64,000 nucleotides of DNA from Gammaproteobacteria bacterium (lineage in GTDB: Bacteria; Pseudomonadota; Gammaproteobacteria; Eutrophobiales; Eutrophobiaceae), in NCBI GenBank assembly GCA_016193395.1, contig JACPSH010000002.1, positions 1-64,000 of the forward strand, read 5' to 3'. This document shows positions 1 through 64,000 of this stretch, piece by piece. Every line of letters begins with the position of its first letter. Position 1 is the first letter of the stretch. Position numbers and translations under genes: made by a program. The notes under the pieces are model-generated. The model was not told the origin of the DNA. It made no database searches and worked only from the letters and a program-made list of their open reading frames with translations.

Positions 1-111
1 CAAGGGAGTGATTTCAACCGCGCGCACCACTCTCTCAACGACGGAGAGGTAGAGTGCGTAGCGGAGGGCATCGAGGGCAAACGTGACGACCCGCGCCTTC
101 ACGGTATTCAT
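1..111 (-). CDS. CheW-like domain protein, N-terminal fragment
   Basis: The first 37 codons of a minus-strand gene that runs off the left edge. The peptide begins MNTVKARVVTF and continues with YALYLSVVERVVRAVEITPL, which has the beta-strand pattern that opens CheW domains (a self-described docking surface followed by a TPLP-like turn). A clear AAGGAG ribosome site lies at 114-119, just upstream of the ATG at 111, so the start is well supported. CheW proteins couple chemoreceptors to CheA kinases; similar stand-alone domains occur in other signalling clusters. The neighbouring receiver-only regulator fits a signalling locus. The family call rests on a short stretch and could be wrong. Confidence 0.5.
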   Translation of the reverse strand, partial: MNTVKARVVTFALDALRYALYLSVVERVVRAVEITPL

Positions 112-271
112 GGCTCCTTCGTTTCGAATGTCATGTCGGATTGCCGACCTCCGCGGACCGGTTCGCTGGTGGATAAACGCAAAGTTGCAAGAATTCCATG
201 AGATATTGCGACCTTATCAGGCAGGACATTAAGGCGCGTCCCCCAATTGGGGTATGGCAAGGCGGCGCGGC

Positions 272-658
272 TCATGGATCCAGGCGTAACTGCAAGGCGG
301 ACCTCAGATTCTCGAATTCGGTCGCCTTGTCGAAAAAGTAGTCCGCGCCGAGTTCCGCGCAACGTGCCCGGTACGCATCGAGCGGGTAATTCGTGACGAT
401 CGCAACCAGGGTGCCGGGATATCGCGACTTGATCTCCCGGAGCACGTCCAGGCCGCTGCCGTCCGGCATGCGCAGATCGAGGGTGACGATGTCCGGTTGT
501 TCCGACTGCAGCATCCGGAGCGCCTGCTGAACGTCGCGGGCCATGGTGACCTCGACGCCACGGCGCAGATCGCAGACCAGGTCGTGCAGGCGGTTCCGAA
601 TGACTTCGGAATCGTCCACGATCAGAATCCGCCTGAGCGTCGCATCCACGAATATCAC
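272..658 (-). CDS. Receiver-only response regulator
   Basis: A single CheY-like receiver domain with no output domain. The acidic pair of the phosphorylation pocket is in LIVDDSE, the phospho-acceptor aspartate is in TLDLRMPDG, and the switch Thr and conserved Lys are in AIVTNYP and FFDKATE. I place the start at a GTG (658) with GGAGAG immediately upstream; the open frame extends to 712 but the extra residues look unlike a receiver. It would act as a phospho-relay or protein-interaction switch, possibly with the CheW-like protein next to it. It shares strand with the kinase operon to its right but is separated from it by 280 bases. Confidence 0.75.
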   Translation of the reverse strand: MIFVDATLRRILIVDDSEVIRNRLHDLVCDLRRGVEVTMARDVQQALRMLQSEQPDIVTLDLRMPDGSGLDVLREIKSRYPGTLVAIVTNYPLDAYRARCAELGADYFFDKATEFENLRSALQLRLDP

Positions 659-945
659 GCCTCTCCGACCCACGACGGAGGCGGGTCCGCCAACCGCGTT
701 CCACTGGAACACGCGCGCGGCGCGGCACGCACCCTTCGCCTGTCGTCGCAGTCAATTACAACTGCGATGCAGGCGCGCGGCTATTGGCAGACGGCTGATT
801 GTGATACAGACAAATTCGAGCTTCCGGCTAGGGCAAATCCTAGTGACCTGCCGGGAAACGTGATGAAGTTCACACCTTGCGCGGCGACCACGCGCGCGTT
901 TGCAGGTTGCGGAGCAAGACCGAAGCTGTTCTTGGTCCGAAGCGA

Positions 946-976
946 GATGCAAAAGCCCGGGGATGGGCTTTGCATC
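946..976 (-). terminator. GATGCAAAA-type hairpin, likely terminator
   Basis: GATGCAAAAGCCC (946-958) pairs with GGGCTTTGCATC (965-976) with one bulged A. It lies 17 bases past the stop of the NarL-type regulator gene, a terminator position on the minus strand, and the stem closes with A/T tracts. The outer arm GATGCAAA is shared with hairpins at 4563-4590 and 21987-22018. The rest of the 713-993 gap shows nothing recognisable. Confidence 0.5.
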
Positions 977-993
977 AGCCAGTCAGGCAGGCG

Positions 994-1626
994 TCATCGG
1001 GTGATGCCTTGTTCGATCGCATACCGGATCAGCTCGCCGGTGCTCCGCAGCCCGAGCTTCTCCAGGATGTGGCCACGGTGGGCGCTGACCGTCTTCGGAC
1101 TCAGCGACAGCCGGGCGGCGATCTCCTTGAGGCGCCTGCCTTCGCCGATCAGGCCGAGGATCTCGTATTCGCGGTGCGTGAGCTTGTCGCGCCCGCTCTC
1201 TCCGGATTCGGCGAGACGCCCCGTCAGCAACTGTTCCGCAAGCGAGGCCGTGACGTATTTGCCCCCGTTGTGCACGCGGCGGATCGCGAGTACCAGTTCC
1301 TCCGGTGTATGTTCCTTAGTCAGGTAACCGCTGGCGCCGGCCCTGAAGGTGCTCAGGGCATACTTGTCTTCCGGATGGATGCTCAGCACCAGGATCCGGG
1401 TCTTCGGGAACTCCGAGGTGATCTGTCGCAGGTTCTCTATGATGTTGCCGCTCGGCATCGAAACATCGAGCAATAGCACGTCGACCGGCAGTTCCCGAAG
1501 CTTCTGCAGTACGTCCGCGCCGTCGACCGCTTCCCCGATCACGTTCATGTCGGGAGTTTCGCTCACCAGTCGCTTCAGTCCTTCCCTGACAATCGGATGA
1601 TCGTCTGCAATCAGGAGCCGGATCAT
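994..1626 (-). CDS. NarL/FixJ-type response regulator
   Basis: DNA-binding response regulator of 210 residues. The receiver has D8/D9 in the acidic pocket and D54 (LLLDVSMPSG) as likely phospho-acceptor; residues about 145-205 form a LuxR-type helix-turn-helix (TVSAHRGHILEKLGL). It starts 12 bases after the upstream multi-PAS histidine kinase, so the two genes form one operon and almost certainly a cognate pair. The HisKA_3-type kinase it follows is the usual partner for NarL-type regulators. Target genes are not visible here. Confidence 0.92.
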   Translation of the reverse strand: MIRLLIADDHPIVREGLKRLVSETPDMNVIGEAVDGADVLQKLRELPVDVLLLDVSMPSGNIIENLRQITSEFPKTRILVLSIHPEDKYALSTFRAGASGYLTKEHTPEELVLAIRRVHNGGKYVTASLAEQLLTGRLAESGESGRDKLTHREYEILGLIGEGRRLKEIAARLSLSPKTVSAHRGHILEKLGLRSTGELIRYAIEQGITR

Positions 1627-1638
1627 GGCCGCGACGCT

Positions 1639-4539
1639 TCAGTGCCGATGCAGCGGCATTTCCATGTGCACAATCGTGCCGCCCTTCCGGCCCCGTGTGA
1701 TGTTAATACGCCCACCCAGCGCGCCGACGCGCTCACGCATGCCGATCAAGCCAATGGATTCGTTGCTGCGGATCGCCTCGTCGCTGATGCCGCGGCCGTT
1801 ATCCGTTACTTCGAGCATCAGGCGTTCATTCGGCGCCCGCAAAGTCACCTTCAGTTCGTCCGCTGCCGCGTGACGCGCCACATTGGTCAGCGCCTCCTGT
1901 AAAACCCGGAATACAGTGGTGTCCCGCTCATTGTCCAGTCCGATCGGCCCGGCCCGCAGGTCAATCCTGCACCGGCAACCGGTGCGTCTGGAGAACTCCG
2001 AGACTTGCCACTCCATCGCCGCCTCCAGGCCGAGATCGTCCAGCATCGCGGGGCGCAGATCATGGGACATTCTCCGCACCGTATCCAGAGTCTGGTCGGC
2101 GAGAGTCAAAGCGGACAGGGCCCGTTCCGCCAGTTCGGGTCGGTCCCGCGGCAGGCGATCGAGCATCCAGGCCAGATCGATGCGCAGCCCGGTGAGGGTC
2201 TGCCCGAGTTCGTCATGGATCTCCCGCGCAATCCGCCTGTGATCTTCCTCCCTGCTTCGGTCCATGCGCGCCGCCAGTTTTCGCAGCCGCTCGCGTGACT
2301 GCAGGACGATCTGTTCCGCATGCCGGGCATTGATTGCCTCGGCCACTATGTTGGCGACGTTTTCCAGGAACTGGACGTCATGTGGTTCGAACCGTCGCTG
2401 GACGGACGTATGAACGCCGAGTACGCCGTATGGGCGCGTCGCATCGCCGATGATGACAGACATGCCGGAGACGACCCCGTGGTCGGTCAGCAATGCCGGT
2501 CCGCGGAAGCGGCTTTCGGTGCGGAGATCCTCGACCACCACCGCTTCCCTGGACAACAGCGTATATCCGGCCTGGGAATCCCTGCCTGCCGGGACGGTGG
2601 CCGTCCGGACCAGCCCGGCGCGCCATCCGTGGCCGGCCCGCAGCAGCAGGGCATCGCCGGAGGGAAGCAGTTCGAGGATTTTGGCGAACTGCGTGTTGAT
2701 GATCTCCGCAAGGCCGAGCACGGTTGCGTCGAAGATCGCGTCGAGATCATGTTTCTCCAACAGCATCCGGCCCAACAAGCCGATAAATTCCTGCTCGCGC
2801 GCCTCACGCTCCAGCCTCGCCTCCGCCAGCCGGCGCTCGGTGATATTGATGTTCGCGCCGATGACGCGCAGCGGGGCGCCGTCCTCGGCACGCTCGGTGA
2901 CGCGGCCGCGCGTGGCGGTCCAGAGCCATTCGCCGGATTGGGTCCTGAGACGGTATTCGTAGGACAGTGCCGGCGTCACGCCTGCGAAGTGCTTCTTCTG
3001 CTCCTGCAATACACGCGGCCGATCGTCCGGGTGCAACAGGTTCAGCCACCCTTCAATGTTGTCCTCGATCTCGCCCGGCACATAACCCAGCATCCGCAAC
3101 CAGCTCGGACTACGGTAGGTTTCCCCCGTTTGCAGGTTCCATTCAAAGACCCCGCCGTCCAGCGCCTCCAGGGCCAGTTGCAGCCGCCGTTCATTTGCCC
3201 TCAGATTCTCTTCGCTGCGTTTGCGCTCCGAAATGTCCTTGAAGACGCCAACCGTGCGCACCCGGTCGCCGGACGCGTTCAGAAACATCTTGCCGCGGTC
3301 CTGCATCCACAGGTATTCGCCGTTCTTGCGCCGGAAACGATATTCGACGCTGAATAGACCGCCTTGCGATTTGGCACGCTTCAACTCCGCCAGAACGCGT
3401 TCCAGGTCGTCGGGGTGAACGCGCGGCTGCCAGCTCTTCCTGTCATGGCCAATCTCCTCCGGCGTATATCCAAGAATGCGCGTGTATTCCCCTCCCCACT
3501 GCACGCGGTCCTCGAGAGGCCAGACCTCGTAGACAATCTCACCTAAAGCCTGAACCAGCCCCTCGTTGCGCGACGCCAGGTTGGCCCGCTCCTCTTCCGC
3601 TCTCCTGCGCTCGGTGATGTCCATCATCGCGCCGATCATTCGTGCCGGCTTGCCGGCCTGGTCGTGGATGATGTAGCCCCGGTCGTGAACCCAGGCTGTG
3701 TCGCCGTCGGCACGTATGAACCTGTACTCGTCCGCCCAACTGGTGCCTCCGGCCTCGATCACGGTATAAATCCGATCGAGGACGCGTTTCCTGTCGTCGG
3801 GATGGATCCGGCGATGCCAGGACTCGCTGCCCGGTTCCAGCTCCTCGCGCCGGTATCCGAAAACGGTGGCCACGTTTTCGTTCCACCACACTGTGTCCGC
3901 TTGAAGATCCCAGTCCCGGACAACATCATTGGTAGCGCGAGTGACAATGCGATATCGCGCCTCGCTCTCCCGCAGCGCTGCCTCGGCCAGCTTGTAATCG
4001 GTCAAATCGTACCCGCTCCCGACGACGCCAAAGATGCGGCCATCAGGATCTCTGCAGGGCCGGTATTCAACGGTGTGATACCTGCGCACATTGCCGGGCA
4101 ATTCCAGCCAACCTTCCGTCCTTGACGCCTCTCCCGCCAATGCACGATCTATCAACGGCCGCAGCAGCTTGTTGAATGTCTCATCGCCCCAGACATCCGC
4201 CATGCTCCGGCCGACGATGGCAGATCCCGACGCCTGATGCATTTGCAGATAGGGATCGCTGACGACCCCGTATCTGTAGTTCCGGTCAATGAAATTCAGG
4301 AAATGCGTGGTATGGCGCAGTAATTGGGCGTGAACGATGTCCGCTTCCGCATACGAACCCCGGGCCACGGCCGGGGAAGCCGAGCCGGTGCGCTGAGCCA
4401 GGCGCGCAAGGAACCCGCGCAAGCGCGCCAGCAGGGAGACCCGGGCACTTGCTTGCACGCCGCAGTTCGACCCGCCCGACGCGCTATTCCGGCCGGCCGC
4501 GGTCCAGCCCGGGCGAATCCGGAAGTCCTGCAATTTCAT
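1639..4539 (-). CDS. Multi-PAS/GAF sensor histidine kinase (NarX/DegS-like core)
   Basis: A soluble sensor kinase of 966 residues. In order: a short basic N-terminus, an initial PAS-like segment, three further PAS/PAC repeats each ending in a D-I-T/S-E-R motif (MDITERRR, KDISERKR, INITERRL), a GAF domain (about 600-750), a HisKA_3 dimerisation domain with phospho-His in REIHDELGQTL, and a HATPase_c domain (NVARHA, DNGRGI, GLIGMRERVGALGG). No transmembrane helix is evident, so it likely senses a cytoplasmic redox, gas or small-ligand signal. The open frame extends upstream to 4668, but the ATG at 4539 has AGGAG six bases before it and is the better start. Its leader contains an 11-bp perfect inverted repeat. 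Confidence 0.9.
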   Translation of the reverse strand: MKLQDFRIRPGWTAAGRNSASGGSNCGVQASARVSLLARLRGFLARLAQRTGSASPAVARGSYAEADIVHAQLLRHTTHFLNFIDRNYRYGVVSDPYLQMHQASGSAIVGRSMADVWGDETFNKLLRPLIDRALAGEASRTEGWLELPGNVRRYHTVEYRPCRDPDGRIFGVVGSGYDLTDYKLAEAALRESEARYRIVTRATNDVVRDWDLQADTVWWNENVATVFGYRREELEPGSESWHRRIHPDDRKRVLDRIYTVIEAGGTSWADEYRFIRADGDTAWVHDRGYIIHDQAGKPARMIGAMMDITERRRAEEERANLASRNEGLVQALGEIVYEVWPLEDRVQWGGEYTRILGYTPEEIGHDRKSWQPRVHPDDLERVLAELKRAKSQGGLFSVEYRFRRKNGEYLWMQDRGKMFLNASGDRVRTVGVFKDISERKRSEENLRANERRLQLALEALDGGVFEWNLQTGETYRSPSWLRMLGYVPGEIEDNIEGWLNLLHPDDRPRVLQEQKKHFAGVTPALSYEYRLRTQSGEWLWTATRGRVTERAEDGAPLRVIGANINITERRLAEARLEREAREQEFIGLLGRMLLEKHDLDAIFDATVLGLAEIINTQFAKILELLPSGDALLLRAGHGWRAGLVRTATVPAGRDSQAGYTLLSREAVVVEDLRTESRFRGPALLTDHGVVSGMSVIIGDATRPYGVLGVHTSVQRRFEPHDVQFLENVANIVAEAINARHAEQIVLQSRERLRKLAARMDRSREEDHRRIAREIHDELGQTLTGLRIDLAWMLDRLPRDRPELAERALSALTLADQTLDTVRRMSHDLRPAMLDDLGLEAAMEWQVSEFSRRTGCRCRIDLRAGPIGLDNERDTTVFRVLQEALTNVARHAAADELKVTLRAPNERLMLEVTDNGRGISDEAIRSNESIGLIGMRERVGALGGRINITRGRKGGTIVHMEMPLHRH

Positions 4540-4562
4540 GCTCGTCTCCTGTTCCTGACAGA

Positions 4563-4590
4563 TTGATGCAAAAAACGAGTTTTGCATCAA
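4563..4590. repeat. Perfect inverted repeat TTGATGCAAAA / TTTTGCATCAA
   Basis: Eleven-base perfect arms (4563-4573 and 4580-4590) around a six-base loop. It lies in the untranslated leader of the multi-PAS kinase, ending about 13 bases before its ribosome site. The adjoining 20-mer, read on the minus strand as GTTAACAGCTTGATGCAAAA (4599-4580), recurs exactly on the plus strand at 21976-21995 next to another hairpin. It may be a regulatory hairpin or operator, or a member of a dispersed repeat. Confidence 0.7.
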
Positions 4591-4732
4591 GCTGTTAACC
4601 ATCGCAAACCCCGTCAAAATAATGTAGCAACGCCGACGGCGAAATGCCGGGCATGTGGGCGAATACACAATTTCATGACGATAATCAAGGTGTTATTTTG
4701 TAATATAGCCACAGGCAACCAGGGGAATCCTA

Positions 4733-6604
4733 ATGGCACTGACGTTCGAACTCGCGGGTGCGCAGATTGACGGCGCGCGCGACTACCAGGAAGACGCCTT
4801 TCTCATCACCCACCTGACCGACGCCAATGGGAACCCCAGCGCGCTGGTAATTGTCGCCGACGGCATGGGAGGACATGCCGCGGGAAATGTCGCCAGCAAC
4901 ATGGCGGTGCAGGCATTCAACAAGCACGTTTCCGCAAATTACCCGGCCGACAACCCTGCCGACGTCCTGCATGAGTGCGTGCTCAGGGCCAACAAGGCCA
5001 TCAAGGACACCATCACCGAAACTCCGGCTTTGAGCGGCATGGGCTGCACCATGGTCGCCGCGATCCTGGAATCGGGGAAACTGTGGTGGGCGAGCGTCGG
5101 CGACAGCAACGTCTATCTGCTCCGCAATAAAGAGCTGCTCAAGAAGAATGCCGATCACAGCTACGGCGGCTTCCTGGATCGCATGGCTGCGGCGGGCACC
5201 CCGGTCAAGCCGGAGCCCGGGCTCGCGCGCAATATGCTGATGAGCGCCGTCACGGGGGACGAAATCAACGAAATTGACGTCCCGCAGGAACCGTTCCTCC
5301 TGCAGGCAGGCGATCGCGTCCTGCTGGCCAGCGACGGGATGGATACACTCAGCGACGGCAAGGTCATCCAGTTCTCGGAATGGTCGAAGTCGCCGAAAGA
5401 ATGCGCCGACGCGCTGCTCAAGGCAGTGGAAGACGCCAAGATGCCGAAGCAGGACAACACCACGGTGGTGGTCGTCAACGTGGTGGAAAAGGTCGAAGCC
5501 GTGCCGGCGCCCGCCCCAGTCGCGGCGGCACCCGCACCGGTGGCAGCACCCGCTCCCGCGGCGGCGATGCCGGAGCCCAAGGTGGAAGCTCCGGAAAAGA
5601 GCAAGACCGGACTCATCATCGGGATCGCCGCAGCGGTGGTCATCGCGGCAGGCGCCGGACTTTATTTCTCGGGCGGCAAGAAGCCAGCGCCGCCTCCCTC
5701 GGGGCTTGCGGAACCGGAAGGCGCGACCGTGGAGACGCCGGCTGAAGAGGCCGATGCACCGGAAGCGGCTGAAGCGCCGGCGGCACCGGCCGTCGAACCG
5801 GCACCGGCCGCAAAGACGGAAACCCCTCCGGCTGAAGCGGCCCCGGGACCGGCGGTCGCTGCGCAAGCCCCGCCCACGACTGAATTCAGCGACAAACTCA
5901 AGGATGGGACTGCCGGACCGGTCATGATCCCCATCAAGGCGGGAAGTTTCGAAATGGGCAGCCCCGGTTCGTCACGCTTTGCCGATGAACGGCCGCGCCA
6001 TACCGTGAAGGCCAATGTTTTATCAGTCGGAAAATACGAAATCACTATTGCGCAGTACGAAAAGTTTGCAAAGGCCGCCGGAAAAAAGATCCCGGACAAT
6101 CTGTACCTGGAAAAAGAAGTGCACCCGGTGTTCTTTGTCTCCTGGGATGATGCGTTCTATTACGCCAAGTGGCTGTCGGAGCAGACCGGCAAAAAGTACC
6201 GGCTGCCTTCCGAGGCGGAATGGGAGTATGCGGCGGGCGCGGGCCAGAAGTCGCCCTTCTGGTGGGGATTCGAAGAGGTCCCGAACGCCGCTCATTGTTT
6301 CGGCTGCGCCACCGGTTTCGATCCGCGTAAGCCGACCAAGATCGGCAGTTTCAAGCCGAACCAGTTCGGCCTGTACGACACGGCCGGCAATATTGCCGAA
6401 TGGGTGCAGGACTGCTGGCACGAGAATTACACCGGCGCGCCCGCGGAAGCGAACACATGGGAAGGCGGCGATTGCGCCTACCGCGTGGCGCGGGGCGGCG
6501 CGTTCAGCAGCCCGCCGCAATCAATCCGGCACGCGAAGCGGGACAAGTACAAGTCCGATGCACTGTATGATCACATCGGATTCCGGCTCGTGAGGGAGGA
6601 GTGA
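4733..6604 (+). CDS. PP2C-type Ser/Thr phosphatase fused to a formylglycine-generating-enzyme-like domain
   Basis: A 623-residue fusion. Residues 1-245 are a PP2C phosphatase with the expected metal-binding motifs (ARDYQEDAF, VIVADGMGGHAAG, ASVGDSNVYL, LLASDGMDTLSD, QDNTTVVVV). An Ala/Pro-rich linker leads to one transmembrane helix (about 290-310, TGLIIGIAAAVVIAAGAGLY), a second Ala/Pro/Glu-rich linker, and then an SUMF1/FGE-sulfatase domain (about 395-623: GSFEMGSPGS, YRLPSEAEWEYAA, GLYDTAGNIAEWVQD, RVARGGAF). The predicted layout is cytoplasmic phosphatase and periplasmic FGE-like domain. The FGE fold is often a non-catalytic binding module in signalling proteins. A partner could be the receiver-Ser/Thr kinase at 33.2 kb. 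It is divergent from the multi-PAS kinase. Confidence 0.9.
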   Translation: MALTFELAGAQIDGARDYQEDAFLITHLTDANGNPSALVIVADGMGGHAAGNVASNMAVQAFNKHVSANYPADNPADVLHECVLRANKAIKDTITETPALSGMGCTMVAAILESGKLWWASVGDSNVYLLRNKELLKKNADHSYGGFLDRMAAAGTPVKPEPGLARNMLMSAVTGDEINEIDVPQEPFLLQAGDRVLLASDGMDTLSDGKVIQFSEWSKSPKECADALLKAVEDAKMPKQDNTTVVVVNVVEKVEAVPAPAPVAAAPAPVAAPAPAAAMPEPKVEAPEKSKTGLIIGIAAAVVIAAGAGLYFSGGKKPAPPPSGLAEPEGATVETPAEEADAPEAAEAPAAPAVEPAPAAKTETPPAEAAPGPAVAAQAPPTTEFSDKLKDGTAGPVMIPIKAGSFEMGSPGSSRFADERPRHTVKANVLSVGKYEITIAQYEKFAKAAGKKIPDNLYLEKEVHPVFFVSWDDAFYYAKWLSEQTGKKYRLPSEAEWEYAAGAGQKSPFWWGFEEVPNAAHCFGCATGFDPRKPTKIGSFKPNQFGLYDTAGNIAEWVQDCWHENYTGAPAEANTWEGGDCAYRVARGGAFSSPPQSIRHAKRDKYKSDALYDHIGFRLVREE

Positions 6605-6618
6605 GTCAGCAGACAGCC

Positions 6619-6635
6619 TACATTCTATATTCTGC
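6619..6635 (+). repeat. ATTCT-rich dispersed element, copy 1
   Basis: TACATTCTATATTCTGC lies between the convergent ends of the phosphatase fusion and the SelT/W/H-type gene. A 16/17 match occurs at 60473-60489 and a 15-base identity on the minus strand at 24542-24528. All three sit directly after gene ends. Confidence 0.6.
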
Positions 6636-6926
6636 CTACTTTTTCTCACTGTGCCCCAGATCCTTCCCGGGCGCGATCCGATCGCGGAGCAGTTGTTTCA
6701 ATTCGCTCGATTCCGGAAACCGGCCGGAATTCTTCCGTGAAAACAGAAGCTCGTCGTTCAACCGCACTTCGAATATGCCGTCGCGTCCCGGGACGAGCGC
6801 CACCTCCCCCAGTTCTTCCGCGAAGGTCATCAGCAATTCCTGCGCAAGCCAGGCCGCGCGCAGGATGAAGCGGCACTGGGTGCAATAAACGATCCTGACT
6901 CCCGGCCTGGACTCAGCGGACTGCAT
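6636..6926 (-). CDS. SelT/SelW/SelH (Rdx) family protein
   Basis: A 96-residue thioredoxin-like protein. VRIVYCTQCRFILRAAWLAQ near the N-terminus has the CxxC motif of this family, with cysteine where some relatives carry selenocysteine; DGIFEVRLNDELLFSRK and GRFPESSELKQLLRD match the family core. It is probably a redox protein of unknown partner. I chose the ATG at 6926 because GGAGG precedes it by nine bases; the open frame extends further but into poor sequence. The gene overlaps the end of ampG by 14 bases, so the two are probably translationally coupled. Confidence 0.82.
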   Translation of the reverse strand: MQSAESRPGVRIVYCTQCRFILRAAWLAQELLMTFAEELGEVALVPGRDGIFEVRLNDELLFSRKNSGRFPESSELKQLLRDRIAPGKDLGHSEKK

Positions 6927-8151
6927 ATTCCTGAACCTCCGGACGCAACCACATGACCAGGCCGAGGCCCGGCAAGGCAACGATGAAGCTGGCCAGGAAA
7001 AACGCGGACCAGCCTGCCGCCTCCACGACTAAACCGGCGGGCGGACCGATCAGGACCCGGCCGAGCGAGGCAATGGCGGACAGCAGCGCGAACTGGGTGG
7101 CAGTATAGCGGTGATCGCAAAGTGCCATGAGCAGCGCGACGAATACCGCCGTACCCATCCCCCCGGCCAGGTTTTCCAATACGATCACGCTCACCAAGCC
7201 GGAGTAGCTCTTTCCGGCGAGGGCGAGGACCATGAACCCCAGGTTGGTGATCGCCTGAAGCGCGCCGAAGACCATCAGGCATCTGAACAGGCCGAAACGA
7301 AGCATCAATGCGCCGCCCGCCAGGCCGCCGGCCAGCGTGGCGGCCACACCCATCCACTTGTTCACCACGCCGACATCGGTCAGGGAGAACTCGAGTGCGC
7401 GCAACAGGAAAGTCGTGGTCAACGTCCCGGCAAAGGCGTCGCCCAGCTTGTAGAGTATCACCAGTGCGAGGAGAGACACCGCGCGCCTGCGCGAAAAAAA
7501 CTCGCGCAGCGGATCGAGGGCGGCCCGCGCCAGCGATGCAGGGAGCGCCACGGTCCCTTCGGGTTCGGGTCCCAGCACCGAGCTGGCGATGCCGACTGAC
7601 ATCAGCGCCGCCATGCAGGCATAGGTCGGCCCCCAGCCGGCAAGGTCCGCGATAATCAACGCCAGGCCGCCCGACACCAGTATCGCGACCCGGTAACCCG
7701 CGACCGACATGGCGGCCCCGAAACCCCGCTCCGCGGGCCGGAGCAGATCGGCGCGGTACGCATCCACCGCGATGTCCTGCGAGGCGGAACAGAAGGCCAC
7801 CATGAACGCCAATGCGGCGGCCACCATTGCCGACCGCCCCGGATCCAGCCCGGCCATCAGCATCAGCAGGCCAAGCAGCAGCGCCTGGGTCAGGATCATC
7901 CAGCCCCTTCGACGCCCGAACACGGGCGGGACAAAACGGTCCATGACCGGCGCCCAGAGGAACTTCAGGACGTAGGGTAGACCGACCAGTGAAAACGCGG
8001 CGATGGTGGCCGTATCAACGCCGCTGGTCGTCAGCCAGGCCTGCAGCGTACTGCCCGACAACGCGAGCGGCAGCCCGGATGAAAATCCGAGGAACAGTAC
8101 AATCGATGTGCGCCGGTTGAACAGCGCTGAAGCGACGGGATCGGGAATCAC
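6913..8151 (-). CDS. ampG: AmpG-family muropeptide permease (MFS)
   Basis: A 412-residue, roughly 12-helix major facilitator. The early segment FSLVGLPYVLKFLWAPVMDR followed by GRRRGW is the AmpG signature, and SQDIAVDAYRADLL is the family's conserved fourth/fifth-helix motif. AmpG carries GlcNAc-anhydro-muropeptides from periplasm to cytoplasm for cell-wall recycling. Translation starts at a GTG. It is transcribed away from the CYTH gene and towards the SelT/W/H-type gene, which it overlaps. Substrate is inferred from family only. Confidence 0.85.
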   Translation of the reverse strand: MIPDPVASALFNRRTSIVLFLGFSSGLPLALSGSTLQAWLTTSGVDTATIAAFSLVGLPYVLKFLWAPVMDRFVPPVFGRRRGWMILTQALLLGLLMLMAGLDPGRSAMVAAALAFMVAFCSASQDIAVDAYRADLLRPAERGFGAAMSVAGYRVAILVSGGLALIIADLAGWGPTYACMAALMSVGIASSVLGPEPEGTVALPASLARAALDPLREFFSRRRAVSLLALVILYKLGDAFAGTLTTTFLLRALEFSLTDVGVVNKWMGVAATLAGGLAGGALMLRFGLFRCLMVFGALQAITNLGFMVLALAGKSYSGLVSVIVLENLAGGMGTAVFVALLMALCDHRYTATQFALLSAIASLGRVLIGPPAGLVVEAAGWSAFFLASFIVALPGLGLVMWLRPEVQEYAVR

Positions 8152-8201
8152 GCGATGGCCTGACCTTGTGGCGATCTCGATGCGTAGCTAGTATCGCAGA
8201 C

Positions 8202-8738
8202 ATGGCCACGGAAATTGAAAGGAAGTTTCTGGTCGTCGATGAACGTTGGCGAGCAGATACGCGGCGGCGCCAGCGCATGGTGCAGGGTTATCTGGCCAAT
8301 ACGGAGCGCGGATCGATCCGCGTACGCCTGGAGGGCGACCGGGCGAGCCTCAATATCAAGAGCATGACGCTCGACGTCACCCGCTCCGAGTTCGATTATC
8401 CGATCCCGGTGGATGAAGCCGAGATCATCCTGCGCTCCCTCTGCATGAAACCATTGATAGAAAAAACGCGCCACTACCTGGAGCACGAAGGGCACACGTG
8501 GGAAGTCGACGAATTCCACGGCGACAACGCCGGGCTGGTGGTGGCTGAAATCGAGCTGCGCGACAGGACGGAGCCGTTTGCGAAACCCGCCTGGCTGGGT
8601 AAGGAAGTCTCCGATGACCCGCGTTACTACAAGGGACGCCTACCAGCGTCCACGCTATGGCAACCACGGTCCAATCACCGCTGCCGGCCCGCGGTTGCGG
8701 CTCAGGCGTTGTTGCGGGTTCTTCCGCCATCTCGCTAA
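8202..8738 (+). CDS. CYTH-domain protein (triphosphate tunnel metalloenzyme family)
   Basis: A protein of 178 residues opening with the family hallmark EIERKFLV. Alternating charged strands (GSIRVRLEGDRASLNIKS, EFDYPIPVDEAE, LIEKTRHYL, WEVDEFHG, LVVAEIEL) build the tunnel of acidic and basic residues that binds triphosphates and metal. Close bacterial relatives cleave inorganic tripolyphosphate. The start used is the ATG before ATEIERK; an upstream ATG adds only unlike residues. After VSDDPRYY the C-terminus (GRLPASTLWQPRSNHR...) departs from the usual family ending, which may be a real variant or a late frameshift. It ends four bases inside the convergent MFS gene. Confidence 0.85.
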   Translation: MATEIERKFLVVDERWRADTRRRQRMVQGYLANTERGSIRVRLEGDRASLNIKSMTLDVTRSEFDYPIPVDEAEIILRSLCMKPLIEKTRHYLEHEGHTWEVDEFHGDNAGLVVAEIELRDRTEPFAKPAWLGKEVSDDPRYYKGRLPASTLWQPRSNHRCRPAVAAQALLRVLPPSR

Positions 8739-10231
8739 CTCCGCGCCGCCGCCATGTCGTGGGCGAGCCGGCGTTCGGCCTCCAGTTCCGCATCCGTCAT
8801 CTGGAACCCTTCCGCCACCGGGCGCACCAGGGCATTGCAGATCAAGCCGACCAGCAGCAGCGCCGCCAGCACGTACAGGGTGGTGTTGTAGGCGTCCTGC
8901 GGCGGGACGCCCCGGTCGAGCTGGTATTCGCGGATGTAGTTGACGATCACGGGACCCAGGATCCCGGCGGTCGACCAGGCCGTCAGCAGGCGCCCGTGAA
9001 TCGCGCCCACGAACTGCGTTCCGAACATGTCGGCGAGATACGCGGGGACGGTGGCGAAGCCGCCGCCGTACATCGTCAGGATGAGGCAGAAGATCGCCAC
9101 GAACAGCGCGACACTGCCCGCCTGGCCGGTGTGCGGCGCGGAGGCGTAGAGGAACATGCCGAAGGCGAAGAACACCACATACGTGCGCTTGCGGCCGATG
9201 TAATCGGACAATGATGCCCAGAAGATCCGGCCAAGGATATTGAACAGACTGAGCAGCCCCGTGAATCCCGCTCCGATGCTCGCCACCATCTGCTTCTGTT
9301 CTTCGGACAGCAGGGTGAATGTCAGGTCGACATCAATCAGTTTTCCGCCGAACACTTCCTGCAGCATGGGCGATGCCATGCCGATCACTCCGATCCCGGC
9401 GCTGACGTTCATGCACAGCACGCCCCACAGCAGCCAGAATTGCGGCGTGTTCGGGGCTCGGTAAAGGTGCACGTGGCGCGTGGTGATCATGACCTTCTGC
9501 TGCGGCGGCGGGCTCCAGCCTTCGGGCTTCCATCCCAGCGGGGGAACACGGTAGCCGAATGCCCCGGCCAGCATGCATAAGAAATAGATCGCGCCCATGG
9601 TGAGAAAGGTCTCCCACACGCCGACGGAGGCCGGCGTCTGGTAATGCTTCATCAGCACATCCGCCAGCGGCGAGCCGATCATCGCGCCACCGCCGAACCC
9701 CATGATCGCCATGCCGGTTGCCATGCCGCGCTTGTCCGGAAACCACTTGATCAGGGTGGAGACCGGGGAAATGTAGCCGAGCCCCAGGCCGCAGCCGCCG
9801 ATGACGCCAGCGCCCAGCCAGAGCAGCCGGATCTCGTGCACGTATACACCGACCGCGGATATGACTAATCCGCCCCCCCAGCAGCATGCCGCCACCACGC
9901 CCCCCTTGCGCGGCCCGGCGTGCTCGAGCCAGTGTCCGAATACCGCCGCCGAGGAACCCAGGTAGACAAAGAAGAGTGTGTACATCCAGCCGAGCGTGCT
10001 GATCTTCCAGTCGCAATCCGGCGCTTTGACGATGCGCGTGAACCAGTCCAGGTGATCGGGACAGGCGACCGTCCCGGTGATGCCGATGGAATGACTGAGC
10101 GGCAACCAGAAGACGCTGAAGCCATAGGCCATGCCGATGCAGAGGTGGATGGCCAGGGCGGCGGGCGGGACGAGCCAGCGGTTGAAACCCGGACCGGCGA
10201 CGGTCCGTTCTTTGGCCAGTATCTCGAACAT
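8735..10231 (-). CDS. OFA-family MFS transporter (oxalate/formate antiporter type)
   Basis: A 498-residue twelve-helix MFS carrier. The N-terminal helix IGMAYGFSVFWLPLS, GLGLGYISPVSTLIKWFPDKR and GFGGGAMIGSPLA are characteristic of the oxalate:formate antiporter branch. It has a longer loop between the first helices (TVACPDHLDWFTR) and a central cytoplasmic loop with VPPLGWKPEGW, as in many uncharacterised members. Close homologues are annotated for oxalate/formate or other small organic anions, so the substrate is uncertain. Formate would fit the nearby fdhD and Moco genes, but this is contextual inference. Confidence 0.85.
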   Translation of the reverse strand: MFEILAKERTVAGPGFNRWLVPPAALAIHLCIGMAYGFSVFWLPLSHSIGITGTVACPDHLDWFTRIVKAPDCDWKISTLGWMYTLFFVYLGSSAAVFGHWLEHAGPRKGGVVAACCWGGGLVISAVGVYVHEIRLLWLGAGVIGGCGLGLGYISPVSTLIKWFPDKRGMATGMAIMGFGGGAMIGSPLADVLMKHYQTPASVGVWETFLTMGAIYFLCMLAGAFGYRVPPLGWKPEGWSPPPQQKVMITTRHVHLYRAPNTPQFWLLWGVLCMNVSAGIGVIGMASPMLQEVFGGKLIDVDLTFTLLSEEQKQMVASIGAGFTGLLSLFNILGRIFWASLSDYIGRKRTYVVFFAFGMFLYASAPHTGQAGSVALFVAIFCLILTMYGGGFATVPAYLADMFGTQFVGAIHGRLLTAWSTAGILGPVIVNYIREYQLDRGVPPQDAYNTTLYVLAALLLVGLICNALVRPVAEGFQMTDAELEAERRLAHDMAAARS

Positions 10232-10370
10232 TCAGGATCCGCGGCGCAGGGAGCGCCCTTCCGGCATTATGCCATGCCTTTATCGCGGCGGGCGGCCATG
10301 CTACTGTTCGCGTCCCAACCGGAACTGCCCCGGCTTCCCCCGCTCCTTTACAAATCCACGGAACCACGGT

Positions 10371-10739
10371 ATGACCTGGATGCCGATGTTGGTGGCCGCC
10401 GCAGTCGCGATTGCGGTACACGCGCTGGCGCTGCGCATCGCTACGGAAATGATGGTCGAAGTGCGGGTCAATTATGTCCTCGCGCTCAGGATCGTGGCGA
10501 TCGAGTACGCGGCGATGCTCGGGATCGCCGGCGCAATCACCGGCCTGCAACCTGGAAACCTGACGGCGGCGATCCTGGGTTGCAGCCTGGCCTACCTGTT
10601 CGTTGGCGCCGCCTGCGTCGGTTTCTGGTTTTCGTTCAAGGAAGGCAGCCGCGTCGGCCTCGGCAACGGCGTACTGATACAGGCTATCCAGATCCCGCTG
10701 ATCATTCCCGTGCTGATCGTAGGGTCTTTCGTTCTCTAA
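10371..10739 (+). CDS. Small integral membrane protein, unknown
   Basis: A 122-residue hydrophobic protein with about four predicted membrane helices (MLVAAAVAIAVHALAL, IVAIEYAAMLGIAGAI, ILGCSLAYLFVGAACVGFW, AIQIPLIIPVLIVGSFVL). I do not recognise the family. The start is the ATG before TWMPMLVAA; the open frame extends upstream through non-membrane-like sequence overlapping the divergent MFS gene. No strong ribosome site is visible. It lies between that carrier and moaA, with about 84 bases to moaA. Confidence 0.6.
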   Translation: MTWMPMLVAAAVAIAVHALALRIATEMMVEVRVNYVLALRIVAIEYAAMLGIAGAITGLQPGNLTAAILGCSLAYLFVGAACVGFWFSFKEGSRVGLGNGVLIQAIQIPLIIPVLIVGSFVL

Positions 10740-10823
10740 TCGCCGGCGCCTTGCCTCCGGCCGCGCCGCGGACAACCCGTCCCGGACTGGCGAATCCGCC
10801 CACGAACGTGTAAATATGTCCAC

Positions 10824-11837
10824 GTGAAAGAGATGCTTACCGAATCCCGGGACTGCCTGGTCGATCGCTTCGGACGGGTGGTCAACTACGTGCGGATATC
10901 CGTCACCGATCGCTGCGATTTCCGCTGCGTTTACTGCATGGCCGAGGAAATGGAATTCCTCCCGCGCTCGAGCCTGCTGTCCCTCGAAGAGCTGGCGCAG
11001 ATCGGCCAGACCTTCGTACAACTCGGCGTCACCAAGATCCGTATCACCGGCGGCGAACCGCTTGTCCGCCGCAACGTCATCAAGCTCTTTCGCGACCTCG
11101 GCGCCTTGCCGGGACTGCGCGAACTCGTGACGACGACGAACGGCTCGCAACTGCCGAAGATGGCCCGCGCCCTCAGAGACGCAGGTGTGCGGCGCGTCAA
11201 CATCAGCCTGGATTCGCTCGATGCGGAAAAATTCAGGCGCATCACGCGCGTCGGCGACTTGCGCAAGGTGCTTGCCGGCATTGACGCGGCCCTGGAAGCG
11301 GGCTTCGAGCGCGTGAAACTCAACGCCGTGATCCTGAAGAACCGCAACCATGACGAAGTCGTCGAACTGGCGCGCTTCGCCGCCGGGCGCGGCATGGACA
11401 TCAGCTTCATCGAGGAGATGCCGCTGGGAGTGATCGACGACCACGATCGCGCCGAGGCATACTATTCGAGCGATCAGATCCGCCAGGATCTGGAGCAGGT
11501 GTTCACGTTGATCCCCACCACCGAGTCCACTGGCGGGCCTTCACGCTATTTCCGGCTCGCGGAGACGGGGACGCGGATCGGATTCATTTCGCCGCACAGC
11601 CATAATTTCTGTGACCACTGCAACCGCGTACGGCTGACCTGCGAAGGCAGGCTGCTGCTCTGCCTGGGCCAGGAACATTCGGTCGATCTCAGGGAGGTCG
11701 TCCGCTCATCGCCGGGCGACATGGGTCGGCTCAGTCAGGCGATACGCGATTCCATGAGCATCAAACCGAAGGGACACGATTTCGATCTCGGCGCGCAGCC
11801 GGTCATCCTGCGCCACATGAACGTGACCGGTGGCTGA
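10824..11837 (+). CDS. moaA: GTP 3',8-cyclase MoaA
   Basis: Radical SAM enzyme of the first step of molybdenum cofactor synthesis: with MoaC it turns GTP into cyclic pyranopterin monophosphate. The N-terminal cluster motif is CDFRCVYC (C31, C35, C38); the C-terminal second cluster is in [19 protein letters not shown] with the C-x2-C-x13-C spacing; the protein ends in the required Gly-Gly (MNVTGG). Length (337) is normal. Start is the GTG at 10824 or the ATG nine bases later; neither has a strong ribosome site. Its stop overlaps the fdhD start by one base (TGATG), so they are cotranscribed. Confidence 0.95.
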
Positions 11838-12724
11838 TGGCCTGCTTCGCGATGGCAACGCCCATTTATCGACCCGAAATGACCGAGGCGGGCCTTGTCC
11901 CGACGGTGCCGGCGTGCGCCGTCGATGAATACCAGAATACGCGCGAGATGGAGGTCGCGGATGAAAGGCCGCTCACCATTTATATTGACAGCTACGAGAT
12001 CGTCACCCTGATGACGATCGGCACGCATCCGGAATTGCTGGCACTCGGCTACCTCCGCAACCAGGGGCTGGTGGACGACATCCGCGAGATCAAATCAGTA
12101 CAGGTGGACTGGGAGGTCAACGCCGCCGCCGTGACCACGCTCACCGGGCGCGAAGACTGGAGAGAACGGCTCGGCCCCCGCATCGTGACCACGGGCTGCG
12201 GCCAGGGAACTGTGTATGGGGACGTGATGGAACGGCTTGGCGGCGTGCGCATCCGGCCGCTGCGGCTGAAACAGTCGGCCGTCTACACGTTGTTGAATGA
12301 TCTCGGTTCCTACAACGAGGTCTACCGCGCATCCGGCGGCGTCCATGGGTGCGCCCTGTGCCGGGACGAGGAAGTGCTGATCTTCGTCGAGGATGTCGGA
12401 CGGCACAACGCGGTGGACGTCATCGCCGGCCGCATGTGGCTGGACCAGATGGACGGCGCGGACAAGCTCTTCTATACGACCGGGCGCCTGACCTCGGAAA
12501 TGGTGATCAAGGTCGGGCAGATGGGGATCCCTGTGCTGATGTCGCGCTCCGGCGTCACGCACATGGGATTGAAAATCGCGCGCGACCTGGGCGTCACCCT
12601 GTTTTCGCGCGTGCAGAACCGGCACTTCCTGGTATACAACGGCGCGGAGAACATCGAGTTCGACGTGGCGCTGCCGCCGAAACTGGAGGTCGCGAACCTG
12701 AAGCGTCCGGCCGCGAGAGGCTGA
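11837..12724 (+). CDS. fdhD: Formate dehydrogenase sulfurtransferase FdhD
   Basis: FdhD passes sulfur from a cysteine desulfurase to the molybdenum/tungsten cofactor and is needed for active formate dehydrogenases. The catalytic cysteine loop is GGVHGCALCRDEE (CxxC); other family blocks are VEDVGRHNAVDVIAG, TTGRLTSEMVIK and GIPVLMSRSGVT. Length (295) is typical. It overlaps moaA by one base. Its presence predicts a Mo- or W-dependent formate dehydrogenase in this genome, consistent with C1 oxidation ending in formate. Confidence 0.95.
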   Translation: MACFAMATPIYRPEMTEAGLVPTVPACAVDEYQNTREMEVADERPLTIYIDSYEIVTLMTIGTHPELLALGYLRNQGLVDDIREIKSVQVDWEVNAAAVTTLTGREDWRERLGPRIVTTGCGQGTVYGDVMERLGGVRIRPLRLKQSAVYTLLNDLGSYNEVYRASGGVHGCALCRDEEVLIFVEDVGRHNAVDVIAGRMWLDQMDGADKLFYTTGRLTSEMVIKVGQMGIPVLMSRSGVTHMGLKIARDLGVTLFSRVQNRHFLVYNGAENIEFDVALPPKLEVANLKRPAARG

Positions 12725-12732
12725 CCTGCCGG

Positions 12733-12939
12733 TCAATCCACCCGCAGCGTGCCGTCGATGGTCGTGTCCAGTCCGACGGCCGGGATTCGAAGTTGCATGC
12801 TCGCATCGATTTGAACGCCCGATTTGATTTTCCCGGCATCCCAGGCCTTCCTGACCGCCTGTTCGATTTCACGCTGCGAGGTAATCCCGACCTTCTTCAG
12901 AAATTTCCGGAGTTCCATGTTGAACTGCTCTTCGTTCAT
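12733..12939 (-). CDS. Small DUF6494-like protein
   Basis: A 68-residue soluble protein beginning MNEEQFNMELRKFLKKVGIT. The pattern N-term helix, SQREIEQAVRKAW, then LRIPAVGLDTTIDGTLRVD matches my recollection of the DUF6494 family, short conserved proteins of unknown function. It lies on the minus strand just after fdhD, eight bases from its stop, and is transcribed away from the palindrome at 13057-13158. No function is assigned. Confidence 0.7.
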   Translation of the reverse strand: MNEEQFNMELRKFLKKVGITSQREIEQAVRKAWDAGKIKSGVQIDASMQLRIPAVGLDTTIDGTLRVD

Positions 12940-13056
12940 GGCCTTTCTCCCGCGCCGGCTACGCCAGGTACGGTCATGTGCGCGGCGCCTGCGATTGACT
13001 AGAATGGCTGCCGGATTCTAGCCCGGATTGCCTCATGAAGGATCAGCCAATCAGCA

Positions 13057-13158
13057 GACGGGTGGCACCTGGCGCGGCCGTTCGCGCGCAGCGAAAGGGC
13101 CCCACCGGGGGATGGGTGGAGCGAGCACGAATGGCCGCGCCAGGTGACAGGACCCGTC
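13057..13158. repeat. 102-nt imperfect palindrome before mobA
   Basis: The outer arms GACGGGT (13057-13063) and ACCCGTC (13152-13158) pair, then CACCTGGCGCGGCC (13066-13079) pairs perfectly with GGCCGCGCCAGGTG (13133-13146), and pairing continues inwards through GTTCG/CGAAT. The 13086-13122 tip can form small inner hairpins. Such length and perfection in noncoding DNA suggest a folded leader RNA, a miniature mobile element or a dispersed palindrome. It matches no riboswitch consensus I can recognise, including the Moco element. Confidence 0.75.
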
Positions 13159-13203
13159 GCGTCAGCAGAAAGTTATATCGTGAATAATGCAGGTTCGCGT
13201 AAC

Positions 13204-13839
13204 GTGAAGATTGTCATTGACTCCAGTACTGTGACCGGGGTCATCCTCGCCGGCGGGGAGGCCCGGCGCATGGGCGGCGGCGACAAGGGTCTCGTTCCGC
13301 TGGCAGGGCGACCCATGATCGAGTACGTTCTGGACGTCCTGCGCCCCCAGGTCTCCGGCGTCCTGATCAACGCCAACCGCAACCTGGAGACGTACGCCCG
13401 GCTCGGGTGTCCTGTCATCGCGGACGAATTCCCTGGATTCAATGGCCCGTTGGCCGGCATGGCGAGCGCGTTGCGCGCGGTGCGGACACCCTACCTGGCG
13501 ACGGTTCCATGCGATTCGCCGTTCGTCCCGGCGGATCTCGTGGCCCGGCTCGCCGCCGCGCTGGAACAGGCCGGCGCCGATATTTGCGTGGCGCATAACG
13601 GCGAGCGGATGCAGCCGGTGTTCTCCCTCATGCGGAGCAATCTAATCGATTCGCTTCTCCTCTTCCTGAAACGCGGCGGGCGGAAAATCGACCAATGGCA
13701 CGCGGGGCATCGCACGGCCATCGCGGATTTCTCCGACAAGCCGGAAACGTTCATGAACGTGAACACGCCCGATGAACTGCGCTCGATCGAACTGGCGATG
13801 GCGAAACCATCGCATGCGCGTGCCGGGTCCCAGTCATGA
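13204..13839 (+). CDS. mobA: Molybdenum cofactor guanylyltransferase MobA
   Basis: Joins GMP from GTP to molybdopterin-Mo, giving the bis-MGD form used by DMSO-reductase-family enzymes including many formate dehydrogenases. The nucleotide-binding loop is ILAGGEARRMGGGDKGL near the N-terminus; further blocks are FNGPLAGMASAL and TVPCDSPFVP. I use the GTG at 13204, which leaves the usual dozen residues before ILAGG; GTGs at 13180 and 13144 are alternatives, the last falling inside the upstream palindrome. Its stop overlaps the moeA start by four bases (ATGA). Confidence 0.92.
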   Translation: MKIVIDSSTVTGVILAGGEARRMGGGDKGLVPLAGRPMIEYVLDVLRPQVSGVLINANRNLETYARLGCPVIADEFPGFNGPLAGMASALRAVRTPYLATVPCDSPFVPADLVARLAAALEQAGADICVAHNGERMQPVFSLMRSNLIDSLLLFLKRGGRKIDQWHAGHRTAIADFSDKPETFMNVNTPDELRSIELAMAKPSHARAGSQS

Positions 13840-15104
13840 GTGACGCCAAGCCCGTCATGGACGCCACCTGCATGGACGATTTCGACCCGCGATCGATCGC
13901 CCCGGACGAGGCACTGCGGCGCATCCGATCCGCGATCGAACCGGTCACGGACACGGAACGGCGCGCCATCCGCGAATGCATCGATCGGGTCCTGGCCGAA
14001 GATATCCAATCCCATGCGGATGTCCCCCCGGCCGGCAACTCGGCCATGGACGGCTACGCCATCCGCGGCGCGGATATCCCCGAGACGGGCGCCCGCGAAC
14101 TGCGCGTCATAGGCACGGCCCTGGCCGGCCGGCCGCTCTTTGCCGTCCTTCAGCCCGGCACCGCGGTGCGCATCATGACCGGCGCGATCCTTCCGGAAGG
14201 CGCCGACACCGTCGTCATGCAGGAAAGCGTCGAACGCACCGCCGAGGTGATACGGATCCGTCCGGATATCCGGCCCGGCGACCACGTACGCATGGCCGGG
14301 GAAGACATTCACGCGGGCGAAACCGTGCTGGAAACCGGCCACAGACTCACGCCGGCGGACATCGGCCTGCTGGCGTCACTGGGGATCGGCCAGATACAGG
14401 TCTGGCGCCGGCCGCGCGTGGCTTACTTCTCCACCGGAGACGAGTTGCGCTCGATCGGTGAGCCGCTCGCTGCGGGCGAGATTTACGACAGCAACCGATA
14501 CACGCTCTTCGGCATGCTGGGTCGACTGGGCGTGGACACCCTGGACCTCGGCGTCGTGCGCGATCGGCGCGATGCCGTCGAGGCGGCGGTCGATTCCGCG
14601 GCTGCTTATGGTGACGTCGTCATCAGCTCGGGCGGCGTGTCGGTCGGGGAGGCCGATTACGTCAAGGAAACGCTCGAGAAGGTGGGCAAGGTGGAGTTCT
14701 GGAAGGTCGCCATGAAACCTGGCCGTCCGCTGGCCTTCGGCCGGGTCGGCAAAGCATGGTTTTTCGGACTCCCCGGCAATCCCGTATCCGTCATGGTGAC
14801 GTTCTACCAATTCGTACAACCCGCGCTTCGGCACCTGATGGGCGAGCGCGGGGCGCCGCTGCCCGGCGTCCGGGTGCGTTGCGCGTCGAGGCTGAAGAAA
14901 CGCCCGGGGCGCGTGGAGTACCAGCGCGGAGTTCTCGCGCAGGACGAAGCAGGAGAGCTGGTCGTGCGCAAGACAGGAGCTCAGGGCTCCGGGATACTCC
15001 GCTCCATGTCGCAGGCCAACTGCTTCATTGTCCTTCCTCTGGAAAGCGCGGGAGTGGAACCCGGCGCGATGGTTGAGGTGCAGCCGTTTTACGGACTCGT
15101 CTGA
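13836..15104 (+). CDS. moeA: Molybdopterin molybdotransferase MoeA
   Basis: Inserts molybdate into adenylylated molybdopterin. Family blocks in order: ADVPPAGNSAMDGYAI, GTAVRIMTGAILPEGADTVV, RVAYFSTGDELRS, YDSNRYTLFGMLGRLG, VISSGGVSVGEADYVKETL, KVAMKPGRPLAFG and FGLPGNPVSVMVTF. Length (422) is normal. The four-base overlap with mobA marks a translationally coupled pair. It converges on pqqB with only 13 bases between the stops. Confidence 0.95.
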   Translation: MSDAKPVMDATCMDDFDPRSIAPDEALRRIRSAIEPVTDTERRAIRECIDRVLAEDIQSHADVPPAGNSAMDGYAIRGADIPETGARELRVIGTALAGRPLFAVLQPGTAVRIMTGAILPEGADTVVMQESVERTAEVIRIRPDIRPGDHVRMAGEDIHAGETVLETGHRLTPADIGLLASLGIGQIQVWRRPRVAYFSTGDELRSIGEPLAAGEIYDSNRYTLFGMLGRLGVDTLDLGVVRDRRDAVEAAVDSAAAYGDVVISSGGVSVGEADYVKETLEKVGKVEFWKVAMKPGRPLAFGRVGKAWFFGLPGNPVSVMVTFYQFVQPALRHLMGERGAPLPGVRVRCASRLKKRPGRVEYQRGVLAQDEAGELVVRKTGAQGSGILRSMSQANCFIVLPLESAGVEPGAMVEVQPFYGLV

Positions 15105-15117
15105 TACAAGTAATAAG

Positions 15118-16047
15118 TCACAACTCGACCTCCATCCCGTCGTAAGCCACTTCCCAGCCTGCTACCTCCACGGCGCGGCGTTCCGCACTATCGGCAAGCA
15201 GGATCGGGTTCGTGGTATTGATGTGAATGAAGATCCTGCGCTGGATGCCCAGATCCCTGAGCGTGGCCAGGGTGCCGTCCGGTCCGGACACGCTCATGTG
15301 ACCCATGCGTTTTCCGGTCTTGACGCCGACCCCTTCACGGATCATCTCGTCGTCGACCCATAGCGTCCCGTCGAAGAAGATCAGATCCGTGCCGCGTAAT
15401 CGGGACGCCAGCGCCGGGGGCATTTCCGCGCACCCTGGCATGTAGACGAATCTGCCGCGACCCGACTTCGCGCGCACTTCCAGCGCGATGGTGTCCTCCT
15501 CCACGGAGCCGAAGTTCGGTCCCTTGGTCGCGTCTTCCAGCCAAAGCGCCACCTTTCCTGGAACCGAAAAGGGCGACACGACGATGCCGCTCGCCTTCCC
15601 TTCCGGCGTCTGCAGTTCAACGGGCTGATCCAGGGTCAGCGGTTCGCGCGTCACAAAAGCCGGGTTGAGGACGTTGAAAATCGAATTCGCCGCCAGCACG
15701 CTGAGAACGCGCCGCGTCGCATAGACCCGCAACGGCTGCGACTCCCGCAGGGTGAGTAATCCGGTGACGTGGTCGACGTCGGCGTTCGTCAGCACGACGC
15801 CGCGGATGGGACTGTCACGCAGTCCCATGCGGGGATGCAGGATTTCGTTTTCGTTGATCTGCTGTCGCAGGTCCGGGGAGGCGTTGAACAGGAACCAGTC
15901 GCGCCCGTCCGAGCTGACGGCGATGGAAGACTGGGTGCGCTGCGGCGCCGCAGGATCGCCGGACCGCGCGCGCCGGCTGTTCGGATGGTTGCAGTTCCAT
16001 TGCGGGTATCCCCCGCCGGCGGCTGCGCCGAGTACTCGAACCTTCAT
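15118..16047 (-). CDS. pqqB: PQQ biosynthesis protein PqqB
   Basis: A metallo-beta-lactamase-fold protein of the PQQ pathway, thought to be an iron-dependent hydroxylase acting on the excised Glu-Tyr-derived intermediate. Clear family blocks: GAAAGGGYPQWNCN at the N-terminus, RTQSSIAVS, NASPDLRQQI, LTNADVDHVTGLLTLRE, SVPGKVALWLEDA, GVGVKTGKRMGHM and FIHINTTNP. Odd: the segment after WNC reads NHPNS, so two of the three cysteines of the CxCxxC zinc site known from other PqqB proteins are replaced (C19, H21, S24). It follows moaE by 28 bases on the same strand, so it appears to be in a moaD-moaE-pqqB operon rather than with pqqCDE. Confidence 0.93.
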   Translation of the reverse strand: MKVRVLGAAAGGGYPQWNCNHPNSRRARSGDPAAPQRTQSSIAVSSDGRDWFLFNASPDLRQQINENEILHPRMGLRDSPIRGVVLTNADVDHVTGLLTLRESQPLRVYATRRVLSVLAANSIFNVLNPAFVTREPLTLDQPVELQTPEGKASGIVVSPFSVPGKVALWLEDATKGPNFGSVEEDTIALEVRAKSGRGRFVYMPGCAEMPPALASRLRGTDLIFFDGTLWVDDEMIREGVGVKTGKRMGHMSVSGPDGTLATLRDLGIQRRIFIHINTTNPILLADSAERRAVEVAGWEVAYDGMEVEL

Positions 16048-16075
16048 TTGGCGATTGCCCGGTCCCTGTTGCGAT

Positions 16076-16519
16076 TCAAAGGGAATAGCCGGACGTATTC
16101 TTCTCTACCCACCGCTCACTTCCTTCCAGGCGCTCTTTTTTCCAGAATGGCGCCCGCAATTTAAGATCTTCAATGATGAAGCGGCAGGCATCCATGGCGT
16201 CTCCCCGGTGCGCGGCCCAGGTCGCGACGAGCACGATCGTCTCGCCGATGCGGATACGCCCGGTGCGGTGGAGAACGAGGCAGTCGATCAGCGGCCACCG
16301 GGACATGGCCGCGGAGCAGATGTCCAGCAGATGCTTTTCAGTCATGCCGGGATAATGTTCCAGCTGCATTTCCCTGACTGCCGCGCCTTCGTTGTGATCG
16401 CGCAGCATGCCGATGAAACTGGCCGCCGCGCCCATCGCGCCGCGGCTCTGCAGCCCCGCCTGATAACGGCCCATCTCCGCATGGGGATCGAACGGCTCGG
16501 CCCGGATCTGCACCTGCAT
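16076..16519 (-). CDS. moaE: Molybdopterin synthase large subunit MoaE
   Basis: Catalytic subunit of molybdopterin synthase, which converts cyclic pyranopterin monophosphate to molybdopterin with sulfur carried on MoaD. Blocks: GAAASFIGMLRDHNEG, LEHYPGMTEKHL, VLHRTGRIRIGE, HRGDAMDACRFIIEDLK and the active-site lysine segment FWKKE. The ATG at 16519 is preferred because GGAGG lies six bases before it; a GTG two codons upstream is too close to that site. It follows moaD with two bases between stop and start. Length 147, normal. Confidence 0.93.
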   Translation of the reverse strand: MQVQIRAEPFDPHAEMGRYQAGLQSRGAMGAAASFIGMLRDHNEGAAVREMQLEHYPGMTEKHLLDICSAAMSRWPLIDCLVLHRTGRIRIGETIVLVATWAAHRGDAMDACRFIIEDLKLRAPFWKKERLEGSERWVEKNTSGYSL

Positions 16520-16521
16520 GT

Positions 16522-16755
16522 TCACCCTCCGGTGACCGGCGGGAAAAAAGCCACTTCGTCGCCGTCCCGCAGTTCGACGTCTCCGCGCGCATAGGCCATG
16601 TTCACGGCCACGAGCAGCGATTCCGGCATCGCCCGGCCGTGCGTCGCGGACCTCCAGACGTCGGTAACGGACAGACCCGGCTCGAACGCGACGACATCGT
16701 CTGCCCTGCCGACCTCTTCGCGAAGCCGGGCGAAAAACTTGACGGTGATGGCCAT
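16522..16755 (-). CDS. moaD: Molybdopterin synthase sulfur carrier MoaD
   Basis: A 77-residue ubiquitin-fold protein ending in the obligatory Gly-Gly (FFPPVTGG), the C-terminus that is adenylylated and thiocarboxylated. The N-terminus AITVKFFARLREEVG is typical. The start ATG at 16755 has AGGAG five bases upstream; a longer frame to 16791 is unlikely. First gene of the moaD-moaE-pqqB run and divergent from moaC, with about 105 bases between the two starts. Confidence 0.93.
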   Translation of the reverse strand: MAITVKFFARLREEVGRADDVVAFEPGLSVTDVWRSATHGRAMPESLLVAVNMAYARGDVELRDGDEVAFFPPVTGG

Positions 16756-16860
16756 GGTTCTCCTGGCTGCGCGGCCCGCGCACCCGGACATGTGACAAGG
16801 CCGAATTATATGACGTAAGCTGGATCAGTACATGCGCACGAACGTATACAGGACCGACCC

Positions 16861-17361
16861 ATGGCCAGGCTGACTCATCTTGACCGGAAGGGCGAGGCAC
16901 GGATGGTCGACGTGGGCGGCAAGACGGCAACGCGCCGGATCGCCATCGCCGAGGGCGCAATCCACATGGCGGGATCCACGCTGAAACTCATTCGCACCGG
17001 CGGCCATGTCAAGGGGGACGTGCTCGCCGCCGCGCGCATCGCGGGCATCATGGCAGCCAAGCGGGCCGCGGACCTGATCCCGCTGTGCCATCCGCTGGCG
17101 CTGACCCACGTCGAAGTCGCGCTGGAACCGCGCCCGGTGGACAGTTCCGTGTATTGTTCCGTGCGCGCACAGACGGTAGGCCCCACTGGAGTCGAAATTG
17201 AAGCGTTGATCGCGGTTCAGATCGCCCTGCTCACGGTCTATGACATGTGCAAGGCCGTGGATCGTGGCATGATTATCGCTGGCGTCAGGCTGGTGGAAAA
17301 ATCCGGCGGCCGCTCCGGAAAGTGGAAACGCGCGGCGGAGACGCGCCGGACGCGGAAGTAG
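16861..17361 (+). CDS. moaC: Cyclic pyranopterin monophosphate synthase MoaC
   Basis: Partners MoaA in making cyclic pyranopterin monophosphate. Recognised by [49 protein letters not shown] (catalytic histidine region), [25 protein letters not shown] split across two conserved blocks, and the C-terminal KSGGRSG. Length 166, normal. Its end converges on the ModE-like regulator with 21 bases between stops. Confidence 0.95.
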
Positions 17362-17382
17362 CGAAGTCGCCCGGCATCAACC

Positions 17383-18450
17383 TCAGTCGAACAGTTCCTC
17401 GTGGCTGACGGCTGCGCCGGAATCAGACGCATCGTAACCCGGAAGCGAGGCCACGGCCTTCCTGAATTCTCCGCCCTTGAGCAGCCCACGCATCCGGGTC
17501 ATCGCGGCGGACTGCAGCGCATCGCGGCGCACGGCAAACAGATAACGCTCGCGTACCAGGGAAATGAATCCCAGATCGAGCCTGGCCGCCGCCGCGCGAA
17601 TACCGAACCCTGCGTCCGCCGCGCCGCTGGCGACCATCGCCGCCACGGCGGTGTGGGTGAATTCCTCATTGTCATAACCACGTATTGAACCAGAGAGGAT
17701 TCCATTCCCCTGCAACAGGGCGTCGAGAATCAGGCGCGTGCCGGCGCCGGGTTCGCGGTTCACGAAAACGATCCCGTTTCCCGACAGATCGGAAATGCCG
17801 CCAATCCCTTTCGGATTGCCGCGCGCAGTGATGATGCCCTGCTCCCGGTCGACCACGTGGATGAGCGCATCTTTATCGGGATGCAGCAGATGGCGGTAGC
17901 GCGATGCCAGGCGCAGGCCCAGTTCGCCGTACGGGAAATGGAATCCGGCGATGTCGCATTTCCCGGACCGGAACAGCCGAAGGCTGTCGAGACTGCCGCG
18001 GTACTGGAGTTGCATGTGCAGGTCTCCGCGCGCGTTCAGCTGGTCGCGCAGTATCCCAATCGCCAGCCCATGACTCGCGAAAGCCCGCACCAGAACCTGG
18101 GGCCGCGCGCTGACCATTCCCGAGATCTCGCTGTTCAGCTCCGATGCCAGGCTTTCGAGTTCCGGACCCAGCCGCGCAATGATGCGCCGCTGTCCCCAAA
18201 GCAGCTTCACTCCCAGCGGCGTGAGTTTCGTGCCGCGTCCACGCTGCAAATCAGCGATGGGCTGGCCGATGCGCCCGGACCATTCGCGCATCAGCCCCCA
18301 GGCATGGCGGTAGGAAATGCCGAGCGTCCTGGCTGCGGTGAGAAGCGATCCGGACGCCTCGATCTCCTGCAGGAGCGCGAAGAATTCCGGCTGGAATTCC
18401 TGCGGCGGCTGCGATCCGATGCGCCAGCGCACGTCGAACTTGATTGACAC
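17383..18450 (-). CDS. ModE-type HTH regulator with periplasmic-binding-protein-like sensor domain
   Basis: A 355-residue one-component regulator. Residues about 20-95 are a ModE/LysR-type winged helix (FFALLQEIEASGSLLTAARTL... AWGLMREW, then GRGTKLTPLG). From about 115 to 330 it has a PBP-like ligand domain (VRAFASHGLAIGIL, LFRSGKCDIAGFHFP, FVNREPGAGTRLILDALL, AAMVASGAADAGFGI) in place of the molybdate-binding TOBE domains of classical ModE. Such HTH-PBP proteins often sit beside molybdenum or formate dehydrogenase genes, so it may sense molybdate or a related oxyanion and control Moco or formate genes. Starts at a GTG with GAGGA six bases before it. Confidence 0.88.
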   Translation of the reverse strand: MSIKFDVRWRIGSQPPQEFQPEFFALLQEIEASGSLLTAARTLGISYRHAWGLMREWSGRIGQPIADLQRGRGTKLTPLGVKLLWGQRRIIARLGPELESLASELNSEISGMVSARPQVLVRAFASHGLAIGILRDQLNARGDLHMQLQYRGSLDSLRLFRSGKCDIAGFHFPYGELGLRLASRYRHLLHPDKDALIHVVDREQGIITARGNPKGIGGISDLSGNGIVFVNREPGAGTRLILDALLQGNGILSGSIRGYDNEEFTHTAVAAMVASGAADAGFGIRAAAARLDLGFISLVRERYLFAVRRDALQSAAMTRMRGLLKGGEFRKAVASLPGYDASDSGAAVSHEELFD

Positions 18451-18604
18451 GTGGAATCCTCAGTGCCGGTGGCGGGGCGACATCCTGCAACGGCTGCTCG
18501 GGCCGGACCCGTCCGTCCCGGACGCGGGTCTTTATGGCCTAGCCTGCCTAATAGGACGGCCTGATCATCATCTCTGCGTATTTTATCGCTGAATCTCGAG
18601 GGCG

Positions 18605-18642
18605 GCAGCATCGATTATTTATGCATTGTGCTGCATATGCAG
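18605..18642. promoter_or_regulatory. AT-rich palindromic segment upstream of the ModE-like gene
   Basis: Within the 258-base gap 18451-18708, GCAGCA (from about 18605) faces TGCTGC across an AT-rich stretch, and overlaps the perfect 12-bp palindrome CTGCATATGCAG (18631-18642). It stands out from GC-rich surroundings and could be an operator or promoter region for the regulator gene. It does not match the ModE consensus well. Confidence 0.35.
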
Positions 18643-18708
18643 TCCCGGACAGGCCCGGAGGGCCAAGCCGCAGAAGGCGTGGAGCCTGGGCCCGGGACGC
18701 GGCCAGGG

Positions 18709-19098
18709 TCAGTCGTACTTGATGTACTTGAAGCGCGGATCGTCCGGCGTGCCTTCAAGAGCGCTGTCCTGTTCCTTGGCCGGCCGCCACATGACGACTT
18801 CCTCTATCTTCCGGGCCAGTTGAAAGTCCTTGTCCGTCACGCCCTTGGCGGCGTGGTTCATCAGCTTCACGATGACGAAGGCATAAGATACCGTCAGATC
18901 GGGGTGATGGAAGGCGGCCTCAGACAGGTGTCCCACGGTATTGACGACCATGAGAGTCCCCTTCCAGCCGCTGGTCTTGTACTTGCGCCGGATCCAGCCG
19001 TCCTCGTAATACCAGTTCGGCAATTCCTCCTTGAGGCGCGCCTCGATCTCCTCCGGTGCGTAAGTCTCGTCAGCAGTCTTCTTGCGCCATTGCGCCAT
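18709..19098 (-). CDS. Pterin-4a-carbinolamine dehydratase-like protein
   Basis: A 129-residue DCoH/PCD-family protein. The family active-site pattern is intact: SEAAFHHPDLTV supplies the double histidine and LMNHAAKGVTDKDFQLA the third. It is longer than the usual 100-residue enzyme because of a C-terminal tail (WRPAKEQDSALEGTPDD...). No phenylalanine hydroxylase lies nearby; instead it follows the H4MPT-type genes on the same strand by 94 bases, so a role in a modified pterin pathway is more likely than recycling for phenylalanine hydroxylation. The ATG at 19098 has GGAGGG seven bases upstream. Confidence 0.85.
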   Translation of the reverse strand: MAQWRKKTADETYAPEEIEARLKEELPNWYYEDGWIRRKYKTSGWKGTLMVVNTVGHLSEAAFHHPDLTVSYAFVIVKLMNHAAKGVTDKDFQLARKIEEVVMWRPAKEQDSALEGTPDDPRFKYIKYD

Positions 19099-19192
19099 GT
19101 TTTTTCCCTCCTGCATCGAATTGCAAGACGGTGTGACCCGCCGGTTTGCGCCGCAACCCCGCACGCTGCGGATCGATCCGTGCGATGAATCG

Positions 19193-19894
19193 TCAGCGCA
19201 GACCCGCCGCAGCGGTGCTTTCCGGGATGAGGGCGCGGATGATCCGCGCGCGCCGTATGCAGATGCGCTGCTCACGCTCGTTGCCCTTGCATAAGGCACT
19301 GCGGAAGCCGAGATAGTCCACGTTCAGGGACAACAGCTCGGCGACATCCTCCGCTCTCAGCGCGCCGGCCAGGCCGCTGACCAGGCCGGCGCCCTGGGCC
19401 TCTCGCACGAACCCGCGCAGATCCTCCACCGGCACCTTCTGCAGCAGGGAGCCGGTTCGTTTCTCCGCCGTATCCACCATGACGCCCGACAGTCCCGCGG
19501 CGGCGACCTTGCCGACGTTGATTCGGTGCCCGTCCTGTTCCGCAAACGTCACCAGGACGATGTGGATGCCCCCGCGGACCAGCGCGGCCAGCCCTTGCAG
19601 AAGCCGGTCCAGAAACAGGCGATCAAAAAGTCCGACCTTGACGATGTCGACGCCTACCTTCGCCATCGCGGTGGCCGCGTCGCCGATGCGCTGGAGGTCG
19701 TCATTGAAGTCGCCGATGGTGGCGCTGATCTGTACGCGTCCCTCGAGCTGACTGGTAATTTCACGCACGGTCGCAAGCGGCAAGGCGCCCAGGACGCCAT
19801 CGGCCGGCTCCTTGAGATCAATAACGTCGGCGCCGGCTCCGGCCATCAATTGCGCTTCCTCGACGGAGCGTACGCTTGCGAGCATGCCCGTCAC
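19193..19894 (-). CDS. mfnB: (5-formylfuran-3-yl)methyl phosphate synthase-like protein (MfnB/DUF556)
   Basis: A TIM-barrel enzyme of 233 residues. In archaea MfnB condenses two triose phosphates into the furan precursor of methanofuran; homologues occur in H4MPT-using methylotrophs. Signature segments: MLASVRSVEEAQLM, GADVIDLKEPADGVLGAL with the Schiff-base-type lysine, DIVKVGLFDR and VMVDTAEKRTGSLL. It begins with a GTG whose bases overlap the stop of the DUF447 gene by four (GTGA). Its product would feed methanofuran or an analogue used with H4MPT in formaldehyde oxidation. Confidence 0.9.
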   Translation of the reverse strand: MTGMLASVRSVEEAQLMAGAGADVIDLKEPADGVLGALPLATVREITSQLEGRVQISATIGDFNDDLQRIGDAATAMAKVGVDIVKVGLFDRLFLDRLLQGLAALVRGGIHIVLVTFAEQDGHRINVGKVAAAGLSGVMVDTAEKRTGSLLQKVPVEDLRGFVREAQGAGLVSGLAGALRAEDVAELLSLNVDYLGFRSALCKGNEREQRICIRRARIIRALIPESTAAAGLR

Positions 19895-20469
19895 GAGCCG
19901 ACCGCCTCCGCGTGACGCGCGCCCCGGTGCTGCTCAATCCGTTCCAGCAGCCAGGCCCAGGCAATCCGTTCTCTTTCGCCGGCGGTTTTTTCGACCGCAA
20001 TGCGCAGATAATCCAGTTCCCCGTCGATCTTGTCGGCGGACAGGCGATCCAGGCGGCTGACCAGGATGGCTGCCTCCAGCACGGCGGCCTGGGCGCGATT
20101 GAACCCCGCAAAGGGACGGTGACTGGCGTGGTGAACCACCCGGCAGAAGTACTGCGGACGGAGTTCTTCCTCCACGCAGCGTTCGACCTCGACCTCGATG
20201 TGCGCCAGCGCGGACTCGAGCAGGCGGCCCGCGATCCGGCTCGCCGGCCGGGTCGGCCAGTCGTACCGGCCGGTCAGGCAACCGGCAAAGATCATCACGT
20301 CGTCGGTCAAATTGATGACCGCGCAACCCGCGCGCTGCAGATTCTCGAGGGTGGTGGAGGGCCGAAAGGGGGCGATCACGTATCGCCCTTCCGCCTCGCG
20401 AATACCCATTGGCGCAACGTGCACGCCGCCGTCCGCGTTCAGGGTCGTGACAATGGTTTCGTGGATCAA
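19891..20469 (-). CDS. DUF447 family protein of the H4MPT gene set
   Basis: A 192-residue protein with a flavin-reductase-like N-terminal barrel: IHETIVTTLNADGGVHVAPMGI, then RPSTTLENLQRAGCAVINLTDD. DUF447 proteins are shared by methanogens and H4MPT-dependent methylotrophs and usually lie in the H4MPT gene islands; their exact reaction is not settled as far as I know. It overlaps both neighbours by four bases, so the three genes are translated as a unit. The C-terminal half is helical and less conserved. Confidence 0.88.
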   Translation of the reverse strand: MIHETIVTTLNADGGVHVAPMGIREAEGRYVIAPFRPSTTLENLQRAGCAVINLTDDVMIFAGCLTGRYDWPTRPASRIAGRLLESALAHIEVEVERCVEEELRPQYFCRVVHHASHRPFAGFNRAQAAVLEAAILVSRLDRLSADKIDGELDYLRIAVEKTAGERERIAWAWLLERIEQHRGARHAEAVGS

Positions 20470-21923
20470 CCGGGTTTCCTTCTGGTCTTTCGCCTGCGTT
20501 TCCGGCTTGCCTGCAACGTGGGGCCCGCGACCTTGTATGCCCCGCCCTTCAGCGCGTGCACGGCGGCAGCGTCTTCATTCCGTTCCGCGGGCGGCGCCAC
20601 CGCGACCCCCCAGTTGAGCGGCTCGTCCTGCACGTAACGCTTGCCGAGCTGGAAGGCCACCTGCGCCTTGGCCAATTCTACTCCCATATAGAAAGCATGG
20701 GGTGCGTCATCCTGCAGCAGGGACAGGCCGCGAAACAGTTCGAAGGCGTCGGTCCCGGTGAGCATCCCGTCCCGGTTGAACACGTGGATCCCCGATTCCG
20801 TGACCTGGACCCGGTAGCTGGGATCGCGGATCTCCGCCGCCAATTCGGCGACTTCCCGGGCGGTGTAGGGAAACGGCTTGCGTTCGTGGGTTGTCAGCAG
20901 GCCCCCGTCCAGACCTTTGGGAAGACTGCCTTCGGCCCGCGCGGCATACATGATGCGCCGGGCCCGATCGGCCTCGCGCACGGCGGAACGCGCATGCTCG
21001 CTCACCTCCGTCGTGAGAACGCTGGTCACGCCCAGTTCCGAGATAAGCCCGAACAGGACGGCGTTGATGCCCGTCGTGTCCGCCTCGGTCAACTCGGTGA
21101 GATTGCCAATGCCCATCATGACATCGATGTCCGCGCAGCGGGCGCGCAACTCGCAGTACCTCTGCAGGGAGCGGGCAAGACCGAAATGAATGGGATCGAG
21201 AACGCTATCGGCAATGAATGTCCGCCCGCGGGATCGCATGCGATCGATCGCGCGATACAGGGATTCCATGTCGCCGTGATTCTCCGGGATGATCACCGGC
21301 GTGGCCGCTACTTCGTCCGCCACCCAAAGCGTGCTCTCCGTCAGGCTCAGAACGTAATCCGCTCCTGCGCGCGCGCCGCGAAGCAGGTCTTCGGCGTTCA
21401 GCGAATCGATGCTGACCCGGAATCCCTGCGTTTTCAGTGCCTCTACTGCCGGCTCCAGATGCGGAAACGCCGTGTCCGGAAGACAGCCGATATCGATCAC
21501 GTCCGCTCCGTCCGCGGCAAACCGGCGCGCGCGCTCCAGGACGCCCTCGACACCGAGTGCGGGCGCATCCACGATTTCGGCGAAAATCAACACGTCCGTC
21601 TGGCTCAGATCGATGGCCGCACAGCCGCGGCCGAAGAAAACCGGCAAATCCTTGAGGTCATCCGGCCCACGGATCACCGGTACACCCAGCGCCGTTGCGG
21701 GTTCCTGCAATTCGCCACGGCACAGGCCCGGCACAATGACCCTCGCGGCGCCGTTCACGGAAGTCACGCGCCGACGGATCATCGTGGCCGTCATGAGGGC
21801 GGCCACGCTCAGGCCGATATTCCGGACCTCGTAGCTGAAATCGGCCGGTTGCATCGATTCCAGCACGCGATTCAGCCGGGCTTCGGCGAGTTTGCCCGTG
21901 AGAAACAGGATGTGTTCCGGCAT
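20466..21923 (-). CDS. Dihydropteroate synthase-related protein of the H4MPT gene set (DUF6513)
   Basis: A 485-residue protein. The N-terminus (HILFLTGKLAEARLNRVLES) is the DUF6513-type domain; the centre is a TIM barrel related to dihydropteroate synthase (FAADGADVIDIGCLPDT, GFRVSIDSLNAEDLLRGARAG, VIIPENHGDMESL); the C-terminal part includes FPYTAREVAELAAEIRDPS and a very basic tail. In methylotrophs such genes are found in the H4MPT biosynthesis island and are proposed to act at the pterin-coupling step. It is distinct from the canonical folP at 24.6 kb. It leads the overlapping three-gene run. Confidence 0.88.
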   Translation of the reverse strand: MPEHILFLTGKLAEARLNRVLESMQPADFSYEVRNIGLSVAALMTATMIRRRVTSVNGAARVIVPGLCRGELQEPATALGVPVIRGPDDLKDLPVFFGRGCAAIDLSQTDVLIFAEIVDAPALGVEGVLERARRFAADGADVIDIGCLPDTAFPHLEPAVEALKTQGFRVSIDSLNAEDLLRGARAGADYVLSLTESTLWVADEVAATPVIIPENHGDMESLYRAIDRMRSRGRTFIADSVLDPIHFGLARSLQRYCELRARCADIDVMMGIGNLTELTEADTTGINAVLFGLISELGVTSVLTTEVSEHARSAVREADRARRIMYAARAEGSLPKGLDGGLLTTHERKPFPYTAREVAELAAEIRDPSYRVQVTESGIHVFNRDGMLTGTDAFELFRGLSLLQDDAPHAFYMGVELAKAQVAFQLGKRYVQDEPLNWGVAVAPPAERNEDAAAVHALKGGAYKVAGPTLQASRKRRRKTRRKPG

Positions 21924-22302
21924 GGGGAACCCGGCGCATGGGAAGCGCGATTATAAGTTTCGTGACCCTTGCTCCGTTAACAGCTTGATGCAAAAGTCCA
22001 TCCATGCACTTTTGCATCTCGCGTCAAGCAAAACAAAGCTTCGGCCTGTCGAACCACGTGACCGGAGCGTGGTCGAAATGAACCATTTCTATGGCTGCCA
22101 AAGCGACTGGACGGACCGCGGTGGCCCAGGGGAATTTGCCCGGATAGTATATAATTATATGAAAGTTAAGGCGTTTCATAGGAGAATCGCCTTCCTGCCA
22201 GTGAATCGCCGCCGCTGGCACGAATCTCGCTGGAACTGTTGGAATCAAACCGCAATTCAGACAGGGGCGAATCCCGGCTGACAGATTGAGGGCGGAATCC
22301 GA
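21924..22302. other. Noncoding region between H4MPT and pqqCDE operons
   Basis: A 379-base divergent gap. It holds the GATGCAAAA hairpin (21987-22018), a second stem TCGAACCACG/CGTGGTCGA with one bulged base (22049-22076), and an AT-rich stretch with a TATAAT box at 22150-22155 that may belong to a pqqC promoter, though no convincing -35 box lies at the right distance. A 40-codon frame follows at about 22160 but has no recognisable product and is not a PqqA precursor. Confidence 0.5.
21976..22018 (+). repeat. GATGCAAAA hairpin with shared 20-mer
   Basis: Perfect 11-base arms GATGCAAAAGT (21987-21997) and ACTTTTGCATC (22008-22018) around a ten-base loop. The preceding GTTAACAGCTTGATGCAAAA (21976-21995) is identical to the minus-strand sequence 4599-4580. 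In both places the 20-mer precedes a hairpin in the transcription direction of the next gene. Confidence 0.7.
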
Positions 22303-23040
22303 ATGGGCGCAGAAGAAAGAGTTTCATGGTCGCGTGAAGAATTCGAGCGCAGGCTGCGCGCCAAGGAAAAGTATTACCACATAAACCATCCCTTCCATGT
22401 CCTGATGAACTCGGGGAAACTCGAGAAACCGGCGATCCAGGGATGGGTGGCAAATCGCTTCTATTACCAGACCACGATCCCGGTCAAGGACGCCGCGATC
22501 ATGGCAAACTGCCGGGATCGGGACGTGCGTCGCCTGTGGATCCAGCGCATCATCGATCATGACGGCACGACGGGCGACGAAGGCGGCATCGAGGCCTGGC
22601 TGCAACTGGGCGAGGCGGTCGGATTGAAACGCGAGGATCTATGGTCCGAGCGGCACGTCCTGCCCGGCGTACGCTTCGCGATCGACGCCTATTTCAATTT
22701 TGCGCGCAACGCGACCTGGCAGGAAGCAGCCTGCTCTTCGCTGACGGAGCTGTTCGCGCCCAGGATTCACCAGAAACGCCTGGACACGTGGCCGGAACAT
22801 TACCCCTGGATTGACGCGCAGGGCTACGCTTATTTCCGGAAACGGCTTCGGGAAGCACGCCGCGATGTTGAACACGGACTGAGCGTGACGCTGGACCATT
22901 TCCGGACGCGCGAGGATCAGGAGCGCGCATTGAACATCCTGCAGTTCAAACTGGATGTCCTCTGGACGATGCTGGATTCGATGTGGATGGCCTACGTCGA
23001 GCACAAGCCGCCGTATTTCTGCGTTGCTGAAAACGCATGA
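22303..23040 (+). CDS. pqqC: Pyrroloquinoline-quinone synthase PqqC
   Basis: Cofactor-free oxidase that carries out the final ring closure and eight-electron oxidation giving PQQ. The all-helical fold is recognised by [80 protein letters not shown] and [12 protein letters not shown]. Length (245) is normal. The ATG at 22303 follows a G-rich AGGGCGGA segment. Its stop overlaps the pqqD start by four bases. Confidence 0.97.
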
Positions 23041-23333
23041 GCGCGGCTTCGAATGATCTTGCAGTGCCGGAACTGGCGCCGACTTTCCGGTTCCAATGGG
23101 AAGAGGTGCAGGGTTGCTTTGTCATCCTTTATCCCGAAGGCATGGTGAAATTGAGCCCGAGCGCCGGGGAAATCATGAAACGCTGCGACGGCCAGAAGAG
23201 CGTGTCGCAGATTATCGCGGACCTCAAGACCCAGTTCCCGCAAACCGAGCTGGAAACCGACGTCCGCAGGTTCCTGGAGGAAGCGAATGAACACGGTTGG
23301 ATCCGCCCGAAAATGAGGATTTCAAGCCCATGA
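23037..23333 (+). CDS. pqqD: PQQ peptide chaperone PqqD
   Basis: A 98-residue RiPP recognition element that binds the PqqA precursor and presents it to PqqE. Typical core: [27 protein letters not shown] in two conserved strands followed by [20 protein letters not shown]. The N-terminus has a short extra lead ([14 protein letters not shown]). It overlaps pqqC and pqqE by four bases each, so translation of the three is coupled. Confidence 0.95.
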
Positions 23334-24529
23334 GCAACGCAGTGACGCCAAGCGCAGCAGCTTCGCGACCCTCTGTTAAGCCGCCACTATGGTTGCTGGC
23401 GGAGTTGACCTATGCCTGTCCGCTGCAGTGCCCCTATTGCTCCAATCCCATGGAGATCGCGGCGATCAAGCAGGAGTTGGACACGTCGCATTGGTTCCGC
23501 GTGATGCAGCAGGCGCGCAGGATGGGCGCGACCCAGCTCGGCTTTTCCGGCGGGGAACCGCTGATCCGCCGCGACCTGGAGCAATTGATAGCGGAAGCCC
23601 GGCGACTCGGCTATTACACGAACCTGATCACCTCGGGCGTGGGCATGGACGAGCAGCGCATCAAGGCTTTCAAGGAAGCGGGTCTGGATCACATACAGGT
23701 CAGTTTCCAGGCCAGCTCCGAGGAGCTCAATAATTTCATCGCCGGCACCGATGCGTTCGAGCACAAAATGCACATGGCGCGCCTGGTCAAGCAGTACGGC
23801 TACCCGATGGTCCTGTGTTTCGTGCTGCATCGGAAGAACGAGCACCAGATCCGTGAAATTCTGGATCTGGCCGTCGCCCTCGAGGCGGATTACGTGGAGC
23901 TGGCGACGACACAGTATTACGGCTGGGCGTTCCACAACCGCGAACAGCTTCTTCCCACGCGCGAACAGCTTGTAAACGCGGAAAAGGTCGCCAAGGAATA
24001 CCAGGACAAGATGAAGGGCCGGATGAAGATCTATTACGTCATCCCGGACTACTACGAAATCCGCCCGAAGCGCTGCATGGACGGCTGGGGGTCGGTGTTT
24101 CTCACTATCGCCCCGGACGGCACCGCCCTGCCCTGTCACGCCGCCCGGCAGCTTCCCGGACTGAGCTTCCCCAACGTCCGCGACCATGACATCGACTGGA
24201 TCTGGAGCGAGTCGCCGGCCTTCAACCGCTTCCGCGGCTTAGACTGGATGAAGGAGCCGTGCCGGAGCTGTCCGGAGAAGGAGAAGGATCTCGGCGGCTG
24301 CCGCTGCCAGGCCTACATGTTGACGGGCGACGCGGCCAACGCCGACCCCGTCTGCGACAAGTCACCCCACCACCACGTGGTCACCGAGCGGATTGAGCAT
24401 GTCAATCGGCTCGCGGGTACACGTGAATTCGAAGCCAAGCCGCTCGTGTTCCGGAACATGAAGAATTCCCGGAAGATTGCGGGGTCATCGGTGCTCAGCA
24501 ACGCTCGGGAGACTGCAGAGAGCGAATAG
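23330..24529 (+). CDS. pqqE: PqqA peptide cyclase PqqE
   Basis: Radical SAM/SPASM enzyme that forms the carbon-carbon bond between the Glu and Tyr of PqqA. The SAM-cluster cysteines are in ACPLQCPYC (C30, C34, C37); [13 protein letters not shown] is the SAM-binding GGEP loop; auxiliary cluster cysteines lie in [32 protein letters not shown] and VCDKSPHH. The start ATG overlaps the pqqD stop (ATGA); the frame opens earlier but the overlap and family length support 399 residues. The C-terminal 40 residues form a variable tail. Confidence 0.96.
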
Positions 24530-24555
24530 AATATAGAATGTAATTCTGCATTCTA
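24528..24555. repeat. ATTCT-rich dispersed element, copy 2
   Basis: Follows the pqqE stop and reaches the folP stop. On the minus strand 24542-24528 reads TACATTCTATATTCT, identical to 15 bases at 6619-6633. It also contains an inverted repeat TAGAATG (24534-24540) / CATTCTA (24549-24555). It may serve as a weak bidirectional terminator between the convergent genes. Confidence 0.55.
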
Positions 24556-25383
24556 GCTTCTCCCCGCTTCCTTAATCGCCCAGGCGACCTGCATGGCCTG
24601 GCGATTGGCCTTCACATCATGCACGCGCAGAATCCGGACGCCCGCCAGCACGCCGAGGACCGTCGCCGCGCAGGTTGCGCCCACGAGCTCGTCGGATTGC
24701 TGTTCAGCGCAGATCGATCCCATGAAGCGTTTGCGGCTGGCGCCCAGCAGCACTGGAAGGCCGGTATCCGTGAAGCGGGGAAGATGGGCCATCAGAACGA
24801 GATTGTGCCGCCTGGATTTCCCGAAGCCGATACCCGGATCGATGATGATCCGATCCCGGGCCACCCCGGCAGCGAGGGCCGCATCCACGCGCCGCAGGAG
24901 AAAGTCCCTGATTTCCTCCACGACATTTTCATAGCGCGGCTCGTCCTGCATGGTCGCCGGCGTCCCCTGCATGTGCATGAGGACGATGGGTACCCCCTTT
25001 TCCGCGGCAACGGCCAGCATTTCCGGATCGTCGCGGCCAGCGGAGATATCGTTGATGAGCGAGGCCCCGGCGTCGAGCGCTTCCCGGGCCACTTCCGCGG
25101 AGGTCGTGTCGATGCTGACGCCCACCGCCAGCGGCAACTGCCCGCGGAGCCGCTGGATGACCGGGAGGGTTCGGCGGATCTGTTCTGCCGCGGCTACGCG
25201 CTGCGCGCCGGGACGCGTGGATTCACCGCCGACATCAATGATGTCCGCTCCTTCCTCGACCATGGCCTCCGCGTGCGCCACCGCTAAGCCGTGATCGAAA
25301 AACCGCCCCCCGTCCGAGAAACTGTCGGGCGTGACGTTGACAATTCCCATCAACATGGGCTGCTGGTGGTCCAGCAATTTCAT
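24553..25383 (-). CDS. folP: Dihydropteroate synthase FolP
   Basis: Canonical folate enzyme joining p-aminobenzoate to the pterin pyrophosphate. Signature MGIVNVTPDSFSDGGRF near the N-terminus, DIIDVGGESTRPGAQ, VGVSIDTTSAEVAREAL, SLINDISAG, IVLMHMQGTPATM and IIDPGIGFGKS. At 276 residues it has normal size from the ATG at 25383; an upstream frame adds unrelated sequence from inside the neighbouring gene. The ATG overlaps the iminopeptidase stop by four bases, so the two are coupled. Separate from the DHPS-like gene at 20.5-21.9 kb. Confidence 0.96.
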   Translation of the reverse strand: MKLLDHQQPMLMGIVNVTPDSFSDGGRFFDHGLAVAHAEAMVEEGADIIDVGGESTRPGAQRVAAAEQIRRTLPVIQRLRGQLPLAVGVSIDTTSAEVAREALDAGASLINDISAGRDDPEMLAVAAEKGVPIVLMHMQGTPATMQDEPRYENVVEEIRDFLLRRVDAALAAGVARDRIIIDPGIGFGKSRRHNLVLMAHLPRFTDTGLPVLLGASRKRFMGSICAEQQSDELVGATCAATVLGVLAGVRILRVHDVKANRQAMQVAWAIKEAGRS

Positions 25384-26327
25384 GAGAGCCTCGAGGCCAA
25401 ATCGTCGGTGGCGGCGATCAGCGCATCCGTCATGACCGGTTCCCCGGCCAGGTGGCCGCCTTCGTTGACGATCAGCAGTTCCGAGCGCGGCGCGGCCCTG
25501 TGCAGCGCCCATGACCCCTCGAGGGTGCAGGTCAGGTCTCGTCGACCGTGAATAATGCGGGTGGGCACGTCCGGCAACCGGACCGCGCTCGCCAGGATGT
25601 GGTTCTCGGCGATGAAATACCGGTGGTAAGCATAATGTGTCTCGATGGCGACCTGGTCCAGCATGCGATCAGGATCTTCCTCCTCCACGCTCGCCTCCGG
25701 CAGCAGGTAAGTCGTGACCCGAGTGGCCCATGTTGACCAGGCCCGCGCGGCCCGGCGCTTCGCCTCGGGGTCCCGTCCATGTACATGCGCATGAAGCGCC
25801 GCGACCAGATCGTGGCGCTGCGACTCGGGCACGGATTGAACGAAGTCCGCCCAGTAGTCCGGAAAGATCCGGTTCGCCCCGTCGCGTGCGAACCAGTCGA
25901 GCTCGGCCCGGCGGGCAAGGAATACTCCCCGAAGGATCATGGCCAAAACCCGTCCGGGGTTCTGTTGCGCATAGAGCAGCCCCAGCGTGGCACCCCAGGA
26001 GCCGCCGAAGAGGACCCACCGGTCGATATTCAGATGCAGGCGGATGCGCTCGATATCGGCCAGGAGCCGCTGGGTGGTGTTGTCCTCGACCGAGCCGCGT
26101 GGAGCGGAGCGATGACATCCGCGCTGGTCGAAGAGGACGACGCGGTATCGCGCCGGATCGAAATAGCGTCTGTGATTCTCATTGCAGCCCGTTCCCGGGC
26201 CGCCGTGCAGAAATACGACTGGAATGCCGCCCGGGTTGCCCGCTTCCTCGACATGCAGACGATGAGGCGGGCCGACGTCCAGATAAAAAGCGTTGAATGG
26301 CGCGATTTCAGGATACAGAGCCCGCAT
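25380..26327 (-). CDS. pip: Proline iminopeptidase
   Basis: Alpha/beta-hydrolase that releases N-terminal proline from peptides. The oxyanion segment is VVFLHGGPGTGCNENHRRYF, the catalytic serine is in FGGSWGATLGL, the aspartate in GRRDLTCTLEGSW and the histidine in NEGGHLAGEP. LFDQRGCHRSAPRG is the family's second block. The start used (ATG at 26327, RALYPEIAPF) gives 315 residues, the family size; in-frame ATGs further upstream are possible and none has a strong ribosome site. Coupled to folP downstream. Confidence 0.93.
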   Translation of the reverse strand: MRALYPEIAPFNAFYLDVGPPHRLHVEEAGNPGGIPVVFLHGGPGTGCNENHRRYFDPARYRVVLFDQRGCHRSAPRGSVEDNTTQRLLADIERIRLHLNIDRWVLFGGSWGATLGLLYAQQNPGRVLAMILRGVFLARRAELDWFARDGANRIFPDYWADFVQSVPESQRHDLVAALHAHVHGRDPEAKRRAARAWSTWATRVTTYLLPEASVEEEDPDRMLDQVAIETHYAYHRYFIAENHILASAVRLPDVPTRIIHGRRDLTCTLEGSWALHRAAPRSELLIVNEGGHLAGEPVMTDALIAATDDLASRLS

Positions 26328-26401
26328 GGATTGGCGTCCCGATTCCACCTGCATGCCGGCGGGCCTGGTCCTGCTGGTCCCGTTGTCCCGGCACCGATCG
26401 C

Positions 26402-27340
26402 TCAAAGATCGTTCAAGATGTCCTGGCGTTTGCGCTCGTACTCTTCGTCGGAAATGAGTTTCTTCTGGCGCAGTTCGTCAAGGGTTTTCAGTCGTGATTC
26501 GATTGGGGCGGTGGACTCCGCGCCCGTCTGTCCACTGCCCACTTCCTTCCTCATCCGCGCCATCTCGAGACGCATTTCGCGCCGCTCCTGGGCAAATCGC
26601 GCGGCCTCCTGCCGCAGGGCCTCGTCACTGACCGGTGCATTCGCCTCCTCGCCTGCCTTTTCCTCGGCGAGACGCGCGGCCGAAGCGCGGTTGACGTCGA
26701 TAACCAGCCAGTCGAGCCGCCGTTTGCCGCCTTCGTTGTAGACCTCGACACCATCCCCGGTCATCACCGCGCTCTCGAAATCAGACGGGTCGTCGCGCCT
26801 GCCGTGCCGGAAATAATACTTGATCTCCATGACGCCGGCGCTGCTGGTGGCGCGTTCCTGGAACTTGTCCGGCGGACGCATGAAATCGCCGATGATGATG
26901 TTCAGCCGATCGTTGCTGTAGAAGGCCCGGCCGGCCGTGTAGCTGAGGTCCCTGAAGCCGAGGAATTTCGTGTCGGTTCGCGAAACGGCAAAGACGATGT
27001 CCTGTCCGGGAGAGGCCTTTCTCAGGGCAATGGCCAGTTGCTGCCCGAGAAGCCTGGCCTGTTCCGGGGAAAATACTTCCTCGATTTCGTCCTTCTTGAA
27101 CCAATGCTTGTCCCAGACCTGGATGTCGATCAGCGAATTGGCGATCGCCGCCGGATCCAGGTTGACGGGGTGCTGATTCGGGACCGGGCGACCGCTTGCA
27201 GCGTCGTCCTGCTCGGTCAGCCTGACATAGAGATTCAGTCCGGACTTCCAGATATCCTCGTCTGCACGGGCCAGCGGCGACCAACTGGCGGTCACCAGTA
27301 GCGCAAGCAGAAATCGCACTATATTGATCTTCGAAAACAT
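26402..27340 (-). CDS. Exported protein with C-terminal SHOCT domain, unknown function
   Basis: A 312-residue protein with a signal peptide (INIVRFLLALLVTASWSPLARA) and a central domain I do not recognise (VWDKHWFKKDEIEEVFSPEQ, DIVFAVSRTDTKFLGFRDLS, LNIIIGDFMRPPDKFQER). A Glu/Arg-rich helical, probably coiled-coil segment (about 225-275) leads to a SHOCT module at the end (LDELRQKKLISDEEYERKRQ), a short domain thought to mediate oligomerisation. The ATG at 27340 has GGAGA nearby. It is preceded by the porin terminator, so it likely has its own promoter. Confidence 0.72.
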   Translation of the reverse strand: MFSKINIVRFLLALLVTASWSPLARADEDIWKSGLNLYVRLTEQDDAASGRPVPNQHPVNLDPAAIANSLIDIQVWDKHWFKKDEIEEVFSPEQARLLGQQLAIALRKASPGQDIVFAVSRTDTKFLGFRDLSYTAGRAFYSNDRLNIIIGDFMRPPDKFQERATSSAGVMEIKYYFRHGRRDDPSDFESAVMTGDGVEVYNEGGKRRLDWLVIDVNRASAARLAEEKAGEEANAPVSDEALRQEAARFAQERREMRLEMARMRKEVGSGQTGAESTAPIESRLKTLDELRQKKLISDEEYERKRQDILNDL

Positions 27341-27483
27341 ACAGTCTCCGAACCTTCTGACCCATCCTGTCCGGAAAAGGTTTCCGCCCGGAACGCCTGC
27401 AACGATTCTCCGCGAATCGTGCTGCCCCGGCAATCTGGCCCGCAAAATATCAAAGCCGGAACGGGTCAGACGCCAAAAAGAAA

Positions 27484-27510
27484 AAGGCGCACCAGATGGT
27501 GCGCCTTTCC
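27484..27510 (-). terminator. Intrinsic terminator of the porin gene
   Basis: Perfect 8-bp stem GGCGCACC (27486-27493) / GGTGCGCC (27498-27505) with AGAT loop. On the minus strand it is followed by a T-rich run (TTTTTCTTTTTGG), the classic rho-independent layout, about 40 bases after the porin stop. A shorter T tract on the plus strand is also present. Confidence 0.85.
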
Positions 27511-27548
27511 AGTGAAGTACCGCTTTGTGTTGTTCTTAGCTCTGAAAT

Positions 27549-28748
27549 CTACCAGAGAATGAATCCGCCGACACCGAAGATGTCCGCCTCGTTGCCGAGA
27601 GTTTCGGAATCCTGGTGGTCGTATTCGGCGACAACCTTGAGCCACGAATTGATGTCATGGTACACGCCGACCGTCCAGAGAGAATTATCGCTCTCGGGCG
27701 CTCCAGTCGCAGTTCCGTCCTGGTTTGATTCGCCGTAGCTCACGCCAAGCTTGGTCTTGCCGTTGAAGGTGTACGTGCCTTGGACATAGAAGCCGTCATT
27801 TTCGGCCTCTTCGCAATTAAACGCATCGCACGCATAGCTCTGGGCGACGTTCGGGAACAACAAGGTTCCGAGCGCCTGACCATCGTAGTAGCTGCCGACG
27901 ACGTTGAAGCCGCCCATCTTGACATCGACGCCGACGTTCCAGCCGAAGGACTCGATATCACCGGTGGCGCCGCCTGTGCTCGCCTGAACTTCCAGTTCCT
28001 GCCACAGGAAACCCGCCCAGGCATTGAAGCTTCCGCCCTCGAAACCGGTGGTGTAGGTCATTTCAGTCTGGAACTGCGGCGTATCCGTTTCTTCCGCTGC
28101 GGTGCCCGTGGTTTCCTGTGGATCGAACAGGCCGACCTCCAGGTTAAAGCCGTTGATGTCATTGGTCTTGTAGGTGAAGCGCGTTCGGAAGTCCGGATAG
28201 ACATAACCGAAGCCGATGCGGCCTAGCGATGTGCCGCCGCCGTCCGGACCGACCAACGCGCCGACGCCGAACAGGGTCATGTCCTTCAGGATCGCCTGGC
28301 GCTGGAACAGGGCCAGGGTGCGGCCGGCGCTGATCGTGCCGAAGTCGCCGCTGACATTGAAGAACACTTCACGCATGTCGATCATCGCGCCACCCTTGTT
28401 CAGGCGCTGCGCCTTGCTGCCCGACGAGTCCGGAGCGAAGGTGATTTGCGCCGTGCCCTTGAGGCCGCCGATCTCGGGGCTCTTGGCCGTCAGGGTATGG
28501 AACGCAGGCAAGAGTCCTTCCTGCATGTGGGTGCTGTCTTCGCTACAGGTAGGACCCGCGCAGGCTGGGACTTGAGAATCAAAGTCGCTCTGCGTGAAGA
28601 ACAGATTGATAAACCCGCCGTAGCTCACTTCCCAGCCGTTGTCGCCGCCGAGAACGATCGCTGCGTTGGCAGGCGCAGTTAGGAGCGCTGCCAGCGCGGC
28701 GGTTCCGAATGCGACCGCAAGCTTCATGGTGCTGAATGGTTTCATCAT
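27549..28748 (-). CDS. Outer-membrane porin
   Basis: A 399-residue beta-barrel protein. It has a signal peptide (MKLAVAFGTAALAALLTAPANA), alternating amphipathic strands (WEVSYGGFINLFFTQSDF, EVFFNVSGDFGTISAGRTLALF, TRFTYKTNDINGFNLEVGLF, WLKVVAEYDHQDSE) and a C-terminal aromatic residue (GFILW), the recognition signal for the BAM complex. The loop cysteines (ACAGPTCSED, YACDAFNCEE) are unusual for trimeric porins and may form disulfides. AGGAGG precedes the start, where two adjacent ATGs exist. It is divergent from the PQQ-associated binding protein, so it may serve uptake for the same pathway. Confidence 0.88.
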   Translation of the reverse strand: MMKPFSTMKLAVAFGTAALAALLTAPANAAIVLGGDNGWEVSYGGFINLFFTQSDFDSQVPACAGPTCSEDSTHMQEGLLPAFHTLTAKSPEIGGLKGTAQITFAPDSSGSKAQRLNKGGAMIDMREVFFNVSGDFGTISAGRTLALFQRQAILKDMTLFGVGALVGPDGGGTSLGRIGFGYVYPDFRTRFTYKTNDINGFNLEVGLFDPQETTGTAAEETDTPQFQTEMTYTTGFEGGSFNAWAGFLWQELEVQASTGGATGDIESFGWNVGVDVKMGGFNVVGSYYDGQALGTLLFPNVAQSYACDAFNCEEAENDGFYVQGTYTFNGKTKLGVSYGESNQDGTATGAPESDNSLWTVGVYHDINSWLKVVAEYDHQDSETLGNEADIFGVGGFILW

Positions 28749-29281
28749 TTCCTCCTAGCCAGTAAGACAAAACTTAAAATCTGGAGATCGTTTAAGTTCA
28801 GCCTCAGCCCGTTCCCCCCTAAACAAATATTGCTTGGCGAGCTAAGCAAGGCACCCGAGGCAGAATCCTGCGTCAAATCTAGTGCACGGACACGGCGGAA
28901 ATTACTACAGTTTCAGAGCCGTTGCAACGGTGCGAATCTAAATTGCAACATGCATTGGTGCCAAACAAAACGTGTATCTTGTACGCAACAAACGGAGACT
29001 CAAAATTGAAGTGGCGGTTCTATTCGCGTGGCCGCTCGCAATGCTGATAATTCCGTTAAGAAGACGGCAGTAACCTTATGAATATCCGCATATATCGCTT
29101 ATGCAATGCGCAGACTGGTCTGGACGTCATCCGACCCCAACAAAAAATACTGCGAACGGCATTTGCAGCGGAACGGAATGAAAAATGGAACGGCGCATTC
29201 GGAAAATTGTCCGACTCATCCGTACCTGCCTACGTAATATAGTCACAAGAGTGCGCGCTGAATCGGCGGCACTGACCCCCA
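28749..29281. other. Noncoding region between porin and PQQ-associated operon
   Basis: A 533-base divergent gap, relatively AT-rich for this window. Apart from the GTTGCAAC sites at 28921-28949, I find no convincing promoter pair, no RNA gene and no supported small gene. Several short AT-rich stretches near 29080-29110 could hold -10 boxes. Confidence 0.5.
28921..28949. promoter_or_regulatory. Paired TTGCAAC sites, candidate operator
   Basis: GTTGCAAC (28921-28928, itself a perfect 8-bp palindrome) and ATTGCAAC (28942-28949) are spaced 21 bases start to start, two helical turns. The position in the divergent porin/PQQ-associated promoter region suggests a binding site for a dimeric regulator such as the nearby MoxX-like protein. 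This is pattern evidence only. Confidence 0.35.
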
Positions 29282-30097
29282 ATGAAGCAGATTGCAGCAC
29301 TGATTGCCTTCTGTGCGGCCCTCGGCGCATCGTTCACGCCGCGGGCCGGAGGCCCGGATCCTGTGGTCGTGACGCTGGCATACGTCGGCAGCGCGCAGGC
29401 CTCGGCTCTGTTCGGCATTCGCCAGGGACTCGAAGAGGCCAATCTGCAGGGTCAATTCCTGGGACAGCGCTATGTCCTCGAAGTGATCGAGCCGGGCGCG
29501 GCGCCCGCGGCGGATTTCTCGAGCTACGCCGCTATCGTGGCGGCGCTAGAAAAAGAGAATTTGCGAATGCTGGCCAAATTCGCCCGCGGGCGCGCCGTCT
29601 TCAATCTGATCTCCGAGGACGATGCCTTGCGCGCGGCCTGTATTCCGGGCCTGCTGCATGTCATCCCCAGCAGTACCATGAAACGAAACGCGGAAGCGCA
29701 ATGGAGAAAAGTCCATCCGGATGCCAACGTGGTCGCAATGGCCTGGCATGGTGATTTTGTCAAGTTCGCCGGGCGCGATCTCAACAAACGCTTCCAGAAG
29801 GCATTCAACACGCCAATGGACGAACGCGCCTGGGCCGGCTGGGCCGCGGTAAAGATCGTCTCGGACTCCATCGCCCGTGGCGGGGCGGCGGATCCAGGCG
29901 TCCTGCTCGAATTCCTCAGCTCCCGACTTTCATTCGACGGCCAGAAGGGCGTGGACATGAACTTTCGTCCGACCGGGCAGTTACGACAGACCTTGCTGAT
30001 TACCGAAGGGGGGCGGCTGCTCGGCGAGGCCCCGGTGCGCGGCGTCGCGGCCCCGGACGACTTGGACAGCCTGGACACGGCGGCCTGTTCCGGATAA
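29282..30097 (+). CDS. PQQ-system-associated periplasmic binding protein (ABC-type)
   Basis: A 271-residue exported protein: a short signal peptide (QIAALIAFCAALGASFTPRA), then a type-1 periplasmic-binding-protein fold (VVTLAYVGSAQASALFGIRQGLEEA, MAWHGDFVKFAGRDLNKRF, GWAAVKIVSDSIARGGAADP) and the ending FDGQKGVDMNFRPTGQLRQTLLI. The latter matches the family described as ABC substrate-binding protein of the PQQ-dependent alcohol dehydrogenase system. It is shorter than the usual near-400 residues, apparently missing part of the middle. It is followed by the matching beta-propeller gene, which strengthens the assignment. No clear ribosome site precedes the ATG. Confidence 0.78.
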   Translation: MKQIAALIAFCAALGASFTPRAGGPDPVVVTLAYVGSAQASALFGIRQGLEEANLQGQFLGQRYVLEVIEPGAAPAADFSSYAAIVAALEKENLRMLAKFARGRAVFNLISEDDALRAACIPGLLHVIPSSTMKRNAEAQWRKVHPDANVVAMAWHGDFVKFAGRDLNKRFQKAFNTPMDERAWAGWAAVKIVSDSIARGGAADPGVLLEFLSSRLSFDGQKGVDMNFRPTGQLRQTLLITEGGRLLGEAPVRGVAAPDDLDSLDTAACSG

Positions 30098-30175
30098 CCG
30101 GGACGCTGTGGCGATGAGATCAGGTTGAACGAGTCTGGCCGCGACGTCATCAAATTAATGTTCAAGGAGAATCAC

Positions 30176-31126
30176 ATGATCCGTTTGTTCGCTGCGATCC
30201 TCTGCGTCGTCATGTCCCCGGCCGTCCCTGCGGCTCCCACGCATCGAATTTTCGTCACCAATGAGGGCAGCGACGACCTGTCCGTCATCAACGGCAAGAC
30301 ACTCGAAGTCGAGAAGACTTTCACGGTGGGCAAGCGGCCTCGCGGCATCGGTCTGGCGCCTGACGCCAGCGAGCTGTACGTGGCCGCCAGCGAAGAGAAC
30401 GTGATTTTAGTCATCGACCCGTCGACGCTGAAAGAGCTGCGCCGTTTCGAAGCCGGCTCGGATCCGGAGACTTTCGCGGTACATCCAAACGGCACCATCT
30501 ACATCTCCAACGAAGACGCGGCCATGGCCAGCGTTTTCGATCCAAAAACCGGGCGGAAAGTGGCCGAAATTCCGGTGGGCCTGGAGCCGGAAGGCGTGGC
30601 CATTTCCCCGGACGGCAAGAAGGTCATCGTGACCAGCGAATCGACCAACATGCTGCACGTGATCGGCGTCCCTGAACATACCATCATCGCAAACATCCTG
30701 GTCGGCGCCAGACCTCGTTCCGCGGTCTTTACCCGGGACGGTAACGTGGCCTATGCCACGTCTGAAATCAGCGGCGAGGTCAAGAAAGTCGACATGAACC
30801 AGCATAAGGTCGTGGCGATCACGAAAATTGCCGACGAAAAAGCGAAGCCGAAGGACGTGCTCCTCAGCCGAGACGAGAAGACGCTTTACGTGGCCGGCGG
30901 TCGCGCCGATGCCGTCATTGTCCTCGACGCCCAGACCATGCAGGTCAAGGCGAATATCCCGGTCGGAAAGCGCGTCTGGGGACTGGCGCTCAGCCGCGAC
31001 GGCTCCCGGCTCTTCAGCACGGACGGCGCCAGCAACAGCGTGTCGGCCATCGACACGGCCACCCACAAGGTGATCAAAACCATCCCCGTCGGTGAAATGC
31101 CGTGGGGGATCGTGATTGATGACTGA
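30176..31126 (+). CDS. PQQ-associated YVTN beta-propeller protein
   Basis: A 316-residue periplasmic protein with a signal peptide (LFAAILCVVMSPAVPAAP) and about seven YVTN-type repeats (IFVTNEGSDDLSVINGKTLE, LYVAASEENVILVIDPSTL, IYISNEDAAMASVFDPKTG, and so on to LFSTDGASNSVSAIDTATH). It resembles the beta-propeller proteins conserved in PQQ-dependent alcohol catabolism clusters. AAGGAG lies six bases before the ATG at 30176, deciding the start. It lies 78 bases after the binding-protein gene, in one likely operon, and its stop abuts the convergent regulator. Confidence 0.87.
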   Translation: MIRLFAAILCVVMSPAVPAAPTHRIFVTNEGSDDLSVINGKTLEVEKTFTVGKRPRGIGLAPDASELYVAASEENVILVIDPSTLKELRRFEAGSDPETFAVHPNGTIYISNEDAAMASVFDPKTGRKVAEIPVGLEPEGVAISPDGKKVIVTSESTNMLHVIGVPEHTIIANILVGARPRSAVFTRDGNVAYATSEISGEVKKVDMNQHKVVAITKIADEKAKPKDVLLSRDEKTLYVAGGRADAVIVLDAQTMQVKANIPVGKRVWGLALSRDGSRLFSTDGASNSVSAIDTATHKVIKTIPVGEMPWGIVIDD

Positions 31127-31771
31127 TCAGGCCTGAACGATCCTGTGCCGGATCGCGAGCCGGGTCAGTTCCGCGGCCGTGCCGACGTTGAGCTTGTTCT
31201 TTATCTGCGTGCTGTAATTGGCGACGGTCTTGTAACTGAGCGAAAGCCGTTTGGCAATTTCGCTTGTACCGCACCCCTGCGCCAGAAGGGAACAGATCTC
31301 GAATTCGCGGGTGGACAGCCTTGAGAACGGGCTGTCTTCGTCCCTGACTTTCTGAAACGCCAGTTGCTGCGCGAGGCCCGCCTCCAGGTAGGACTCTCCG
31401 GCGGCTATCCTGCGAATGGCCTCGACCAGCACGGCGGGCGCGCTGTTTTTGGTGATATACCCGCGCGCGCCGGCATTCACTGCCTGATCCACAAATACGG
31501 TGTCCTCATGCATGCTGAAGACGAGAATGCGGGCGCGCGGATCCCGCGCAATGATCCTGCGGATTGCCTCGAACCCGCCGATGCCCGGCAGCGAGATGTC
31601 CATGACGACCACGTCCGGTTTCAACTCCGTATAAAGCCGGTACGCCTGCTCGCCGCTCTCCGCTTCTCCCGCCAGAACGATATCCCCGGCGCGTTCCAGC
31701 AATATCCGATAACCGGCGCGCACCACGGCGTGGTCATCCACGAGCAATACGCGAATCGGCCTGCAGTTCAA
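31127..31771 (-). CDS. LuxR-type response regulator, MoxX-like
   Basis: A 214-residue regulator with receiver residues D12, D13 and D58 (VVVMDISLPGIGG), the Lys in GYITKNSAP, and a C-terminal LuxR helix-turn-helix (EIAKRLSLSYKTVANYSTQI). It begins at a TTG that overlaps the kinase stop by four bases (TTGA). The partner kinase has the MoxY-type sensor, and the adjoining genes are PQQ-associated, so control of PQQ-dependent alcohol oxidation is likely. Start codon choice is based on overlap, as no ATG is near. Confidence 0.88.
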   Translation of the reverse strand: MNCRPIRVLLVDDHAVVRAGYRILLERAGDIVLAGEAESGEQAYRLYTELKPDVVVMDISLPGIGGFEAIRRIIARDPRARILVFSMHEDTVFVDQAVNAGARGYITKNSAPAVLVEAIRRIAAGESYLEAGLAQQLAFQKVRDEDSPFSRLSTREFEICSLLAQGCGTSEIAKRLSLSYKTVANYSTQIKNKLNVGTAAELTRLAIRHRIVQA

Positions 31772-33129
31772 GTCTGCTCCTCCTGCGCCGGACCGTGAAC
31801 GGCTCTCGCCGGCACCTCGACGCGGATCCGAACGCCGTGGCCCGGAGAAGTCTGCAGCGAGAATTCGCCATTCATGGCTTCGGCGCGTTCGCGCATGCCG
31901 ATCAACCCGAGGCCCATGCGCCGCACAGACGCATCGAAGCCCTGGCCGTCATCGTGGATCTCAAGGCTCATCTGCTCCCCCGATGCCGGCCCGGCGCACT
32001 GCAACAGGCGAACGGTAATCGAGCCGGCGCGCGCATGTCGATCGATATTGGTCAGGGCTTCCTGAACAATCCGGTACAGGTTAATAGACGTGTCTCCATC
32101 CAGTTCCTCGATCCGCGTCGGACATTCCAGATTGCAGAACGTGTCCGGGTGACTCGCGTTCCATGCATCGACGAGCGCCTGCAAAGCCTTGCCCAGACCA
32201 AGTTCATCGAGAACGGGAGGACGCAGGCGCTGCATCATGTTGCGCGCCGAATCGTAGGTGCGCTCCGCAATCCGGGCGATGGTTTCCGCATAGCCGGCTT
32301 CGCGGCCGGCCTCCCCGCCCATGGTCACCGCGATAGCCTTGATGGCGTTCAGCGACTGCCCCAGTTCGTCATGCAGTTCGCGTGCGAGACGCCTGCGCTC
32401 CATTTCCTGGATCTCGATCGATTTCCGGGTCAGGAGCCGGTTGTCCTCGCGGCCCCTCTGCATGACTTCCGCCATGTGGTTGAACTTCTCCGAGATCCGG
32501 GACAATTCCGCTACGCGGAAGCGGGGCAGGCGCAGACGGTAATCGCCCTTTTCGATGCGATCGAGCCCCTGGAGGATCGATTCTATCGGCGCCAGGTCCC
32601 GTCCCAGGATGATATAAACGAGTGCATTGGCCATCACTATATATAAAAGGAGTGATAACAGAACGATGCGGGTCTCGGACCAGACTTCATTGATTTCATC
32701 GGACGGGTCGGCGCGCACCAGCACCTCGATGAAGGGGAAATCCGGCTCGGCGAATACCCTGCGGTATTCCATCGCGACGGGTTTCACCAGGCGCACGAAC
32801 CAGGACGGGGCCGTTGACCGCACCGGGGCCACGACAACCGGAGGCACCGCCTGGTCCATGCTCCCGCGGACGGCCACCACCACCTGGAGATGCCGCGTCG
32901 ATTCCAGCCGGGAAAATTTCTCGACCATGTATTCCTGAAGATCCTCCCGATCTCTCTGGTCCGCCCCCGCCAGGACGAGATCGACGAGTTGCAGCGCGAG
33001 ATAGGAAGTGGACTGCATTTCCTCGCTCACCGCGTCGCGCGCATTGAGAACGACATAGGCGCCGGAGCTGAAGAACACCAGCACGAACAGGAGCGAAATG
33101 AGGAGGTTCAGCCGGAACCGGAGACTCAT
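31768..33129 (-). CDS. Membrane sensor histidine kinase, MoxY-like
   Basis: A 453-residue kinase. TM1 (LNLLISLLFVLVFFSSGAYV) is followed by a periplasmic sensor domain of about 130 residues of the LapD/MoxY N-terminal type, TM2 (IVLLSLLLYIVMANALVYII), a HAMP domain, HisKA_3 with phospho-His in RELHDELGQSLNAIKAIA, and HATPase_c (NIDRHA, DDGQGFD, GLIGMRERAEAMNG). MoxYX pairs control methanol oxidation in methylotrophs. The ATG at 33129 (SLRFRLNLL) is chosen over an upstream start because the membrane helix then begins at once. It overlaps the regulator gene. Confidence 0.88.
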   Translation of the reverse strand: MSLRFRLNLLISLLFVLVFFSSGAYVVLNARDAVSEEMQSTSYLALQLVDLVLAGADQRDREDLQEYMVEKFSRLESTRHLQVVVAVRGSMDQAVPPVVVAPVRSTAPSWFVRLVKPVAMEYRRVFAEPDFPFIEVLVRADPSDEINEVWSETRIVLLSLLLYIVMANALVYIILGRDLAPIESILQGLDRIEKGDYRLRLPRFRVAELSRISEKFNHMAEVMQRGREDNRLLTRKSIEIQEMERRRLARELHDELGQSLNAIKAIAVTMGGEAGREAGYAETIARIAERTYDSARNMMQRLRPPVLDELGLGKALQALVDAWNASHPDTFCNLECPTRIEELDGDTSINLYRIVQEALTNIDRHARAGSITVRLLQCAGPASGEQMSLEIHDDGQGFDASVRRMGLGLIGMRERAEAMNGEFSLQTSPGHGVRIRVEVPARAVHGPAQEEQT

Positions 33130-33209
33130 CGAGCCATCCGCCTTGCGAGATGCCTCCGCCGCGACAACGGGCAAATACGGAGGGAGAACCCGGGGCGCGG
33201 CACGTCCGT

Positions 33210-34475
33210 TCAGCGGCAGGCGCTTTCCGCCGCCTCCAGCACCTGGATCAGTTCCTTTGCGTTCCGGTAGCGGCCCGCGGGATCCTTGGCCAGCGTCCTG
33301 TCGAGAATGTGCTGGAATTGAGCGAGCGTGGGGGGGAGTGTCGGCAGTTCGGCATGGACGTGCTGGTAGATCACGCCCGCCGGGGTGTTGGCCGTGTAAG
33401 GCTTATGCCCGGTCAGCAGTTCGTAGAGCATCACGCCGGTGCTGTAGAGGTCCGCGCGGTGATCCGCCAGTTTGCCCTCCCCCTGTTCGGGGCTCATGTA
33501 ATGCGGCGTGCCGAGCACCTGGCCTATGGTCGTCAAATCAGAGCCTCCATGCATTTTCTTTGAAATCCCGAAATCCGCGAGGGCGAGGCTGTCATCACCG
33601 CGGAACATGATGTTCGCGGGCTTCAGATCCCGGTGCACTACGCCGATGCCGTGTATGGCATCAAGCCCATAGGCCACGTGCGTCATGTAGTTGAAAGCGA
33701 CTTCCGGCGTGACCCGCAATTCCATGCGCTGCTTGAGGTCGCCGCGCGGGAAGAACTCCATCGCAATGAAACCGTAGCGCTGCGTCAGCCCATGCTCATA
33801 AATCTTTACCACGAATGGGCTGTGCAGTCCCGCGATGAGTTCCGCTTCCTGGATAAACCGTTGTATCTGCGTCTCATCCTGCACCGTGGACAAATCGAGC
33901 AGCTTGAGCACCACAGACTGACCATCGCCGCTCCGTTCCGCGAGATAGACCTGCGACATCGCCCCCTGCCCGATCAGCCGAACAAACCGGTAACCGGAAC
34001 CCAGCTCCCTTTTTGCACCCTGCTCCTTTTCGACGCGGATGCGTTCCACAATCTCCGTTGCGGCGCTGAATTTTTCCTTTTGTGCTTTTTCTTCCTCCTC
34101 GGAATAATTCGCAGCTTCTTCGACAAGCTGTTTGAGCCGCTTGGGAGACACATCCTTCTTGTTGATGTACTCGGCCGCCCCAAGCTTCACGGCCCGCACC
34201 GCCACGTATTCATCGCCTTCTGCGGTCAGGATGACCGTCGGTGGGAAACCAGGCCGCCGGCGATAAGTCTTGAGCCACTCGAGGCCGTCTTCCGTCTCCC
34301 CGAGCTTGTAGTCGAGCAGCAGGATGTCGAAGGCGGACCAGTCAAAATCCTCCCCGGGACGCCCACGTTCCACCGGGTCGTACTCGATGACCTCCACGCG
34401 GGGAAACTCCTTGGCCAGATAGACGCCCAAGAGCGCGCGGTAATCGGCCGAGTCGTCGATGATCAAGACTTTCAT
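33210..34475 (-). CDS. Receiver domain-Ser/Thr protein kinase fusion
   Basis: A 421-residue cytoplasmic protein. Residues 1-125 form a receiver (D7/D8, D55 in ILLLDYKLGE, K in INKKDVSP). A charged helical linker follows (EEEEKAQKEKFSAATEIVE), then a Hanks-type kinase from about 160: glycine loop LIGQGAMSQVYLAE, ATP-binding Lys in VVLKLLD, catalytic loop VHRDLKPANI, DFG in LADFGISKK, and SPEQ. It would link a His-kinase phosphorelay to Ser/Thr phosphorylation. No membrane helix or PASTA repeats are present. Possible counterparts in the window are the PP2C fusion (4.7 kb) and the FHA protein (41.7 kb). It follows the MoxYX-like pair's strand with 80 bases between. Confidence 0.93.
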   Translation of the reverse strand: MKVLIIDDSADYRALLGVYLAKEFPRVEVIEYDPVERGRPGEDFDWSAFDILLLDYKLGETEDGLEWLKTYRRRPGFPPTVILTAEGDEYVAVRAVKLGAAEYINKKDVSPKRLKQLVEEAANYSEEEEKAQKEKFSAATEIVERIRVEKEQGAKRELGSGYRFVRLIGQGAMSQVYLAERSGDGQSVVLKLLDLSTVQDETQIQRFIQEAELIAGLHSPFVVKIYEHGLTQRYGFIAMEFFPRGDLKQRMELRVTPEVAFNYMTHVAYGLDAIHGIGVVHRDLKPANIMFRGDDSLALADFGISKKMHGGSDLTTIGQVLGTPHYMSPEQGEGKLADHRADLYSTGVMLYELLTGHKPYTANTPAGVIYQHVHAELPTLPPTLAQFQHILDRTLAKDPAGRYRNAKELIQVLEAAESACR

Positions 34476-34638
34476 AAATCCGGAATCAAGTACGGGCGCG
34501 AGACTATATCATGGCGCCTTCGGACCCTCCGCGCCCCGGTGATCGCTGCGGCCACGACACCGCCAATCAGCGCAATCGACGCTCTCGTTGAGGAAAGTGC
34601 AAGCGGGTTCGAGTCAGGCGCGGCGCCCCGGGAACCGG

Positions 34639-34667
34639 GATTTCCGCGACCGCCCTTCTGCTAGAAT
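34639..34667 (+). promoter_or_regulatory. Candidate promoter of tRNA-Thr
   Basis: TAGAAT at 34662-34667 is a good -10 box, about 36 bases before the tRNA 5' end. The sequence 17 bases upstream (GATTTC, 34639-34644) is only a weak -35 match. The rest of the 34476-34703 gap shows nothing else recognisable. Confidence 0.4.
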
Positions 34668-34703
34668 GACGGCCAGCCTCCGTCCATCGAGGTAGTGGAA
34701 CCA

Positions 34704-34778
34704 GCCGGATTAGCTCAAGGGTAGAGCACCCGCCTTGTAAGCGGAAGGTTGGGGGTTCAAGTCCCTCATCCGGCACCA
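34704..34778 (+). tRNA. tRNA-Thr (anticodon TGT)
   Basis: A complete 75-nt cloverleaf with encoded CCA. The acceptor stem GCCGGAT (34704-34710) pairs with ATCCGGC (34768-34774), discriminator A, then CCA. The D-arm is AGCTCAAGGGTAGAGC; the anticodon loop CTTGTAA gives TGT at 34736-34738; the T-arm contains GGTTCAAGTCC. The outermost anticodon-stem pair is a C-A mismatch. It stands alone, without other tRNA genes nearby. Confidence 0.95.
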
Positions 34779-34780
34779 GA

Positions 34781-34934
34781 TGCAAGTGACAAGTGCAAAG
34801 TGGAAAGTAAAAAGTAAGAAGGTCTCAAGAGTTTCCAGGGCGGAAACGAAATGATGTGCATCAATGGCGAATTCCAGACGGCCTTTTTTTGACTCTTCAC
34901 TTTCAACTTTTCACTTTGTACTTTTCACTTTTTC
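34781..34934. repeat. AAAGTG-type degenerate repeats forming a long imperfect inverted repeat
   Basis: Directly after the tRNA, 34783-34816 is built of CAAGTGA/CAAAGTGG/AAAGTAA units; at 34894-34934 the complementary units TTCACTTTC/TTTTCACTTTG/TTTTCACTTTT occur, running over the stop of the DUF1244 gene. The two tracts can pair across about 75 bases. They resemble slipped-strand simple repeats and may act as a terminator between the convergent genes. Confidence 0.6.
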
Positions 34935-35182
34935 TCCTCGCGCTGATACTTCCGTTTCCATTCGCTGTAAGGCATTCCGTAGATGATCGCGCGCGCCTGT
35001 TCGTCATCCAGCGGAACGCCCATTTCCTGCGCGGCGGCCCGATACCATTTGGACAGGCAATTGCGGCAAAAACCAGCCAGATTCATGAGATCGATATTCT
35101 GCACTTCGGTGCGCTGGCGCAGGTGATCGACCAGGCGCCTGAATGCCGCCGCTTCCAGTTGAACCCTCGTTTGCTCGTCCAT
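34925..35182 (-). CDS. DUF1244 family protein
   Basis: An 85-residue protein with the strongly conserved block QNIDLMNLAGFCRNCLSKWY, followed by YGMPYSEWKRKYQ. This is the DUF1244 family, small proteins widespread in proteobacteria with no settled function that I know; the FCRNC cysteine pair suggests metal or redox chemistry. I use the ATG at 35182 (DEQTRVQLEAAAF), matching the family's length. The last codons (REEKK) are encoded by the repeat tract. Confidence 0.88.
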   Translation of the reverse strand: MDEQTRVQLEAAAFRRLVDHLRQRTEVQNIDLMNLAGFCRNCLSKWYRAAAQEMGVPLDDEQARAIIYGMPYSEWKRKYQREEKK

Positions 35183-35276
35183 TTCTGCCCTGCATTCCTG
35201 CCCGGTTCGAGCCGCGCAGTTCACCTTTTATATTATAGCGCGCAGTCAGCCGCTCACCCATAAGACCGGTTCCCGA

Positions 35277-36611
35277 ATGCCCAGCCCCGCCGCTGCCTTG
35301 CACAGGATAGTGATCGTCGGCGGCGGCGCCGGCGGGCTCGAGTTGGCGACCGCCCTCGGTCATGCCCTCGGCAAGCCGCACCGAGCGGAGGTGTTCTTGG
35401 TCGACAGCGAGCTGACCCACCTCTGGAAGCCCCTGCTGCATGAGGTCGCTGCCGGCACCATGGATTCGCATGGCGATGAGTTGAGCTACCTGGCTCAGGC
35501 CCATTGGCACGGCTTCAAGTTCCAGCTGGGCCGGGTGATCTCAATCGATCGCGGCCGCCGGTCCGTGCGCACCGCGCCTACGCTGGACGACACTGGCAAG
35601 GAATACGTCCCGGCCCGGAGCCTGGAGTACGGCACGCTGATCCTCGCGGTCGGCAGCCAATCCAACGATTTCGGCATTGCCGGCGTCAGGGAGCACTGCC
35701 ACTTTCTCGACAACCGCGTTCAAGCCGACGGCTTCCACCAGCACCTGCTGCGCAGTTACTACGCGGCCCATACAGGCCAGCAACCGCTGCGCCCCGGCCA
35801 GTTGCACATCGCCATCGTCGGCGCCGGGGCGACGGGCGTCGAACTCGCGGCGGAGCTTCTCTATGCCTCCCGGGAACTGATTCGGTACGGCCTTGACCGC
35901 ATTGACTTGGAACAACACGTGCGGATCACGATCATCGAGGCGGCGGACCGGATACTTCCGGGACTGCCGCCACGCCTGTCGGCGCAAGTCAGCGCGGAAT
36001 TGCAGGCCGCGGGAATCGAGATACTCACCAGCGAGAGAATCGAGGAGGCGGTACCAGAGGGATTCAGAACCCACGGCGGGCGCTTTCTTCCCGCCGAAAT
36101 CAAGGTCTGGGCCGCCGGCATCAAGGCGCCGGATTTCCTGGCCCGCATCGAGGGACTGGAATGCAACCGGCTGAACCAGCTGGTGGTGCGCCATACGCTC
36201 CAGACCACGCGGGACGACAATATCTTTGCCTTGGGCGACTGCGCCGCCTGCCCGATGAGAGGCGCTCCGGGCGACGTGCCGCCACGGGCGCAGTCCGCGC
36301 ATCAGCAGGCCGCCATGCTCGTGCGCAGCATGATGCGCAGGCTGGAAGGCGGGGCGCTGCCTGAATACCGTTACGTGGACTACGGCTCGCTGATCAACCT
36401 GAGCCGGTACTCCACCATCGGCAGCCTGATGGGGAACATCGCAAGACTGTGCTCACCGAGCATCTTCGTGGAAGGCATGCTTGCCAGGCTCGTCTACCTG
36501 TCGCTGTACAAGATGCACCAGATTGCTCTGCACGGATTCTTCCGGACGGCCTTGGGGACACTCGCCAACGTTCTGACGCGGCGCACGCGGCCGAGGATGA
36601 AATTGCATTAA
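35277..36611 (+). CDS. ndh: Type II NADH dehydrogenase (NDH-2)
   Basis: A membrane-associated flavoprotein that oxidises NADH and reduces quinone without pumping protons. FAD-binding motif IVIVGGGAGGLELATALG at the N-terminus, NAD-binding motif IAIVGAGATGVELAAELL in the middle, and the second FAD contact NIFALGDCAACP. The C-terminal amphipathic region (FVEGMLARLVYLSLYKMHQIALHGF) is the membrane anchor. Length 444 is slightly long for the family. It stands alone between DUF1244 and the NtrC-type regulator, with which it converges. Confidence 0.93.
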   Translation: MPSPAAALHRIVIVGGGAGGLELATALGHALGKPHRAEVFLVDSELTHLWKPLLHEVAAGTMDSHGDELSYLAQAHWHGFKFQLGRVISIDRGRRSVRTAPTLDDTGKEYVPARSLEYGTLILAVGSQSNDFGIAGVREHCHFLDNRVQADGFHQHLLRSYYAAHTGQQPLRPGQLHIAIVGAGATGVELAAELLYASRELIRYGLDRIDLEQHVRITIIEAADRILPGLPPRLSAQVSAELQAAGIEILTSERIEEAVPEGFRTHGGRFLPAEIKVWAAGIKAPDFLARIEGLECNRLNQLVVRHTLQTTRDDNIFALGDCAACPMRGAPGDVPPRAQSAHQQAAMLVRSMMRRLEGGALPEYRYVDYGSLINLSRYSTIGSLMGNIARLCSPSIFVEGMLARLVYLSLYKMHQIALHGFFRTALGTLANVLTRRTRPRMKLH

Positions 36612-36630
36612 AAGGAAGCGGGATGTCGGT

Positions 36631-38058
36631 CTATTCTTCTTCCCGCAAATTGTGCTTCTTAATTCGATACCGCAATGCCATGCGCGTGACGCCGAGCTGG
36701 CGCGCCGCCTTTGAAACATTGCCATTCGCCACGAGGAGCGCGCGCCTGATGAGCGCCAGTTCAGCCTCTTCGAGCGTGACATTGGCCGCCACCGATTCGG
36801 CTTTGGCCGCGGGCACGGCGCCAGGCGCCAGCGAAAGCGTGTTCGGAGTCAAATCCGCGCCACCGCTGAGGAGCACCGCGCGCTCGATCATGTGCTTCAG
36901 TTCGCGCACATTGCCCGGCCATGCGTAGGATTCGATTGCCGACTTTGCTCCATCGCTGATTCGCGGCGGCCGCATGCCGTAGCGCTTTGCCGTCTGTCCC
37001 GCGAAATGCTCCGCGAGCAGCGCAATGTCGGCGCCGCGCTCGCGCAGCGGCGGCAAGGCGATGCTCAGGACGTTCAGGCGGTAATACAGATCGGCACGAA
37101 ATTCCCCGCGTTCCGCGAGGGCCGCGATATCGCGATTGGTCGCGGCGATGAACCAGGCGGCGATCGGTCGTTCCTGCGTGGTGCCCACGCGACGCAACGT
37201 GCGCCTTTCCAGCACCGCGAGCAGCTTGGCCTGTAGAGGGGGCGGCAATTCGCCGATTTCGTCCATGAACAGCACGCCGTCCTCCGCCGCTTCGATCAGA
37301 CCGGTACGCGCGATATGCGCGCTCGTGAACGCCCCCTTTTCGTGACCGAACAACTCGGCCTCGATGAGATCCTTCGGCAGGCTTGCGCAGTCGACATGCA
37401 CGAACGGTTTCACATTGCGCCAGCTGCCGGCATGCAGCATGCGCGCGGCCACGTCCTTGCCCGTCCCGGTCTCCCCGAGGATCAGGATATTCGGCGGCAC
37501 GGACTCCGAAACCTCCGCTAAGCGGCTGATGCGCGAGATCTGGTGACGCACGGATTCGACGGCTGCGCAGCGGCCTAGGAACTCCACGCCCTCGGTGGAA
37601 TGCTGCTGCCGCTTGGATGAATACACCAGCTTGCGGGCGAGCGCTCCTTTGTCGAGCACCTTCTCCACGTTGACCATGAGCTCATCCAGGTCGACCGGTT
37701 TCTTCAGGTAATCTGCGGCGCCCGCCTTCATGGCGGATACGGCATCGTCCACCTCGCCGTAGGCGGAGAGCACGAGCACCACCGCGTTGGTTTCCGGCCT
37801 GCCGCGGATGTCGCCCAGGAAATCCAGACCCGAACCGTCCGGAAGGCGCATGTCGAGCAGAATGAGATCCGGCTCCAGGGAGTCCAGCAACCGCCGCGCG
37901 CTTGCCAGATCCAGCGCGACTTCGCTGTGATAGCCCGCCCGCTGCAGCCGCTTCTGCACTGCGCGGGCGAATACCTGCTCGTCATCGACGATCAGGACGC
38001 GCTTTTCGACAATCGGGACTTCTGCGGAAGTCACAACCGGGCTGGATTTCTGCGTCAT
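36631..38058 (-). CDS. Sigma-54-dependent response regulator (NtrC family)
   Basis: A 475-residue activator: receiver (D25, D26, phospho-acceptor D69 in LILLDMRLPDG, K in DYLKKPVD), AAA+ domain with Walker A GETGTGKDVAARM and Walker B LFMDEIGELPPPLQ, and a C-terminal Fis-type HTH (NVSKAARQLGVTRMALRYRIK). The sigma-54-contacting loop reads GAFTSA instead of the usual GAFTGA. It shares a four-base overlap with the histidine kinase gene upstream. The pair is divergent from pqqA, which has a -24/-12-like promoter, so pqqA is a natural target. Confidence 0.94.
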   Translation of the reverse strand: MTQKSSPVVTSAEVPIVEKRVLIVDDEQVFARAVQKRLQRAGYHSEVALDLASARRLLDSLEPDLILLDMRLPDGSGLDFLGDIRGRPETNAVVLVLSAYGEVDDAVSAMKAGAADYLKKPVDLDELMVNVEKVLDKGALARKLVYSSKRQQHSTEGVEFLGRCAAVESVRHQISRISRLAEVSESVPPNILILGETGTGKDVAARMLHAGSWRNVKPFVHVDCASLPKDLIEAELFGHEKGAFTSAHIARTGLIEAAEDGVLFMDEIGELPPPLQAKLLAVLERRTLRRVGTTQERPIAAWFIAATNRDIAALAERGEFRADLYYRLNVLSIALPPLRERGADIALLAEHFAGQTAKRYGMRPPRISDGAKSAIESYAWPGNVRELKHMIERAVLLSGGADLTPNTLSLAPGAVPAAKAESVAANVTLEEAELALIRRALLVANGNVSKAARQLGVTRMALRYRIKKHNLREEE

Positions 38059-39527
38059 GAACGTGCCTCCCTCCCGTGCGTGGCCGGGGCGCTGATCATG
38101 GCGTCGGTTCCCTGCCCAGACCGGACCCTGAACCGGAGATCCCAGCCGTGGCTCTGGCAGATCTTGAACGCCACCGGGATCCCGAGCCCGGTGCCGAAGC
38201 GCTTCGTCGATGGACCAGGCTCCAGATCGCGAGGGTTCGGCTCGAACGGCAGCCCGGGACCCTGGTCACTCAACCGTATGATGAAGCGTCCGTTCTCGCG
38301 CGCGAACGCGAATACCACCTCCCCGCCGCGTGGCGAGGCCTCGACGGCGTTCGTCAGCAACCCGGTGATGGCCTGTTCCATGAGGTCGGGGTCGACCTCG
38401 AGCTCCTGATCGAACTGCCAATTCTCGCGGCCCACCCGAATCGCCTTCTCATCCAGCTTCGCCTTGAGCAGATCGAGCGCCGCGCTGCACAACTCCGATG
38501 CCTTGGTCATGCGCAGATTCGGCTGCAGGGGGTGCAGATACGACACAAGCGCGCTGACCCATCTGCCGAGCCTGTCGATGGTCTCGAGGATTGCCTCGCG
38601 GCATTCGCGCAGGTCCTCGGGGCTGTCCACGTGCTCAAGGACCTGGACCGTGGCCCGTATGCTGGCCAGCGGATTGCGGATATTGTGCGCCACAACGGGC
38701 ACCAGCGTGCCGAGGGCCGCCTGTTTCTCGGCCTCGACCAACGCGCTGTTACTCGCGGCCAGATCCGCCGCCATGCGATTGATGGATTGAGCGATTTCCG
38801 CCACTTCGATCACGCCGCTTTCCGGAATGCGGTGATCGAGGTGCCCCCGACTGATGACCGCGGCCCCTTCTTTCACCGTCGCCATGGGCCGGACGAATCC
38901 CGTTCGCACGATGCGGGACGTCATGAATACGAGAAACAACGCCAGCACCATCACCACGGGAATGACCACGGGCGCATAGCGGGTCCATTGTTTTCGCGTC
39001 TGGTCGATTGCCTCGCGCTTGCCCGTCAGCAGCGACTTGAAACTGTTATAGCGATCCTCGAAGCGGCCGACCATGTGTTCGGCGAAACGCGGGTCCAGGA
39101 TGCGCAACCGCACGACGTAGCTGATGTCGTAGGGATCGCCGAAGACCTTGTTCATGTCCTTCTGGATTTCACGGTAGGAAAGCTGCAGTGCCTGAATGGC
39201 GTCATCCTCGTCGCGCGCGGCGGAACTGCGCCGCAACTGGTTGAAGTCGTTGTCGATCCGCCGCGAATACTCGGCGTACAGCTGCAATGCTTCGCGTTCC
39301 TCCAGCACCTTGGCGCGGATCGCCTCCTGGATTTGCCGGAACAGCTCGCTTCGGATCTGCTCCGTGAGATACACCAGGTTGATGATCCGCACGGACTCGC
39401 CCGAGGTCTGCCTCCAGTAATAAATCGACAGACCCGACAACAGACCCGTGACCGCCACCAGGATGAGAAACGCTATCTCATGGATAAACAGAAGGTTTCG
39501 CAGCGATCGCTGACGCTCCTTGCGCAT
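38055..39527 (-). CDS. Membrane sensor histidine kinase, partner of the NtrC-type regulator
   Basis: A 490-residue kinase: TM1 (LLFIHEIAFLILVAVTGLLS), a long helical periplasmic domain (about 45-185), TM2 (APVVIPVVMVLALFLVFMTS), HAMP, HisKA with phospho-His in VVAHNIRNPLASIRATVQVL, and HATPase_c (LLTNAVEASPRGGEV, DQGPGLPF, GTGLGIPVAFKI). The H-box has HN where HE is the rule, a known variation. It opens the two-gene operon that runs away from pqqA. The signal is unknown; the context suggests an alcohol, C1 compound or lanthanide-related cue. Confidence 0.92.
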   Translation of the reverse strand: MRKERQRSLRNLLFIHEIAFLILVAVTGLLSGLSIYYWRQTSGESVRIINLVYLTEQIRSELFRQIQEAIRAKVLEEREALQLYAEYSRRIDNDFNQLRRSSAARDEDDAIQALQLSYREIQKDMNKVFGDPYDISYVVRLRILDPRFAEHMVGRFEDRYNSFKSLLTGKREAIDQTRKQWTRYAPVVIPVVMVLALFLVFMTSRIVRTGFVRPMATVKEGAAVISRGHLDHRIPESGVIEVAEIAQSINRMAADLAASNSALVEAEKQAALGTLVPVVAHNIRNPLASIRATVQVLEHVDSPEDLRECREAILETIDRLGRWVSALVSYLHPLQPNLRMTKASELCSAALDLLKAKLDEKAIRVGRENWQFDQELEVDPDLMEQAITGLLTNAVEASPRGGEVVFAFARENGRFIIRLSDQGPGLPFEPNPRDLEPGPSTKRFGTGLGIPVAFKICQSHGWDLRFRVRSGQGTDAMISAPATHGREARS

Positions 39528-39660
39528 GGGTCGAGTATACCGGCCCTGGTTCGATTTGGTTCAAATAAACCACTTCGGCTGGTCAAAATCACACCGACCA
39601 GCCGTTCCCGGCCATCGAAGTCGTGGTTAGGAGATGGACCGTATTGAGGAGAGTTTGTAC

Positions 39661-39680
39661 TGTAACACATTGTTTTTACA
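39661..39680. promoter_or_regulatory. Imperfect palindrome, candidate enhancer site for the NtrC-type regulator
   Basis: TGTAACACATTGTTTTTACA is a 20-bp imperfect palindrome (7 of 10 pairs match) in an AT-rich stretch, about 36 bases upstream of the -24 element of the pqqA promoter. Such spacing is closer than most enhancers but acceptable. It could also serve the divergent kinase gene. Confidence 0.4.
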
Positions 39681-39715
39681 TCGATACTAGCGAGATTTGG
39701 AATCAGTTCAGCAGA

Positions 39716-39731
39716 TGGCATGGCTTTCGCA
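39716..39731 (+). promoter_or_regulatory. Sigma-54-like -24/-12 promoter of pqqA
   Basis: TGGCATGGCTTTCGCA has GG and GC exactly ten bases apart and fits TGGCACG-N4-TTGC with one mismatch in each half. It lies 81 bases before the pqqA start, between pqqA and a divergent sigma-54 activator gene. Predicted transcription starts near 39742. Confidence 0.6.
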
Positions 39732-39811
39732 GGAGCAAGCATGCCGCTGCCGGGCCGGTGCACCTGCCCGATCCGGGGAAGCGGAGACGACCACCAACCA
39801 GGAGACTGTCC

Positions 39812-39886
39812 ATGAAGTGGGAATCACCTGAGTACAGCAACATGCGCTTCGGTTTCGAAGTCACGATGTACATCAACAACAAGTAA
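39812..39886 (+). CDS. pqqA: PQQ precursor peptide PqqA
   Basis: A 24-residue peptide beginning MKWESPEYSNMRFGFEV and ending TMYINNK. The conserved Glu-x3-Tyr of EVTMY is the pair crosslinked by PqqE and excised to build PQQ; the surrounding FGFEVTMY is characteristic of PqqA. AGGAG lies about seven bases before the ATG. The gene is 15 kb from pqqCDE and 24 kb from pqqB, standing alone between a sigma-54-like promoter and a strong terminator, so it makes a short, separately controlled message. Confidence 0.95.
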   Translation: MKWESPEYSNMRFGFEVTMYINNK

Positions 39887-39893
39887 TGTTCGC

Positions 39894-39940
39894 GGCTCTT
39901 TGAGCCACAAGTTGAAGAAGGGGCCGCAAGGCCCCTTTCT
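39894..39940 (+). terminator. Terminator after pqqA
   Basis: A small stem GGCTC (39894-39898) / GAGCC (39902-39906) is followed by the strong GC stem GGGGCC (39920-39925) / GGCCCC (39930-39935) with a GCAA tetraloop and T-rich TTTCTTATTT. The second is a typical intrinsic terminator, 34 bases past the pqqA stop. Confidence 0.85.
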
Positions 39941-40038
39941 TATTTCCCGAGAGCACGCAGAGCAGCACCGCAGTCAACCCGTGCAGTAGAATCGAAACCG
40001 GTCGCAGCGATCCGGCAGCGGGGCGTGACGGATATCCC

Positions 40039-40698
40039 ATGGGCGGGGGTTGCGTAATCTTCGCTGTCACTGTGTTTCAGTTTTTGGTACTTTTCAACAA
40101 ACCGGGCGAACTCCGGGAGCAACATCGATTGGCGATTCGGGCGCACATTCTGCTGCTGATCGGCCTGGCGTTCTTGGCGTGCCCTGCGGTGTTCGCGGTT
40201 GACACGGGTTCGTACCGACTGGAAATTTCGAAATCGGCCCGTGAACTCCGCGTCATGCAGGGCGACCAGGTCATCCGCCGCTTCCACGCCGCCATCGGCA
40301 AGGGCGGCCTCGGCACCAAGCGTCGGCTCGGGGACAACAAGACGCCGGACGGGCATTACCGCATTGTGAACTTCAGGGCGGACAGCCGCTTTCACTTCTT
40401 CATGCAACTCGACTATCCCAATCTGCTCGATGCCTGGCATGGCTACCGCAACGAGCTCATCAATGCAGGCGAGTTCCGCGCGATTGCAACGGCCTACCAC
40501 AGCGGCGCCGCGCCCCCCCAGGAAACGGCGCTCGGGGGTTACATCGGGATCCACGGCATCGGCGAATTGACTGACCGGAAGCTCGATATTCACGCGTCGA
40601 ACAACTGGACCGAGGGCTGCATCGCGCTGACGAACGAGGAGATCAATGAGCTCCTCGCATACGTTGCCATGGGCACGCGTGTCGTGATCCGCGAGTGA
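40039..40698 (+). CDS. L,D-transpeptidase (YkuD) family protein
   Basis: A periplasmic cell-wall enzyme, 219 residues in the longest frame. After a signal-like segment (AHILLLIGLAFLACPAVFA) comes the YkuD domain: YRLEISKSARELRVMQGD, KTPDGHYRI, the catalytic histidine in GYIGIHGIG and the catalytic cysteine in HASNNWTEGCIALTNEEI. The family forms or cleaves 3-3 peptidoglycan crosslinks or anchors lipoproteins. The true start may lie further in, nearer the signal peptide, since the first 25 residues look spurious. It opens a four-gene plus-strand run (28 bases to the next gene). Confidence 0.88.
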   Translation: MGGGCVIFAVTVFQFLVLFNKPGELREQHRLAIRAHILLLIGLAFLACPAVFAVDTGSYRLEISKSARELRVMQGDQVIRRFHAAIGKGGLGTKRRLGDNKTPDGHYRIVNFRADSRFHFFMQLDYPNLLDAWHGYRNELINAGEFRAIATAYHSGAAPPQETALGGYIGIHGIGELTDRKLDIHASNNWTEGCIALTNEEINELLAYVAMGTRVVIRE

Positions 40699-40726
40699 CC
40701 CTCCCCACCGTCCAGGATCGCCCGGC

Positions 40727-41236
40727 GTGACCATTGCCAACCGGCGATCAGGCCTGCCACTGCACGCGCTCCTGTTGTTTTTCTGCCTGGCGCCGGGAGC
40801 CGGACAGGCGACGGAGCTCCAAGCGCTCTACGATCGCCCGACGATGAAACCGTTGCCGGATGTGCTCGACGATCTGGAATTCGCAATCACGGAACGAAAC
40901 TTCCGCATCACCGGACGGTTGAGCATCGGCAAGGCTATACGCGAACGCGAAGGCGCTGGATTTCCGGATTATGAAGTCATCCTGTTCTGCAACGTGGGAC
41001 TGGCGCGCGACATGCTGAAACTGGAACCGACATACGTCGTCTTCTGTCCCGCCAAGGTTGCCGTGCGTGAAAGCGGGTCGGAGTTGATCATTACGGCGCC
41101 GCTGCTCCCCGAAGACACGCACCGCGAGGAGTTGAATGCCCTCGCCGCCAGGATCAATACTCTGCTCCGTCAGATTGTGGATTACGGTGCCGAAACTTGG
41201 CCGGCCGTCAGCCGTCACAACGTGTCGCCGCAATGA
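40727..41236 (+). CDS. Exported DUF302-domain protein
   Basis: A 169-residue protein starting at a GTG, with a signal peptide (LPLHALLLFFCLAPGAGQA) and a DUF302 domain (VLDDLEFAITERNFRITGRL, YEVILFCNVGLARDMLKLEP, LITAPL-like IITAPLLPED). DUF302 proteins bind or sense small ligands in a few cases, but the function is mostly unknown. Its stop overlaps the next gene's ATG by four bases. Confidence 0.85.
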   Translation: MTIANRRSGLPLHALLLFFCLAPGAGQATELQALYDRPTMKPLPDVLDDLEFAITERNFRITGRLSIGKAIREREGAGFPDYEVILFCNVGLARDMLKLEPTYVVFCPAKVAVRESGSELIITAPLLPEDTHREELNALAARINTLLRQIVDYGAETWPAVSRHNVSPQ

Positions 41237-41754
41237 ACGTCTGGGGCGTGCTGACGCTTGCCGGCGCCTATGCGCTTCCCGCGCTGCTCGCGCTGGGCAT
41301 CCTCGCGCGTTCATCGCGGTCGCTCTCGCTCAGGACCTCCGCGCTGGCTGTGACCGTCGCTCTTTATGCGATCACCTTGATGTCCCTGCCCCAATTGCTG
41401 GGTTGGCCCGCGAAGGAATCTCCTCCGGACAGGTTCCGCTTCGTTGCGGCGGATATCCAGCAGCCGGACAAGGCCACGCGCGACCCGGGCGCCATCTACT
41501 TGTGGGTGACGGACGCCGCGGAGTTGTCCACCTCACCCCCGCCGCGCGCCTACCGCCTTCCCTATTCCGGACCGCTCCACGAGGTGGTGGGCAGCGCCAT
41601 GGCGAAATTGCAGTCGGGTTCGCCGCAACTAGGCGAGTTCAGGCACGTTGGAAGTTCCGGCTTCGGAGGGATTGAATCATCCGAACCCTCTGTGCCGGCA
41701 GAAGTTCCGATCAGGTTCTATGATATGTCTGATCCCCTTTTCCCGGACAAGTAA
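41233..41754 (+). CDS. Inner-membrane protein, unknown
   Basis: A 173-residue protein with two N-terminal transmembrane helices (VLTLAGAYALPALLALGILA, SALAVTVALYAITLMSLPQL) and a periplasmic or cytoplasmic C-terminal domain (FRFVAADIQQPDKATRDPGAIYLWVTD). I do not recognise the family. The start overlaps the DUF302 gene (ATGA) and the end overlaps or abuts the VWA-FHA gene, so it is translated as part of this operon. Confidence 0.72.
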   Translation: MNVWGVLTLAGAYALPALLALGILARSSRSLSLRTSALAVTVALYAITLMSLPQLLGWPAKESPPDRFRFVAADIQQPDKATRDPGAIYLWVTDAAELSTSPPPRAYRLPYSGPLHEVVGSAMAKLQSGSPQLGEFRHVGSSGFGGIESSEPSVPAEVPIRFYDMSDPLFPDK

Positions 41755-43234
41755 GGTGGTACGAACCGGAACCGCGTTCCTGGCAGGCCTGTTGATCGCG
41801 GCAGCTCGCCCGGCTGCATCCTGGGAGTCCCTGACCGCTGATCTGGACATCGACTGCAGCCAACCCGAAGAACGCCGGCTGGACTGCCGCTTCCGCACGC
41901 TTGATGGTCAGGCGCCCGCCGGGATCCGCGCCAGTTCCGGCGGCGAGAACCTGACCGTGGAAGACCTGGCGGCATACCCATCCTCTGGCGCGGTTTCAGC
42001 GATCCTTTTCCTCGTCGATACCAGCGACCCTGGCCGGCAGGCCGTGATCGAAAAGAACAAATCGCACATCCGCGCCCTGCTGAGCGCGGCGCGATCTCAC
42101 CACCGGTTCGGGCTGGCGACGTTCGACAGCGATCTGAGGATCACGGCGCCTATCGGATCCACGGTGGAACAGGTGTTGGGCGCTTCGCAGGGCGTCGCGG
42201 CCAGGGGAATGACGACCGAACTCTACCGCAGCGCGCTGGGCGCCATTGACGCGCTCGCCCGCGTCGAGGCCGATCGACGCGCGATCATCCTCTTTTCCGA
42301 CGGCCAGGCGGAAGACGAGGCGTACTTCCACCAGGACGTGGTGCGCGCGGCGCACGAGGCCGGGGTGATCATCAACAGTCTCGGCTTCCCGCGATCCGTT
42401 CCGCGATCCGTCGCGCTCCAGTCATTGCGCAGGCTCAGCGGGGAGACCGGCGGCGTGTTCATGGAATCGGACCTGCAGTTCGAACTCCCCGACAACTTTG
42501 TCAGACGGCAGTTCAGCGCGATCGATTCGGGGGGGCGCTTCCGGGTCGCGATGGATCCCCTGTCCGGGAAGCCTGCGGCGTCGCGGGAAGTAGAGATTGT
42601 CCTGCAGTTGCCCGTCGGCGCGGTCACCGTGCGCGTACCGGTGTCGGTCGGAACCCCAGCGCCTGCGGCCCCGATCGCCGCAGTCCAGGAACGTCCCGCG
42701 CAGGAGCCGCGCATCGGCCCGCTGCCGGTGCCGGCCCGACGCAGCGGAATCGATCTGTGGCTCTGGTACGCCGTGCCGATCGCGCTCGGTCTCCTGATCG
42801 TGCTCGCGCTCGTCACGTTGTGGTTCAGCCTCCGCCGCCCGGCCGCGCTTCCCCACCATGCCGTTCCCGCGCCAGTCGACATCAAACCGCTGGCCTACCT
42901 TGTGACGCAGGATGAAAAGGCGACGCGTTATGCGGTCCGGAGCCCGGTCTTCCGCATCGGCCGCAGCCGGGACAACGAACTGACCCTGGAAGACAGCTCT
43001 GTATCCCGGCGGCACGCCGAGATCCAACGCAGCCAGGATGGCAGTTTCATGATCGTCGATCGCGATTCGACCAACGGCGTATTCGTGAACAATGAAAGGG
43101 TGGGCCGACGCGAACTCCACGAGGGCGACATCATCGAGATCGGCGATATCTCGCTGCGGTTCTCCGCATCCCCGCTGGATCATCCGATCGCAGAGAACAC
43201 GGCCCTGCTGCATACGCGGGCGCCGCGGGCCTGA
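41720..43234 (+). CDS. VWA-FHA transmembrane protein
   Basis: About 504 residues. A signal/anchor (TGTAFLAGLLIAAARPAAS) leads to a von Willebrand A domain (about 85-270: AILFLVDTSDPGRQ gives the DxS-type metal site, FGLATFDSDLRI, AIILFSDGQAED), a Pro-rich linker, a transmembrane helix (LWLWYAVPIALGLLIVLALVTLWF) and a cytoplasmic FHA domain (FRIGRSRDNELTLEDSSVSRRHAEI, DRDSTNGVFVNNERV), which binds phosphothreonine. The expected topology is periplasmic VWA and cytoplasmic FHA, making it a possible reader of the receiver-Ser/Thr kinase. The start is either this ATG or a GTG at 41756 after the previous stop. Confidence 0.88.
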   Translation: MICLIPFSRTSKVVRTGTAFLAGLLIAAARPAASWESLTADLDIDCSQPEERRLDCRFRTLDGQAPAGIRASSGGENLTVEDLAAYPSSGAVSAILFLVDTSDPGRQAVIEKNKSHIRALLSAARSHHRFGLATFDSDLRITAPIGSTVEQVLGASQGVAARGMTTELYRSALGAIDALARVEADRRAIILFSDGQAEDEAYFHQDVVRAAHEAGVIINSLGFPRSVPRSVALQSLRRLSGETGGVFMESDLQFELPDNFVRRQFSAIDSGGRFRVAMDPLSGKPAASREVEIVLQLPVGAVTVRVPVSVGTPAPAAPIAAVQERPAQEPRIGPLPVPARRSGIDLWLWYAVPIALGLLIVLALVTLWFSLRRPAALPHHAVPAPVDIKPLAYLVTQDEKATRYAVRSPVFRIGRSRDNELTLEDSSVSRRHAEIQRSQDGSFMIVDRDSTNGVFVNNERVGRRELHEGDIIEIGDISLRFSASPLDHPIAENTALLHTRAPRA

Positions 43235-43266
43235 CCGTGCGGGCCGGCCTGCCCGGCCCCCCGTAC

Positions 43267-44631
43267 TCATTCCACGGATGCGGCGCCTGCCGAAATGGAC
43301 GCGGGCGCACCGGACCACGCGATCCGCCATGCCTCCTCGCCGGCCCCGGCGGCGCAGCTCGCGTCTATCCAGAGGTCGGCGACGGCGGCGAGACGGCCCC
43401 GGCTGTAGAGTAGCGGGATGCGTTCGCGCAACCACGGAGGGATGCCGCGTTCCTGGAACAGGTGTTTCAATTCGCGCGTGTGCGTGGATCCCGCCGGTCG
43501 CAGGCGTTCCCCACCTTGGCGGAATCTCACTTCCAGACGGTCATCGGGACAGATCAATCGGCGGATGCCGGCTCCCGTGCCCGCCTGCGCGGTCAGCATG
43601 CCGTCCGCGAGCTGGAGCGGCTCATCTACGCGCCACGAAACCACCAGCCGCCGGTCATGCGTCCGCAACGGCGGGCCCGCAAACAGCAGGCCACGATAAC
43701 GCCGGATCTCGACGCCAGGCCACGCAAGACACGGCACGGCGTCCATCCGCGCCCCAATGACCTCTTCCTGGATCCTTTCCAGCATGGCCGCGGCGGGTAG
43801 CGGGAGCGATAACCGTTTCAGCCAGAAATGGATCAGGTTGTTACGGCGCGCCTCCGACAACAGGGCGAGCTGCTCGAGATGGAGCACGTTGTCCGCGCCT
43901 GCACGGCATCCTGCAAAGTCTTCTTCCGCCAGTTCCGCGAGCAGCCCCGCCGCACGCGACTGTATCGCGGCAGCGCGCGCCAGGACCGCGGGCAAGCCGG
44001 GGCGACGCTGCACGAGCCGCGGGATGATTTCTCGCCGCAGGAAGTTGCGATCGAAACGCGGGTCGACATTGCTCGTGTCGTCGATCCATTCCAGGGAATG
44101 TATGCGGGCATATTGACGGATCGTTTCCCGGCTGAACGGCAGCAGCGGACGGGCGAGCCAGCCCGACCCGTACGGCCGCAGGGCGGGCATGCCTGACAGT
44201 CCCGAAGGGCCGGCGCCGCGGCACAACTGGAGCAACAACGTTTCAGCCTGGTCATCCAGATGGTGCCCGGTCAACAGCATCTCCCCGCGCCCGAGCCACT
44301 TGCCGAGGGCGAGGTAACGCAATTTTCGCGCAAACGATTCCGGACTGGCGCCGGATCGCGGACGCGCATCGATACGCTGCAGCGTCAACGGCACACCGAG
44401 CGACCCGCAGACCGCTTCGCAATGCCGGGCCCAGGAGGCGCTATCAGGATGGATGCCGTGATCGATATGGATCGCCGCCAGCGTTCCGGGGAGCCGCTCG
44501 GCGATCGCGCAGGCGGCGTGGAGGAGCACGTGTGAATCCACGCCGCCGCTGTAGGCGACGCAGTAGCGCGGTGCCGGCGCCCACCGCAGCAGGCTTGCCA
44601 GAAGATGTTCCGCAGAATAGGCCTCCGGCAT
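43267..44631 (-). CDS. tilS: tRNA(Ile)-lysidine synthase TilS
   Basis: Modifies C34 of tRNA-Ile(CAU) to lysidine so that it reads AUA. PP-loop motif AYSGGVDSHVLL (residues 26-37), IHIDHGIHPDSASW, LLTGHHLDDQAETLLLQLCRG, and the C-terminal tRNA-binding domain (FRQGGERLRPAG, LKHLFQERGIPPWLRERIPLL). Length 454 is normal. It follows accA on the minus strand by about 55 bases, the usual gammaproteobacterial dnaE-accA-tilS order. Confidence 0.96.
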   Translation of the reverse strand: MPEAYSAEHLLASLLRWAPAPRYCVAYSGGVDSHVLLHAACAIAERLPGTLAAIHIDHGIHPDSASWARHCEAVCGSLGVPLTLQRIDARPRSGASPESFARKLRYLALGKWLGRGEMLLTGHHLDDQAETLLLQLCRGAGPSGLSGMPALRPYGSGWLARPLLPFSRETIRQYARIHSLEWIDDTSNVDPRFDRNFLRREIIPRLVQRRPGLPAVLARAAAIQSRAAGLLAELAEEDFAGCRAGADNVLHLEQLALLSEARRNNLIHFWLKRLSLPLPAAAMLERIQEEVIGARMDAVPCLAWPGVEIRRYRGLLFAGPPLRTHDRRLVVSWRVDEPLQLADGMLTAQAGTGAGIRRLICPDDRLEVRFRQGGERLRPAGSTHTRELKHLFQERGIPPWLRERIPLLYSRGRLAAVADLWIDASCAAGAGEEAWRIAWSGAPASISAGAASVE

Positions 44632-44686
44632 TTGCGCAAGTCCTGTGAAACGGATTGACGGGCGGCGCCCGCCCGCCGGAACCGGG

Positions 44687-45640
44687 CTACTGGAAAAAGC
44701 CGAATGCGCGCAGCCGCTGCTGGCGCCGGGTCAGGAGATCCTGCAGTTCGAGCGCCGTAAGTTCTTCCAGCCGCGCCACGATCTCCGCCTTCACGTTCGT
44801 CGCCACGGCGTCGTAATCGCGGTGCGCGCCGCCCGCGGGTTCCGCGACGATCTCGTCCACGACGCCCGCTTCCTTGAGCCGCGGGGCGGTGATGCCCATC
44901 GCTTCGGCTGCCTCCTCGGCCTTGTCCGAGCTCTTCCAGAGAATCGAGGCGCAGCCTTCAGGCGAAATAACCGAATACGTGCTGTATTCCAGCATGATGA
45001 CCCGGTCGCCGACGCCGATGGCGAGCGCGCCTCCCGACCCGCCCTCGCCGATGACCGTGGAAATGATCGGGGTGCGCAGTTGCGACATCACCTCCAGGTT
45101 CCTGGCGATGGCCTCGCTCTGGCCCCGCTCCTCCGCGCCGATCCCGGGATAGGCGCCCGGCGTATCGATGAAGGTCAGCACCGGCAAACGGAAACGTTCG
45201 GCCAGCAGCATGATGCGCAGGGCCTTGCGATATCCCTCCGGCCGCGGCATGCCGTAATTGCGGTGCAAGCGTTCCTTGACGTCGCGCCCCTTCTGATGGC
45301 CGACCACGGCCACCGGCCGGCCGTCCAGGCGCGCGAGCCCGGCGACAACCGCCGGATCGTCCGCAAAGGCCCGGTCCCCGTGCAGTTCCTCGAAGTCCGT
45401 GAAAATGCGCGTGATGTAATCGAGCGTGTACGGGCGCATCGTGTGGCGCGCGACCTGTGCGATCTGCCACGCGCTCAGGGAAGAAAAGATGGACTCCGTG
45501 ATCTCGCGGCTGCGCTTCTGCAGCCTGGCAATTTCATCGCTGACATTCACGTCGGAATCGTGGTTGACGTAACGCAGTTCCTGGATCTTCGCCTCCAGTT
45601 CCGCGATGGGCTGTTCGAAATCTAGAAAATTCTGGGTCAT
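44687..45640 (-). CDS. accA: Acetyl-CoA carboxylase carboxyltransferase subunit alpha
   Basis: Alpha half of the carboxyltransferase that makes malonyl-CoA for fatty acid synthesis. Recognised by [84 protein letters not shown] and [14 protein letters not shown]. Length 317 matches E. coli. It starts 27 bases after dnaE and is likely cotranscribed with it. Confidence 0.97.
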
Positions 45641-45667
45641 CGGATTGGTCGGGGCGGGCGGGCCGCG

Positions 45668-48600
45668 TCAATGCCGGGTCTGATTGTATTTGACCGCGAC
45701 GTTGCCCGCCCCCAGCATGAGTTGCAGTTCATCCAGCAGCTGGTCCGTGAGCGCAACCTTCCACGCGTCCCCCAGGTTGAGCGTACCGGTTGCAACGCCG
45801 TTATTATACTCGATCACCACCAGACAGGTTCCCGGTCTGCACGGCGCGAGGACGTCCTTGAGTTCTGCCAGCGTGCCGTTGCGCAGTCCTTCGGCGCTTA
45901 CACGCAGTTGCAGGCGCGCGTGCCGCGCCCGGAATTGATCGAGCGTGTACAGTTCGCGGCAAATAATCGAGTGGCCGGATTCAAGGTATTCGTCCGGCAC
46001 GACTTCCCCCCTGGCGACGATCAATTGATCCTTCGCAAGCAGGTGCCGGTAGCGCTGGTAGGTTTCGGAATACAGCGTCACGTGCGCGCGCGCGGTGCGA
46101 TCATCGATCCGCAGCTCCGCCATCTTGCCGCGGCTACCAGAGCGCGTACGTATGGAATCGATATAGCCGGCCACGATCGCGTTGCCGACGCGGAGATCCC
46201 GGAGCGCGCTCGTGACGATGCCCGCCAGTTCTCCCTGGTAGCGCATGATGGGATGGCCTTCCAGATAGAATCCGAGAGTTTCCTTCTCGCCTGACAACCG
46301 TTCCTGTTCGCTCCATTCCTGCGCGGCGACGAATGGAGATTCACCCTCGCCCCCGGGCCCGGCCAACGAGGCTGCGCCCGCCGTGACCTTCAGTCCGAAC
46401 AGGTCGTTCTGTCCGAGACTCGAATTGGCGGTCAATTGCCCGGCGAACTGGATGGCCTTGTCGAGACTTGCCATGATCGCATTCCGTCCCGGCCCCAGTT
46501 CATCGGCTGCACCCGACCGAATCAGCGCCTCGATCACTCGCTTGTTGACCCGGCGCGCGTCCACGCGGCGCGCGAACTCGAAGAGGTCCGTGTATTTCCC
46601 GTCGCGATCCCGCTCCTGCAGGATGGCATCGACCGCGGAAGCGCCGATGCCCTTGATGGCCCCGAGTCCGAATCTTATGGACTTTCCGTCCACCACGTTG
46701 AAACGGTATCCGCTCTCATTCAGCGACGGGGCCAGCAGCACAAGACCCATGCGGCGGATTTCTTCACGCAGCAGCACGACTTTGTCCGTGTTGTCCATGT
46801 CGGCCGAGAGCACCGCCGCCATGAATGCGGCCGGAAAGTGCGTCTTCTGCCACGCGGTCTGATACGCAAGCAGCGCATACGCGGCCGAGTGAGATTTGTT
46901 GAACCCGTAACCCGCGAACTTCTCTACCAGATCAAAGATGTTGCTGGCAACCGTTTCGTTCACGCCCCTGGCCTTCGCGCCCTGCACGAACACATCGCGC
47001 TGCCTGGCCATCTCTTCAGGTTTCTTCTTGCCCATGGCCCGGCGCAGCAGGTCGGCCGCGCCCAGCGTGTACCCGGCCAGGACCTGGGCGATTTGCATGA
47101 CTTGTTCCTGGTAGAGGATGACGCCCCAGGTGGGTTTCAATATCTCTTCCAGGGCGGAATGCGGATACTGGACGCGGGCCCTGCCGTGCTTGCGATCGAC
47201 GAAATCATCGACCATGCCGGACTGCAGCGGCCCGGGACGGAACAAGGCAACCAGCGCGATGAGTTCATTGAAATTGTCCGGACGCAGGCGCTTGATCAAC
47301 TTGCGCATGCCATCCGACTCAAGCTGGAATATCGCCGCCGTATCCATACGCTGGATCAGTTCGTAGGTCGGGGCGTCGTCGAGCGCGATCCGGGTCATGT
47401 CTATGGGGGGCAGGCCCTGGTCCGCAAGCATCCTGTTCGCGTCTCGTGCCGCGCAATCGATGATGGTCAGCGTGCGCAGGCCCAGGAAATCGAACTTGAC
47501 GAGGCCAATGGCTTCCACGTCCCCCATGTCGAACTGAGTGGAGGTGGTCTGACTCCCTGGTTCGCAATAGAGCGGCATGTATTCCGTCAACGGCCGTGGC
47601 GCGATGACGATGCCGCCGGCATGTTTGCCTGCGTTCCTGGCAAGCCCCTCCAGGCGCCTGGCCAGATCAATCAGGGCCCTGACATCCTCTTCGTCCTCGT
47701 ACTGCTGGCGCAGTGCGTCCTCCTCCGCTAGTGCCTTGTCCAGTGTCATGTTCAACTCGAAGGGGATCAGCTTCGCCACCTTGTCCACAAAACCATACGG
47801 GTGGCCCAGTACCCGTCCGACATCGCGCACAACTGCCTTAGCCGCCATGCTGCCAAAGGTGATGATCTGTGATACCCGGTCGCGGCCATAGCGACCGGCA
47901 ACGTAATCGATCACTTCATCGCGCCGATCCATGCAGAAGTCGATGTCGAAGTCCGGCAATGACACGCGCTCCGGATTGAGGAACCGCTCGAACAGCAGAT
48001 CGTAACGAATCGGATCCAATTCGGTGATGCCGAGCGCGTAGGCTACGAGCGAGCCCGCGCCCGAGCCGCGTCCGGGGCCGACCGGGATGCCGCGCGCCTT
48101 GGCCCAGCGGATGAAGTCCGCGACGATCAGGAAATAACCCGCGAAGCCCATTTTGATGATGACTGCGAGCTCGCGTGCAAGCCTGTGGCCGTAAGTTTCG
48201 CCGTCCCGCGCTGCCGCGCCGCCGGACACGGCGGCCGCGTACTCCAGCCGTTGCAGCCCCGCCTCGGCTTCGTGCCGCAGCCAGGAATTCTGATCGTATC
48301 CTTCGGGAACAGGGAAGTCGGGAAGGTGGTACTCGCCCAGCTTGAGTTCAAGGTTGCAGCGCTGGGCGATCAGCAGCGTGTTCGCGACGGCTTCAGGCAA
48401 ATCGGAAAAGAGGTCCCGCATCTGCGCGCCGGACTTGAGGTACTGTTCGGGGCTGTAGGGGCGCGGGCGTTTCGGATCGCCGAGTGTCCGTCCCTGGTGA
48501 ATGCAGACACGCGCCTCGTGCGCCTGGAAGTCGTCGCGACCCAGAAAGCGGACGTCGTTGGTGGCGACGACCGGGACGTTGAAGGATTCGGCCAGCGCGA

Positions 48601-49150
48601 CGGCCCCGTCGACATGCAATTCTTCGTGCGGGCGGCCGGTTCGCTGCAGCTCCAGGTAATATCGATCCGGGAACAACTCGAGCCATTCCGCGAGCAGGGT
48701 CTTCGCCAGCTCACGGTTGCCGTTGACCAGCGCCTGCCCGACATCGCCATCGCGCGCTCCTGACAGCGCGATCAGTCCCCCGGTCGCGTCCTTCAGCCAC
48801 GCGCGCCGGACCTGTACGCCCCCCTGCACGCCTGACTCCACGTAACTTCGCGTGATGACGCGCGCCAGGTTGCGGTAGCCTTCCGCGCTCTGGCACAGCA
48901 CCACCAGAGTGGATATCCCCGGGCCGGCTTCGTCGGCAACCTGCAATTCGGCGCCGATCAGGGGCTTGAGGCCTGCCCGTTCCGCTGCGCGGTAGGCCTT
49001 GACCGACGAAAAAAGGTTGCCGTGCTCGGTCACCGCAACGGCCGGCATCCGCGCCGCGGCCACCGCCTCGACCAGCGGCTCGATCCGGATCAACCCGTCG
49101 ACGAGGGAGTACTCCGAATGCAGGCGCAGATGAACGAAACCGTCTTCCAT
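45668..49150 (-). CDS. dnaE: DNA polymerase III alpha subunit
   Basis: Catalytic subunit of the replicative polymerase, 1160 residues. The PHP domain opens the protein (VHLRLHSEYSLVDGLI, AVTEHGNLFS); the palm holds GPGRGSGAGSLVAYALGIT and the catalytic PDFDIDFCMDRRDEVI; LVKFDFLGLRTLTII, FNKSHSAAYALLAYQTAW and the late OB-fold region (GNAIVAGYIDSIRTRSG) follow. It begins nine bases after rnhB's stop. Full length, no sign of damage. Confidence 0.98.
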   Translation of the reverse strand: MEDGFVHLRLHSEYSLVDGLIRIEPLVEAVAAARMPAVAVTEHGNLFSSVKAYRAAERAGLKPLIGAELQVADEAGPGISTLVVLCQSAEGYRNLARVITRSYVESGVQGGVQVRRAWLKDATGGLIALSGARDGDVGQALVNGNRELAKTLLAEWLELFPDRYYLELQRTGRPHEELHVDGAVALAESFNVPVVATNDVRFLGRDDFQAHEARVCIHQGRTLGDPKRPRPYSPEQYLKSGAQMRDLFSDLPEAVANTLLIAQRCNLELKLGEYHLPDFPVPEGYDQNSWLRHEAEAGLQRLEYAAAVSGGAAARDGETYGHRLARELAVIIKMGFAGYFLIVADFIRWAKARGIPVGPGRGSGAGSLVAYALGITELDPIRYDLLFERFLNPERVSLPDFDIDFCMDRRDEVIDYVAGRYGRDRVSQIITFGSMAAKAVVRDVGRVLGHPYGFVDKVAKLIPFELNMTLDKALAEEDALRQQYEDEEDVRALIDLARRLEGLARNAGKHAGGIVIAPRPLTEYMPLYCEPGSQTTSTQFDMGDVEAIGLVKFDFLGLRTLTIIDCAARDANRMLADQGLPPIDMTRIALDDAPTYELIQRMDTAAIFQLESDGMRKLIKRLRPDNFNELIALVALFRPGPLQSGMVDDFVDRKHGRARVQYPHSALEEILKPTWGVILYQEQVMQIAQVLAGYTLGAADLLRRAMGKKKPEEMARQRDVFVQGAKARGVNETVASNIFDLVEKFAGYGFNKSHSAAYALLAYQTAWQKTHFPAAFMAAVLSADMDNTDKVVLLREEIRRMGLVLLAPSLNESGYRFNVVDGKSIRFGLGAIKGIGASAVDAILQERDRDGKYTDLFEFARRVDARRVNKRVIEALIRSGAADELGPGRNAIMASLDKAIQFAGQLTANSSLGQNDLFGLKVTAGAASLAGPGGEGESPFVAAQEWSEQERLSGEKETLGFYLEGHPIMRYQGELAGIVTSALRDLRVGNAIVAGYIDSIRTRSGSRGKMAELRIDDRTARAHVTLYSETYQRYRHLLAKDQLIVARGEVVPDEYLESGHSIICRELYTLDQFRARHARLQLRVSAEGLRNGTLAELKDVLAPCRPGTCLVVIEYNNGVATGTLNLGDAWKVALTDQLLDELQLMLGAGNVAVKYNQTRH

Positions 49151-49159
49151 CTGCGGGAT

Positions 49160-49765
49160 TCAACCGCTCGAGCGCGGATCGAGAATTCGCTGGACCGGCG
49201 TGAACGAGCGCCGGTGCGCTTCGCAGACTCCCAGCCGCGCCAGCGCCTCCAGATGTTCCGGAGTTGCATATCCCTTGTGCCGGGCGAAACCGTAGCCGGG
49301 GTACTTCTGATCCAGCGCGATCATCTCTTCGTCGCGATACACCTTGGCAAGAATGGAGGCCGCACTGATGGCCGCCACCGTCTGATCTCCGCGAACGACG
49401 GCTTCAACGTCGCAATCCAGCACGGGGCATCGATCACCGTCGACCAGCACGCGATCGGGACGCATCGGAAGCGCGAGGACGGCCCGGCGCATGGCCAGCA
49501 AGGCGGCATTGAGTATGTTGAGCCGATCGATGTCCTCATTGTCCACATGCCCAATTGCCCAGGCAAGCGCGGTGCTCCGGATCGAGGCGGCGAGGCGTTT
49601 CCGGGTTGCCGCGCTCAACTGTTTGGAATCCGCCAAACCGTCGATACGGACAGCCGTTCCGAGAATGACGGCGGCCGCGACCACGGGGCCGGCCAGCGGC
49701 CCGCGGCCCGCCTCGTCCACGCCGGCGATCAACAGTGGTTCCCCCCCGGTCCGTCCGGAGCCCAT
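49160..49765 (-). CDS. rnhB: Ribonuclease HII
   Basis: Cleaves RNA in RNA-DNA hybrids and removes misinserted ribonucleotides. Active-site blocks: [44 protein letters not shown]-type region ([11 protein letters not shown]) and [18 protein letters not shown]. Length 201, normal. Its ATG shares a base with the lpxB stop (TGATG), so it is coupled to the lipid A genes. Confidence 0.97.
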
Positions 49766-50922
49766 CAGCGTACCGCGATCAGATCGACGATGGCCTGCGC
49801 GGCGCGTTCTCCGGCATTGCGCCGAAGAACGTCATGCAGTTCGCAAAATCTCAGCCGTAGCGCGTCCACGGCACGCGCATCGTCCAGCCAGCGCAGCAAT
49901 TCGGCCGCGAGCCGCGCGGGCGTGCAGTCGTCCTGCAGGCATTCCGGGACAAGGGCGTCGCCCGCCAGGAGATTCGGCAGGGCGGTGAACCGCACGTTCA
50001 CCATCGAGCGGATGATCCTGTAGGTCAAGACGTTCATGCGGTAAGCCACGACCATCGGGAGCTTGAACAACATGGCTTCAAGCGTGACCGTGCCCGAGGC
50101 GAGCAATCCCAGGTCGGCGGCTTCCAGCACGTCGTGCGCGCGATCACGGAAGATCGTGAAAGGCAGATCTTCGAGTCCGTGATCCCGACAGGCGTCGCGG
50201 CAGCGCTGCTCTGCCTCCGTGTCCAGCACGCTGCTAAGAAATTCTACGTCCGGCCGCGACTCGCGCACCCGCGCCGCCGCCCGCAGGAAGGGCTCGAGGT
50301 GCCGGTCGAGTTCCGTGCGGCGGCTGCCGGGCATGACGGCCACACAGACTGTGCGTTCCGCCAGCCCCAGACGCCGCCGCGCCGCCGCCCGATCGGGCTC
50401 CATTCCGATCCGGTCCGCGAGGGGGTGGCCGACCCACACCGCCGGGATCCGCCACTGGCGGTAAATGTCCTGCTCGAACGGGAACAGCAGCAGGACCCGA
50501 TCCACGGCCGCCGCGATCTTGCGCAGCCGGTTCCGGCGCCACGCCCAGACCGTGGGGCTGACGTAATGAACGGTCCTGATTCCCCGCTGGCGCAACGCCA
50601 GTTCGAGATCCAGGTTGAAGTCTGGCGCGTCGACACCAATAAATACGTCCGGGCGCCAGTCCAGAAAACGTGCGATCAGCCGCCGCCGCAGGCCGTAGAG
50701 TTCAGCGAATCGCCCCAGGACCTCTACCAGTCCCATGACCGCCAGACGGTCCATGGAGGCAACACTCACGCAACCGGCGCTGGCCATGCGCTTCCCGCCG
50801 ACCCCCTCGACCGCGATGTCCAGCGGTAGCTGGCGGCGACGCAGGGCCTCGATCAGGTCTCCGCCCAGGAAATCGCCTGAAGGCTCACCGGCGACGATGC
50901 CTATTCTCTGCATGGGCGACAC
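49765..50922 (-). CDS. lpxB: Lipid-A-disaccharide synthase
   Basis: Joins UDP-2,3-diacylglucosamine and lipid X to form the tetraacyl disaccharide of lipid A. Recognised by [77 protein letters not shown] and [20 protein letters not shown]. Length 385, normal. It lies 59 bases after lpxA. Confidence 0.97.
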
Positions 50923-50981
50923 CGGTCGTCACCGCCGCTTGGGCCGGCCGGAACGGCGGGTTCGGAGACGCGTCGCGCAGT

Positions 50982-51755
50982 TCAGCGTACGATGCCCCGC
51001 TCGGATCCCTGGATGAATGCCACGAAATTGGCCACGCATGCGTTCGTTGCGGCGAGTGGCGCGAGCTGGTCCACGGCATCCTTCAGCAGCAGCCCCTCCC
51101 TGTATACCACCCGGTAGGCGCGGCGCAGTTCTTCCACGTCCCCATCGCTGAAATGATAGCGTTTCAGGCCCTCGCGGTTCAGCCCCTTGGGCTTGGCCGT
51201 GTTCCCGGACACTAGAATATACGGCGGGACGTCCTTGACAATGACAGAGGAGATGGCCGAAAAACTGTGCCGGCCGATGCGGCAGAACTGGTGCACGCCG
51301 GTGAATCCGCCGAGGACGACGCAACTCTCGACGGACACGTGCCCGGCAAGTGTGGCGTTGTTGGCAAAGACCGTGTCGTCGCCGATGATGCAGTCGTGCG
51401 CGATATGCACGTAGGCCATGATCCAGTTGCGGGATCCGACGCGCGTCACGCCTCCCCCGCCCGTGGTGCCGCGGTTGATGCTGCAAAATTCACGTATTTC
51501 GTTGCCATCCCCGATTTCCAGGCGCGAATCAGGCTCGCCGCGGTACTTCTTGTCCTGGGGATCGCCACCGATGGAACAGTACGGGTGAATGCGGTTGTTG
51601 CAGCCGATCCGCGCCGGCCCGGTGATGACAACCTGGGACTCGACGCGTGTACCCTCGCCGATCTCCACATTTGCACCGACGACCGAGTATGGCCCTATGC
51701 TCACCCCTGCGCCGATCCGGGCGTCGGGGTGAACGATCGCGGTCGAATGAATCAA
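50982..51755 (-). CDS. lpxA: UDP-N-acetylglucosamine acyltransferase LpxA
   Basis: First step of lipid A synthesis: acylates UDP-GlcNAc at O-3. A left-handed beta-helix of hexapeptide repeats (HSTAIVHPDARIGAGVSIGP onward), with CSIGGDPQDKKYRGE, the catalytic histidine region YVHIAHDCIIGDDTVFANN, and GGFTGVHQFCRIGRHSF. Length 257, normal. Its start overlaps the fabZ stop by four bases. Confidence 0.97.
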   Translation of the reverse strand: MIHSTAIVHPDARIGAGVSIGPYSVVGANVEIGEGTRVESQVVITGPARIGCNNRIHPYCSIGGDPQDKKYRGEPDSRLEIGDGNEIREFCSINRGTTGGGGVTRVGSRNWIMAYVHIAHDCIIGDDTVFANNATLAGHVSVESCVVLGGFTGVHQFCRIGRHSFSAISSVIVKDVPPYILVSGNTAKPKGLNREGLKRYHFSDGDVEELRRAYRVVYREGLLLKDAVDQLAPLAATNACVANFVAFIQGSERGIVR

Positions 51756-52201
51756 GGATTCGATTCCGATACGGTCGTCAGGAAATCCGCCGATGCAATC
51801 AGGGCGCCGTCCACACGTGTCGTTCCGGAAAACCTCCAGATATTGCGCCGGACGGCCTGAAGCCTGATTTCAATGGCCAGTTGATCGCCCGGCTCAACCG
51901 GCTTGCGGAAGCGGGCATTGTCCACGCCGACAAGGTAATAGAGCCTGTTTTCGGAATGGCGCACAGCGCCCGATAATTCGCCGAGGATCGCCGCGGCCTG
52001 GGCCATGGCCTCGATGATCAGAACGCCGGGCATCAGCGGCTTTCCCGGAAAGTGACCGGCGAAAAAAGGTTCGTTGATCGTGACGTTCTTGATCGCTCGC
52101 AGGGTCTGCCCCGGGACGCATTCCACTACCCGGTCGAGCAACAGAAACGGATAGCGGTGAGGCAGCAATTCCTTGATCTGATTGATGTCGAGCACGCTCA
52201 T
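51752..52201 (-). CDS. fabZ: 3-hydroxyacyl-ACP dehydratase FabZ
   Basis: Dehydrates beta-hydroxyacyl-ACP in fatty acid elongation. Hot-dog fold with LLPHRYPFLLLDRVVE, the active-site segment FFAGHFPGKPLMPGVLIIEA and ARFRKPVEPGDQLAIE. Length 149, normal. Overlaps both lpxD and lpxA by four bases, balancing acyl chain supply between lipid A and phospholipid. Confidence 0.97.
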   Translation of the reverse strand: MSVLDINQIKELLPHRYPFLLLDRVVECVPGQTLRAIKNVTINEPFFAGHFPGKPLMPGVLIIEAMAQAAAILGELSGAVRHSENRLYYLVGVDNARFRKPVEPGDQLAIEIRLQAVRRNIWRFSGTTRVDGALIASADFLTTVSESNP

Positions 52202-53253
52202 TTGGACTTCGTTCCGATATCCGTCCGCGGGTGGCGCTGCTCCTCGAGCGCCGCTTCCAGGCGCTGGACCTTTCTGGCCAACTCGTCGAGGTGCTTCATC
52301 CGTGCCACGTTCCGCCGCCAGGTATGGTTGTCCAGTGTCGGAACGCCGCCTGAGTAGGTGCCGGATTCCCTGATCGAATTGGGCACGCCGGACATACCGG
52401 TGATGATGACGTCGTCCGCAATTTCAATGTGTCCGCTGATCGCCGTCGCGCCACCGATCATGCAGCGCCTTCCAATATGCACGCTGCCGGCGATCACCGC
52501 GCCCCCTGCAATCGCGGTGTGCGCGCCGACGCGGGTATTATGGCCGATCTGGACCAGGTTATCGATCTTCACGCCCTCCTCGATGACCGTATCTTCGAGC
52601 GCGCCGCGATCGATTGTCGTGTTCGCACCGATCTCGACGTCGTTACCCAGCACGACCCTGCCAAGCTGCGGGATTTTGAGCCAGGTACCACCGTCATTGA
52701 CCAGGCCGAAGCCATCGGCCCCGATGATGGAGCCCGGATGCAGGATGACACGCTCGCCGACCGTCACGGCCCTGCACAGCGTTACGTTTGCAACCAGCTT
52801 GGAATCCGCACCCACCGTGACGTCTTCGCCGATCGCGCACCCCGGTCCGATGAAGACGCCGGCCGCGACCCGTGAATGTTCGCCGATGACTGCGTTGGCG
52901 CCGACGTAGGCGCGAGGATCGACGCTCGCAGACGCGCTGACGGCTGCGCGCGGGTGAATCCCCGGAATGAAACCCGGCTCCGGATGCAGGAGGCCTACCG
53001 CCTTGACATAGGCGACATACGGATCCGCGGCAACCAGCGCGGGGACCGGGCAGCTCTCCAGATCGGCGGCGGTGAGGATTACCGCGGCGGCACGCGTGGT
53101 TTCAAGCAGCCGGGCGTAGCGGCGATTGGCGAGAAACGTGAGCTGTCCGTCCCCTGCGCCGGAGATCGGCGCAACGCCCGTGATGATGCACGACGGGTCG
53201 CCGTGCAGATCGGCCCTGATTGCCTGCGCGATTTGTCCGAGCGTCTGTGCCAT
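52198..53253 (-). CDS. lpxD: UDP-3-O-acylglucosamine N-acyltransferase LpxD
   Basis: Adds the N-linked hydroxyacyl chain in lipid A synthesis. The N-terminal uridine-binding domain (FLANRRYARLLETTRAAAVI) is followed by a hexapeptide beta-helix (VIGEHSRVAAGVFIGPGCAI, GSIIGADGFGLVNDGGTW, IGHNTRVGAHTAIAGGAVIA) and a C-terminal helix (HLDELARKVQRLEAALE). Length 351, normal. It overlaps fabZ by four bases. Confidence 0.97.
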   Translation of the reverse strand: MAQTLGQIAQAIRADLHGDPSCIITGVAPISGAGDGQLTFLANRRYARLLETTRAAAVILTAADLESCPVPALVAADPYVAYVKAVGLLHPEPGFIPGIHPRAAVSASASVDPRAYVGANAVIGEHSRVAAGVFIGPGCAIGEDVTVGADSKLVANVTLCRAVTVGERVILHPGSIIGADGFGLVNDGGTWLKIPQLGRVVLGNDVEIGANTTIDRGALEDTVIEEGVKIDNLVQIGHNTRVGAHTAIAGGAVIAGSVHIGRRCMIGGATAISGHIEIADDVIITGMSGVPNSIRESGTYSGGVPTLDNHTWRRNVARMKHLDELARKVQRLEAALEEQRHPRTDIGTKSK

Positions 53254-53322
53254 TCAAGTGCACGGTGCTGGAAATCCAACCCCGCGTCCAGCGTGCCCGC
53301 GCACCGGGCGTTCGCGACCGGA

Positions 53323-53904
53323 CTACTGCGGCGGCGGCGTCTTGGCTGGAGCGGGCTGAGCCGCGGCCGGTTGCGCGGCACCCGGGGCCGGCGTCTTCTT
53401 CTTCAGGTAGTCGATGACCAACTGCGTCATGTCGACCTTGGGGCTGGCATAAAGCACGCCGTCGCTCACGACCATGTCGTAGTTATTCTGCTTGGCGACG
53501 AGCTGGATTGCGTTCAGGACCTCTTCCTGGATTTTCTTAATTTCTTCGTTGCGGCGGAACGTCAGATCCTCGCGGAACTCATCCTGTCCGCGCTTGAGAT
53601 CGCGTCTCTGGTTGATGATGTCGCGTTCCAGGTTCGCGCGCTCGCCCTCGCTCATGATCGCGGCGTCCTTCGCGAGGCGGTCCTCCATTTCCTTGAGCTT
53701 CTTCTGCGCGGCGACGAGTTCGCGGTCGCGCGGCGCGAATTCCTTTTCGATCTGGGTTCGGACCGCTTCGGCCTGCGGGGCCTGGTCGAGAATGCGGATA
53801 AAATTGATCGCCCCGACCTTGGCTTCCTGGGCGTACGCCGCGCCGCCTGCGCCCGCCCCCATGAGCAATACTCCCAGAATGAATGCCTCGAATGACTTTT
53901 TCAA
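53323..53904 (-). CDS. skp: Periplasmic chaperone Skp (OmpH family)
   Basis: Holds unfolded outer-membrane proteins in the periplasm for the BAM complex. Signal peptide (FILGVLLMGAGAGGAAYAQE), VGAINFIRILDQAPQAEAVR at the start of the body domain, then long charged helices that form the tentacles. The last 30 residues are an Ala/Pro-rich tail (AAQPAAAQPAPAKTPPPQ) not usual in the family. It follows bamA, the standard order. Confidence 0.93.
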   Translation of the reverse strand: MKKSFEAFILGVLLMGAGAGGAAYAQEAKVGAINFIRILDQAPQAEAVRTQIEKEFAPRDRELVAAQKKLKEMEDRLAKDAAIMSEGERANLERDIINQRRDLKRGQDEFREDLTFRRNEEIKKIQEEVLNAIQLVAKQNNYDMVVSDGVLYASPKVDMTQLVIDYLKKKTPAPGAAQPAAAQPAPAKTPPPQ

Positions 53905-53941
53905 TGTTCAACTCCAGTCAGTTTGATGTTCGTTATGGAAC

Positions 53942-53959
53942 CTCTGAACAAGTTCAGAG
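53942..53959. other. Perfect hairpin between bamA and skp
   Basis: CTCTGAAC (53942-53949) pairs with GTTCAGAG (53952-53959) across a two-base gap in the 60-base bamA-skp spacer. There is no T tract, so it is unlikely to be an intrinsic terminator; it could act as an RNA-processing or stability element that sets different levels of the two proteins. Confidence 0.5.
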
Positions 53960-53964
53960 CGTTC

Positions 53965-56286
53965 TTAGAAACTCTGTCCGAATGAAAACTGGAATGGTTG
54001 CGTTTGATCGCCATCCTTGTCGTGGATGGGCACGGCGAAGCTCACGCTGACCAGTCCAAACGGCGAAATCCAGATGCCACTCAACCCCGCGGAATATCTT
54101 AGCTCACCGAGGTCGAGACTGTCGCCGGAGCCGTACACGTTTCCGGCATCGAAAAAGCCGGCGATCCGGACGGAGTCCCGCAGGTCCCTGAGAAACGGGA
54201 GCGGTAAAATGAACTCGGCACCGCCCACCAGTTTTATATTACCACCAGTCGGCCGGTCAGTAATGGGGTCACGGGGGCCGAGGGTATTTTCTTCGTATCC
54301 GCGCACGGACCGCGGACCGCCGGCGTAGAAATTCTCGAAGAAGGGCAATTCATCGGTGTCGAACAGGCCGCTGCCGTAACCGAATTCGCCCTTCAGTGCA
54401 AGGATGACGTTGCGCCACACGGGGTGGTACCAGTTCGTAAAGTAGTTGACCTTGTAGAAATTCGCGGAATCCCCGATTGCAGGGAGGCCGATCTCGGTCC
54501 CGATCGAATGGACGACTCCGCGTTCAGGAAGGATCACCTTGTTGCGCGTGTCGTAGGTAAAGCTCGCGCCCAGCCTCAAGACGTCGAACTTGCAGTCGTC
54601 GAGGCCGCCAAAGTCTGCGCAGAAATCATTGACTGTCGGGGAGACAAAGCGTTCGTCCGCGGAAATGTTCGTATTCTCGTAATTCAGGGAGGTGAATACC
54701 GCGTTGAATTCCGAAACCGGGATCCCGAAGTTCACGCCGCCGCTGTACACCCTGTTGTCGTAAGCGATGATGTTCGCGTCCGAGGCGTCGGTTTCCTGGT
54801 AACTGAGGTTGAAGCCGCGGCTGATGCCGTCGAGCGTGTAATAGGGATTCAGGTAACCGACCGCGAAGCGACGGTTGACCTCGCTGTTGTTGAACGCGAA
54901 TTGCACGCGCGATCCGCTGCCCAGAAAGTTATCCTGCGTGATACTGGTCTGGAAAATCAGTCCCTGGTTCTGCGAGAACCCGAGTCCCGCCAGGAAATTG
55001 CCGAACGGCTTTTCTTCCACCGTGTAATTGACGTCGACCTGGTCCGCGGAGCCCGCCACGGCCGGCGTTTCGACATTCACTTCCTTGAAGTATCCGAGCC
55101 GCTCGAGCCTCACCTTGCTGCGCTCCACCTTCGGCGTGGAGATCCAGCCTCCCTCCTGCTGCCGCATCTCCCGACGCATCACTTCATCGCGCGTGCGCGT
55201 GTTTCCGGTGAATGCGATGCGGCGCACGTACACCCGTTTACCGGGATCGACGAAAAACGTCAGGGCCACGGACTTTGCCTCCTCGTCGATCTCGGGGATC
55301 GAATTGACGTTGGCGAACGCGTAACCCTCGTCACCCAGGCGGTTGCTGATCCCCGTGCTGCTGTCCGTAATGTCCTTGCGCGAGAATAGGCTGCCCTTCT
55401 TCACGGTGATCAGGGAAAAGAGATCCTCTTCCGGCACGATCAGTTCACCCGCGAGCTTCACGCCGGAAATCGTGTACTGCTCCCCTTCCGTGATGTTGAT
55501 GGTGATGTAGATGTCCTTCTTGTCCGGCGTGATGGAAACCTGCGTGGAATCGATGCTGAAATTGACGTAGCCGTGGTCAAGATAGTGTGAACGCAGCGTT
55601 TCGAGATCGCCTGAAAGTTTCTGGCGCGAGTACTGGTCCGCCTTCGTGAAGAAGGAGAACATCGTCGGCGGGCTCAATTCAAACTCCTCGAACAGCTCGC
55701 CTTCATCAAACGATTCGTTGCCGACAATATTGATCTGCTTGATGCGCGCGGCGCGCCCCTCGGAAATCTTGATGCTTACCGAAACGCGGTTGTTGTCCAG
55801 CGGCGTCACGCTCGACTTGATACTGACCGCATACTTGCCGGCCGAGAAATACTGGCGCCGCAATTCCTGTTCCAGCCGGTCGAGTTGCGACTGGTCGAAC
55901 ACCCGCCCTTCGGCGAACCCGACCTGCTTCAGACCGTCCATGAGATCCTCGGTCTTGATGTCCTTATTGCCTTCAATCGAGATGCTTCCAATCGCAGGTC
56001 GCTCCTTCAGGATGACGACCAGCACATCGCCGTCGCGTTCCAGGCGAACGTCGTCGAAGAACCCGGTCTTGAACAGGGCGCGGACGGCCTCGATGGATAC
56101 CTGGTCGTTGAAGGTATCCCCGACTTCGATGGGCAGGTAGTTGAAAACCGTGCCCGGCGTCAGCCGCTGCAGTCCGACCACGCGGATATCCTTGACGACG
56201 AACACCTCAACGGCGAACGTCCATGTACAGAAAATCAGGAGGAAGATTGCGGTGAGTAGACTGGTGCCCGGCCGGCTGGCTTTCAT
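53965..56286 (-). CDS. bamA: Outer-membrane protein assembly factor BamA
   Basis: Core of the BAM complex that folds beta-barrels into the outer membrane. Signal peptide (LLTAIFLLIFCTWTFAVE), five POTRA domains (VKDIRVVGLQRLTPGTVFNY; IGSISIEGNKDIKTEDL; and so on to VRRIAFTGNTRTRDEVMRRE) and a 16-strand barrel with the conserved loop-6 motif in GGPRSVRGYEENTLGPRD and a C-terminal Phe. Length 773, normal. One barrel loop carries a cysteine pair (DFCADFGGLDDCKF), as in other BamA proteins. It lies 27 bases after rseP. Confidence 0.97.
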   Translation of the reverse strand: MKASRPGTSLLTAIFLLIFCTWTFAVEVFVVKDIRVVGLQRLTPGTVFNYLPIEVGDTFNDQVSIEAVRALFKTGFFDDVRLERDGDVLVVILKERPAIGSISIEGNKDIKTEDLMDGLKQVGFAEGRVFDQSQLDRLEQELRRQYFSAGKYAVSIKSSVTPLDNNRVSVSIKISEGRAARIKQINIVGNESFDEGELFEEFELSPPTMFSFFTKADQYSRQKLSGDLETLRSHYLDHGYVNFSIDSTQVSITPDKKDIYITINITEGEQYTISGVKLAGELIVPEEDLFSLITVKKGSLFSRKDITDSSTGISNRLGDEGYAFANVNSIPEIDEEAKSVALTFFVDPGKRVYVRRIAFTGNTRTRDEVMRREMRQQEGGWISTPKVERSKVRLERLGYFKEVNVETPAVAGSADQVDVNYTVEEKPFGNFLAGLGFSQNQGLIFQTSITQDNFLGSGSRVQFAFNNSEVNRRFAVGYLNPYYTLDGISRGFNLSYQETDASDANIIAYDNRVYSGGVNFGIPVSEFNAVFTSLNYENTNISADERFVSPTVNDFCADFGGLDDCKFDVLRLGASFTYDTRNKVILPERGVVHSIGTEIGLPAIGDSANFYKVNYFTNWYHPVWRNVILALKGEFGYGSGLFDTDELPFFENFYAGGPRSVRGYEENTLGPRDPITDRPTGGNIKLVGGAEFILPLPFLRDLRDSVRIAGFFDAGNVYGSGDSLDLGELRYSAGLSGIWISPFGLVSVSFAVPIHDKDGDQTQPFQFSFGQSF

Positions 56287-56313
56287 GACTCCGCTCTTCG
56301 TTCTTTTTCTGGT

Positions 56314-57684
56314 TCAGCCGATCAGTCGGAGGATGTCATTGTACAAAGCGAGCCCCATGAGACCGAGCAGAATGGCCAGCCCCACCTGCTGTCCCATCCC
56401 CTGCATGGATTCAGACACGGGGCTGCCCTTGATGACTTCTATAAGGTAATACATTAAATGACCGCCATCCAGTAGCGGGATCGGCAGCAGATTCAGAACA
56501 CCGAGACTCACGCTGACGATCGCGAGGAAACCCAGAAACGCCACGAACCCGATCCCGGCCGACTCTCCGGCGTACTGCGCGATACTGATCGGGCCGCTCA
56601 GATTGCGCACGGATGCTTCACCGAGGATCATTTTCACCAGCACGCGCAACGTGATCGCGCACATCTCGGCCGTGCGGTCGAGCGCCCGCAGCAGCGCGGC
56701 GGCCGGCCCGTAGGATTCCCTGCGGACCAAGTCCGGATCGATGGGGGTGGAGGCGTCGACGATCGCGCCGATGCGCCCGACGGTCTTGCCCTGTTCCTCG
56801 ACGACCACATCGGGCTTGATCGTCACCGTCAGGTTATCGCTGCCGCGCTGGATTTCCGTGTGTAATTCACGCCCGGGGCTTGCGCGCACGATCTCGACCC
56901 AGTGACCCCAGTCGTGCACGGACACGCCGTCCGCGGCCAGCACCCGGTCGCCCGCGATCAGCCCTGCCCTTGAAGCAGCCCCGCCATCGACCACGCTTCC
57001 AATCACCGCGGGGATGAGCGGGCGCAGCGGCTGCATCCCCAGACGTTTGAGCAGGCGTCCTCCCGCCATGTCATCGATGGATATGGACGACAGGTCCAGT
57101 GCGACCTGCCGCTGTCCGCCGGAATCGTCCGATACGACCAGCGCGAGGGTCCCGCCGCGGATAACCCGTCCGACCGTGACGTCGAGCACCGCAGACCAGG
57201 TCGGCGTTTCGCGTCCGGCGACTGCGATGATTTCGTCGCCCGCGGCCAGTCCCGCGTGCGCCGCGATCGAACTGGGATCGACGGCTCCCAGGATCGGTCT
57301 GAGTCCGGCGATCCCGACCATATAAATGAGCCAGTAGGCGACTACGGCAAAAACCAGATTGAACGCCGGGCCGGCGGCCACGATCGCGACGCGCCGGCTG
57401 ACCGGCTGGTTGTTGAAGGCGCGATCGCGCTCACGCGGATCGACCGGCCCCTCACGCTCGTCGAGCATCTTGACATAGCCCCCGAGCGGCAGCGCGCCGA
57501 TGACGAATTCGGTTCGGTCCGGGCCGAACTGCCGCCTCCACAGCGCCCGGCCGAATCCGACGGAAAAACGCAGGATCCTGACGTCACAGCGCCGCGCGGC
57601 CCAGTAGTGGCCGAATTCGTGAAATACGATGAGGACGCCCAAGGCGAACAGGAACGCCACCAGGGACTGAAGGAACACGATCAT
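56314..57684 (-). CDS. rseP: Site-2 protease RseP
   Basis: Intramembrane zinc protease that cuts anti-sigma-E factor RseA after DegS. The zinc motif is in [15 protein letters not shown] near the N-terminus; two PDZ domains follow (about 115-300: [30 protein letters not shown]); the second metal-ligand block is [17 protein letters not shown], with four membrane helices in all. Length 456, normal. The dxr stop overlaps its ATG by four bases. Confidence 0.96.
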
Positions 57685-58862
57685 GCGGCCAGCCCGTGCG
57701 CGGCGCTGCTTGCGAATTCCCGCGCCGCCCTGTCCGCTTCCAGCACCGCCTCCAGGCTACTGCAGTCCTGCGGCGCCACTGACTCCAGCGCTGCTTCGAC
57801 GATGCGCGGAATGCCGGTAAAGCGCAGCTTCCCGGCGAGAAATTCGGCCACGGCGACTTCGTTCGCTGCGTTCAGGATCGCGGTCGCCGTCCCGCCCGCG
57901 GCCATCGCCTCGCGCGCGAGGCGAAGACAGGGAAAGCGGTCCATGTCCGGCTCCTCGAAATCCAGTCGCCCGACGGCGGCGAGATCGAGCGCGGCGACGC
58001 CGGAATCCATGCGTTGCGGCCAGGCCAGCGCATGCGCGATCGGCGTGCGCATGTCCGGGTTGCCGAGCTGGGCCAGCACTGAACCGTCCGCGTACTGCAC
58101 CAGCGAATGGATCACGCTCTGCGGATGGATGACCACTTGCACGCGCTCAGGCGTCGTGTTGAACAGCCAGCAGGCTTCGATGATCTCCAGGCCCTTGTTC
58201 ATCATGGTCGCCGAATCCACGGATATCTTTCTGCCCATGACCCAGTTCGGATGCGCGCAAGCCTGATCCGGCGTAACGCGCTCCAGATCCGCCAGCCCCA
58301 GCGTGCGGAATGGCCCGCCGGAGGCGGTCAACACGATGCGCGTCACACCGGCACGCTCGAGCCCGTCCGCGAAACCAAGCGGCATGCACTGGAATAGCGC
58401 GTTGTGTTCGCTGTCGATCGGCAGTAGTTTCGCGCCGTTCTCCCGGACCGCGTCCATGAAGATGCGGCCGGACATCACGAGCGCTTCCTTGTTCGCGAGC
58501 AACACGCGCTTTCCGGCGCGCGCCGCGGCCAGCGTGGGGATCAGGCCGGCCGCGCCTACAATCGCGGCCATGACCTGCTGCACGTCCGGCAGGGTCGCGA
58601 CCTGGATCAGTCCGTCCACGCCCGCCAGCACTTCGATACCCGCGGCGTCCGTTGCCAGCCATCCCCGCAAGGCCGCAGCAGAGGCGGGATCGGCCATCAC
58701 CGCGAAACGCGGGCGCCAGCGCAGGCATTGCTCATGCAGCCGCTTGACATCTTTGTTCGCGGCGAGCGCAACAAGTTCATACTGTGCGGGGTGGCGCCCG
58801 ATGACATCGAGTGTGTTCGCGCCTATGGTTCCGGTCGAACCGAGTATGGTCACTCCGTACAC
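57681..58862 (-). CDS. dxr: 1-deoxy-D-xylulose 5-phosphate reductoisomerase
   Basis: Second step of the MEP isoprenoid pathway. NADPH-binding segment [18 protein letters not shown] at the N-terminus, [55 protein letters not shown] and [15 protein letters not shown]. Length 393, normal. It starts at a GTG one base after the cdsA stop and overlaps rseP by four bases. Confidence 0.97.
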
Positions 58863-58863
58863 G

Positions 58864-59673
58864 TCAGGCTCCCAGGAGGCGGACCCCGGTAAAGAAGACG
58901 GGTCCGGCCGCGGTCAGGCTGTCAATGCGATCAAGCATGCCGCCATGGCCCGGCAAAAGCCATCCGCTGTCCTTCACGCCGGCGCCGCGCTTGACCAGGC
59001 TCTCAATCAGGTCGCCGATGACGGAGGCCAGCACCGTCAGAAGGCACAAAAACAGGAACAAGGCCATTTCGACCGCCGGGATCCCGCGCAGCGCGCCATA
59101 GACCGTCCCCGCGACGAGTCCCGCGGCAAGCGCGGCATACAGCCCTTCGCGGGTTTTGCCGGGGCTGATCTGATCGCATAACGGCGATCTACCCCAGCGG
59201 CGGCCGGCGAGGAACGCGACGCTATCGGCCAACCAGACCAGGATCAGCAGAAACAGCAGCCTATCGCGGCCTGGACCGGCGTGCAGGCTGATGACGCTGG
59301 AATACCCGGGTACGAGCACGACCAGTCCAATCAAAGACTTTGCGCGCAGGCGCGCCGGGCCGAAACGGCCGCTCTGGCACGCCACGATCAGGCCGAGCGC
59401 GGCCAGCCACGCCAGCGAAGCGGCCCCCGCCACGATGACCGCCAGCCACGTTGCGCGCAGGACATAACAGGCCAGGAATGCCGCCGCGATCAGCACGAGG
59501 TACGCCACGCGCGCGGCGGTTGTCCGGATCCCCGCCATGTGCGTCCATTCCCAGGCGCCTGCGAGGAAAAACGCCGCGGCGGCAGCCGCGACCCAGGCCG
59601 AATCCAGCAGCAACACGGCCGCCACGATGAGCGGCATCAGCGCCAGCGCCGTCGTGATACGTGTGCTAAGCAT
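58864..59673 (-). CDS. cdsA: Phosphatidate cytidylyltransferase CdsA
   Basis: Makes CDP-diacylglycerol for phospholipid synthesis. A 269-residue membrane protein with several helices and the signature [20 protein letters not shown] then [30 protein letters not shown] is a further family block. The ATG at 59673 ([16 protein letters not shown]) gives the family length; the frame extends far upstream only because it runs over uppS. It overlaps the uppS end by eight bases. Confidence 0.95.
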
Positions 59674-60409
59674 CCTGGGAATCCCGCACCTGTTCCGAAG
59701 TGCGGCCATAACGCCGCTGGCGCTGGGCGTACCAGGCCAGCGCCTGATCCAGTTGGTCGCCCCGGAAATCAGGCCAGAGCGCATCCGTGAAATACAATTC
59801 CGTGTACGCGAGCTGCCAGAGAACGAAATTGCTGACGCGTTGCTCCCCGCCGGTGCGTATGAACAGATCCGGATCTGGCAAGGTCGCGAGGTTGAGGTAA
59901 GCCGGAAACAACCTCTCATCGATCTGCTGCGCCGTCATTTCGCCGCGCGCCACCTGTCCGGCGAGGTCACGGCAGGCGCGGACGATGTCCCAGCGGCCGC
60001 CGTAATTGGCGGCGACGATCAGCCTGAGAACGCTGTTCGCTACGGTCAGACGCTCCGCGCGCTCAACTGCGTCCTGGAGCTTGGACGGAAACGCGGACCG
60101 TTCGCCGATGAAGGTGAAGCGCACGCCGTTGTGGTGCAATGCCTCCACCTGTTCTTCCAGCGAATTCATGAACAGGTCCATCAGCAGACTGACTTCCTGC
60201 CTGGGACGCTGCCAGTTCTCGCTGCTGAAGGCGAATACCGTGAGGATGTGGATGCCACGGCGAATGGCGTGTTCGACGATGTCGCGCAGCGCACGGACAC
60301 CCTCGCGGTGCCCCGTGGCGCGCGATTGCCCGCGCGCCGTCGCCCACCGCCCATTGCCGTCCATGATGATGGCGATGTGTCTGGGGATCGTGGTGACTTC
60401 AATGGCCAC
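59666..60409 (-). CDS. uppS: Undecaprenyl diphosphate synthase
   Basis: cis-Prenyltransferase making the C55 carrier for peptidoglycan and O-antigen. Signature HIAIIMDGNGRWATARGQ, GHREGVRALRDIV, FAFSSENWQRP, RLIVAANYGGRWDI and LPDPDLFIRTGGEQRVSNF. Length 247, normal. It begins the uppS-cdsA-dxr-rseP run, separated from frr by 82 bases that hold a repeat. Confidence 0.97.
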   Translation of the reverse strand: MAIEVTTIPRHIAIIMDGNGRWATARGQSRATGHREGVRALRDIVEHAIRRGIHILTVFAFSSENWQRPRQEVSLLMDLFMNSLEEQVEALHHNGVRFTFIGERSAFPSKLQDAVERAERLTVANSVLRLIVAANYGGRWDIVRACRDLAGQVARGEMTAQQIDERLFPAYLNLATLPDPDLFIRTGGEQRVSNFVLWQLAYTELYFTDALWPDFRGDQLDQALAWYAQRQRRYGRTSEQVRDSQDA

Positions 60410-60455
60410 TGATAGATTGAGGACTCCGGAAAGTATTAGGGGTAATTCGAAATCA

Positions 60456-60489
60456 AGAATGTCGAAACATTCTACATTCCATATTCTGC
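60456..60489 (+). repeat. ATTCT-rich dispersed element, copy 3, with hairpin
   Basis: AGAATGT (60456-60462) pairs with ACATTCT (60467-60473) around CGAA, and TACATTCCATATTCTGC (60473-60489) matches 16 of 17 bases at 6619-6635. It occupies the frr-uppS spacer, right after the frr stop on the minus strand. Confidence 0.6.
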
Positions 60490-60491
60490 AT

Positions 60492-61049
60492 TCAGATTTC
60501 CATCAATTCCTTTTCCTTTTCCGCGAGCATCCTGTCGATGGTTCCGATATGGGTATCCGTCAGCTTCTGCACGTGTTCCTCGGCCCGCCGTTCGTCGTCT
60601 TTCGTTGTCTCCTTCTCCTTCATCATCTCCTTCAGGTGATTATTGGCATCACGGCGCACGTTGCGCACGGCTACCCTGGCCTTTTCCGCTTCCGCCCTCA
60701 CTACCTTGATCAGTTCCTTGCGTCTCTCTTCGGAAAGGGCCGGGAGCGGAACCCGGATCACGTTACCGGCAGTGACGGGATTCAACCCCAGATCGGAGGT
60801 GCGAATCGCCTTTTCAATGTCCGAAATCGCGTTTCGATCCCAGGGCGTGACGTTGAGCGTGCGTGCGTCGAAGACGGTGACGTTGGAGGCCTGGGTCAGC
60901 GGCACCTCCTTCCCGTAATACTTCACCATGACGTGTTCAAGGAGATTGGGATGGGCCCGCCCGGTCCGGACCCGGGAAAGCTCGTGCTTGAACGCCTCCA
61001 TACCTTTGTCCATGCGCGCCTTGGCGCCATTGATGATGTCGTTGATCAT
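60492..61049 (-). CDS. frr: Ribosome recycling factor
   Basis: Splits post-termination ribosomes with EF-G. All-helical body plus small beta domain: KARMDKGMEAFKHELSRVRTGRAHPNLLEHV, VTPWDRNAISDIEKAIRTSDLGLNP in adjoining blocks, IRVPLPALSEERRKELIKV and ARVAVRNVRRDANNHLK. Length 185, same as E. coli. It lies 19 bases after pyrH. Confidence 0.97.
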   Translation of the reverse strand: MINDIINGAKARMDKGMEAFKHELSRVRTGRAHPNLLEHVMVKYYGKEVPLTQASNVTVFDARTLNVTPWDRNAISDIEKAIRTSDLGLNPVTAGNVIRVPLPALSEERRKELIKVVRAEAEKARVAVRNVRRDANNHLKEMMKEKETTKDDERRAEEHVQKLTDTHIGTIDRMLAEKEKELMEI

Positions 61050-61068
61050 ATGGTTGTCTCCCGACGCA

Positions 61069-61797
61069 TCATCCCGAAACCAGCGTACCCTCCTGCAAGC
61101 CCCTCGCGGCGCGCATCAGCGCGCCCGGCTTCATCATATCCAGCACCCGCACCGGCATGTGGTTCTCCCGGCACATCACGATTGCGGTCGCGTCCATGAC
61201 GCCGAGTTTTTGCTGGATCACCTCATCATAGCTCAAGCGCTCATAGCGCCGCGCGCCGGGGTTGGACACGGGGTCAGCGGAATAGACGCCATCGACCTTA
61301 GTGGCCTTGATGAGCAATTCGGCGTCGATCTCCACGGCGCGCAAGCTGGCCGCGGTGTCCGTGGTGAAGAACGGGTTGCCGGTTCCGGCGGCGAAAATGA
61401 CGACGCGGCGTTTCTCCAGGTGACGCACGGCGCGGCGGCGGATGTAGTCCTCGCAGACTTGGTTGATCTTGATCGCCGACATGACCCGGGCGTACATGCC
61501 GCGTTGTTCCAGCGCGTCCTGCATCGCGAGCGAATTCATGATGGTAGCCAGCATGCCCATGTGGTCCGCGGTGACCCGGTCCATGCCAGCGGCGGCGAGT
61601 CCGGCGCCGCGGAACAGGTTGCCTGCGCCGATCACGATCGCGACTTCCGCTCCCGCATGGTTGAGTTCCCCGATTTCCCCGGCGATGCGCCGGATGACCT
61701 GCGGGTCGATACCGAATTCGGCGTCCCCCATCAGGGCTTCGCCGCTGAGCTTGAGCAGAATCCTGCGGTAACTTAGTTCCGTGGTCGATTCGGACAA
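61069..61797 (-). CDS. pyrH: UMP kinase
   Basis: Phosphorylates UMP to UDP. Amino-acid-kinase fold with [70 protein letters not shown] and [13 protein letters not shown]. Length 242, normal. Translation appears to start at a TTG, since no ATG or GTG is present before the core, with GGAG at the end of tsf serving as ribosome site. Confidence 0.96.
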
Positions 61798-61802
61798 GTC
61801 GG

Positions 61803-62687
61803 TTACGCTCCGCCGGCCTGGGCCCGAACCTCGGCCGCGAAGTCCCCCGATCTCTTCTCGATGCCTTCCCCGACCTCGAAGCGGACGAACGTGGCGACTT
61901 GCGCACCGGAAGTCCGCAGCAGATCGCCCACTGACCGGTCCGGCTCTTTCACGAACGGTTGCCCCAGCAGGGTCACTTCCTTGATGAATTTACCAATCCG
62001 GCCGTTCACCATCTTTTCCACGATCTCCGGCGGTTTGCCGCTTTCGCGCGCCTGCGCGCCGTAGATCTCGCGCTCCGAATCGATCAGTTCGCGTGGTACT
62101 TCGCTCTCCGAAACGCACACCGGGCGGCTGGCCGCGATGTGCATCGCGATATCGCGGGCAAGGGTCGCGTCTCCTCCCCGCATCTTCACCAGCACACCGA
62201 TGCGCGTGCCGTGCAGATAGGAACCGATACGGCCGCCGTCCGAATGCATGCGATGGAAACGGCGGACACTGATGTTTTCGCCGAGCTTCGCGACCAGTTG
62301 CTGGCGCGCTTCCTCCACCGACGCATTCCCACCGGCGGCAGGCATCGCGGCGAGCTCCGCCACCGTGGCGGGCTTTCGCGCCAGAACCGTTGTCGCCACG
62401 TTGCGCGCGAACGCCACGAAATTTCCATCCTTGGCGACGAAGTCCGTCTCGCAATTCACCTCGACCACCACGGCCACATTTGCGGATGGATCCTCTGACA
62501 GGACAATTGTACCTTCCGCTGCGATGCGTCCGGCTTTCTTCGCGGCCTTCGCCACACCGGACTTGCGCATGGCCTCGATGGCCGCCTCGATATCGCCACG
62601 CGCGTCCAGCAGTGCCTTCTTGCAATCCATCATTCCGGAGCCGGTACGCTCCCGCAGCTCCTTTACCAGCGCTGCAGTGATCTCCAT
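61803..62687 (-). CDS. tsf: Elongation factor Ts
   Basis: Nucleotide exchange factor for EF-Tu. N-terminal block [25 protein letters not shown], then [17 protein letters not shown] and the C-terminal ALMEQPFVKD-like [18 protein letters not shown]. The ATG at 62687 has GGGGAG about eight bases upstream, formed by the end of rpsB; an ATG six codons earlier overlaps rpsB and is less likely. It follows rpsB with four bases between. Confidence 0.97.
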
Positions 62688-62691
62688 GAAC

Positions 62692-63705
62692 TTACTCCCC
62701 GCCACCTGAAGTCTTCTCGCCGGCGTTCTTGCGCGCGACTTTCTTCTTCGCCGGCGCCTTCTTCTTGGTCACCTTGCGCGCGACCACTCTCCTTTCCTCG
62801 GACTTTGCTTTGTCCGCCGCTCCGGCTGCGGCGTCCGCCGGCGCCTGGGCCGCAATTTCCACCGGTTCGGCGGCCGGGGCCGCCGTACGCGTGATCTTCT
62901 TCTTCCCCCCCTTCCTGCGCGCATCCACGCGCGGACGCCCGGCCTCCTCCTTGACGATGGGCGCGCCGGTGGCATCCAGCTCCACGAATTCATCGGTGCC
63001 TTCGCCGGCTCCCAAGTGCGCGACCGACGACCTGCCGATGAGTATCGCGTCGGCAATGCCCTTCGCATACAACTGGATCGAGCGGATGGCATCGTCGTTT
63101 CCGGGAATGACGTAATCGATGCCGTCGGGGCTGTTGTTGCTGTCGACGATGCCGACGACGGGGATTTTCAGCTTCACCGCTTCCTTGACTGCGATGTCCT
63201 CGTAACCCACGTCGACGACGAACAGCGCGTCGGGGAGCCCCTTCATGTTCTTGATCCCGGCCAGGCTGCGTTGCAGTTTCTCCAGCGTACGGCGGAAACG
63301 CAGCGCTTCCTTCTTGCTCATGCGCTCCACGCTGCCGTCGGTCTGCATCGTTTCCATCTCCATCAGCCGGTTGATGGACTGCCGCACCGTCTTGTAGTTG
63401 GTCAGCAGACCGCCCAGCCAGCGTCGATTGACGAAGGGCATCCCGCAGCGCAGCGCCTCCGCCTCGACAATTTCCTGGGCGGAGCGCTTCGTGCCCACGA
63501 ACAGGATGACCCCTTTGCGCGCGGCCATCTTGCCGACGAAGTTGATTGCCTCCTCGAACAGCGGCAGCGTCTTCTCAAGGTTGATGATGTGGATTTTATT
63601 GCGCTGGCCGTACAGGAACGGGGCCATCTTGGGGTTCCAGTAGCGGGTCTGGTGGCCGAAGTGGACGCCGGCCTCCAGCATTTCGCGCATGGTGACTGCA
63701 GACAT
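62692..63705 (-). CDS. rpsB: Ribosomal protein S2 with long basic C-terminal extension
   Basis: Residues 1-240 are a standard S2 ([72 protein letters not shown]). From about 260 to 337 there is a Lys/Ala-rich, low-complexity tail ([46 protein letters not shown]) not found in E. coli S2. Similar tails occur in some other lineages and may contact rRNA. AAGGAG precedes the ATG. It starts the rpsB-tsf-pyrH-frr operon. Confidence 0.97.
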
Positions 63706-63751
63706 GTCTGATCTCCTTTGGGGTTAAGCCTCCGCACACCTCGCGCATCGA

Positions 63752-63772
63752 CCCCGCAGCGGAACTGCGGGG
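63752..63772 (-). promoter_or_regulatory. Hairpin in the rpsB leader
   Basis: CCCCGCAG (63752-63759) pairs with CTGCGGGG (63765-63772) in the roughly 120-base untranslated leader of rpsB. S2 represses its own operon through a structured leader in gammaproteobacteria, so this stem is a candidate part of that element; I cannot match the full consensus by eye. Confidence 0.45.
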
Positions 63773-63832
63773 CACCCCATGCGCGGTGGAAGTGTGCGTG
63801 TGTAATCAGTGGTTTGCGTAATTCGCGGGCGC

Positions 63833-63861
63833 TTTATACCATAGATGCCAATTCGCAACAA
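63833..63861 (-). promoter_or_regulatory. Sigma-70-type promoter of rpsB
   Basis: On the minus strand TTGTTG (63861-63856) and TATAAA (63838-63833) are separated by exactly 17 bases. It lies in the only AT-rich part of the rpsB-map gap and points at rpsB. Predicted start of transcription is near 63826. Confidence 0.6.
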
Positions 63862-63892
63862 ACTGTCTCCGGGCGATTGCGTCCCGCCGTGA

Positions 63893-64000
63893 ATGTCCGT
63901 CAGCATCAAGAGCCCCGTTGAAATCGAGCGAATGCGCGTCGCCGGGAAACTGGCCTCCCGGGTCCTGCTCATGATCGACCCGCACGTGCGGCAGGGGGTG
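63893..64000 (+). CDS. map: Methionine aminopeptidase, N-terminal fragment
   Basis: The first 36 codons of a plus-strand gene cut by the right edge. SVSIKSPVEIERMRVAGKLA is the characteristic N-terminus of type I methionine aminopeptidase, which removes the initiator Met. map divergent from rpsB is the conserved gammaproteobacterial arrangement. The metal-binding residues lie beyond the window. Confidence 0.9.
   Translation, partial: MSVSIKSPVEIERMRVAGKLASRVLLMIDPHVRQGV

Follow-up and report, generated by a model that had tools for sequence, protein, structure and literature searches.

One of the questions raised by this locus is whether a gene for a PQQ precursor peptide, standing alone beside a divergently transcribed two-component system, is controlled by that system, and whether such control extends beyond the peptide. 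PQQ serves methanol and other alcohol dehydrogenases as their cofactor. It is poorly understood how the supply of its 24-amino-acid precursor peptide is matched to the enzymes, and the pqq regulators that we found described are of other kinds. The window, by which we mean the whole stretch of 64,000 nucleotides analysed, comes from a Gammaproteobacteria bacterium of the Eutrophobiaceae (GCA_016193395.1, contig JACPSH010000002.1). Here pqqA does stand apart from the other pqq genes, as the first-pass annotation of this DNA had observed, with pqqB and pqqC/pqqE 15-25 kb away. The features of the pqqA locus are as follows.

36631-38058, minus strand: NtrC-type response regulator with REC, AAA+ Sigma54_activat and Fis HTH domains and the loop GAFTSA
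38055-39527, minus strand: sensor histidine kinase with a predicted helical N-terminal sensor region, HAMP, HisKA and HATPase
39557-39572, no strand assigned: inverted repeat TGGTTCAAATAAACCA, enhancer-like, separated by 143 bp from the -24 box that follows it and lying 30-45 bp upstream of the start of the kinase
39663-39675, plus strand: IHF-like site TAACACATTGTTT, one mismatch to YAANNNNTTGATW, between the enhancer-like repeat and the -24/-12 box
39716-39731, plus strand: sigma-54-type -24/-12 element of pqqA1, TGGCATGGCTTTCGCA, assigned from sequence and from the same box before most pqqA copies in relatives
39812-39886, plus strand: pqqA1, a single gene for a 24-residue PQQ precursor peptide (PF08042, E 3.3e-8; TIGR02107, E 2.1e-10)
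39917-39938, plus strand: strong intrinsic terminator 3' of pqqA1, GAAGGGGCCGCAAGGCCCCTTT

The PqqA1 peptide, MKWESPEYSNMRFGFEVTMYINNK, scores above the cut-offs of both PF08042 and TIGR02107 and possesses the conserved Glu-x3-Tyr of PqqA in the form EVTMY. The strong terminator that had been proposed after pqqA is present, and the description of pqqA as a solo gene holds to the extent that it is a single gene with its own terminator; however, the same genome encodes a second copy, pqqA2, on contig C56, remote from pqqA1 and followed by a similar hairpin (GGGGCCGCAAGGCCCC-T). Beside the kinase/regulator pair, at 40039-43234, are a YkuD-type L,D-transpeptidase and/or hypothetical neighbors, vWA/FHA-like by eye.

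The -24/-12 element is exactly as first described, with a ten-base spacing of GG and GC, in a TGGCAYR-N5-TGCW context that is conserved across pqqA copies, and it predicts a transcription start for pqqA1 near position 39742. A single match of this kind in the window is no better than chance, since 10 matches with at most two mismatches were observed and 12.5 were expected. The significance of the pqqA1 box comes instead from its conservation in pqqA orthologs, which the first-pass annotation had set as the check on its proposal and which we found to be widespread. We assembled 95 distinct pqqA upstream regions from this genome and its relatives, reached by peptide, kinase and regulator searches. 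Scored by our own weighting of the consensus against Markov shuffles, the box reaches at least 24 in 66 of the 95 regions (shuffles 1.2%) and at least 21 in 88 (shuffles 11%), the counts being non-independent because the genomes are related, and most of those compared being metagenome assemblies with gaps. Tandem pqqA pairs account for several misses, the second gene of such a pair being served by one promoter common to both. The genome also encodes RpoN, as judged by a Sigma54_AID match on contig C1.

Two variants of the pqqA promoter were seen among the relatives. Sixteen pair-adjacent pqqA promoters (L080, L085, L087, L089, L091-L093, L098, L100, L101, L103-L105, L109, L110, L113) are without the C of the -12 GC, having TGAA, TGGA, TGAT or TGTA in its place, a loss that counts against sigma-54 control; in most of these copies a TGCAC-type motif is present some 10 bases further downstream. 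A divergent pqqA subtype with a peptide ending in VYVR (L150, L152, L154, L155) carries a TTGAT-N4-ATCAA palindrome, FNR/Anr-like, between the enhancer and the -24/-12 box, so that one class of pqqA may be under oxygen control; downstream of the gene in L150 and L155 is a radical-SAM gene resembling pqqE.

The second conserved element is the inverted repeat TGGTT-N6-AACCA, which is found exactly in 57/95 pqqA upstream regions (shuffles 0.02%) and with at most one mismatch in 87/95 (shuffles 1.3%), the pattern having first been noticed in part of the data later counted. The repeats are often doubled, mostly 22 bp apart, and begin approximately 100-170 bp upstream of the -24 box. The pattern had already been fixed when three sets were examined: the organism's own genome, kinase loci without pqqA, and further genomes reached through kinase orthologs. 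A pattern search of the 2.7-Mb genome returned only two exact repeats, one upstream of each pqqA, and among the one-mismatch sites whose flanks were examined, these two steps together constituting the own-genome promoter scan, the site before pqqC is the sole one followed by a good -24/-12 box. Eleven of the 13 further genomes have pqqA, most with enhancer and box. Of 732 upstream regions belonging to other ORFs of these loci, a single one, that separating pqqC from its divergent neighbor in this window, has both enhancer and -24/-12 box.

It is highly improbable that pqqA is transcribed from a sigma-70 promoter and that the -24/-12 element and palindromes are chance matches. The lone box in the window, not above chance, would fit such an explanation, but no sigma-70-like site was found within 39400-40100, and dozens of pqqA copies share box and enhancer, at frequencies that far exceed those of shuffles and that exceed those in the upstream regions of other genes. 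Chance matching of box and repeat was rejected on the strength of this conservation relative to shuffles and to the 732 other-ORF regions.

The first-pass annotation had suggested an imperfect palindrome at 39661-39680 as the enhancer. The palindrome exists, but the conserved element inside it is the IHF-like site, and the palindrome was rejected as the enhancer, the conserved repeat being further upstream, at 39557-39572, a site that the first-pass annotation had not listed. IHF-like sites with at most one mismatch are present in 50/88 promoters, whereas 12.6 would be expected from shuffles, and they lie mostly 40-55 bp upstream of the -24/-12 box. NtrC, ZraSR and CbrAB-type systems combine a kinase and a REC-AAA+-Fis regulator with tandem enhancers, an IHF site and a -24/-12 promoter. 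The system described here resembles them in its kinase/regulator build, tandem enhancers, IHF-like site and -24/-12 box, and differs in its enhancer TGGTT-N6-AACCA, its pqq targets and its loop, GAFT[S/N/D/H]A rather than GAFTGA. What sequence statistics show is a set of predicted elements (promoter, enhancer, IHF-like), how far these are conserved, and that the complete arrangement is linked to the pqq genes here; on those grounds we regard the promoter architecture as near certain.

The same arrangement is not confined to the peptide gene. The features of the pqq enzyme genes in the window are as follows.

15118-16047, minus strand: pqqB (TIGR02108, E 7e-122), within a molybdenum-cofactor gene group
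22070-22085, no strand assigned: enhancer-like site of pqqCDE, TGGTCGAAATGAACCA, with one mismatch
22216-22231, plus strand: sigma-54-type -24/-12 element of pqqCDE, TGGCACGAATCTCGCT, about 70 bases before pqqC
22303-23040, plus strand: pqqC (TIGR02111, E 6e-111)
23037-23333, plus strand: pqqD, from the frame translation and a by-eye similarity to a pqqD-like ORF of L367
23297-24529, plus strand: pqqE, with a likely ATG at 23330 (TIGR02109, E 1e-169)

The pqqD gene overlaps both pqqC and pqqE by ATGA. The IHF-like site before pqqCDE is weak at best, and the own-genome pattern search found no enhancer-like site with at most one mismatch near pqqB. In relatives the enhancer and -24/-12 arrangement is found before pqqC or approximately 1 kb further upstream of it, and in the latter case pqqB or pqqA likely leads the operon. 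It had been proposed that PQQ is controlled at the supply of precursor peptide rather than at the enzymes. The second half of that proposal is wrong because pqqCDE has a one-mismatch enhancer-like site and a -24/-12 box, and control of the peptide only was rejected in view of this arrangement and its counterparts at the pqq operons of relatives. What stands of the proposal is sigma-54 control of pqqA with the divergent pair as likely activator, for which the predicted elements are widely conserved.

Within 18709-26405, pqqC and pqqE are found among pterin and tetrahydromethanopterin-type genes, their neighbors including a 4a-hydroxytetrahydrobiopterin dehydratase, a PRK02227 family member and a dihydropteroate-synthase-like gene. 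This neighborhood is consistent with a methylotroph. No PQQ-dehydrogenase signature was found in the portion of the genome searched, a minor part of the whole. In two relatives an exact enhancer repeat with a -24/-12 candidate was seen upstream of other genes identified by eye, one TonB-receptor-like (L334, G004:C87) and the other di-heme cytochrome c peroxidase-like (L345, G001:C110), which are possible further targets in those organisms.

The domains of the pair confirm the earlier identification of a divergent NtrC-type sigma-54 activator with its kinase beside pqqA. The regulator falls below the NCBIfam equivalog cut-offs for AtoC, NtrC, NtrX and ZraR, the best score being 358.6 bits for AtoC against a cut-off of 714. 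The structure model of the kinase is of low confidence and its best matches are kinase cores, and therefore no signal can be named from it. Orthologs of the pair are encoded in 39/53 family genomes. The neighboring regulator is likely the activator because of three observations. The pair is divergent to pqqA in 32/40 family loci. The enhancer is found 35-43 bp upstream of the kinase in 6/8 kinase loci that have no adjacent pqqA, including that of the cultured Methylohalomonas lacus, although more distant kinase orthologs have no enhancer near the kinase. Finally, pqqA and the pair co-occur across genomes (both in 38, pqqA only in six, the pair only in one, neither in eight; Fisher p 3e-5, without correction for relatedness). 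The pair was also found, at 42-59% identity, in L202, a public record titled as a Klebsiella pneumoniae metagenome-assembled genome, a label that is probably wrong.

A different enhancer-binding protein encoded elsewhere could control pqqA and pqqCDE with sigma-54 through TGGTT-N6-AACCA, the pair serving the YkuD/vWA/FHA-like genes and its adjacency to pqqA being incidental. In seven loci (L079, L082, L107, L173, L198, L201, L202) the pair keeps that neighborhood even without pqqA, and so it may have other targets. Among the six pqqA-bearing family genomes without the pair is G006, listed as 100% complete and possessing exact enhancer sites; in genomes of this type another activator may act, and G021 and G024 likewise have pqqA with enhancers and no regulator ortholog that we could find. 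Five further regulators of the same class, full-length or nearly so, are encoded in this genome. The enhancer upstream of the kinase even where pqqA is absent, the co-occurrence of pqqA and the pair, and their adjacency in 32/40 loci argue against a different activator, which we consider unlikely. We considered whether the missing pair of G006 was hidden at a contig end that bears an enhancer, and rejected this because the site lies by a dihydropteroate-synthase-like gene.

The loop of the AAA+ domain that contacts sigma-54 is GAFTSA in this regulator. Its scanned orthologs have GAFT[S/N/D/H]A, except for the distant L196, which alone has GAFTGA; in the three other regulators of this genome with a readable motif it is GSFTGA or GAFTGA. 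This departure counts against sigma-54 activation and raises the idea that the conserved repeat is used by the regulator for repression, or for action independent of sigma-54, as by TyrR- or HupR-like members that lack the full GAFTGA, and some family members with altered motifs are indeed sigma-70 regulators (PMC3162934). We judge it very unlikely. At the same position of NorR, where sigma-54 remains engaged, constitutive activity is full if the residue is Asp or Asn and partial if it is Ser (PMC2941729), and the repeat is located at enhancer distance upstream of conserved -24/-12 boxes. Since the S/N/D variants of NorR keep sigma-54 activation, by analogy GAFTSA appears compatible with sigma-54 activation and may raise basal activity. 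Because these residues make NorR partly or fully constitutive, the off-state would have to be kept in another way. On balance we favor a view in which an undescribed two-component system directs a dedicated sigma-54/IHF PQQ regulon, comprising the scattered single-gene pqqA copies, the enzyme operon and the system itself, and in which the AAA+ loop of the regulator naturally carries a residue (Ser, Asn or Asp in GAFTxA) that is partly or fully constitutive in NorR.

We present a hypothetical model in which PQQ synthesis is, quite probably, served by a dedicated sigma-54/IHF/NtrC-type regulon. The membrane kinase would phosphorylate the regulator, which would then bind TGGTT-N6-AACCA upstream of the -24/-12 promoter, often at two copies. 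IHF would bend the DNA between enhancer and promoter, and sigma-54 RNA polymerase would be opened at each of pqqA1, the remote pqqA2 and pqqCDE. The repeat is also present immediately upstream of the kinase, which suggests that the pair controls itself too, in a direction that we can only infer. As pqqA1 and pqqA2 are each closed by a separate terminator, short transcripts could yield plenty of precursor peptide while the same signal, which may be methanol or some other substrate of PQQ enzymes, would raise the enzyme operon.

We found no report of pqqA control by rpoN, sigma-54 or NtrC in the open-access full-text literature, which is weak evidence of novelty and agrees with the earlier suggestion that sigma-54 control has not been described for pqqA. 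The nearest precedent for sigma-54 control of a gene in a PQQ-dependent pathway is Azospirillum brasilense exaA, encoding a quinoprotein alcohol dehydrogenase, which is controlled by sigma-54 together with EraR (Singh et al. 2017, cited in PMC12826043, where the EraR-RpoN two-hybrid interaction serves as a positive control). It differs in its target, the gene for the alcohol dehydrogenase, and in its activator, EraR being called LuxR-type; the pqqA of A. brasilense is reported to depend on RpoE6. The Pseudomonas pqq/ped systems (AgmR, PedR, and indirectly CbrAB) are similar in placing pqq genes under two-component control with PQQ enzymes, but there pqqA lies within one pqq operon and AgmR is the likely regulator; the sigma-54-dependent CbrB is described as acting mostly indirectly, and a cbrB mutant shows raised pqqA (PMC12997753, PMC3480352).

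A common sigma-54 enhancer at many unlinked pqqA copies and at the enzyme operon would constitute a simple, testable control circuit, and Methylohalomonas lacus is a cultured organism that carries it. The bacteria concerned form a group, mostly uncultured, that uses methanol and encodes several scattered copies of pqqA. For the kinase/regulator pair, which has no name and is conserved across many genomes derived from metagenomes, the proposed regulon would supply a likely function.
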